A stretch of DNA of 64,000 nt from Phalacrocorax aristotelis. Its lineage: Eukaryota; Chordata; Aves; Suliformes; Phalacrocoracidae. Every line of letters begins with the position of its first letter. The first letter of the stretch is position 1. The translations under genes and the position numbers were made by a program. Shown here one piece after another: positions 1-64,000 of the stretch. Location of the stretch: NCBI RefSeq assembly GCF_949628215.1, contig NC_134282.1, positions 19,138,723-19,202,722 on the forward strand. The letters are read 5' to 3'. The notes beneath the pieces were generated by a model. It did not search any database. It worked only from the letters and a program-made list of their open reading frames with translations, and was not told where the DNA came from.

Positions 1-1046
1 TGGGGACCCTTCAGAGCTGTTGATGGGATCCGAACTCTGTGTACTCTTAGTTACTTATAAGCCGCTACTTTTAATACACAATTTCCCTTGGTTTCACATT
101 TGTTCTTTTGTTCTTTTTCTGTTGGATTCTTTCCCCCCCAATTTATTCACTGTTTAGTTACTAAATTATTTTTTAAGCACAATATGTGTCAAGCTACCTT
201 AGATATGGCTTTGAAGGGGAACTTAATATCACAAACTACTTGTAAGATGTCTTCATGTTAAATAAGAATGCTTAAAATGTCATTCAGTAGAAAGGAAAAT
301 TAGCTCGTTAAAGCCTATTTTGCCATTTATCAAAGATGGTATTAATTGAATCCGGTGAATTTACAAGTTGTTTTGATTGCAGACTCACTGTGGAAAAAGT
401 ATTTAGGTGCCTTTTAAAATAGAAAGAATAAATTTTCTCTCCAAAGAAAACTAATGTTTTTACTGTTGGGTAAAAAATTTATCAGTCCTCTCTCCACTGT
501 GAAGACTGATGATAATTTAGCCGCTTGTGTAATGCGGGGACATGACATTGTGGCACAACTATAAAGCTTGAAGTGATGTTGAAATATTATGTACATAATT
601 AAAAAGCAACAGTAACATTTGGGAGGCAGCATCATGTTTAATGTATTTCACTTTAATCTATTAGAAATCTCTGGCATAGGTTGTGATTCTTTCAGATCAT
701 TATAGAGAGGTTTAAATTATGTATTTCTTTAGAAATAAGCTAACTGGTGGACATATGCATCTGATTTTTTTTTCTTTTTGGACTGATTAAAATGTGAATC
801 AGGGGATAAAACAGCCGGATGCACATGGGAGAGCCTGTTCTGCCCTTGTCTTCTCCTCTCCAGCCTGCCAGTCAGGGCTGTGGGCATAGGAAGCTGTTGC
901 AGGAGGGAGCTACCGGTCCTCTCCCTGTCCCACCCCAAGCCTGGCCCTGGGCTGCCTGTTCTTGGGTGCAAACACCCACCTGGGAAAGTCTCCTTTTCCT
1001 CTGAAGTCCTGGACCCAGCTCTGACTGCCTCCTCTCTCCTCTGCAG
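1..1046 (+). other. DVL3: DVL3 intron 1 (3' part)
   Basis: No coding exon is visible. Positions 1 to about 790 are strikingly AT-rich, with runs of T and A, and then change abruptly to GC-rich sequence like the other DVL3 introns. The splice acceptor CTGCAG ends at 1046. The missing first coding exon, which would encode the start codon and the first ~54 residues of the DIX domain, must lie upstream of the window. The AT-rich block could be a conserved non-coding element or old repeat sequence; I could not identify it. Confidence 0.6.
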
Positions 1047-4000
1047 GGTGGTGAAAGAAGAAATCTCAGATGACAATGCCAAGCTTCCCTGCTTCAACGG
1101 CCGGGTGGTGTCATGGGTAAGCAAGCCCCTTGCTTTGGTATCTTGCTGCCTGTTTCTGCTTACTCTGAAAACCACCGTTTGGTTGCATAGTGCCAAGTAA
1201 GGCATGGGAACTGCTCCCTACTGTCGAAGTGCTGACTGCTAACAAAGCTGCTGAGCTGGATTACCATGCTCCCATCCCTCAGCTGGAGAGGGAGCTGCAT
1301 AGTTCTAGGTCCCCTGTGCCGGGGAAGGTGTGGGATGCCTCTGTGGAGAGCTCACGGTCACTGATGCCTGACAGATGTGATGGTCCCAGCCTGTCCGCAG
1401 TGTAACCCATGTGCCCCTACGGCAGGGTCAGCTTTCCAAGGAAAGTCCTGCTCCGGTGACTGGCGCAAAGGGCTTAAGTGACTTTAGTGCTGGTGAAGCA
1501 GACTGGATTTGACTGCCCTGAAGACTAAAGGTACTGCCTGGGCAGCTGCAGGACAAGCTTCTCCCTCCGTGTCATGCCATGCACATGCTCTGTCCCCTGC
1601 CTGCATGCTTCCCTTCGCCCCCAAGGGGACCCTTGTTTATGTGGCGGGAGGGCAGGGGGAGAGGATATTCAGTCTCCATAGCCCATCATCCCTTTTTCCC
1701 CTCTGCTGAGCTGCAGTTTTTGCTGATGGGGGTGCATGGATCTACACCAGGAGCAGAACCAAGACCCAAGTGCCTTTTTCTAGAGGCTGCCAAATAGCCC
1801 CTAAACAGCAAAAATCTTCAGCAAATCAGGCTAGGTCAGACCTAATGCTTCTTCTATCCCTGCACCAAACAGCTAGGCCTCAGGTGGGGGGCCATGAAAT
1901 GACTATGTTTGGGAGGGAGGGTGGGGGTGACAGGACCGGGCAGGCAAGCACCATGCTGCCAGACTGGCTCCTGCTGGGATGCTGGCCAGGGGAGCAGCGT
2001 GCAGGGTGGCGTCCTGTCCGCACCCCGCACCAGGAGGAAAGGCTGCACTGCGCTTCCACACAAAGAGCCAGCAGGCCCAGTGGCTGGATGCCCACCATCC
2101 TCCCTCTAGTGGTTAGCCGGGCCCTTCGGAAAACAGCCTGTCCGGCTCTTGGGCACCATCCCCACTGCTGCTGCATCTGCCCCGAGACATCTCCCCACCC
2201 CTCCCTTTCCGGCTGCCTTTTATTTTCACCTGCTTTATGGGGAGTCCCAGAGTCTCTGAACCCTTTCCATTGCTGTTTTTTTTTACCTGGCATGCTTTTT
2301 CTTGTGGTACATGCATCCATGCAGCTGCTGGCTTTCCTTGCAGGGGCTGTCTGGTTGTTCGGTGTGAGTGGCATGGATCCGGTGCAGCTCCGTTTGGTGT
2401 GACTGGGGCACCATGCTACTGCTCTGGCCTGCTGGATCCTTGTGGGGCAGGTGTGCCTGGAGTTAGCAACACTACCAGCTCTTGTGCACAAAGGGTGATG
2501 GCAGTCTCGGAGACCTTTATACACAGCTGATGATCCCTTTTTCTATCCCTGCTGAGAGTCTCCTTGTCTGTGGGTGGTTTGGGGGATGTGGGGGGAGCAC
2601 TTGCTTTGCTGCTTCTGCCAGACAGGCTGGGATGAGGCTATTTTAGGAACTTGGTACTAATTTTAGCTAGAGGGAAAGACAGGGGCTTGGATCCAAGTGA
2701 GTATTTCCTGACAGTGCAAGAGGCAGGAAAAGTGCAGGGTGGTTATCAAAACCTTCCCTGGAGGAAATCCCAGCCCCAGGAGTGTTAGAGGAAGGCAGCA
2801 TCAGACCCCCTGTTCGAAAACACCCTCTCTCCTTTCCTCCTCACTGCTGTTTGACAGCTGCCTGCAGCTAGTTTCCTCTGTCCAGATCTATTTGCCTGGT
2901 CTTGCCTTGAGATCTTCAAGTGTTATATGACTTCCCTAGGTGACGCTAGCCCCTCCCAGCATCTCTTTTTCCCCTGTGCTCCCAGGCAGTGGCTGCCAGA
3001 GCAAGGATGTGGCCTTCAGGGAGTGGGATGTGTCCTGGGAAGACTAGTCACTGGGAAGGTGCTGGGAGGGGAGCTGGGCATGTGCCTGGGGCTTGCTGGC
3101 AGAAGAGAAGCTGAGCCGAGTGTGAGACAAGAGTTGATTAGGCAGTTGTGAGAACAGGAGCCGTTGGGCTTGTCCCGGGGCTTGTGGGACGGGCTCTGCA
3201 GCTTTTGGCACCCCAGGGTGCTCTCTGCCCTGCCTGCTGCCTTGGCTATGGCTTTCTTGTGGCTGCTCTGACTTCCTTGCCATGGCTGCATCCCTTTCTC
3301 TGTTCCCAGTATGTCCCCGGCAGCATACCTCTCTCCCCCTGCCGTAATGATGATCTGTGGGGTCCATCCCCCATTTATATGGTTTCCCCAGTTCTCTAAG
3401 ATGGGCAGGGCACAGCTTTGTGTTTCATAAGTGATGCTGGAAAGCACTCGGACGCTGTGTAAACGGGCTGTGCCTCCAGCACCTGGGTTGGGATCTGCTC
3501 CTGCCTCCATGTTGGACATGTGATCCCCTCGCCAGCAGGCAGCAGAGTTGCCTCTGCATTTACACTGGGAATTACAGCTTGGGCAGCAGCTATTCCAGCC
3601 CATGTTTCATGACCCTTCTGCCCTGACCTACAGTGGGCATCCCTCACCTCTGTTAGATCAGACCAGATCTCTGTTAGATCAGACCTCTGTTAGATCAGAC
3701 TGTGATGGCCAGTGGCTTGGCAGCTGGTTCAGGTACACAGGCTGAGACCTGACCTGTGTCCTGGTCTCCTCGCCCCCCTGCCCTGGGCTGGCTCCAGGCT
3801 GACCCACAGCTTGTTTCGTCTGGGGTGGATCAAGGTGCTGGGCCCTGGCGGTCCCTCCCTGACCCTGGGAGAGAGCCAAGCCCCTGCTTGCCAGTGCTGT
3901 GCTGGTGCAGACATGAAGAGCACATTTGAAAGTCCTTAGAGGTAGAAATTGATCTTCCCTTGCTTGAGAGCTCTAGCCTCTCTCTGGACACTTGCTTCCT

Positions 4001-7000
4001 GGCCAGGAGAGGGCTCCTTTCTGGGCCCTGTCACCTCTGCTTTGGGGGTCCCTGAATGTCTCTTGCAAGGAACAGGTTTTTCTTTTGCTTTCTTGCCTGG
4101 CCCTTTTGGAATTAGCCTTGTTCAATGTGGCTTGAAAGTGGGGAGAGCACAAACCTTGGTAGGGAATAATGTTGGGGAAACCACTTCCTATTGAGTTCAT
4201 TTGAGCTGTCCCCTGTTTCATCCCACTGGCAAGCCTGTTCCCCCTGGGAGAAGCCCTGCCTTACTTCCTTAGCCCTGAAATTCGTGGTTTATCTTAGAGC
4301 CAGAGGCACAGATGTAGGTGTGCCTGGGCTGCCCCAAAGCATGGCTAGTATAAATAGTTCCTGGGGCTTGACTCTTTATTGAATTTATACACTGGGGAAA
4401 CTGCTGAGCTTCCCAGAGGTTGGCTGGAGGCTCTGCCCAGGCCACTTAGCTGGACACAAGCTGAAAGTTTGCAATGCACTTGTGGAGAACAGAAAAAAAT
4501 TGTATGTTTTGGAGTCTATTTCAAAACTAGCCTCAGCCCTGAGCTCTGTTACCCCTTGCTCCCCTCATGGGTGGGAAGGTGAAAGTCCTGCTGGTCCCAC
4601 AGCTCAAAGGCAGAGGTGTAGAGGCTGGTAAAACCGAGAAAGGGAATGACTGATAGCTGCCTCTTCTGATGTAAGAAGAACTAGGGGAATCCATTCCCTG
4701 CCACAGGACATGTGCTAAAGGTTACCTGAGCATAAAAATTGTGCAGTGTGGGTGTGCAGATGATGTCAGAGTCTCCAAGCAGGGCTGTCAGCCACCCGGA
4801 CTTCACCACTGGGTCAGGAATTCCTGAGTCACAAATAGCCAGCATCTGGGAAGGCATTGAGGGGGAATGTTGCTACATGCTTGGCCTGTTCCATACCCAC
4901 TCCTGGGCATCTGCTGTTGTCTGCCATCAGAGATGAGATCCTGGGCCAGGCAGGCTTTTGGCCAGCTTATTTGGCCACTCTGTAAATGTTTACCCTGTGC
5001 CTCAGCCATTTAATTCTCTGTCTCTCGTTCGTCCAGCTGGTGTCTGCAGAGGGTTCCCATTCAGATGCTGGCTCAGTCTGTGCCGATAACCAGACAGAGC
5101 TGCCACCCTCCATGGAGCGCACAGGAGGAATTGGAGACTCTAGGCCCCCCTCTTTCCAGTAAGTTACCTGGATACCTATCCTGGTTTCCGAGGGACCCAC
5201 AGTGATTTTGCTGTAAATCCAGACCAGTGGCTGGGACACTCCTACTCAAATTGTCAGGGATCACAGCTAGCCAGAGGGGAGGAGGATGGGGCTGGGAGCA
5301 GATTCGAAGTGGAGCTGCATTATTCAGCAAGCAAGGGCACGCTGAAAATAGTGCAGGGAGGCTGGCAAAGAGCTTGCACAGCTTCCTTCAGTCCCTTGCT
5401 CTGCCACTCATAGATGTGCTGTGGTTGTTCCCCACCACCTCTGCTGCTGTCCCACAAGAAGGAGACAGCTGATGGCTGAAGGCTTGTGCTGGCCAGCACA
5501 GAGATAGAGGGAGCCTGCTCAGAGGTAGAGAGTTGTTCCTTGTTGGACATACTTGTTCCTTTTATCTCATTGCAGCCCTAACACCGGGGGGAGTCGGGAA
5601 AACTTGGACAATGAGACAGAGACAGACTCGGTGGTGTCATCGCAAAGGGAACGACCTCGTCGGAAAGATGGGCCTGACCATGGTGAGTGGTGGTAACGTG
5701 GCAAGAGCTCTGCAGAGCACGGCTGGGCCTCCGTGCTCCAGGCACGGGGTAGCTCTCTCTGCTCTGCAGAACCCAGCTTAGAAAGGCTGTTCAGTGATCT
5801 GAGGCCGTAGCCTCACATGGGAGGCAGGAGCTAACACCTGCGTTGCATCAGAGCTTGGTGTTGAAACCTTTGAGGGCAAAGGAGATGTCTCCTGTAAAAG
5901 CCTCAAGAGCAAGGGACAGTAGTGCCTCTGTTGTTAGTTGAAAAGCAGAGTATGCTCTAGCCTTGCCACTCCGTGCTGCTTCTTGCTCTGCCAAGGAACC
6001 AGCTGCAAGCCTTCCATGACTTCAGCAGCATTGTTCCTAGTGGCTCATCAGCATCTTGCCCATCCTGTAGTGACAGAAGAGGTATCCCACAGAAGATAGA
6101 TCTGATCCCAGGGTGGACTTGGAGCTGACCAGCACTAGATGGCCAATTTCATTCTGGGAAGGTTGCTGTGAGCCCTACAGGAAGGAAAGGGGTTGTTTCC
6201 CTGTGGCTTTCTCAAGCACACTGAGCCTTGTCTTTTCGTAGCACCCAGGGTGAATGGGACAGTGAAGGGAGAGCGGCGCCGAGACCTGGGCGGGTACGAG
6301 AGCTCCTCCACGCTCATGAGCAGTGAGCTGGAGACCACCAGCTTCTTTGATTCAGATGAAGATGACTCCACCAGCAGGTAGGAGAGCTTAGGTCCTGGAG
6401 GAACACTGACTTACCCCTGTCTCCCAGCACAGAGAGATACCTTTGCAGGGCACAGTAATGCTGGGCTCCAGGGTCCTTGTTCAGACTTGCCTCTGTCTCA
6501 AGTCTCACCCAGCAGCCCCCTCTGCTATTGTCTGTCTTCCACGTACATGTTCTGTCCCTGCAATCCTCTGTTCCCTGTAGCATTTCTGTGACTGTCTTGC
6601 TGCCAAGCCACTGCCCTGGCAGCAGAAGAGCTGATTCTCACTTTTGCCTCTAGGTTTAGCAGTTCGACAGAGCAGAGCAGTGCTTCCCGTTTAATGAGGA
6701 GGCACAAGCGACGCCGACGGAAACAGAAGGCTCCACGCATTGAGCGGGTACCAAGGGGCTGGGTATCCTGGGGAGGGCAGTGCAGGGCAAGGTGGGCTTG
6801 CCTGGTGGATCTCTCCACTCAGTGCTCTGGGGCTGATCAGGGATTTGGCTGTGTTTGCTGTGGGCACAGCTGGGGAGAGATGGTGTCCAAGTGATGCAAC
6901 TTCATAAATTGCTGTAGACCTTTCCCAAGCCAATGCAGCTTCTAGAGCTGGGACCACAGACCTTGTCCTGGCTGTGGAGAGGTCGTAAGGACTGTGGCTG

Positions 7001-10000
7001 ATGCCCTCTGGCTCTGCAAAGCTCCCAGCATGAGGCTGGAGGTGTGGGTGGTGGCTGTGGTGCCACAGGGAGTGGCAGGGAGCATAAGTGTAGGGAGCTG
7101 GGGCTGGGAATGTTACTGAGGCACAGGAGGACATCTCATATTTCACTTATGTTGCAGTCATCGTCCTTCAGCAGCATCACAGACTCCACCATGTCCCTGA
7201 ACATCATCACGGTCACGCTGAACATGGGTGAGTGGGAGGCGTGCATGGAGCCTGCAGTCTTTCCAGAGTGAGATTGGGTGGCAGAGAGGGAACTGGGGAG
7301 GGGGCAAAGAGAATGTACGCAGGGAGGAGTGAGGAGGTGGACTCTTCAGGAAAGTGGCTTGTCTTGAAGCACTGGTCTCTCGGGAGTTTCTGTGTGTTCC
7401 GGGACATCTCCCTGGGACAGGGGTGCAAGCAACCATCATTAGCATGTGGTTTGTCTGAGATTAGGGCTGCTTGTGCCTGCTGCTTTATGGTGTCTTACTT
7501 CTTTCTCTTTCCATTCCTGCAGAGAAATACAACTTTCTGGGCATTTCTATTGTGGGACAGAGCAATGAGCGTGGGGATGGAGGCATTTACATTGGCTCTA
7601 TCATGAAGGGTGGCGCTGTGGCAGCTGATGGCAGGATTGAGCCAGGAGACATGCTCTTGCAGGTACTTCACGCCCACATACTTCCATCTTTGGGCCTGGG
7701 AAAGCAGTAAGAAAAGACCCAGAAGCCTCCCTGCGCACTTTGGCAAGCTAAACCCAGGAAGCTATGCTTGGAAGAGAGAAGCTGAGTCACTGCTGAGCTG
7801 AGTGGGGAGCTCAGCTTCTGGTCACATCTCTGGGACTCACCTCTTTGCATTGTTTGCAGGTAAATGACATCAACTTTGAGAACATGAGCAATGACGATGC
7901 AGTGCGGGTGCTGAGGGAGATTGTGCACAAGCCGGGGTAAGTACTCAGGTTGTTCCTTGCCTCCATGGGCAGCTGTACAGTATGTGCTTGGGGTGTGTGT
8001 GTCATGTCTACCAGCCACCTCTGCTAGAGGCTCTGCAGAAGCTCAGAACTTATGTTTTTGCTGTATTCCTGGGTTTCCGTGCCCAAAGCGAGAATTGCAG
8101 CCCACAGAATGGTAGTGAATTGGGGTCTGTGCTCCTTTTTTGTGGGGATGCCGTGTCTTAGGGTCATAAGCAACCCTCAGCAGGGTCACATCATGTTGTC
8201 CATGCCACTAAGGAAATCCATAGCTGGAGGGAGACAAGGGCACTTTACTAGCAGCTTCTCCCTGTCTCACAAGAGAGAGCCAGCATATAGCATCTGCCTG
8301 CCATGCAGGGGTTTGTGCCACTGGGCTCCTGTTCTAACTCTTGCCTTTTTGTTGCAGGCCCATCACCCTGACGGTGGCCAAGTGCTGGGACCCCAGCCCC
8401 CGGGGCTGCTTCTCGTTACCCAGGAGTAAGTGGATAGCTGACCCACCCTTAACGCTGGTGCCCAGCTCATGTGAGAGCCCTGCCTTAAGCACTTACTTGG
8501 TTGTTGTCTTGTTCCTCCCCTGTGTCTGTGACTCCATGTGGCACTGAATTTGGGTTTGATGGGGTTTCAGCTCTCCTCACAGGAGGCTGCTATGTCCTAT
8601 TCCCAGGCCAAAATGCCCACAAGCCCAGCCCTCTTTCCCACATCACGCTGGGGACGCGTTTCACTGGGGCAGGGGGGTCACTTGCTCGGGGCGCCAGAGG
8701 AAAGAGAAACCCCTCCTTGAGCCATAGGGGGATCTCTCCCTCTGCACCTCTCCTGCTGACCCTCCCTCTCTTCTTTCTCTCCCAGTTGCTCCCCAGCGGA
8801 TCTGGGCTGGGCCAGACTCTCCATGCTCCGATCCGGGTGAGTCCCGGCAGATGCTGGGGATGGAATGGGCTGTGCTGAGTCCCTGTCCCTCCCCAGAGGT
8901 TGATTTGATGAGGGGATAATTTCTTATAGCTATTGACTGACTCTTTCTTTACTGCAGGTGAGCCCATCCGGCCCATCGACCCGGCAGCCTGGGTGTCTCA
9001 CACAGCAGCGATGACTGGCACCTACCCAGCGTACGGTATGAGTCCATCCATGAGCACAATCACTTCCACCAGCTCCTCCATCACCAGCTCCATCCCAGAG
9101 ACTGAACGTAAGTCCTTGTGCCTCCGTGCTCCACCCGCTGCACGGCTTCCTCGCCTTCACTGTGATGTAAAGGGAGCAATACATCTGCCTGGGGACAGCT
9201 GGAATGGGCAAGGTCTATCCTGCCAGGGGACTAAGAGGGAGGCAGCTCTCACCAGGCAGGTCCTTGGATCAGTGGGAGTTCTAGCTGGGTGAATTAATAA
9301 CACCTTTTTCAGCCTTCTATGTAAGAGAAGAGCCTGGGTGCAATCCAGGAGCTGTGGGAGGTGTAGAGGAAAGGGTCAGAGCAGTCAGGGTTTACTAGCT
9401 GAGAGTGCCAGACCACAGGGAGTCAGCTTGTCCCTGGAGCAACTGCCCTCCCAGACAGTAGATAGCGCAAGGTGGAGGCAGATGGGAGCAAACGGCCTTG
9501 CAGTGGGGCAGGGCCCTGCTGAGCACCAGGGCTCTTTTGATTGCTTTCTGAAGGTTTTGAGTGATTCTAGTATACAGAGCCCTGAAACAAGGGTCTAGAG
9601 AGCTGGGGCAAAGAACCAAGAGTTTGTTGTAAGTTTGTGAGGAGCAGAGTGTTCCCCTGCTGGGCTGTGTGGGCTCAGTTGGAAGCTTTTTGGATCTCAG
9701 CTGCTTGGGAGTGTTTGGAAGGAAGGAGACTCCAGCCTTGTTTTTGCACAAGGTAAAATGGCTGACATGAGAAGGATGACATCAGAAGGCTGGAAAGGGG
9801 GTTACACAGCATGCGCCCCAAGGCTGTCTGCAATGTATTGTTCCCTGGCCCATTCCTCCTGTGTGTGATGCTTCCACATAGCCTTGTTATCTTTTCTATC
9901 CCCTCTCATCTCTGCCTCCCTTCCCTTTGTCCACACCACAGGCCTCGATGACTTTCACCTGTCCATCCACAGCGACATGGCCACCATTGTCAAAGCCATG

Positions 10001-12030
10001 GCCTCACCAGAGTCAGGCCTGGAGGTGCGTGACCGCATGTGGCTGAAGATCACCATCCCCAATGCCTTCATTGGTAAGAGACTATGCTGCCTGCAGCAGA
10101 GGCAGGGAGTGGGGAATAGGTGGCCTGTTTTCCAAGCTGATGCCCAAGGGAGCATCTCTATCACTCTATAAGCTGTTGACCAGGCCAGAGTCACAAACTG
10201 AACCTTTGGCTGTGGAGTCCCTTTTCACCCTGTGGCCCGCTTTGTCTTGGCTCCAGTGTGGTCCACTGCATCAAGGGCCACCATGTTCCTCTCTGTTGCT
10301 GTATTTAACTCTGATGTTTGGTGGCAGGTTCGGATGTGGTGGATTGGCTCTATCACCACGTGGAGGGTTTTACGGACCGTCGTGAATCCCGCAAATATGC
10401 CAGCAACCTGCTGAAGGCTGGTTACATCCGACATACCGTGAACAAGATCACCTTCTCGGAGCAATGCTATTATATCTTCGGGGACCTCTGTGGAAGTATG
10501 GCACTTGGCGTGGGAGGGAGGGAGAGGATGGAGTGGGTTTGAGGTCCTGCAGAGCCCTGCTAATACCATGAGGACATAGCTACGCCCATCACTGCCCTTG
10601 TTCTAAAGACCCTGTTAGAGAGTGAGGAGCATATCCCAGTTCCCTTGTCATGCTGCTGGAGTGGTGAAGTTGGGAGATGACACATTCACCTACTATGTGA
10701 TTATTTATTTTCTTTTGTCCTGGGCAGCCATAGCAGAGTCTTAGTCTTTACTGACTTTGTCTCCAGGCTCTGAACTTCCAGTGCTGGCAAGGGGGTGGTG
10801 CTCAGACAACTGAGTTCTGCTCAGATAAGAGGGATGGGGGAAGTAATTGGCAGGGCGAGCTGTAGCTCTGATGTGGTACTTTCCCACCAAGGTGGTCTCT
10901 GTGTTAGAGTGGCAGCTCTGACTCATACAACCTGGCTATTGTCCAGCCAGGATGCATAAATGGTTGCATTGACTAGCAGGGAGTATGCCAACTTCTTGCA
11001 TCTACTTGTGTATCCAGTTCTTGTCCAGGGTTGACAGGGAGCTGCTTCATTGCAGGTGGTTGTCTTTCTGCTTGGATTAACCCCTCTTCTCTGCTTTCTT
11101 GCAGACATGGCTAATCTTTCTCTTCACGATCACGATGGCTCCAGTGGTGCCTCCGATCAGGACACTTTGGCTCCACTCCCCCACCCAGGAGCTGCACCCT
11201 GGCCTATGGCTTTCCCGTACCAGTATCCACCACCTCATCCATACAACCCCCACCCTGGCTTCCCTGACCCAGGCTACAGCTATGGAGGGGGCAGTGCAGG
11301 CAGCCAGCACAGTGAAGGTGAGTGAAAAGTACTAAAATATGCCTGTTTGTGGGCAGATGCCCTGTTCAGTACAGGGAAGTGGCAGGAAAAGGCTGCTTAG
11401 GCAAGACCCTATGTGTTGAGGGAGCCAGAGCAAAAGCCATCTCAGAAGCTTTGTGGGACTTGGAGCTGAAAGGAGGCTGAGAGCATGGACTGTGCTGGCA
11501 GATGGTTGTGCTGCAGCCCATTGTAGTCCTGTCTTGGCTAGAGGAGCAGCCTTTCTTCCTGGCTTGTCTGAGCTGTCACCTAACCTTGCCTTGTGTGCTT
11601 CACAGGGAGCCGGAGCAGTGGTTCCAATCGCAGCGGCAGCGAGAGGAGGAAGGAGAGAGAGAAGACCGGGGAGTCCAAGTCTGGCGGCAGTGGGAGTGAG
11701 TCGGACCACACCACGAGGAGCAGTATGCGGCGTGAGCGTGCGGCCAGCGAGCGCTCAGTGCCAGCCAGCCAGCACAGCCAGCGTAGCCAGCACTCTCTGG
11801 CTCACAGCATCCGCAGCCACCACAGCCAGCAGTCGTACGGGCCACCCGGCCTCCCCCCTCTCTTCAGCCCCCCCATGTTGCTGATGCCTCCACCACCTTC
11901 AGCCATGGGGCCCCCTGGGGCGCCGCCAGGCCGTGACCTGGCCTCTGTGCCCCCCGAACTGACAGCCAGTAGACAGTCCTTCCGAATGGCCATGGGCAAC
12001 CCCAGTGAGTTCTTTGTGGATGTAATGTGA
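1047..12030 (+). CDS. DVL3: Dishevelled segment polarity protein DVL3 (5'-partial)
   Basis: Cytoplasmic Wnt signalling scaffold that polymerises through DIX, binds Frizzled through DEP/PDZ and recruits Axin. Fourteen coding exons are read: 1047-1116, 5037-5158, 5576-5682, 6242-6377, 6654-6747, 7158-7227, 7523-7662, 7860-7936, 8358-8425, 8958-9107, 9942-10073, 10328-10495, 11105-11317, 11606-12030. All junctions are GT-AG and all phases join, giving 1972 coding bases. Exon 1047 encodes the end of DIX ([19 protein letters not shown]). Next come the acidic/serine segment ([20 protein letters not shown]), the basic patch [11 protein letters not shown], the PDZ domain (7158-8425, [20 protein letters not shown]), the DEP domain (9942-10495), and the histidine/serine-rich tail ending in the conserved EFFVDVM. 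DVL3, not DVL1 or DVL2, is chosen from the near-identical tail ([20 protein letters not shown]) and the AP2M1-ABCF3 neighbours. The first coding exon is outside the window. An optional in-frame exon is listed separately. Confidence 0.97.
1117..5036 (+). other. DVL3: DVL3 intron 2 (3.9 kb)
   Basis: GC-rich intron with donor GTAAGC and acceptor GTCCAG. It holds a small triple tandem repeat at 3648-3700 and otherwise no coding or RNA gene that I can support. Several open frames of 60-214 codons run through it on both strands, but they lack family resemblance and plausible start or splice context. Confidence 0.7.
3648..3700 (+). repeat. Three-copy 16-bp direct repeat
   Basis: The 16-mer CTCTGTTAGATCAGAC occurs at 3648-3663, 3669-3684 and 3685-3700. 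The last two are directly adjacent and the first is separated by five bases (CAGAT). The copies look identical, implying recent replication slippage. It lies within a DVL3 intron with no obvious function. Confidence 0.9.
8786..8836 (+). other. DVL3: Candidate in-frame DVL3 cassette exon (51 nt)
   Basis: This 51-nt interval lies between the DVL3 exons at 8358-8425 and 8958-9107. It is preceded by a long pyrimidine tract ending CTCTCCCAG and followed by a near-ideal donor, CGG|GTGAGT. Spliced in, it keeps frame and adds 17 residues (about [17 protein letters not shown]) between the end of the PDZ domain and the conserved [11 protein letters not shown] segment. No stop is created. It is not part of the mammalian DVL3 protein as I recall it. 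Without transcript data it is a prediction from splice signals and frame only. Confidence 0.45.
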
Positions 12031-14010
12031 AGTGCCCGTCCCCTGTCTGTCTGCTGCCCCTCCTTCCCACCTTCATCCCCGTCATTTGTCTCCTAGGACT
12101 AGCCCTGGCTTCATCCCTTGTTTTTTGGGTTTTATTTTTTTTGTTTTGGTTTGGTTTTAGGTTTTTTTTGTCTTGATAACAAAAAGAAAAAAAGGGAAAA
12201 AAAATAATAAATGGAACTAAACCTTGATTCTAATCCCTCCTCGAGCGGGGTGGACGGGCATGGCAGGCCTGCTGGGTGCTGCCAGCCCATCCTGCCACCA
12301 GACTTGTATATTGCCGATGGTAATTCCCTCCTGCCGTCCTCTCTAACCCCATTAATCCGCATCTATCCCAGCGCCCTGTGCTGCTTGCCCGTGTGTCGCT
12401 GATGCCTCGGTCCTTCCACCCTAAACATCTCTTCTTTCTTTTCACCCTTTTGTGTTTCTTCTATCAAGCAGCAAAGAATTACGGGGTGTTTGACTTTCTC
12501 TGAGCCTGCCGCCTGTGGGGGGGAGAGCTGGAGCGTGGCGTGGCCCGACAGGAGGACACGGAGCTCCAAGGGTGCTGGGCACGCGTGGTGCTGAAGATGG
12601 CTTCTTTCCTCCCCCTTGTGGAAGACGCCTTGCCCTTCCCTTCCCACAGCCCTGAGAGGGGAGCAGGGACCAGCCTTATATATGCGTTTTAAATCCTGTT
12701 GTAGTTGCCTTTTGGCTAATGCATGAATGTTCCAGGGCTTCAGTGCCTCTGGGGAGTGGAGAAATGCTGCTGCTTCCCACTTGCCTCCCTCCTCTTGCCT
12801 ACATATTGGGCCGGGTCTGAGCCTGGCACTGCTCCATGGCAGGACCCTCCTTTACTTTACCTGGCCTGGCCCGCGAGTCTCTGGGCTGGGGCTGTACCTC
12901 TGCATCCAGCCTGGAGCAGCGGTGGCTGCCTGTGCAGCCTTGCATGACTCACAGCCCTGCACCTGTCTGTGGGTACTCAGTGGAGGAGCAGATTTAAGGG
13001 CAGAGTTCTGCTCCCTCTGTCCTGCTTTTTGCTCTCCTCCCTGTGACGTACTGCTGCCTGTCCCATTTGTAGGGGCTGTCCCATGTCTGGGGCTGGCGAT
13101 GGCAGCTGTGGCCTTCTCCCTGCTGCTGTTGCACTGCTGCTGCTCACCAGTGTGACATCTTCAAGGACCTGGATGCAGTTAGAAAGTGAGGGAGGGGCAC
13201 AAGTGGTTTGCTTTCATGCTTTGGGGAAACATAGAGGTCCCCTATATTTGCCCTATGAAGGGTCTAAGGCTGCCTCCTACTCTGCCCAGCACCACAAGCG
13301 CTGCTGGCCTGGCTGCTGGGAGGGATGAGGCTCTGGGATGGCCCCGCTCCCTCTAGGCAATGTGAGCTCTCTGGGGATGGATGCTGCAGCCTGAACTGTG
13401 GCCTCTGGACTCAGTGCCGGCAGATGTGTCAGTTGAGTCCATTTGCTATGGTGCTCCCTGCCCTTTTTCCTTTTCTGGGTACTCAGAGACATGCCTCAGG
13501 CTGGGGGCAGCCCCCTTCCCCACACCCAGGGACGGTACAGTACGGTACAAACATGCTTCACCCTGATCTTGTTGGTGCTGGCGCCCTGGCGCCCTCTCCT
13601 ATGGCCACGCCATGGCTTTCTCTGCAAGTGTTGCCTCCTTTTGTCTTTGTGTTTGCAGTTTTTATACGCTGAAGATGAAATGTATTTTGCTCCTTAGGGG
13701 TCTGTGTTGCCCCTGCAACCCCTCTGCTAGCTCTTTCATGACATCAGTTCATCTCCCCCGACTCTCTAAAGCCTCTCTTCTCCCCCTGCCCACTGGAGCC
13801 AACTTGCCCAGTGTCCACTCTCTGCCATCTTCCTGTCCCCTGGTCTCAGCACCAGCAAGCTGCTGCCTGTGCCCCCCCCCCTTTCCTCATGCCCCCCAGC
13901 AGCCTCCCTGGGCACTGCTCATGCCCTTGCCCTACCCTGCTTCTTGGGTTTTATAAAAACAAAACCAATCTCCTTGTTTTTATTTATAAACATAGTTTTA
14001 TTGGACTTCT
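12031..14010 (+). other. DVL3: DVL3 3' UTR
   Basis: About 2 kb of GC-rich sequence follows the stop with no conserved reading frame. A canonical AATAAA at 12206-12211 lies in an A/T-homopolymer stretch and could give a very short 3' UTR, but nothing GT-rich follows it closely. A better distal end is the variant TATAAA at 13985-13990, followed at about 14010-14036 by a strong GT-rich element. Human DVL3 also has a long 3' UTR. The exact end is inferred. Confidence 0.6.
13985..13990 (+). terminator. DVL3: Probable distal DVL3 poly(A) signal (TATAAA)
   Basis: Variant hexamer TATAAA, followed 20-45 bases later by a T/GT-rich run (CTTGTGTTGGGTTGTTTTG). It lies between the DVL3 stop and the AP2M1 CpG island, where the transcript has to end. 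No AATAAA is present nearby. Confidence 0.45.
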
Positions 14011-14560
14011 GCCTTGTGTTGGGTTGTTTTGTTTATTTTTTTTCCAGCCTCCTTTTCTGTCCTCCCGCCTTTTGCTCTGCAGCAAGATCACAGCCAGAGG
14101 AGAGCACCCTGAGCCCGTTTCCCAGCCGGCTCGTCCCGGGGTGCCAAGGGATGCCGCTGCCTGAGCCTGGGCCGGGCTGGGCCCGGCCTTCCGCCGCCGC
14201 CGCTCTCCGGCGCGGGGCCCGGGTCTCCCGTTTCCCGCAGACGCCCTTTCGGGGGTGGTGGCGGGGGAATTGGGGCGGCTCCGACAGCGGGCCCGGCGCT
14301 CGGTGCAGCTCCCCCGCGGCAGCGCTGCGGGGCGGGGGAGCGGGCGAGTACCGCAGGGGGCCGTGCGTGTGTCCAGCGCCCAGGGCGGCGGGGACAGCAG
14401 CCCCCTGCAAGGGCACGGCGACTTCAGGCCTCTACCGGGGAGGGGGGGGAGAGCAGCCTCCATGCCCTCAGCCCTGCAGGCGGTCCCCACGCCTGCAGCC
14501 CCGCCATTCGCCCCTCTCCCGGGCACGGTGGCCCACCATCCGGGTTTCGCTGCCTCCCGG

Positions 14561-14606
14561 ACTACAACTCCCAGCGCGCACCGCACCGCAGGACTACAGC
14601 TCCCGG
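14561..14606 (+). promoter_or_regulatory. Paired ZNF143/THAP11-type sites
   Basis: Two copies of the ACTACAnCTCCC core 32 bases apart in the same orientation. This motif is bound by ZNF143 and THAP11/HCFC1 in vertebrate housekeeping promoters. They sit about 100-150 bp upstream of the inferred AP2M1 start. Confidence 0.7.
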
Positions 14607-14699
14607 CAGGCCGCGCGCGGACCGGCCTTCCCGCCCCTCCGCCTCAACGCGGTGGCGCATGCGCGGCGCGGCCGGGCATGCGCGGCGGCGGCTCTGCAG

Positions 14700-14784
14700 T
14701 GATAGGGGGGGCGCGGAGGGACGGGGGGGCGGCCGCCGCCATCTTGGGCGCTGGGCAGCAAGCGGCGGCGGCGGGCGGCGGCAG
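14700..14784 (+). other. AP2M1: AP2M1 non-coding exon 1 (5' end approximate)
   Basis: GC-rich 5' UTR exon containing the YY1 motif and ending in GGCAG|GTGAGG at 14784/14785. It has no translation start in frame with AP2M1; the ATG is in exon 2. The 5' edge is estimated from motif positions. Confidence 0.6.
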
Positions 14785-17700
14785 GTGAGGAGCCCGGGGT
14801 TGTCCTCCTGTTCTTTGGCGGGGCGGGGCGGTCCCGCTTCCCTTCTCTGGGTGGCTTCCTGTAGTGGGGCCCGCTCTGCTCACCGCGCCCGGGTGGCGGT
14901 GGCCGAGCTGCCGCGGGTGGCGGCTCCCTCGGCGCTCGCCGGGGGCGGGGGTCCGCGGGCCTACCCTGCGGGGCGCGGCGCGGCCCTGACAAGCCGCGTG
15001 AGGGGGTGGGAGCTGAGGTATCCCGCTGGCTGCCTCCGACGTGCTGGAGCTGGGCTGCCCCTTACGGGGCCGTGTGGGAGGGAAGCGAGGCCCCCCAGTG
15101 GGGCTTCCCCTCAGTCCCCCGCGAAAGGGTGCTGGGCGACCCCCGCCCTGCCGGACCTGGTTCATCCGCTCGCACGTTGTTGTGGGGTGAGGGGGTTTAT
15201 TAATTGCTCGTTAATCAGTTAGCTGTCCAGAATACCCGTGGCTGCAGCCCAGCGGTGCTGAACCGGGCAAGGGTGGGGACAGAGTCAAGCTCTCTGTGTG
15301 GCACAGGACGCCTGGGGAAGGCCTGCACCGATGTACTCTGTCAGCCCGAGCAAAGGTCTTGTAGTCGGATCGGGCAGGAACTTCCCCTAAAATTACTTGC
15401 CTGTGCTACTGATACAAATATGAATTAGCTAGGTCATGGCTTGCATCCTCTAGTCTCCTTGGGAAACCTGCTGAGGCAGAATATAGCGCTGCTCATGCTA
15501 AACTGCTGGTTCTGAGGTTTAAAATGGGTTCTTATCCCATGGCTCTTCTAGATGCATTTCCATGTCCGTTCTTCCCAGGGCTAGGTTATTGGATTCAGTA
15601 AAGCTGCAGGAAACACAGCCTGTGTTTATCATCCAGTGCAGTTGACTTGTCATTTCCTAGTGGGGAGACTGGCTTTTGATCTAGTCTTCTCCCCATAAGC
15701 TGTGTGATTCCATGATCTGTTTTCTGCTTGCTTTAGTATGAGAAAGCTGCTATCAAGTTTTAGCCTCCGGCTGCCAAAACCTGAGCCTGGAACTTTCCCA
15801 GATATGTGAGTCTGGATGGCTTCTGCGGCTCAGAAGTCTAGGCATTACAGGTTTCTAACTGCATACGGGCTCATGTGGTGTCTTGTTGGGCATAGTTTGC
15901 CTCAATGCTATCAGATCTGTAGCTACTATTTTTCCCTCTAGGAAAAGCTCTGTTCTTGTCCTTCTGAGTTTTGCTTGGAGGGACAATCTCTAATCTGAAG
16001 AGATGCTGCCAAACTGCCTACTTCCATATTTTCCCTATCAGAAGGGAGGCATCACTTCTCTTCTGTAGCAAGTGCCATGTTACTGACATCTAGTGACAAA
16101 GATACCTAGTGTTCTTTGGGTTGCAAACTGGCCATGTTCCAGGGAGAGCATTTGAGGTATCTTTGAAGGGTATTATGGTTGGCTTCTTCCTCCTCTCCTG
16201 AGAGAGCACAATTCTGGCCTTTGAAGAGTTGAGTCTTGAGGCTGTGAAGGGTTATATCTTGAGCACAGATGACTGGAAATGCACTTTCGTTTGATAGTAT
16301 CTCTTTTTTCTTTTTTTTTTTTATGGAATGGGAACAGTTGCAAAACAAAATGGGCTTTGTAAAGAAACTTCCTGTGACCCTAGTTAAACTTATTCCTGTC
16401 TCATCCCTGCATTAAGAAATGCTAAAGCCAAGACTGTCTTTTGCAGCACAATATCTTGTACTGGTTTTCTAAGCTTATACTACTAAAGACCAATAGAGTA
16501 TTTAAAGGCTGTTCTTAAGGTTAACTGGAGGATGGACAGAAGTACAGCCTGGGGTGCCAAAATCTAGTTGGTCTGTATGGCAGTCAGCTTCTCTCCTTTA
16601 GCGAATGACCTACGGAGTCAAAAGTTACTAGGAAGCCATATATTATTTTCATCTCAGCAGGGGATTGGCAGCTCAGCTAAAAGCTTGCCAGCTGAGGCAC
16701 AGAATGTGAAATGCAGTTACCTGCTGTACAGTAATAGCAGAGAGAGAAATGCTGGCAAGTCAGGGCACCTAGGGCATTAATGGTATGCAGAATATAAGCA
16801 AACTGCAGTCTGTGTCTCTGACCTCTTCTGTTAGAAGATGAATAGAACGCAAGTCACTGTTCAGATCTCTAGCTCAAGAGTGAAAAGCGAGTAGAAGCTG
16901 CTTCAGACTGACTTTAAAACTGCCTTGAAAGAACTGGTAGAAATGGAAGAAGACATTGGGGCTGTTCAGATAAGGTTGGACTCAAAATAAGGTGGAGAGG
17001 TGTGTTAAATGCTGTTCTTGTGATGTTTTACCAGAGTAGGGAGCTTCTTGTGTTTCCCTGGGTCAGTATTTATCTCTTGTTACTCTTTAGACTGTCTGCG
17101 TGTGGTATGGCATGCAGAAGTAGACTGTAGGAGGAGAGCCTGGTAAAAGTTGAATGTGCTCCTCTTCCTGCCCACTGGTTATGGGGATTGATGGGATTGG
17201 GTTTAAAATAGGAACGGTTTCTCTGAAACTGATGGGTTTATCTCAGTAGCTCTTTAGCTCACGGTATGTCTCTTAATTAAATTATGCAGTCTGTCTTCCC
17301 CAGGATGAAGTGATTGCAGCTACTCTTGTTTAAAACTGAGTGCAGCCTGTGGCCTCCTGGAAAGTGGCTATTGCAGCCCTCTAAGCAAAGCTTAAGTGCT
17401 CGGATTAGCTGGTGGGGTGATGACATTGTTGTAAGCCTTAAGCCTTTTGGTTTGATAATGGCTAGTGCTAGCCTGAAAGGTCTGGTTTTCTGTATAACTC
17501 CAGTTTTCCAGAGCACCCTAACTAATCCCCTTCCTGCTTCAACTGTTGTCACTTGTCCAAGATCATACTGATCTCTGAAATGCAGAAATTATTACAGTTG
17601 GTGATTTACCCTCAGCCCTCTGGGCGAGAGCTACAATACCTCTCCTGACTTCTTCCTGGATGAGAAGTTTAGCAGCTAATGTACCTTGAACTGCTTAGTT

Positions 17701-20700
17701 AGATAAGCTCATTAATACACAGAAGTCTGTCTTACTGTTAAGTCAGAACCTAAACTTTCTTTTAATAGACTACTAAATGGGTCGGTTCCTTTACGCCAGC
17801 TTACTGATTTGCGATTGCTGTTTCGTAGATGTGCTGTGTAGATTAGAGAAATAAGAATTCCTGTTTTCATACAAGCTAAGTGATGTCTGTGTTGTGGGAA
17901 GCTTGTAGCCCCTTAATGGGAGTGACAGGGCCCAGAGTAGCTGAGTCTTGGGCTCACTGCTGATCGTCTTGTGCTCGTTCTTACCCTGTACTTGATGGCA
18001 CAGGAAACTCATTGAAGCTAACAGCTTGTCTCACAGTGGCACTGTGACCAGAATGGCTTTGCAGATGAGCAGCAGTCCCTTCAGCTCTGCTGATCAAGCC
18101 TCAGTGGCTTGCCTTGTCAGTGGCTAAGATCATGTCATATTCTTATTTTCATCACACGTAGCACTAGGCACTCTTCTGGAGAGGTGTATCTGTAGTGAGA
18201 ATAGTGCCTGCATGGCTGACAGTAAAATACAGCTGATCCCAAAGGTACATTCTAAAATGAATGGTCAAATGCATTCAGCGCTTTCAGGATGCTACCAGTG
18301 CTTGCTGAATTCTGAGGCTGTGGGTGCTTGGGTGGTAATGTGAGACTGTAGTTATGTTGTTAAGGGCAGCGTAAGAACTCCTGTCCCTGCTGTCAGGCTG
18401 CTCCTGTGCATTTGTTCTTGAGCTGCTGTGTTACCACTGCGCCTCTGAAGAGAGAACACAGAGGATTTGCTGAACAGACCTGCCATGATAGCGGTTAGGC
18501 CTGGCACAAGAGTTCAGCAGCTGCTGCCTGCAGTGAACTTAGAGAAACTGGTGTGGGAGGAAACAGACAACTGCATTTGCTCTTTCCTCAGGCAAAAGTA
18601 CCAAAATATGCCCAGAGTTCATGGTGGCTCCAGTACCATTAGGCTATAGGCACATTGCTAATAACATGTTTCTTCCAGAGAGTACCTCATTCTTCTAGAG
18701 CTAGAACTAGCATCTCTTGCAGTTACTGCAGCCATGTTGTCTCATACCACTGCAGAAAAACAGCTAACAATTCACTGTTTTTTCTGAAGTGATGAATTTG
18801 AGCAGGTCAACTTTTTTTTTTCATTTGTGCAAATACAGTTACAAAAGGCAGACAACCGTTTGCCGAAGTTTGTGGTGTAGGTTGAAGCTAACACTGTTCC
18901 TGCTGGTGCCTGGAAGGATGAACAGTCTACGTGGTGTCACCTGAAAGACTTCAGGTTATGGGACGAATGCATTGGAGAAAATCACTTGGTTGAATATCTG
19001 TATATCTGGGATTTAGGCTAAAATTAATCTTTGTCTTTCATACCCTAATGAACAGATGACTGTGGTACTAGAGTGGTGTCTTGTTACTGATGTGATGCTA
19101 TGGCCTCTCGAGTAGAGAGGTGTTGGGAGGCTGATGGGCTGACATTGGTACCATTTGCTGTGGTGTTTCTGGAAGAGTTGCTGCAGATACAAACAAATCG
19201 TTGCAAACAGAAGGAACTATGCTTATGTCTGCCTTTAGTCCAAGAAAGCTCTGTGCTGTATGTTGTTTGGTTTTTTTTTTCTACAGCTGTTCGAGGTCAG
19301 ACTCCACAGAGAGGCAACGGAAGTGGAAGGCTGGGCTCTTACACGCTGCAAGAGGGAGTTGCTGAATCTCCACTTGCGAAATGCTTGTTTAGTGCACCAT
19401 CCATCTCTCTAGGTAGTTCCCAGTTCAGCCACTTGTTGCATCCCAGAATATGTGAAACTACTGACAGCCCAGCAACAGGATCCTGCTGCCCGAGCCTGTG
19501 CTTCTGACTGCACCCACGCATCCTGAGTGTGTGGCACAATGTAGGTCTGAAAGGGCAAAGTCTGATGGCTTTTGGAGAACCACCTGCCTTTATGTCAGAC
19601 CTAATAAATAGAGCATTTGCCATCTATGTTAAAATCAGTGGGCAAAAGCAGGTTGTTGTAGCTGACTGTTAATGTTTTAACTTTGCCACAGTTGCTATAA
19701 AGTTGTATCTTAATGCTCTCATTTTCACTTGAGTGAGAAGGCATTCTGGAAAGGCATTTCCATGTAGCCTTAACAACTAGTGGGTTTCTAAGTGTGTATA
19801 AGTATGTGGTCTGTGATATTCTTCATGATCCTTTTACTTCCTACTTATGGGTTGAAATAGAAATATTTGGGAGTATGAGTTTTTGGCAGCAGAGCAGGAA
19901 GTGTACTGGCCTTGGGTATTTGTAGAAGCAGCGTTCAGATGTTAGATCTCACTCGTACCCTGGTAGCTAGCTGCTGGAGGAATGCAGAGTGTATTGGGAG
20001 AGGACTGTTGTTCCTAAATTAAGGTGATTAGTCACCAGCTGGTGTGAATTCAAGATACATGTGGATCTTCTCTGTACCTTAACTAGAATAAATCCATCCT
20101 TGCTATAACTAGAAAACAGGGCTGTAGCTAACAGTGTGGAGTGGGTCACCATATGTTCAAGCTAGTGAAACGGAGCAGAGCTCTGAAAATGCAGTTGATG
20201 GACCGTTAACCCAAAGGCTTCAGCTACAGTCATCTTGGTTTCCAGGCACTTAATGATAACCAGTTGAAGAAATGATGGGCTTTGCTCTTAAACTGTGTCT
20301 TGCAATGAGTTATTAGCCTGAGGAAACTCAAAAACTGTGTAGGGCAAGCTCCCTAGAAAAGGCTGACTGTGGAGCAGAATGACTCATTGAAAGCTGATTG
20401 AGCAATGCTGTTACTGGGAAGCTTTCTGAGTCATGTTGCTTATGCACAGCAAGCAGATGAACCCATCTCCTGTGGTGGATTTCTTACTCTGGGGCCTTCT
20501 GATTCCAGCAGCCATGAGTCACTGAATGTCAGTCTCAAAATGACTTTTAAGCCCTGTTCCCTGCAGTTCTTAACCATTGCAAGCAGTAGATCTTTCATTT
20601 TCAAAGCTGGTCTGGAAAGAAAACTTTTCATTATTTTAAAAACATGTGGAAAATCACACCAAGTCTGAACTGTACCACAAAAAACCCTCATTCTAGTTGC

Positions 20701-23700
20701 AGTGTAACCTTGAAATAGTTGAAATGAGTATCTGTGAAACTTGTACCGAAACACAAATGAGGATCAAAACAAAGCAGGCTTATTTTCACTGCAGCCGCTT
20801 CAAGGAGAGCCATTGTCATCTTAAAGAGCCATTCTTCTTGCTAAGCTTTAAGCAACTTTCTTTTGCATGCTGCCCTTTGTATTGCTTTCCTCTCATCTGT
20901 TCATATATCTCTGGGCTAGTCATTCCACCTCTTGAGTTTCCAGCTGTGTGGACATGCTACCATGCTGACAGAAGTAACTCTGTAGTGGGGAGGGCACGTG
21001 GTCACTGATCTGGGAGGAATGTAATACAAGGCTTGAGCAGAAGGCTGGAATGTTGTCAGTGTTCCCTGAACTTCCACCATGGGCAAATTTGATGAAGGAT
21101 GGCTGAGAGAATGGCGCTGCACCAGACCAAACTTGCTGTAACTGGTGAGGCTGCACCCTGAATACTGTGTTCAGTTTTGGGCCCCTTGGTACAAGAAGGA
21201 CACTGAGTTGCTAGAGCGTGTCCAGAGGAGGGCAACGAAGCTGGTGAAGAGTCTGGAGAGCAAGTCTTATGAGGAGAGGTTGAGGGAGCTGGGGTTGTTT
21301 AGCCTGGAGAGGAGGAGTCTGAGGGGAGACCTTATCGCTCTCTACAGCTACCGGAAAGGAGGTTGTAGCAAGGTGGGTGTTGGTCTCTTCTCCCAAATAA
21401 CTTGTGATAGGATGAGAGGAAATGGCCTCAAGTTGCATCCGGGGAGGCTTAGATTGGATATTAGGAAAAATTTCTTCACTGGAAGAGTGATCAGGCATTG
21501 GAGCAGGCTGCCCAGAGAGGTGGAGGAATCACCATCCCTGGAGGTGTTCAAAACATGTGTAGACATGGCACTTCAGGGCATGGTCTAGAAACCATGGCAG
21601 TGTTGGGTTCACAGTTGGACTTGGTGATCCTAGAAGTCTTTTCCAACCTTAATTCTATGATTCTAAACTGTGTTGAGGCTGCTGTGCTGTCTATGCTTGT
21701 GACACTTGGAACTCTTCAAGATGCTGGACTGCAGAAGTCGAGCAGAGCAAGGAAGGTCTGCTTATAACTGTGTTTAATGCCTTTTGCACTTGAGACCTCC
21801 TTGATCCCTGGTGTCATTAGATGGGAGTACAGCAAGAGGTTTATACTGCATGTGTTCTTCAACTACCCCAAAGTCCTGACAGATGGCTGGTAGAGTTGGG
21901 TTAGTCATCTAAAACTGTTCCCTTGTATTCCCTGTCCTTAGCCCATGTGACTTTGCTTGGTCCCTGGAAACACTTTACCAATTGTCTGACACATAAAGTT
22001 AGGAAGATTGCACTTAAATATGAATTCAGGTTTAATATATAGAGCTTTAGAATTGTGGGTTTTTTCAGGCTTGAGGAGAATCATAATTGGTATGGAGGTA
22101 AGCTGCTCATTACATGTGAAAAAATGCTGGTGGATGTCTCTCAGGTATATTTGTGCTGGTAGGCTGCCGTTATAAAACAAACTGGCAGGATGGTCCTGAT
22201 CCTGTGGCTAAACCTGCAGTAAATAGAACTACCACCTCAGGTGTTAAACAGGTTCATAAGCACAGAGCCAGTCCCTTTCTGACTTTGAGCAAGTTGTTCA
22301 ATATCGAGTTGCATTACCAGTGTAGCACGGTTAGTATGCATCAGCTGGTTGGTGGCAAGTCTCTCTGCATGCTCCTATGTTGTAGCAAATGGGATTTGCA
22401 ATAAGAGCAATCCTGGTCAGGTGAGGTGAGGGGTGTAGGTATGAGGGTATTCAGAGTAGTAAGGGCAAAGTAGGTCAAAATGGCATGGAGGTGCAGTGAT
22501 GGGACTGTAAAACATCACACTAAATTCAAGGTATAAAAATGTACAATAGTGCACATAGCAGGTAGGTGGATTAGGGAGCAAAGGCAATTCTAGCTTCACC
22601 TGTAATGTAGTTAATCACCTCGAAGGCTGACTTTAGTGCCATCTTGGAGTTATGGTAGATAATGAAATCATTAGCTTCTTGCTGAGTGGTGGCTTAAAAC
22701 CATAAGTCAAATATTAAGAACCATGTCTCATGGTTTGCTTACATCTTGAATAACTTGTGGAGTTTTGCACTAACTTCCAAAAGGAAAATGCTTAGAGGAA
22801 AGCACTGAGAAAGAGTAAAGCATAAAGCAGTTTCCTTGTGAAGAGCAACTGAGTAAGGTGGGAACACTTCATTCTGGGAAGGGGACAATGAAGGCAGTAG
22901 AGAAGATACAGAAAATCCTGAGCGGCCTGGAGATAGGGTATAGGGTCTAGTTCTTCATTGTTTCTTCCTGCACTTGAACTGGAGGCCATTAAACAAAGCT
23001 GGGGGAAGGAAGAAAAAGCAGGCTTAAAACAAAAAGGAGGGTGTTTTATAAGGTGGTTGTAAAACTCTAGACTTTTTTTTTTGCTGTGGGATGCTGCTGA
23101 TGCAGAGTTTTGAGAGGAAACTGGGCAAATACTTTGAGATCCACTGAGAGTTCTAAAATAAACAAAACTGTTGCAGGGGGATCTTCTGGGGAGTGTTTTC
23201 TTGACCTGCCCTTACTGTTATCTGACTGTCCCTTCACTGCAGACATCGGAGCCAAGACACTGAGCTAACAGATCTGCAGTATGAACCAATGTGGCTCTTA
23301 AACGTGCCAGTGAAGCTGGTTAGGTTAGGAGTTAACTGTGCACGGCAAGTTTGATGCCTGAACTGAGCTCCCAGTATATTTGTGTAAGGAAGAAGTCTAG
23401 CATTTCTTTGCATTGACAAAGAATTTTTTAAAGACTAAAAGCACGTGAATCATGCTGTATCTACTCTTGATCTAACATGTTTTTACTAACATATAAAATA
23501 AGCAAGACTTGACTCTGCTGCCTAGTACTGTGATGCAATTAAAAATTATTATATTTTTGTCTGTAACTTAAGCTGAAGCTATTACAGAATATATTCTAAC
23601 CTAACATATGAGAAAGCATAGCCTCATTACCTCCATCAACATTTACAGTTTGTAGATCTTCCTGAGAGAAGGCTTTTAATTTCCAACACAAAGCTTGATC

Positions 23701-26700
23701 AACATTCTTCTACGTGTTTTATAGTAATACAGTAAATATTCAAACCAAGGCTTTTTCAGAAAGTGATTGGCTTGTTGTGCTAGCAAGAGACATTGTCTTG
23801 TGTATGCTGTGTGTCTGATTCTGTTGCTCATCAAAGCAGATGTTTCCTTTATGCTAAAAATAGTGAAACAAGTAACTTAAGCAGCATTAAAACTCAAGAG
23901 GGGGATATTTTTTTCTGAGACTAGGATGTGCTTTCTAGGAATCTTCTGGAAAGGGTTTGTAGGATTCATATGATCCAGCTTTGACCAGTTGCATAAGCTT
24001 CCAGGAAACTATACAATGTAAGTCTTAAAGAGGATGGAAGAACTCTCCTTCACCTTTGGTAGCAATAGTCCATATCTGAATGTGGAAGACTGTAGCAGTC
24101 TGAAAAGGCGTCCTTTGGAATATAAAAATACTAATTAGGAAAGAATTTCCGAGAGTGGGCAATAAGTTGCTTTTGTTGCCATAATGGTTCTCATTTTTTT
24201 CATCCTTTGGCCTGTGTGAGTGACCTTTCAAGTGTTTGCTGAATTACAGCTTCAGAATCTGCCAGACTTGTTGGGCAACTGTATTCAAACAGATGTTCTG
24301 CATGTTTTGGATTCTAGCCCTGCATGTTGCCTTTTGGTGGCCTCCTGCATGCCTATAAGGGCCATGTGTGTTTCATGTAAGTAGTCCTGAGTCTGTAGTA
24401 CAGCCACTTCCTTAAATTTGAGAACCTGGTTTTGTTCTGTTTACCAACAGGATTGTGTGTCTTCTGACATGGGGATGCTGGCCTTGCTGCCAGATACACT
24501 GGTAGCCTCTGCCCCCCTGTGTGGGACAGTGAGCAGCTACAGGTTTTTCCTACACTAACTACATGGGAATCTCAGACTGTGTGCTGCCTCTGTCTTAATA
24601 GGTTTGGTTACAGAGACTTATCCTGGAGGTAAATGAAATACTTGTACCCTGAGGTTACAAAGTGTCACTAATGGGGATGGAAGAAAGGCATATTTGGAAA
24701 CCTTTTCTGTGCTAGATGGAGTCTCAGACATCAAGAAGTATTGACGGTGGTGCCACATGAAGCCACTGTGGCAGGAGGCAGCCTGTTAATAGCCAGAGAC
24801 ACTCAGCCAGCAGAATGTGGGAGTAGAAGCCAGGAAGCTCACTGTTGAGCTTTGGGAAAAACGCTCATCTGTCTGTTTCTTGCTATTTTGACTTAACAAC
24901 TGACTTTTTTTTTCTTTTTCCTTTTTAATGAGCAGAAGGAGCCATCGGGTAGCTGAAGACCCATAGCAGAGGAGTATGTGCAGTGTTACTCTCTGAGGAG
25001 TCATTAGGTGTAGCTAAAAATGTTGGTGTAAAGGCTTATGAAATTTGAAATTTCTTTTTTGTCTTTCTGAAATTAAAAGTAGTGGCTGCACTGTAAATCT
25101 TGTTTTGGCACAGAACTCATGTCTGCAGTAGTTCCTTCAAACAGACAGCTGCTTTGGTTTCTTGAACATAACTTTTAGAGGATACATTACTCTTGATACT
25201 CTAGGCACCTACTCTGGAAGTCCTTTTGTCCCTCTGATGTGTGTATTGCTTTTGTGTTCTTTTTTTCCCTGACCTTTGAGATGATCTGAGGCCAGGTCAT
25301 TTTAACTTAATTTTTGCTGTGTTTCTGAACAAACACATATCTGTTCACTGTCAGAGGCTAACCTCTCCCTATCCTTTCCACCCACCCCAGACAAGCGGGT
25401 GTAGGCTAACCCACCCTAACAGCAGTGTGGAGGTGGTTAGTTATCTAATGCTTTGCAGAGCCAAAGCTGAAAAATACCTATGTGATCATCGCAGAATGTA
25501 GTCACGAGGCTTGCCCTGTCATAGTTGTCTTTGCTGGGCTAAGTCAATGAAGCAGTTGCTAGAACGGGTATTTTGACTTAAACCTAAGTGAATAGGAATG
25601 TATATGACTACAGGAATGGGATCTGGTAAAGTAGCTTTGTATTTATAAAAATAAAACCAAACTGTGTGCTGCCTCAGTAATGTCTACCAGCTTTGTAGTT
25701 CTCTTCAAAACAATCTTCCTTTGAAGAAAGAGAAGATGAGCAGTTTAAGAGGGTAACCTCTGAGGCACTAGCCCCCAACTAAAGTGGCTCATGGTTGAGA
25801 TCTCCCACTCCAACAGCACCTTGTGGCCAGGCTGCTCTCAGTTTGGACTCTGAAGCATTACTCAGTACTGCTGCTAGGGATCAGCAAAGGCTGTAACGTT
25901 GTCATATAAAAATTATTTTTGAGCAAACACTCCAGATGCCTAAGATCAAGTAGCTTAGCTTAAGTAACTAGGACGACCATGTTCCTGTGATCACCTTTAA
26001 TGCTGTATCCGTACGTCTTGAATGCAAGATGCTAGAAATTAGGTCTGAGGACTCTCACTGAAGACATTAATTCCAAGCTGTGAAAGCAGTTAAAGCATAA
26101 CTATATATAGACTCCACATGTATTGTGGCAGTCCACATCACCCCTTGCTTTGTTAAACCAGTGAGCTGCTTTTGGTCTCACAGCTGCACTGTTGCTGGTA
26201 TGTGGATAAGAAGTACTCTGAGCTGTTGCCTGAAAAGCTCACCTGGCTAATGACAACTGCTAGCTCTCTGTATATAGTGATTAATGTGCCTGTACTACTA
26301 GGCAGCTATGATCCCAAGCAGATTGGTGTTGAATTTTGTCAAGATGCTGCTTAAATAATCCTTATCTGCAAACATAATGGTTAGAAAGGTTGAATTACTG
26401 GACCAGCTAGATCAATGGTTGCTAATGTGTAATCATTGCCTATAAGTTCAGCAGTCTTCCCAGGCTTTTGTAAAAGCAGTAATAAACCAAGGTGTTTGCT
26501 GCTAAGAACCCCCTGCTGTACAGTGATAGGCTGGGTGACATCTCAAACGCTTGTGTGAGCTGCGTGCAAAATACCTAAGAATTCAGTCTGATTTGCATCT
26601 TGGTCATGGGGGAGATAGACACTTTAGAGGAGAAATAAAGGGTCTTTATTTCGCTTGTAGTTCCAGGCCTGTGTTTTTTCTCATGTTCAGGGGATAGGCC

Positions 26701-27561
26701 AGATATTTGAGGCTTGATCCATCCATATTGATAAATGGAATGAGAAGTAAGCCTGTATCTATTTCAGTGCTAATTTTAATCTTCAGTCCTGACTACAGAC
26801 TGCAGTCATATTCAAAGCCTCGTGTGTTATAGGATGCATGTAGCTCTATGTACTCCCCTAGACCTAAGCTTTTCAGTTGCTTCAGGCAAGCTCAGGAAGT
26901 CACTCAGCTGGGCCTCGGTCAGGATTCCTGTGGTGGCTCCTTAGGTCTGGAGCAAGGGTGTTGGTTCCCTGTGGGCTTCCTTATTGAGTCCTTGTTATAG
27001 TGTGCCCCAGAGGGGCAGTTCTGCAGCAAATGAGGGAACACTGATCTAGAGAGACTGGCATGCAGTTAGGGGCATAGGTCTGTCATGGTATATATGGTTT
27101 CTACTGTGCTTTGGGAACACATACTTTTCCGTATAAAATCGCAGCAGATCAAAAGTATAATCTGTAACTGCGGCAATAAGGCTGCTTCTCTCCTCTCCAG
27201 GATATAAGCATGAGGCAGGCAGTCATTTCCAGCATCTGAGCAACTCCTGAGTCACTAGCTGCCCTACTGAGCCTCAGCCATGTGCTAGCATGGCCAGATG
27301 TAGCAAGATAAATTAGGTGAAGTAGCCCACACCATTAGACTTTTGGGAATGTCTCTGAGCATGCCTTCCACTTGTCCCTCCTTGCAGTCTGCCTGAGTTC
27401 ATTACTTCTGTGGCATCAAGATGTGTGCTATCAGGTCCTCACTACCACAGGTATTTTAAGAATTGTCTTCTCATTGAGGATGTGTGCAGCAAAAGGTGTC
27501 TGTGCCTGCTGTACTGTTTGTTGCCATGCAGCCTACTGATATATGCCCTCTCTTGCTTCAG
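14785..27561 (+). other. AP2M1: AP2M1 intron 1 (12.8 kb)
   Basis: Runs from donor GTGAGG to acceptor TTGCTTCAG. The CpG-rich beginning gives way to AT-richer sequence with almost no recognisable repeats except one CR1 fragment at 21142-21665. The many short open frames look random. I see no tRNA, C/D-box or other structured RNA that I can defend. The intron is long for AP2M1, since the whole mammalian gene is roughly 10 kb as I recall. Confidence 0.7.
21142..21665 (+). mobile_element. CR1 LINE, 5'-truncated, sense orientation
   Basis: The 3' part of a chicken-repeat-1 non-LTR retrotransposon. It encodes the C-terminal part of the CR1 ORF2 reverse transcriptase; an open frame of about 147 codons ends at 21588, with motifs such as [32 protein letters not shown] and [21 protein letters not shown] short 3' UTR follows, and the element closes with the diagnostic tail ATTCTATGATTCTA at 21652-21665. 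The break at the 5' side is the usual abortive reverse transcription. The still-open frame suggests a moderately young copy. It is inserted in AP2M1 intron 1 and is not a host gene. Confidence 0.95.
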
Positions 27562-27573
27562 GTCTTAAGCAAC

Positions 27574-27591
27574 ATGGGAAGAGAAGACTGA
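27574..27591 (+). CDS. Short uORF (MGRED) in AP2M1 5' UTR
   Basis: In exon 2, ATG at 27574 in the context AACATGG (A at -3, G at +4) opens a five-codon frame, M-G-R-E-D, stopping with TGA at 27589-27591. That is nine bases before the AP2M1 start at 27601. The context is at least as good as that of the main start (ATCATGA), so it could lower AP2M1 translation through leaky scanning or reinitiation. Whether the uORF is conserved was not tested. Confidence 0.5.
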   Translation: MGRED

Positions 27592-27600
27592 AGTTCCATC

Positions 27601-44253
<16,653 letters not shown>

Positions 44254-45235
44254 CCCCAGCAGGCTGGCAGGCTCCCTCTTCTCCAAGCCATCCTCTGCCT
44301 CTCCTCAGTCTTCAAATACATTCAGAGAAAACATCTGCCTGGCCCGTCAATGCAGATTGAAAGCCCCTGTGGCTCACCCTGGGAGTGAACTGGCCTGCAT
44401 GTGCTTGGTTACCAACCATGCTGCAGCTGAAGTTCAGAACCCAGCTGTGTGCAGGGGTGCAGTCAGCCTCCTGCTCCCTGTCCCAGGGTGGGGAAGGGCT
44501 AGTCTAACTCCCATCCTCTCGTGATCTTTATAGGGAACGTACACCATTAAACTCCTCTTCTGTTGGTGTCTCACTACTTGCATCATATCCTAGTATTTTT
44601 GAAGTTCTTGTGCATATGTACTCGTAGAATAGACCTAAACATAGACTGGACAAATCTGAGTTGAAGTTACCCTGGCTTCTGTACTAGCTATTGCTGTTGT
44701 GGTAGATGTTGCTGGCCAGTCTGAGATGCCTGGGGTGGTGAAATTGTTGGGCCTCCACCAGAGGAGGTGGTGGGCTCGTCACATCTCACCACCACCTTAT
44801 ATTTCTTGCAAAGTCATCAGTATAGAGTCCTGCCATGGGAAGGTTTGTGACCAAAAAGGATGAGAGTCTAGACTCTTGCTGGTGTGTGTGTGGGTGGCGC
44901 AGCATTTCAGGTCATTAGAGCACTTACCCCCACCCACTACTGGCTCAAGCCAGTCTGTCCTCAAACTGGGAATGTGGCCCCTCTGTCCCAGGGAGCACGG
45001 GTCAGCTGTGCTCTGTCAGGATGGGAATAGGGTGTCTCCTTGGGGAATCTAAAATGCAGTTGGCAGTAAAATCTCCCTGCCCCAGCCTGCCCTCTCCACA
45101 CTTCTACCAAATGCTTCTGGGCCATAGGAATGCTGCTGCTACCCACAGTCCTGCTTCTGGTAGTGTGGTCTCCATTTTGTACACTTTGTGATTTGTCCAG
45201 CTCTGAATCTAATAAAGTATGTAGAATGGAGAAGG
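44254..45235 (+). other. AP2M1: AP2M1 3' UTR
   Basis: About 1 kb of non-coding sequence from the TAG at 44251-44253 to the canonical AATAAA at 45211-45216. Confidence 0.8.
45211..45216 (+). terminator. AP2M1: AP2M1 poly(A) signal (AATAAA)
   Basis: The only canonical hexamer between the AP2M1 stop and the ABCF3 promoter. Cleavage is expected near 45230-45240. Confidence 0.8.
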
Positions 45236-45239
45236 CTAC

Positions 45240-45900
45240 CTGCGCTCCTGTTTGGGACTTGTGGTGCAAGAGCCTGGGCTGTGCTCTAGGCCTGTGCCAG
45301 TGTGCCTTTGGGCTTGCTTTTGTAGCCTCCCCAACCCTGGGCTACCTGGGGCTTAGCAGGTGGAAAGAACCAGTGATGCTTTTCTTCCTGGCAGTGCCAG
45401 TGCTGGATTCCAGCTGCTGTTGCCACTGCTGCAGTTCCCTGGGGAAAGGAGTGTGCTGTGGGCTTTCCTCTGAGGGTTGGCTCACCAAAGCCTGCAGCTG
45501 GGCTGAACTGATGACCCTTGCTGCTGTCCTGGTAAGGCCTGGCTTTTCAACCCAAGCCTGGCGTAAGTGAACCATAGCGGCTTTTCCCTGCAAGCAGCTG
45601 AAAACAAGCTGAGTTTTCCCTTTCCTCTGGGCTGCTGGAGGCCTGGGGCAGGGAGGACCCTGGTCTTGGTGGCTGAAGGTGCCAGCAGCTGCAGCAGCAG
45701 CCTTAAGTGGCCCTTGGCTCAAGAGCCTCTGCCTGTACCCCCTACCTGTGAGCAGGTGGGTGAGCTGGAGCATGGAGAGGGGCGCACTGTTTCCAGGCCC
45801 TGCAAACGGCAATGGGGTGAGGAACAAGCTTGACAGCTGAAACTCTTTACTGTACTTTTGAAAAAAAAAAAAAGGGGGGGGGGAGGAGGTGGAACCGACG
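45240..45900 (+). other. AP2M1-ABCF3 intergenic interval
   Basis: About 0.7 kb with no gene recognised. It ends in an A13G10 homopolymer pair at 45861-45883 immediately before the ABCF3 CpG island. Confidence 0.7.
45861..45883 (+). repeat. A13G10 homopolymer tract
   Basis: Thirteen A followed directly by ten G and then GAGGAGG, a pure-purine run at the upstream edge of the ABCF3 promoter. It is prone to slippage and to sequencing error, so its length should be treated as approximate. Confidence 0.85.
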
Positions 45901-45919
45901 CCCTCATAAAACCTCTTTC

Positions 45920-46163
45920 ACCCCGGCACGTGGCAGCAGCTGCCACACCCGGCGCGCGCCGCGCATGCGCTGCCACCCCGCCCGGACTCCGTTTCCCAGC
46001 GGTCCCCGTGCCCATGGAGGCCGCCCGCCTCCTTCCCGGCAGCCCCCGCGCCCGCCCCGTCCCTTCCGCCTCTGCCGCGGCGCCGGGCTCGGGCCGGCGG
46101 CGGCACCGGGCCGGACCGCCACGCCCCGCCACGCCCCGGGCCCCGCTCCCGCACCGCCCCGCC
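45920..46163 (+). promoter_or_regulatory. ABCF3: ABCF3 CpG-island promoter and 5' UTR
   Basis: CpG-dense, TATA-less sequence with an E-box CACGTG at 45927-45932 and a perfect NRF1 palindrome GCGCATGCGC at 45961-45970. The start codon context is CGCCATGG, close to the Kozak optimum. Initiation is probably between about 45980 and 46100. Confidence 0.75.
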
Positions 46164-49100
46164 ATGGCGTCCTGCGCTGACATCCTCCGCAGCGAGTTCC
46201 CCGACTTGGACGGCGAGGTCTTCGCTTACGTGACGGGTGAGCGGTCCCCGCCTCCTCGCGCCTCGGCCTGCCGCCCCGCCGCCTGTCGCGACACCTCCCC
46301 GCTGTCGCGACAGGCGGCCGCGCCCGACTGGCGACTAGGCGGCCGGGGAAGGAACGGAGCGGTGGGAGCGGGCAGGTGCCACCTGTCGGCCGCGGCACGA
46401 CAGGCGGCCGCCTGTCGCGACAGCGGAGGGTGCTGTGTGCCCGCAGGGATCCTGCAGGGCGGCGGGACGGACTTCGAGTCGGTGGACGAGCTGGTGGAGG
46501 CGGTGGGGGAGCTGCTGCGGGAGGTGTCGCAGGACACCAAGGACGATGGCGCCATCCGGGAGATCTGCCAGCGCCTCTTCAACACCCTGCAGCTGTAAGG
46601 GCCGCTCCCGCCCCGGCCCCCCGCCCCCCTCAGCCCCTCACCCCCTCACCCCCTCACCCTCCTCCTCTCTCTCAGGGAGGAGGGCCGGGCCCAGCGCTGC
46701 AGCCAGGTGCTGCTGGACGCCCCCATCCAGCTCTCCCAGATCACCGATGGGTACGGTGAGTGAGCAGCTCCCCCCCAGAGACCGGCAGCCCCCATCCCGG
46801 TGCCGGCGGTGTTGGCGGGGTGCTGGTGCAAAGGACAGGCTTTAGGTGTTGAGCCTTCGCTCCCCGGCCTTGGGGGAGTGGTTCCCCGCACCCCTGCACG
46901 CCTTGGGCTCCCCTGTGCAGTTGCACCCCTCATTCTCCTCCTGCTGCTGAGCTGCTGCCAGCAGCACCTGACTGCCCGCCGGCCAAGCTAGGGTGGAAGG
47001 AGAGGAGCCGCCCTTTGGTCCCCTCATCCCGTTGGAGAGGGGATGGTTCTGCCTGGATGTGGGCAGCCGCTAAGGCAGTGCTTGGTGGAGACTCCCTGGA
47101 GCAGGTGCTCACCAACCCAACGGTCTTGTTGCAGTAGACACCAGCGTGGACCTTCTGCCAGGGTTGTTGCTGAAGAGGGGCCAGACCTCGGTAAGTGGGG
47201 GGCTGCGCCCTTGTCCATAAGCCAGCAGACGCGGTGGGAGCAACTCAGGTGTGGGGCTGCAGGTGCCCTGCCCTGCTCCAGTCACTTCGCCCTAGGAGAG
47301 CCGCCAGGACAGCACAGCTGCGAGAAGCACTGCTTCTCTTTGTCAGCTTTGCTGTAATTTAGGAAGCTCTCGAGCTTGGTCCAGTAAAGAGGCTCAACAG
47401 GATTTATCAGCATATTAATTTGACAAGATCTATTTGCCGTAACTTCCTAAAGAGCTTCAAAGCATGGCTGATGCAGTGGTGGTGCTCAGAGTGCAGCTTC
47501 TCTATGATTCAGGAGGGCCTTTGGCTTCTACCGAAAGGCCTTTGACTGAGAAAATAGGATGTATTGGGATGACATCTTGCCATACTCAATGGGAGAGAAA
47601 ATCCTGGCTAACAGTTAGATGTTGGATGATAGCAGGGAGCCGCTGTTCTCCAGAGAGCTGCTGCGGGGTGGTTGTAAGCCCAGCTTTAGAAATGGCTGTG
47701 GGTTGTCATGGTTTGAGAAATAAATCAGGAGTGGAGAAGCCTGGAAGTAGTTAGGTCCATGACCTGGAGGAAATGGGAACACCTTTGCTGGTGAAATGTG
47801 CGGTGGCTCAGGAGTGACCGGGCTTGCCCTCTGTGTTGGATGTGCCAAATTTTGAGTGAGGTGTGGTTGTGCATCTGCAAAGCAAAGATGACGGTAGCTG
47901 TACAGGGTGGGCAGCCTCTCTACCAGGCTGGTCTCTTGTAGAGCTCTCCCTTCCTGGGGTAATATGTTGTGGACGAGAACCCGTCGCTTGGAGGCTGAAA
48001 CCTAATGTGATCGCCACGTGTCTGAATGGGAGCCTTAAGTGAAAGCTGGCAGTTGTTGCTGGTTTTGGCACTGGAGTTGTTGCTGCTGGGTTCATTCTCT
48101 GGCTCGTGTGCAACTCAAAAAGGATCTTCAGAAAAATTGAAGATGATTCAGAGAAGGTCTTGGGAGGCCTCTCAAGTTCTGGAGGACATGTCTTACTGGG
48201 AGACTCAGGGAGGTCAGAATAGTTTAGAGTGACTCAATCTGTCTGTAGGTACGGGGTCACAGCTCCAGTAACAAGATGCTCTTCAGTCTAGCATGTAAGT
48301 CTGTAATGTGCTCTGGTGGCTGCAGAGTTGCCTAGAAATATCTAGGAGCATTCTTGGTCAGCCACAAATATTTGACTTGATGCAGGAATAATCTGGAGCG
48401 GGCTGAGAGCCTGACCAGGACCAGAGGCCAGGTTAAAACACTTGGCTGCTTCTTGCCTTCAGGTTTAATTAAATGCTTTTTGTCTCTGTCTTGATTGATC
48501 TGCCACGTAAGCTGACTTTGTTCCAAACTGGCTAAAGTTTAACGTGCCTTGTGGTCTAGGATGAGGGTGGGTGTAGGGTGTAACCGAGGAGGCACAGGGA
48601 TAGCAGGTTGCTGCTGTTGAAGTGACTTGGCTGACCCAGGTCCCTGGAACTAGAGAAGCTGGCCATACGTTAGGGTCAGCCAAACTCTTTGCCTTGCTTA
48701 GGCAAAACTGTTGTGTATGAGCAGTTGATTTATGATTTCATTCCTGAAGTGACTTCCTGGCCTGATTAACTTCCTCAAAATGTGCTTGAATCTGTCTAGG
48801 TTCCCCTGTCCTACCTCCCTCCTGCCTTCCCTCCCTTCCTTCCAGGTGTGAGGGGTTGATCAATCTCTTCTCTTGTGGAGTTGGGCTTTTGGGGCTTTTG
48901 CTGAAGATGCTCTCTCTTCTTTAAACTTTAAACTTCATGCTTTGTGCCCCAGATGGTGAATGCGAAGAAACTGGAGAAGGCAGAAGCCAGGCTGAAAGCC
49001 AAGCAGGACAAGAGGATGGAGCGTGATTCCTTGAAGTCATCTGGTCCTCTGTGAGTATGGAGGGTGCCTTGAACATCCCTATCCCACTCTGCTGAGGGTG

Positions 49101-52100
49101 GCTGGGATCTGGCTGCACCAGAGCTTTCCTGTTGAGTCCCCTTCTCTGCCTTCTTCCTGCCCACAGGGTGCTTGAGGAGGCATCTGCCAGCCAAGCTGCC
49201 AGCAAGAAGGAGACTCGCATGGAGTCATCAGGCAAGAACAAGTCCTATGATGTGCGCATCGAGAACTTCGATGTGTCCTTCGGTGAGCGGTGAGTGCAGG
49301 TGGGGAGGTGGGACAGATCCTGGCTGGGGTTTTGGACCAGGGGTCATTGAGACTGGATTGGAGAGTGGTTGGGAAATGACAGAGGGCGTGAGAAAGATCA
49401 GAAAGCAAGGTGGGCACCCGAGCCTGTTGGCTTTGGGCAGGAGAAGTCTGTCATGGTTGCTTGGCCCCAGCACAGCCTGAAATATGCTGGGGGCAGGTGG
49501 CTGCCAGTTGCCTCCCTCTCTGTGGGGCAGTCTGACCAGGTCCCTGCCTGTTTTCTTGCTTTAGTGTCCTACTGGCAGGAGCAGACCTGAACCTGGCATT
49601 TGGACGGCGCTACGGGCTGGTGGGCAGGAACGGGCTGGGAAAGACTACGCTGCTGAAGATGATTGCCAGCCGGAGCCTGCGCATCCCCTCACACATCAGC
49701 ATCCTCCATGTGGAGCAGGAGGTGGCTGGGGACGAGACGCCAGCGCTGCAGAGTGTGCTAGAGTGCGACACCACTCGTGAGAGTCTGCTGCGGGAGGAGA
49801 GGGATCTGACAGCTAAGATTAATGCCGGCAGGTGAGATGTTGCTGCCGGGTTTCCAGCCCTTCTGTGCCTTCTTGGCCGCAGGGTCTTGTTCTGAGGTCT
49901 CTCCCTTCAAATGGTGGGCTCCAGCAGGGCTGGGCTGCATCTTGGCCACCTTAGTCCTGCTTGGCGAGCTCAGGCCCCCCCAGCACTCAAACCCTGACCC
50001 CCATCAGTCCCACACACTCCTCTTTGTCCTGCCCTAGGGGAGGAGGGACAGAAGGTGCCAGGCTGTCGGAGATCTACGCGAAGCTGGAGGAGATTGAGGC
50101 AGACAAGGCCCCAGCAAGGTGAGACAGCCCTGTGGGGACCGCTGTCTGTTGGCATGGGCAGTGGTTTGGGGCATGGGGTATGGAAGGGTAATGCTGTGGC
50201 CCTGGGATCCAGATGTGGGGAGAGGGGACTTTCCCTACTGCTCTTCTTGTCTCTCCTTCTGTCACAGCTCTGCTGGGTTAGGATTAGTTGAGCTTCCCCC
50301 AAAGCTGGAGGGATTTTTTTTCTTTTCCCAAATGGCTTGCATTGTTGCTGCTGCTCCTGTCAGACCTCCCCAGTTTCCTGGTTTCTGGGGAACGTTTCTG
50401 GGATGGTGGTGGTAGTGACCCTCTTCCTGGTCAAAGAGCTGAAAGCTTCTTGTGAATCTCCTGGGGCTTCCTGTGGATGCTGTGCCTTGCTGGGCTGCAT
50501 TTGCCAGCCAAGTGCTGCTCTTGGGTGTGCAGGGAAGTTTTCCTGCGCCAGAATGGCCTTAAACCTTAAACTATGCAACAGACTCCCCACAGTGACTGTG
50601 GGTCTGACACTTCAGACTGTTCTCTGCCATTGGACGCTGTAGCTGGGTTCCAATTCTCTCCCCTTTTCCCCAGGGCATCCGTCATTCTCGCTGGGCTGGG
50701 CTTTAATGCGAAGATGCAACAACAGACAACCAAGTAAGTCTTCAGGTTCTGGACATTGAAACAGAAATGGGTCTGGGGAGACGCTGCTGCTAGCAAACCC
50801 CCAGGCACTGCTGTGGCTGCAAGGGAGGGGAGCTCTGTGGGAGAGTGAGGGTCTATTCCTGCCCATCCAATATGGTCTCCTGCCCTGGAGGTGCCAAGCC
50901 ACCTGCCTGCTGGACCATGGATCTTGTGCTGCGCCCCAGATCTCTGCAGGGGCACCCCATCTCTGGGTGACAGCAGAGCCAAAAGGGCTGCCAGTGAGCA
51001 GGGAGCCTGGCAGGCAGGCAAACACAGAGTTATTCTGCATTAAACAGTAACCCCTTTCTGCAACCTCTTCTCTCCTCAGAGAGTTTTCCGGAGGCTGGAG
51101 AATGAGACTGGCCTTAGCCAGAGCCCTGTTTGCCAGGTTGGTGTCCAGGCCTTCATGCCATGGGGTTAATCCTCCTTGCTGTCCATACTGTGAGGTGCAG
51201 GGGTGCTGCCTGACTGTCCTCTTGACTCAGGCTCTCAGGGTGGGGGGCGTTGGAGGCATTGTAGCTCTCTGTGTATGGTGAAACATGCTCTGCACTGACC
51301 CTGTGCTCTTTTTGCTTCTGACACCCGTGTCTTGTTTCTCCTAGGCCAGATCTCCTTCTGCTGGATGGTAAGTCGATACTGTGATTTCCCTCCAACACTG
51401 CCGCTGGGCCTGCCTGTGCCCCTGCTGGCGTTGGGAACGCCCTGTGGCCTTTAGCTGCCTGCTCAAAATAGTCCTGCATGACAGGGCCAGTGCTGGTAGG
51501 GCTGTCGGTGCTCCCCTGGCACGGCGGACAGAGCTGGTGGTGGTGCGGGGAAGTCTGCTCAGGTGGCCACTTTCACTGCGCTCAGCAGAGCTTTGCCCCA
51601 GGTCCCAGCCAGGTGGTCTGTGTGTCATCGTGCCCCAAGCCCCTGTCCCTGCGATGGGCTCTGGCTGCCAGCATGCTCTGGGGAGAGTCCCTTTACTACA
51701 GGGGGTGACCCCAGCGCTGGGCTGGTTCCTTGGGGAGGTGCCGACTTTGGGTGGGGGGTCTGGGCAAGGCGCTGCTGCCGAGGCACCAGGGTCCAGGTAC
51801 TGGTATGGAGTGGGGGGAGCATCTCTAGCTGAGCCTTGGCCCCTGTACCCAGCCCCTTCAGCACACCCCACATGTGTTAGTCCCCTGAGCTGTGGGGGCA
51901 GGTCCCCATGCAGGGTGTCTTCCCCCACAATGCTGATCACTAGCCTCTCCTGTGCAAAAAGGCGTAATCCAGCTGTCCTCATGACCTCAGTGCCTCTTTC
52001 CGTTCCCTCAGAGCCAACGAACATGCTGGACGTGAGGGCCATTTTGTGGCTCGAGGCCTACCTGCAGGTATGGGGTGGTGGGAGGCCCTGGGACAGAGAG

Positions 52101-55100
52101 AGGGCCGAGGGATGGAGATGTCCTCCATGCTGGTGTCTCGCCTTGCTGGGTGGTGGGACCAAGCCCTGCACTCTGGCTTGACGATGTTCAGGCCTCCCTC
52201 TTGCCATCTCCTCCAGACTTGGCAGTCGACCATCCTCGTGGTGTCCCACGACAGGAACTTCCTGAATGCGGTGGCCACAGACATCATCCACCTGCACTCG
52301 CAGCGGCTTGACTCGTACCGTGGGGACTTTGAGAACTTCATGAAGATCAAGGAGGAGCGGCTGAAGAACCAGCAGCGAGAGTATGAAGCCCAGCAGCAGT
52401 ACCGTGAGCACATCCAGGTAGTGAGAGAAGCCAGTAGTGCTGGGGCATTCTTCTCCCAGCCTCATCCCTTTCTCCATGCTTCTAGACCCGAGATTGTGGC
52501 TCTGGCAGCAGAGTGGTGTGGCTGGGGCTGAAGGGGACCTGGGGCTCTCTGATGCTTTTCTTTCTTGTAGGTTTTTATCGACCGCTTTCGCTACAATGCC
52601 AACCGAGCGTCCCAAGTGCAGAGCAAGCTAAAGCTGTTGGAGAAGCTGTGAGTGCCTGTCCTGCTCCACCTGGGAAGTGGGGAGGGGGCGGTGCTCACGG
52701 GAAGAAACAGGTTCCCAGGGTGCCTGGGAGATACAGGGGTGGCTTGGAGTTTGGATGCTCTGTCTCTGGTCCAGAGGCTTTGGCTAGGATGAGGCATCAC
52801 AGAGCTGATGCCTTCTGGTGTGAGAACAGGCTCCCAGTGCAAGGCACCCTGGTTATGTATCTCCTCTTCTTGCAGGCCAGAGCTGAAACCTGTGGACAAG
52901 GAGTCTGAGGTGATCATGAAGTAAGTGTCCCCGAGCCCTTGCTTGGAGGGCACCTGGCTCCCTTTCTGATGTGAGTTCCTCCTGGCTCCTGTCCTGGCTG
53001 GGACCACCCCTTCCTGCGTGCCAGCCTTACTCTGACAGGGAGCCCAGAGAGGCCCCCATGTTGAGGCTGGGTTCCCGCCTGGGGCCAAGGCTGCAGTTCT
53101 GTGTCCCCTTCTTGTGAGCATCCTTCCCAGAGGCCCTACATGGTAGGGAGGCCCCCTTGCCATCTGGTGGGTTGCAGAGATCGTTCCGGGGGTCTGGGAG
53201 CAGTGTCTCTGAAGTTCCTGGTTATCTCTCACCTCTTCCTGCCCTCCCAGGTTCCCTGATGGCTTTGAGAAGTTCTCCCCCCCAGTCCTGCAGCTAGATG
53301 AAGTAGACTTCTGTTACAACCCAAGTCACTACATCTTTCGTTCCCTCTCCGTCTCTGCTGACCTGGAGTCCCGCATCTGCGTGGTATGTGGGACCACAGA
53401 ATAACGGTAGCCATGAGGGGCCTCGGGAGGTTCCTGCTCAAAGCAGGGCCAGCTTTGATGTTAGGTCAGGTTGCTCAGGTCCTTGTCCAGTTTAATTCTG
53501 GATATCTCCATATTCACACTGTGTCATAGATATATATACACACATATAAGCTATATATGAATAGAATTTAATTCTCATTTCCATAGAGGGGGCTATTTCT
53601 CCCATTCTTCTAGGTCCCACTGTAGCATTTGATCATCCTCATTTTGAGGAACATTGGAACATTTTTACTAATACCAGTTAAAATTTGTGACTTATGCTGT
53701 TGCCCTTCATCCTTTCACCGGCTGCCTCTGAGAAGAGACTGAGTCCATCTTGTCTGTAACCCCCCGATAGCTGACAACAGCAGCCTGTAGTGGGGGTTCC
53801 TGCTGCACTGGATGGGACAGCAGAGAGATGCTATGCACTTGCAAATGAGGCTGGGATCAGGTAATCCTTAGGCTCAAGGTGTGGGGAGGGAACATCATCT
53901 AGCACTGCTGCCTGTGCTGCTCATCAGTGATTGGAATGCAGCTTCCAGGTAGCTGGAGTCACTGGTTAGACTCTCATCCTGCCCCCCTCTGCTGTGTGAT
54001 CATCCAAGAGAGCAGAAATTCCCTGATCACTGCCCTCTCTCTGAAGTACCTTCACGGGTTTCACGTTCTCCAATGCTGCTGCTGCTTCTCTAGGTTGGGG
54101 AAAACGGAGCTGGCAAGTCGACCATGCTAAAGATCTTAATGGGGGAGCTGGCACCAGTCAGAGGGATCAGACATGCTCACAGGTACCTGGCAGGAAGGGG
54201 TGGGTGACAGGGAGGAATGGTGCAGTTGGAGGGCTTTTGGGCTATGCTTTGGAGCGATGGCTGCCCAAGTGATGGGGATGGGTCCTGAACACCCACGCAT
54301 ATGCCCCCCAGCCTATGGCTGTAACTTCAAGCGCTGAGGTTGCAGGGCCTGGTACCAGCTCCCAGTCTCTCTTCTCATTCTGCAGAAACCTGAAGATCGG
54401 TTATTTCAGCCAGCACCATGTGGATCAACTGGACTTGAACATCAGTGCTGTAGAGTTGCTGGCAAGAAAGTTCCCAGGTGAGCTTTTGAGATTCCAGGAG
54501 GTCTGGGCCATTGAGGTCTCCTTTGCCCTGCATGGAGCAGCATTGATTTGCTCTGTGGCCCTGGGCAGAAGACTCTGACATGTCAGTGCTTAGGGGACAC
54601 CACCTGCCCTGGGTTAGCTCCCCACATCCCGCACAAGTTCAGGACACCAGCCTTGAGAAGCTGGGCTGGTTGCACAGGGGTAGCTGCCAGTCTGCATACC
54701 TCAGGCTCGTGTTCTGCTGTGGCCAGGTTTTGGGGGCAGGTGACCCATTTTCCTGCTGGGCACAGAACAAGCATTGGCTCCCCCTTTCCCAGCTGCCAAA
54801 ATCTCCAGCTCCCTTCTCCACTTAACATTATGTAACGCAGTGACAGGGAATTAGGGGCAGTGTCACTTGGAGTCAGTCACCAGCCCTGGCAGCCCCTGTC
54901 CTGATTGTGTCAGTCAGGTTTTTCCCTGCAAGCCCCCCGCTTGGGAGGAAATTGCCTGGAGGTGGCTGCTGAATTCCTCCCCTGCCATGCTGGTCTGGCA
55001 CAGGCTGCCCGGCCGCGGCACCCACCAAGCTCACGGCGCCGAGGGCCCTGTGTCACGCCGGGTGTGCCATAGCTGTGGTGTGACACGCTCCTGCAGGGAA

Positions 55101-56686
55101 GACGGAGGAGGAGTACCGGCATCAGCTGGGGAGCTACGGCGTCTCAGGGGAGCTGGCTGTGCGTCCTGTGGCCAGCCTGTCCGGAGGTCAGAAGAGTCGC
55201 GTGGCCTTTGCCCAGATGACTATGTCCTGGTAATTTGCTCCCAGATGCTGTTAATTTTTGCACAGCTCCATCCCTGGAGCCTGCTTCACCGGGAAGAAGG
55301 TGGGCATCCAGGGACTTTTTGCTGCCCCACAGAAGCCTTGTCCTTGGGACTTTTGTGGGGAGGGAGGTTGTCACACTGGGGGGATGCTGAAAGGAGGCAG
55401 GTGGCATTCTCCTGCTGCTTTGGGCTCACAGGGATAAGAGCTGTCCCTGGAGCTGGGCAATGCCAATCTTGGGACCATGCAAATGCCCGTGGCTGCGGCT
55501 TTTCATGGCTAATGCAGCAGCCTGCTGGAGGTCTCTGCAGTGCGAAGGGGTGCAGATCCGGCCCAGGCCTGTCCCAGAGCATGCTCAGAGCCGTCTTCTC
55601 TTCCAGTCCAAACTTTTACATCCTGGATGAGCCGACAAATCACCTGGACATGGAGACCATCGAGGCGCTGGCAAAGGCACTGAATAAGTTCAGGGTAAGG
55701 CTTCTTCAGTGAGATCTCCTGTTTTCCTAATGGTCCCTGCAGCCTCCAGCACGGGTTACCTTGGTTATCTCAGCCAGAGGTGGACAGTCAAATACCAGTG
55801 ATAGCTTCAAGTCCAGGACAGGTGTTGGGAGGGTCAGTCACATTTCTGCCTTAGACCTCCATCCTGGTGGTTCATTTCACTTGCTGGCTTGGCTAGGGGT
55901 GGCTGAGAGAGGCAACAGCAGACCAGAGAGCACTTTGTCCCCCATCTTGGCCAGTCACCTCCACTCTGTGACTTCTCATGTGCTGCTGTGTGCTGCATGT
56001 GGTGCTCAGCCCTGCCTTGGGGCCTCTCAGCTCTTAGGCATAACTTATGGCTGATCTCCACAGGCTCAGCCTCCAGATACCACTGTGATGGACCTGCTTC
56101 TCACTGTTTCATAGTTGCTCAGGTTGGGGCAGTTTTCCTGTGAAAGAAAAGCTTAATTGAGGTTACTCAGGGCATGGTCGAGCCACCTTTTGGCTGTCAT
56201 TGACTTTACCTGGAATCTCCATCCTTGCAGTTGTCAGAGACCTGGAGAGCCAGTAACAAACCTTGCACTTGCTTTCCAAGGGGGGAGGCTAGTAGGTTAC
56301 TGGTGCACATGCCTCCTCCGTACGTCATCTGTCTGTCCCCCTGAAGGAAGGAAAGACTGGGATTGGGTCCCTGCCTGTGAAGAACTGTTGAGTTTTCCCT
56401 GGAGTGGATGGAGACCTGAAGTCCTGGGCACTGGCTGGACAGGGGTGCAGGATCTCCATGCCACTAGCACTGGGTTCTTGGTTGTGTTCCACCAAGTTCC
56501 CTTTTGTCCCCCCTTGTGTGTTGGCAGGGTGGTGTAATTCTGGTGTCCCACGATGAGCGCTTCATCCGCCTGGTGTGCCAGGAGCTGTGGGTGTGCGAGA
56601 AAGCCACCGTGACCCGCATCGAGGGCGGCTTTGACCAGTACAGAGACATCCTGAAGGAGCAGTTCCAGAAGGAGGGTTTCCTATAA
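46164..56686 (+). CDS. ABCF3: ATP-binding cassette sub-family F member 3 (ABCF3)
   Basis: Soluble twin-ATPase of the ABC-F family with no membrane domain. Relatives act on ribosomes (yeast Gcn20 class), and mammalian ABCF3 is linked to antiviral and growth functions. Twenty-one coding exons: 46164-46236, 46447-46594, 46676-46755, 47135-47190, 48953-49050, 49167-49289, 49565-49831, 50038-50118, 50674-50733, 51080-51136, 51345-51367, 52012-52067, 52217-52417, 52571-52647, 52876-52920, 53251-53383, 54094-54182, 54386-54477, 55097-55229, 55607-55694, 56528-56686. The total of 2139 bases gives 712 residues (human about 709). First cassette: Walker A GRNGLGKTT (213-221), signature SGGWR (332-336), Walker B LLLLDEP (351-357), H-loop SHD (384-386). 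Linker with NRASQVQSKLK. Second cassette: Walker A GENGAGKST (528-536), signature LSGGQ (614-618), Walker B ILDEPTNHLD (636-645), H-loop SHDERF (667-672). The C-terminus is EGFL. Every catalytic motif is intact. A 23-nt exon (51345-51367) splits the first Walker B. Confidence 0.98.
46284..46422. repeat. Three TGTCGCGACA palindromes in ABCF3 intron 1
   Basis: The 10-bp perfect palindrome TGTCGCGACA lies at 46284-46293, 46303-46312 and 46413-46422. The last two are flanked by matching CAGGCGGCCG sequence in direct or inverted form (46310-46320 and 46400-46414). The three copies fall in a 210-bp intron inside a CpG island. They may be local duplications or a clustered factor-binding site, similar in kind to the TCTCGCGAGA element but not the same. 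Confidence 0.8.
47191..48952 (+). other. ABCF3: ABCF3 intron 4 (1.8 kb)
   Basis: The longest ABCF3 intron, between the exons ending GQTS and starting MVNAKKLEK. No repeat or gene is recognised in it. Confidence 0.65.
53420..53800 (-). mobile_element. Old, degenerate CR1 LINE fragment, antisense
   Basis: Within ABCF3 intron 16. GTCAGGTTGCTCAGGTCCTT followed by GTCCAGTTTAATTCTGG is the reverse complement of the CR1 segment that normally reads near GACAAGGxCCTGAGCAACCTGA. Further on, CACCGGCTGCCTCTGAGAAG and GACTGAGTCCATCTTGTCTG resemble the reverse complement of more upstream CR1 sequence. An AT-microsatellite-like stretch (53530-53565) interrupts it. It has no open frame and is clearly older than the copy at 21142. 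Boundaries are approximate. Confidence 0.65.
53530..53565 (+). repeat. AT/CA simple-sequence patch
   Basis: ATATATATACACACATATA followed by AGCTATATATG. A short alternating purine-pyrimidine patch inside the degenerate CR1. Confidence 0.7.
55695..56527 (+). other. ABCF3: ABCF3 last intron (0.8 kb)
   Basis: Lies between the second Walker B exon and the terminal exon. No feature is recognised. Confidence 0.6.
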
Positions 56687-57405
56687 GGGAGGCAGGAGCC
56701 TGACTGTACCAGGGGCTGGAGCACGATGCTCGGCCACCTCGGCATCCATCCCAGCTGTGCCTGGCAGAGCGCCGAGGACGCTGCTGCCCGCATGGACCGT
56801 CAGCCATGCCATCAAACTGCCACCTGAACTGCTCTCCCCTCCTGGGCCCAGGCGGAAGGACAGCGAGGGAGCAGGAGCCTGGTGCCCGGGGCTCTGTTGC
56901 TGGCCAGGGCTATGCCTGGAGCTGCTGCTCTGGGGAGAGGCAGGAAGGAGGTGTCGCGTCCTGATGCTCCCAGTTTTACTCCGTGCTCTGGAGGGCAAGA
57001 GAGGAGTTGTTCTCCATGTTTCTTTTCCCTTTCTGCCTTTTTCTTTTTTTTTTTTTTTTTTGCGTTCACCTGGCCGAACACTAGTCAGGCTCCGTCACAT
57101 GCTACCGTCCCTTTGCTGCCCTGGAAGGAAACGAGGCCTTTGCTGCTAAAAGTGACCCCTGGCTCTTCCCCCAGCCCCTGAAAGCGGGTGCTCGCTTGGT
57201 CTGTCCTCCCCGGGGATTTGCGTTTGTAGTGCTGAGGGAGTGAGAGCCCGGCTCGGCCGGGGCCCTGCTTTCCCTGCGCTGCTGGTACCACCGCGCCTCG
57301 CTCCCTGCCTTTCCTTTCAAACCGGCCCTGGGGTGGGCTGCCCGCCACCCCTCCCCGCCTGCAGAGGGGGTTGCAGTGTAAATAAACCCAGGACGCAGTG
57401 GGTGC
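56687..57405 (+). other. ABCF3: ABCF3 3' UTR
   Basis: About 0.7 kb from the TAA at 56684-56686 to the signal at 57381. It includes a T-rich run at about 57045-57061. Confidence 0.8.
57381..57386 (+). terminator. ABCF3: ABCF3 poly(A) signal (AATAAA)
   Basis: Canonical AATAAA in TGTAAATAAACCC, with a GT-rich stretch (GTGGGTGCGGTGTTCTCC) 15-30 bases downstream. Confidence 0.85.
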
Positions 57406-57949
57406 GGTGTTCTCCTTTCCCTGGGGGGCTGCGGGGCTTGAATTGGGGGCGGGGGGAGGGAGAGGAGAGCGGAGCACAAGGCTGCTAGCGGGGAGGTGCT
57501 CTGGATGGGTCCCGGAAAATTAAATGGCTCCCCGGGGTGGCGCAGTGGGGGCTGTGCCCGTGTCCCACCGGGCTCCTTGGGGCCGTGGGCCACCTCGCGG
57601 CGAGACCGGCGTTGATCCGGTTGCGGTTTGGGGGGGATGAGGGGGAGCGGGACGAGGGGGCAGAGCAGGAGGGCCCTGGCAGCCGGGGGAAGGGGAAGCG
57701 GGGGGACCACGGGCACCCGGGGCGCGGGGTGCTGCTGCCCAGTGGAGGGGCTGTCGCGGGGCAGGATGCAGCCCCGTCCACGCTACACCCCCCCCCCCCC
57801 CCACCGGCGCCGGTAGAGGCTGTCCCCCCCACCCCGCCCACCGGGGCGGCCGGCGCGAAGCCCCACCTCCGCCTTCCCCGCCACCAGGTGGTCCCGCCCC
57901 TGCGGCCGGGGCGGTGCTCGAGCCTCGCTCCGACCGGCGGCGGGCGCCC
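57406..57949 (+). other. ABCF3-PHF intergenic, CpG rich
   Basis: About 0.5 kb of GC-rich DNA joining the ABCF3 3' end to the next CpG island, with a C15 run near 57787-57801. No gene is seen. Long open frames here on both strands are products of stop-codon scarcity at high GC. Confidence 0.65.
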
Positions 57950-57950
57950 A

Positions 57951-57987
57951 CCGGGACGGGCCGGGACGGGACGGGCCGGGACGGGCG
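57951..57987 (+). repeat. CCGGGACGGG/ACGGG minisatellite before the PHF start codon
   Basis: CCGGGACGGG is repeated twice, then ACGGG units run up to three bases before the start codon. If transcribed it forms part of the 5' UTR. Its regularly spaced GGG triplets are quadruplex-competent and could affect translation. Confidence 0.8.
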
Positions 57988-57989
57988 GT

Positions 57990-60900
57990 ATGAGCGCCGG
58001 CGGGGAGGCGGCAGGTGAGGGGCGCGGGGCCGCCGCCCCCGGAGGACCCTTCCCCCGCGGGGGGCCGCCCTCGGCGGGGAGCAGCCCTGTGCCCAGCCCC
58101 GGATCCCCCTTGCCCGAGGAGGTGAGTTGGGGGGGGCCTGTATGCGGGTACCGGGGGGACCCCGCGGGATTCGCCGGTCCTGGGGGTGCGGTGCCGCCCC
58201 GGGCTGCGGGGGTCCCCGCGGGGGAGGGGCGGGTGGGGTCGCGTGAGTGTGTCGCTGTGTGCACGGGAGGGTCGCGTGTTTTTATACCGGGGAAGTCGTG
58301 TGTGTGCACCGGGGTGGGGGGTCGCGTGCGCGCGCGCGTGTGTGTGTGTTTGCGCATGGCGGGGGTCGTGTGTTTTTACGCCGGGGAACTCGTGTGTGGT
58401 GCCGGGTGGGGGAGGGGGGCAGGGGCAACACGGTCGTGTGTCGAGGAGGGCTTTGCGGGAGGGCGCTCTGTGCGTGGGGGGTTGTGTGTGTGTGTGCGTG
58501 CGTGCGTGTGCGCGCGCGGGGGCGGAGGGCGGCTCGGCTCGGGGTGTGTGCCCGGTGGGGCTCCGTGTGCGAGGAGCCCTCGGGGGGCGGCTGTGGGCGC
58601 GCGCGCGTGTGGGCGCGGGTGGGGGGGCGGAGGTACGCGGGATCCGTGGGGGTGCGGCTGCGTGGCCGGGTTGTACCGCGGCGTGTGCCGGGGCTCGGGG
58701 GCTGCGGGGCTGCGTGTGTGTGTGTGTGTGTGAACGGGGGGGGCTCGTTGTGTGCCGGCTCCGGGTGGGGGGTGGGGGGATCCCGGAACGGGTGCTGCTC
58801 GTGCAGTGGGTGTCCGTGTCCGTGGGTAGGGTCCCCGTCCCCCCCACCCCGCGGCCGGTTGGGGCAGGACCGGGAGCGCGGCGCCATCTTGGGAGCCATC
58901 AGGTGCCCGGCGCGGGGACAGGCGGCGGCGGCGGCGGGGGGGGCGCCCCCCCTCCCCCTTCCCCCTTCCCCCTTCCCCCTCCCCTCTCCCCTCCCGGCGG
59001 GCCGCCTTCCCGCGGGGGGAGCCGCACGGCCCGGCTCCGCAGCCTCCCCTCGCTCCCCGGAGCCGGCGGAGGGGGGTGTCTGCTCCTCCGCCCCCGGCTC
59101 GGGGGGCGCCGGCGCGGGGCTGGCCCTGCTGCGGGCACCCGGCGCTCCCGCTGCGGCGTCTCCGAAGCCTCGTCCTGAGCGGCGCCGGCCTCTTTCGGCT
59201 GACCCGGGAGGAGCCGGGGAAGCCCAAATCGCCGGGCGCCCTCTCAGCTCCGCTGCCTTCTCCCTCTGGCCTTGACTCAGCCGGCTGCGGGCGTGGGGGG
59301 GAAAGGGGGGGCGGCCGTCCCCGGCTCCGGGGCTCCCGAGCCTCTGACTCATGCTCTGCCGGGCGGCTGCTGTGCTTTCTGGATGTCCCAGCATGTCGTC
59401 ACTCTGTGTGTGTGTCCCCGTGTGTTTGTGTCCCGACCTGGGTTTTAAAGGGAAGGGCTGCATCTGTCGAGCCAGATGATGCAGATGGGTTACAGGAAGG
59501 ATGGGTGTTCGGGTGACCTAAATATTGTGCGCTTCTATAATTGCCTGGGCTGCCTGCCGGGGTCGGTTGTGATATTCGGCTCAGGTAGGGGAATCCAGGG
59601 AGTTTAATTGACACGTGGCATTTGTTGTAGCCATTGCAGAAACGACAGAGAACGGTGGAAGACTTCAACCAGTTCTGCACCTTCGTTTTGGCCTACGCAG
59701 GCTACATCCCCTACCCTGAAGAGGTAAGCAGTCTTGCGGACTGTTCCTCAACAAAAAGACTGGTTCCTCTGGGCCCCCTGCCATGTGCAGACCCAGCTCC
59801 TAATTCTTCTGGAGACTTGTTCTCCATCCCTAGCCCCTTCCTCCTTTCCCTAGACATCTGTGCTGCAGTCTCCCATGCTAGTCCTGCATCTTCCCCTCTT
59901 GCAGAATGAGCCCTGGACCCACGGAGGCAGCATGAGTCCTCAGAACAGCACGGGGAGCACTCAGGACAGCGATAGCTGGGCCTCGTCCCACTCCTCTGAC
60001 TGTCAGGTGCTGACGGATGACAGGAGGAGCAGGAACGCCGTGGCCCGGGGGGCTGTGGACAACAGCCTGCTCGTGAGCTGCCCTGCCTTCCCCACCGGTT
60101 TCTATGATGTCCAGCCCCAGCAAACCAAACGGAAGAAACCACCAGCAAAGAAACTCATTTTAGAGCAGGAGGTGGAGAAGAGGGTGCCGCCGAGTGCTGG
60201 GAAGGGCTTTGGGGCAGAGCAGGATGGGGTGAAGGAGCTGGCTGTACTGGAGGGACAGGTGCCTCCTGTGAAAGAGAAGCTCTTGGAGCCTTCCCTCAGC
60301 CCAGCTGGGGACACCCAGCCCAGCTCCCTCCTGGAGGAGCTGATGAAGGAGGAGAAGGACTGGGTGCACGGAATGCAGGGGACCGAAAAGCCAGCAGGAG
60401 ATGATCCTCAGCTAAAGGAGCACAACCCCTGCTCTGGAGGGAGGAAAAGTCCCAGTTCTTGTAGTACCTTGGACCAAAGCAAAGGGGAAGATGCAAGCAG
60501 AGGGAGCTCCCAGCTTAGTGGTGAGTGTCCGAAGGAGTGCAGAGGGCCCTGTCGTGCTGCAGCCAGTGCCAAATATTGTCCCTCCCTCAGCTGGAGCCAC
60601 CCATGCTGGCTGCAGAGAGGGTTTGATGATGGTCCAAGCCTCTCCCAGTAAGGGGAGTACTGCTGGAACCTGGGACAGCTGAAGAGCAGAGAGCAGGGAA
60701 TTGGCCTGCCCTTTGGCAGAGCGAGCAGTACAGACCTGAAACGTGTCTGAAGTGGGGTGTAGGGGTGCCTTGCTCATCTGGTCTTTACTTTTTTCTTTTT
60801 TCCCCCTTTTTGCAACTTTAGGAGTCGAATTTGCAGGAGCTCCCAACACCAAAGCAGAAGGTAAGTGGGGGGCTGTCCCATTTAACACCAGTGGAACTGG

Positions 60901-61196
60901 CTAATCTGGCCACAGCCAGACCTGCAGCTGGTAAGGTGGTTTCTGACCAGTGTCTTTTGCTCTAACCAGATGATGATGCCTGGGATCTGATCACCTGCTT
61001 CTGCCTGAAGCCCTTTGCAGGGAGGCCCATGATCGAATGTAACGAATGCGCTACCTGGATCCACCTCTCTTGTGCCAAGATCCGCAAATCCAACGTGCCT
61101 GAGGTTTTCATCTGCCAGCGATGCCGTGATGCCAAGCAGGAGATTCGCCGCTCGAACCGAGCTCGGATGGTGCCCCGCAAGCGCTTCTGTGACTGA
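57990..61196 (+). CDS. PHD-finger protein of the PHF13/PHF23 family
   Basis: Probable nuclear histone reader; PHF13 and PHF23 bind H3K4me2/3 through the same PHD. Exons: 57990-58121, 59631-59723, 59905-60520, 60822-60860, 60970-61196; 1107 bases, 368 residues (PHF13 about 300, PHF23 about 403). Residues 48-75 hold the family N-box ([20 protein letters not shown], then GYIPYPEE). A serine-rich DSDSW segment follows, then the basic KRKKPPAKK, a likely nuclear signal, and a divergent middle. The [12 protein letters not shown] to CQRC block is a complete C4HC3 PHD: C303, C305, C317, C320, H325, C328, C342, C345. The tail [17 protein letters not shown] is closer to PHF13 than PHF23. The first exon is inferred: it is the only ATG frame that joins in phase, but other first exons are possible. 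An acceptor three codons further in (after TTGCAG, 59639) would also keep frame. It could be PHF13 itself relocated, or a third paralog; position beside DVL3 favours the latter. Confidence 0.88.
58711..58732 (+). repeat. (GT)n microsatellite
   Basis: TGCG followed by nine GT units, ending TGAACGGG. Z-DNA prone, within PHF intron 1. Confidence 0.85.
58880..58892 (+). promoter_or_regulatory. YY1-type site inside PHF intron 1
   Basis: GGCGCCATCTTGG, the classical downstream-promoter YY1 element. Such sites usually lie within about 30 bases after a start site, so an alternative transcription start near 58860-58880 is possible. Confidence 0.5.
58945..58995 (+). repeat. Polypyrimidine CCCCCTT tract
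   Basis: An almost pure C/T run built from CCCCCTTC units. The complementary strand is G-quadruplex or triplex competent. Confidence 0.8.
59273..59351 (+). promoter_or_regulatory. Two AP-1/MARE-like sites
   Basis: TGACTCAGC at 59273-59281 fits both AP-1 and the NRF2/MAF antioxidant core TGACnnnGC; TGACTCA at 59345-59351 is AP-1. They are 72 bases apart, downstream of the internal YY1 motif and upstream of PHF exon 2. Confidence 0.45.
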
Positions 61197-62938
61197 AGCT
61201 TCTCCAGAGCAGGGAGGCTGGGGGTCCCCTTTTTAAACTGAAGACTGTAGCCCGGTTTGGCTAGACAATCAATGCACAGTAATGGCAGGGGAGCGGCTGG
61301 GCCTCAGGGCTGGACTGTCCCCCTTGCACTTCTGACTCCCGGAAGCTGCCACACGCATCCTCCCTGTGGATCACGTTGACCATGGAGCTCGGTTACCCAA
61401 GAGGCATGGGAGGGAGAAGAGGGTGGCCAGCCGTGCACTAGGTCACTTGGAAACATCTCTGCCCTCGCACAAAGCTGGCTCAGTGCCTTTCCCCCAGGGC
61501 AGATGAGGAGAACCTAGTCCAAGTAGTTTTTCTGTGGTGTGGTGGAAGCTTACACTTGTCCCAAGATGTGACTCCCCTTCCTCTTTTTTCCCCACCATTT
61601 TCCTTTCCTTGCCTCGGACCTTTGGGTGGGCTGCAATGACAAAGCCCCAGTGACCCAAGTTCTCCAGCCAGTAGGTGCAGCCCAGGCGAGTTCCCTCCAT
61701 GTAGTGTGCTGCCCTCTAGGGTGGCAGAAGAGACTTTGGTCCTGCTGATGCCTGAAGCAGACTGGGGCTCCGTGTCGTGGGGGTATTGGCAGAGCTGTCC
61801 ATCTCCAGCTCATCAGCCTTGTAGGCTGCACAGGGGAGGTCCTTCCCCTGGCCTGTGGTGCTCCTGGTTTCATTTGCTGTGCCCATGGCCCCAGGATAGT
61901 CCTGTTGGGTCAGAAGCCGCAAAGGCATTCTCTGGTAGTCTATTACAAAGGCTGTTCTTGATGAGCAGCTCACCTTGGTTCACCTTCTCCAGTTGCACTG
62001 AAGTCTCCTGTGTGAAAGCGGGGTGGGATTCCTGGTAGGAGACCAAGCAGTTATCCTCAGGGCTGGGAGCCCTTTGGAAGGGGAGCAGGAAGTGCTTTTG
62101 TTAGCTTTCCATGTTTCCACTTCCAGTTTAAAACAACTGAAGCTTGTACCCTGTGGCCAGCTCCTGCCTGCAGGGCTGTCTGGTAGAGCATTAACACCAA
62201 CTGGGTGCTGAGACATGAGCTCAGATGCAGCCTGGAGCTGGGAGGACCTTCCTTCCCAGCATTCCCTCCATCACAACAGTTGGGTTTTTTCCTGGACCTA
62301 TAGAATGAAACCTAATGACTTGTCAAGAGTGGGCCCTGAGCCCCTTCTGCTATGCAACTGCTGCTCCGGAGGCACGGGATATGCCCTCTCCAGGCCCCTG
62401 GTTAAGTTTGGCAGTAGCAGGCTTTCCCTTGCTCCGTGTCCACTGTGTGCAGTGTGTGTGTGTGTGATCTCCTGGGGCCCCACGTGCACTAACTGTTGGA
62501 TCTCACCTCCTCCTCACAGCCCCTCCAAAGAGCCTGGCCCATGTGCCTTCTGCACTTTCCCTGGGGGATGCAGACCCTGCTCCTGTCCTGGTGACACTTG
62601 GTTCAGCCCCTGGCATGCTGCTGCACACAGGAGGAAGTGGGACAGACCCCACTTGCCAGTCCCCACAACTGTTATTTCTTAACTGGGTTCTTTCCTACTT
62701 GCACATCTGGTTACGGCGGGACCACCGCTGGGGGAGGGTGCAGGGCAGCCCCATGTCACTCAGCAACCCCCAGGCTCATCCCTGTGCCTCACTCCTGTAG
62801 AAAGCCTGGGCCCCAAAAGTGCTTTATGTTTTTATAGTTACTTTGTATTGATATGTAAAACAGCAAATTCTGGTCCTTGCCCTGTGGAGTGTGGCTGGAG
62901 TCTTATGTATATAATAAAGTACTTTTGCCATAACGGTG
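61197..62938 (+). other. PHF-gene 3' UTR
   Basis: About 1.7 kb after the TGA at 61194-61196, ending at the AATAAA at 62913. It contains a short (GT)n at about 62451-62466 and no coding sequence that I can support. Confidence 0.8.
62913..62918 (+). terminator. PHF-gene poly(A) signal (AATAAA)
   Basis: AATAAA, followed by a GT-rich element (GGTGGCTTTGGTATTCTTTG) 18-38 bases downstream. It defines the 3' end near 62935. Confidence 0.88.
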
Positions 62939-63104
62939 GCTTTGGTATTCTTTGGTGCCTCACGTCTTGCATCCCTCTGGGACCTGAGTGCTCCTGTTCT
63001 CCTCCTGCTGTGGCTGGGAGGGCACTTGGTGTGGGGATTCCACCCAGCCCTGCTTTCCCCCCCACTTCCACAGTAAACGCCAAGCCACACAAACAACAGG
63101 GAAC

Positions 63105-63827
63105 ACATGAGCCAGTATATGTTGTATTTAATAGAGCAATGCCCACTTTCCTCCTTGCTGCAACACATGGAGCTTCCACAGGAACACCATCTGGAGCTGT
63201 GCAGGCTTGAAGACAACCTCTTCAAAAGGCACAACTTCCTGAGGCTGCAGCCAACCCACTGCGAGCATCATGGGTTACTCCAAAGAAGCAGGAGGTCTGA
63301 TGGCTGGGGGATGTTGCCCACACACCCTTGCTGCAACTCTTAAGGTACACCATGATTTAGCTCAGAAGTTGTGTTTTGCTCTTGGGATCTGACAAACCTT
63401 CCCTGGCTCTGTCTCCACTCTGGAGTGGAGCTATGATTTAGATCTGACAGCAGTTAAAGTGCCAAAGGATCCAGTTTTCTCAACAAAATAAAGTCTGTTA
63501 TTCAAGCACAGAAGCATCACTAGCTTCCCCTGCAGATCCAGAGGTGTGCCAGCTTCCATCAAGCAATTTGTTGGGTCAAATGGGGGATGCAGTGAATAGG
63601 ACAGGGCAAGAAGGCACTGGGGGCAGGAAGAACTCACTGTTTGAGGGGACCCTTACCAAAGCAGAGTCCTGCTGGTGTGTCATCTCAGTCCTGAGGCAAG
63701 TGTGCTGGGGCAGAGGCAGCAAATAGTCCAAGAACAGCAGCAAAACCAGGCATAATTTCTCTTCTTGGGGCCAAAGCTGGGTTTGTACAGCCAAGTGAGC
63801 ATCCTGGTGAGCAAGGCAGGGGGGGGT
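63105..63827 (-). other. 3' UTR of the minus-strand gene
   Basis: On the minus strand the stop at 63828-63830 is followed by about 0.7 kb of non-coding sequence to an ATTAAA hexamer at 63132-63127. A GT-rich stretch (TGTGTTCCCTGTTGTTTGTG) then follows, a convincing poly(A) site. Confidence 0.65.
63127..63132 (-). terminator. Minus-strand poly(A) signal (ATTAAA)
   Basis: ATTAAA, read on the minus strand, with a GT-rich downstream element at about 63108-63085. This convergent 3' end lies about 0.2 kb from that of the PHF gene. Confidence 0.65.
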
Positions 63828-64000
63828 CTACTCCTCCTTGGCCCAGATGGACCTGCCTGCCTTCTTCTCCAGGTGAGGAATCACCGCCTCAGTGTAAAAC
63901 TTCTCCAGCTTGGGCACCGTCTGCCCCCAAAACTTGTCATCAAACTCCACAGGGACCACAGCTGTCTCCTTAGTGGTGTGCACCACAAAGTCAGCCCGCT
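63828..64000 (-). CDS. C-terminal end of a YqaJ-exonuclease-like protein (partial)
   Basis: Minus-strand frame open from the window edge to a TAG at 63828-63830, about 57 codons. It begins RADFVVHTTKETAVVPVEFD, continues DKFWGQTVPKLEKFYTEAVI and ends in a charged tail finishing WAKEE. The pattern of an aspartate strand (ADFVV.T), then V.V.FD..FW and a helix PKLE.FY..A..P.L, is the typical end of YqaJ/lambda-exonuclease-like (PD-D/E)XK nucleases that occur in some vertebrate proteins, often with a SWIM zinc finger. The catalytic residues would lie upstream of this piece and cannot be checked. The assignment rests on remembered motif shape. The gene continues beyond 64000 and could be a host gene or domesticated DNA. 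Confidence 0.5.
   Translation of the reverse strand, partial: RADFVVHTTKETAVVPVEFDDKFWGQTVPKLEKFYTEAVIPHLEKKAGRSIWAKEE

Follow-up and report, generated by a model that had tools for sequence, protein, structure and literature searches.

A PHF13/PHF23-type PHD-finger gene downstream of DVL3 in Phalacrocorax aristotelis: probable third ohnolog of the family

Introduction

Which member of the PHF13/PHF23 family lies downstream of DVL3 in Phalacrocorax aristotelis? The window that we analysed is a stretch of 64,000 nucleotides (C7:19138723-19202722) of a 1.279-Gb assembly with 352 contigs. In it, two genes separate a DVL gene from a PHD-finger gene. A first-pass annotation had read the PHD-finger gene as the DVL3-side ohnolog of PHF13 and PHF23, kept in sauropsids and lost in mammals. 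Here, we describe this gene, its relatives in the same genome and the chromosomal block in which it lies, and weigh this reading against its rivals.

Results

The window contains a complete PHD-finger gene

The PHF13/PHF23-type gene is complete (57990-61196, + strand). The start ATG is at 57990, the stop codon ends at 61196, and the frame of 1,104 bases plus stop encodes 368 aa in five coding exons with GT..AG borders at all junctions. Exon 1 (57990..58121) encodes 44 aa of low complexity and ends in phase 0 at a gtgagt donor. Exon 2 (59631..59723) encodes the N-terminal box. Exon 3 (59905..60520) begins with an SPxNSTGxTxDSDSW motif, which is common to PHF13, and continues into a divergent middle with a basic patch; its 205 codons are open, the chance of which is about 6e-4 given the exon's own composition. 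Exon 4 (60822..60860) is only 39 bases long, with phase 1 at both ends. Exon 5 (60970..61196) encodes the C4HC3 PHD finger, the C-terminal tail and the stop codon. A CpG-island-like region (57500..59499; GC 0.72-0.79, CpG o/e 0.76-0.93) covers the promoter and exon 1 and extends through most of intron 1. The probable 3' untranslated region extends over 61197..62935 (+), with its end placed from an AATAAA at 62913, which is the sole AATAAA/ATTAAA within 61197-63200. A scan with bacterial-consensus promoters and terminators was uninformative. Thus, the description of a complete gene with a PHF13/23 N-box and a C4HC3 PHD finger agrees with the exact coordinates, the intact exons and the family matches given below.

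The PHD finger and N-terminal box are conserved and the middle is divergent

The PHD finger corresponds to residues 297-348. In a sequence search against solved structures, which gave 15 sequences at E up to 0.001, the best match was human PHF13 (3o7a; E 7.2e-30, 107 bits) and the second was human PHF23 (6wxk; E 1.5e-24, 90 bits). MLL5 came next as the nearest other family, far behind (E 1.3e-07). The Pfam profiles PHD_2, PHD_5 and PHD all exceeded their cut-off. The zinc ligands are complete (C303, C305, C317, C320, H325, C328, C342 and C345), and all ten residues of the H3K4me3 pocket (T302, F309, M314, I315, E316, W323, V336, P337, E338 and F340) are identical to those of PHF13. According to PMC4915813, each of these residues belongs to the K4me3 cage, the contact with Arg2, the Ala1 pocket or a binding-dead mutant. 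The F/M/W cage of PHF23, as defined in PMC7335091, is also kept.

Comparison with the PHF13 of the same genome covered the part from exon 2 onwards, because exon 1 of PHF13 was not located. The box, which PHF23 has too, is identical at 24 of 27 residues, and the PHD finger plus tail at 60 of 75. Judged from these matches, membership in the PHF13/PHF23 family is beyond chance. The dN and dS values were 0.12 and 1.44 in the PHD exon and 0.09 and 1.08 in the box, and dN/dS was about 0.08 in both. Amino-acid changes are thus few and silent changes many, which indicates that the protein has been under selection.

The middle had been described as strongly diverged, and the comparison bears this out. 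Only 36 of 157 aligned residues are identical to the PHF13 of the same genome, and the local similarity is weak (score 54; 4 of 500 shuffles reach this score). The diverged part includes the region of PHF13 mapped as DNA-binding (human residues 101-200). Only one 25-residue stretch in the middle reaches a net charge of +5, as compared with two at +6 in PHF13. A search of solved structures with the N-box for a SIN3-type helix gave no useful match (one match, E 0.3, to a chain named bS21m).

The great divergence of the middle is what would be expected if the gene were a decaying pseudogene. However, the five intact exons with canonical borders, the conserved pocket and box, the low dN/dS, the CpG-island promoter and the poly(A) signal make decay extremely unlikely. 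A retrocopy was also considered and is ruled out: introns are present, and their phases (0 after the box, 1 before the PHD finger) match those of the PHF13 in the same genome. The intact spliced frame and these shared phases support an ohnolog.

A separate PHF13 locus lies on another contig

The first-pass annotation had made its reading depend on a separate PHF13 locus, and such a locus was found. The genome search scores the best candidates only, so that the counts given here are of loci detected among the matches listed. With the whole protein as the query, six exon matches fell at two loci, four at the gene on C7 and two at C19:9.277 Mb. The box of the C19 gene, used as a query, found the same two loci and no other match at E up to 10. 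The PHD finger of human PHF23 matched the C7 gene (E 1.4e-23, 92.2 bits) and the C19 gene (E 2.1e-22, 88.5 bits), and the remaining five of seven rows had E values of at least 0.09.

The C19 gene (C19:9277184-9278938) has the middle and tail of PHF13. The 80 kb around it contain a receptor ligand-binding exon, C2H2 zinc-finger exons, a BTB-BACK-Kelch gene and a DnaJ exon. In human, the order is TAS1R1-ZBTB48-KLHL21-PHF13-DNAJC11 (disregarding THAP3), and the C19 neighbourhood fits this order. The DnaJ exon obtained no specific name from solved structures, where 33 general DnaJ matches were found. The C19 gene is clearly PHF13, and a second DVL gene lies on the same contig.

PHF13 itself is thereby ruled out as the identity of the C7 gene. 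As an orthologue of PHF13, the C7 gene also fails by its different neighbourhood and by the absence of the PHF13 central stretch (VIRQGKQVVFRDED...DEDIMVDS, before the PHD finger). Moreover, its basic region is shorter than that of PHF13, and its 39-base exon 4 is separate, whereas the modelled PHF13 of the same genome has no separate exon there. Relatives of the C7 gene were sought in viral contigs and none were found.

Distances to PHF13 and PHF23 in the PHD finger and middle

Over 49 PHD residues, the C7 gene has 5 differences from the PHF13 of its own genome, 5 from human PHF13 and 13 from human PHF23. The two PHF13 sequences differ from each other at only 2, and PHF13 and PHF23 differ at 13-14. 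In the middle, the PHF13 of this genome is identical to a provisional human PHF13 sequence at 91 of 154 residues and the C7 gene at 27 of 151. From these distances, it looks as though the C7 gene and PHF13 split before human and sauropsids did, or as though the C7 gene evolved fast.

The distances bear on two rivals. In the first, a later, sauropsid-age duplicate of PHF13 landed beside DVL3 and its middle evolved fast. The PHD finger is indeed nearer to PHF13 (5 of 49 residues differ) than to PHF23 (13 of 49), the C-terminal tail is PHF13-like, and one PHD residue, the I in EVFICQ, is common to the C7 gene and the PHF13 of the same genome and differs in human PHF13. However, a recent copy of PHF13 is expected to be closer to its own than to human PHF13, and therefore the equal distances of 5 and 5 speak against a recent copy. 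The barely alignable middle and the high dS (1.1-1.4) do so as well. Together with the map position described below, they make a late duplicate very unlikely.

In the second, the C7 gene is the lineage's own PHF23, relocated beside DVL3. The PHD finger of human PHF23 matches the C7 gene slightly better than it matches the PHF13 of the genome (92.2 vs 88.5 bits), the I of DLIT at the start of the PHD finger is common to the C7 gene and PHF23, and five is likewise the exon number given for human PHF23 in PMC12626910. However, an orthologue of PHF23 is expected to be closer to PHF23. The 13 differences in 49 residues, a comparison that is limited to the PHD finger and assumes similar rates, therefore speak against PHF23, given that human PHF13 and the PHF13 of this genome differ at just 2.

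Neighbours place the gene in the DVL3 arm

The gene had been described as lying two genes downstream of DVL3. The order in the window is DVL, AP2M1, an ABCF-type gene and then the PHF13/PHF23-type gene. The DVL gene is represented by PDZ, DEP and C-terminal exons (7498..12030, +), AP2M1 by one exon (41930..42049, +) that matches AP-2 mu well above AP-1, and the ABCF-type gene by a part (49581..56686, +) whose best solved relative is ABCF1 and which is ABCF3 by position. The DVL PDZ domain differs from human DVL-3 at 1 of 81 residues (167.5 bits) and from DVL-2 at 2 of 81 (165.6 bits); DVL-1 scored 150.5 bits. When PDZ and DEP were joined, the top chain was full-length DVL-2. Thus, the PDZ speaks more strongly against DVL1 than against DVL2. 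Because DVL3 and DVL2 are split by one residue, the name DVL3 rests mainly on AP2M1 and the ABCF-type gene, both of which come after DVL3 in human. With the name understood in this way, the described position holds. This near-tie in the PDZ also weakens the ohnolog reading and strengthens the relocated-PHF23 rival. On the other side, human PHF23 neighbours DVL2 and GABARAP. The C7 gene instead has AP2M1, the ABCF-type gene and a DVL slightly nearer to DVL3 than to DVL2 as neighbours.

Downstream of the PHF13/PHF23-type gene, a gene on the opposite strand occupies 63828-64000 (-) and continues to 64961, past the end of the window. Its frame of 377 aa contains a YqaJ-type exonuclease domain (PF09588, E 6.7e-19; Viral_alk_exo, E 2.1e-07), and its own locus was the sole match in the genome. 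This frame may represent a domesticated nuclease gene present in single copy. Beyond the window, at window coordinate 75327, lies a VWA-domain exon (PF13768, E 1.8e-07). In human, the next gene after ABCF3 is VWA5B2. The VWA exon stands in its place, so that the human order seems to resume past the PHF13/PHF23-type and nuclease genes.

Two contigs carry parallel DVL, p53-family and PHF13/23 genes

DVL1, DVL2 and DVL3 belong to the TP53/TP63/TP73 block. DVL exons gave 12 rows in the genome: five in the window, five at C19:6.575-6.584 Mb and two weak rows on C36 (34-47% identity). All six rows of p53-family exons fell on two contigs, three at C7:16.88 Mb and three at C19:8.777 Mb, and their letters, compared with provisional reference sequences, read as p63 on C7 and p73 on C19. 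The p63-like gene is 2.3 Mb from the PHF13/PHF23-type gene. Thus, C7 and C19 each have a single member of the DVL, p53 and PHF13/23 families. This resembles the human block, in which the regions of chromosomes 1, 3 and 17 around p73, p63 and p53 derive from early genome duplications (PMC5543598). It differs in that the third arm (TP53, DVL2 and PHF23) was not detected in the assembly.

Because the C7 gene shares its contig with DVL3 and a p63-like gene, it occupies the chromosome-3-type arm. A random copy would fall as near as this to either of the two DVL genes with a probability of about 1.4e-4, as computed after the place had been seen, which counts against a late duplicate of PHF13. The same flank of AP2M1 and the ABCF gene, with the p63-like gene on the contig, counts against a relocated PHF23, since relocation exactly beside DVL3 would be a coincidence. 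PHF23 is upstream of DVL2 in human and the C7 gene is downstream of DVL3, which implies that one of the arms has had its order reshuffled.

A VAMP1/2/3-type exon was also found at C7:24361396-24361566 (+), about 5.2 Mb from the PHF13/PHF23-type gene. The other two VAMP matches were VAMP3-like at C19:9634294, which is 0.36 Mb away from PHF13, and on C1 (three of nine rows in all). The C7 exon is possibly another ohnolog of the DVL3/TP63 arm. Human chromosome 3 is not known to carry a VAMP1/2/3-type gene.

The third arm is probably fragmentary in the assembly

PHF23 is located at human 17p13.1 (PMC12626910). A genome search with the PHD finger of human PHF23 and the box of the genome's own PHF13 detected no separate PHF23 locus. 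A third DVL was not detected among the 12 DVL rows, nor a third p53-family gene (TP53) among the six rows, and none of the 11 ATG8 rows was GABARAP; compared with provisional reference sequences, they read as GABARAPL1, GABARAPL2 and LC3 types. That no other PHF23 locus was detected favours the view that the C7 gene is PHF23.

The Pol II-specific domain PF04990 was found on C334 alone, a contig of 35,921 bases, 3 kb of which were read and have 65% GC. The POLR2A-like gene there is at C334:31111-32607, and POLR2A is located at 17p13.1 in human. This suggests that the counterpart of human 17p13.1 is present as fragments only in the assembly. It has been reported that p53 is absent from avian assemblies and present in transcriptomes (PMC5543598), and that 29% of ohnologs are lost from paralogons on avian dot chromosomes (PMC12954441). 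Because the only 17p13.1 marker found is on a 36-kb contig, the absence of PHF23 is uninformative about the animal. Moreover, the third DVL, GABARAP and TP53 were likewise undetected, so that PHF23 is probably unassembled. Some ohnologs are documented to have moved away from avian dot chromosomes (PMC12954441), which lends the PHF23 rival a precedent. On balance, we regard a relocated PHF23 as unlikely. The available main text of PMC12954441 names none of PHF23, DVL2, PHF13 and TP53, and the available part of PMC11247504 offered nothing useful on DVL2 in chicken.

Discussion

The C7 gene is probably a functional third member of the PHF13/PHF23 family, the ohnolog of the TP63/DVL3 arm, as judged from its sequence and map position; the other arms would be TP73/DVL1/PHF13 and TP53/DVL2/PHF23. 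This is the reading of the first-pass annotation. Those parts of it that concern a separate PHF13 locus, a paralogous arm with DVL3 and a p63-like gene, and a PHD finger equidistant (5 and 5) from the two PHF13 sequences were borne out. The separate PHF23 locus was not detected. Against a DVL3-side ohnolog stand the few sites and the single species of the comparison, the slightly higher score of the PHF23 PHD finger against the C7 gene, the near-tie of the DVL3 and DVL2 PDZ domains, a gene order unlike the human DVL2-PHF23 order, and the five exons of human PHF23.

The likeness to PHF13 (SPOC1) in the box, the PHD finger and tail, the intron phases and the pocket, and to human PHF23 in the F/M/W cage and the DLIT start, suggests what the protein may do. 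PHF13 binds H3K4me2/3 and DNA (PMC4915813). The N-terminal domain of PHF23 binds SIN3-HDAC and restrains its activity, according to a review (PMC12626910). The C7 gene product would be a nuclear protein, and its PHD finger, with all ten pocket residues kept, would dock on H3K4me2/3 at active CpG-island promoters. The N-terminal box might recruit a PHF13-like partner, by analogy the SIN3-HDAC complex. The divergent middle keeps a short basic patch only, so that DNA contact and other partners would probably be unlike those of PHF13. With one +5 stretch in place of two at +6, its DNA contact may be weaker than that of PHF13.

More speculatively, early vertebrates may have had three or more PHF13/PHF23 genes, one for each DVL/p53 arm. 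The DVL3-side copy would then have been kept here and lost from mammals, and would combine the H3K4me3-reader/SIN3-type role of mammalian PHF23 with a rebuilt middle and new partners. We put this wider proposal forward only tentatively, and the odds are rather against it in full.

None of the papers listed in the literature searches describes, in its title or the opening of its abstract, a third PHF13/PHF23 gene. One survey of avian ohnologs counted just those with human orthologues (PMC12954441), and therefore a gene like the C7 copy would fall outside it. If a phylogenetic tree confirms the third copy, the two-gene view of this reader family that is drawn from mammals would be incomplete, since mammals would have lost an ancient third copy. 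The gene would then be an extra marker for the duplication block of the DVL and p53 families. It would also provide a natural comparison of which parts of PHF13 and PHF23, among the box, the middle and the PHD finger, are held in common and which can vary freely.
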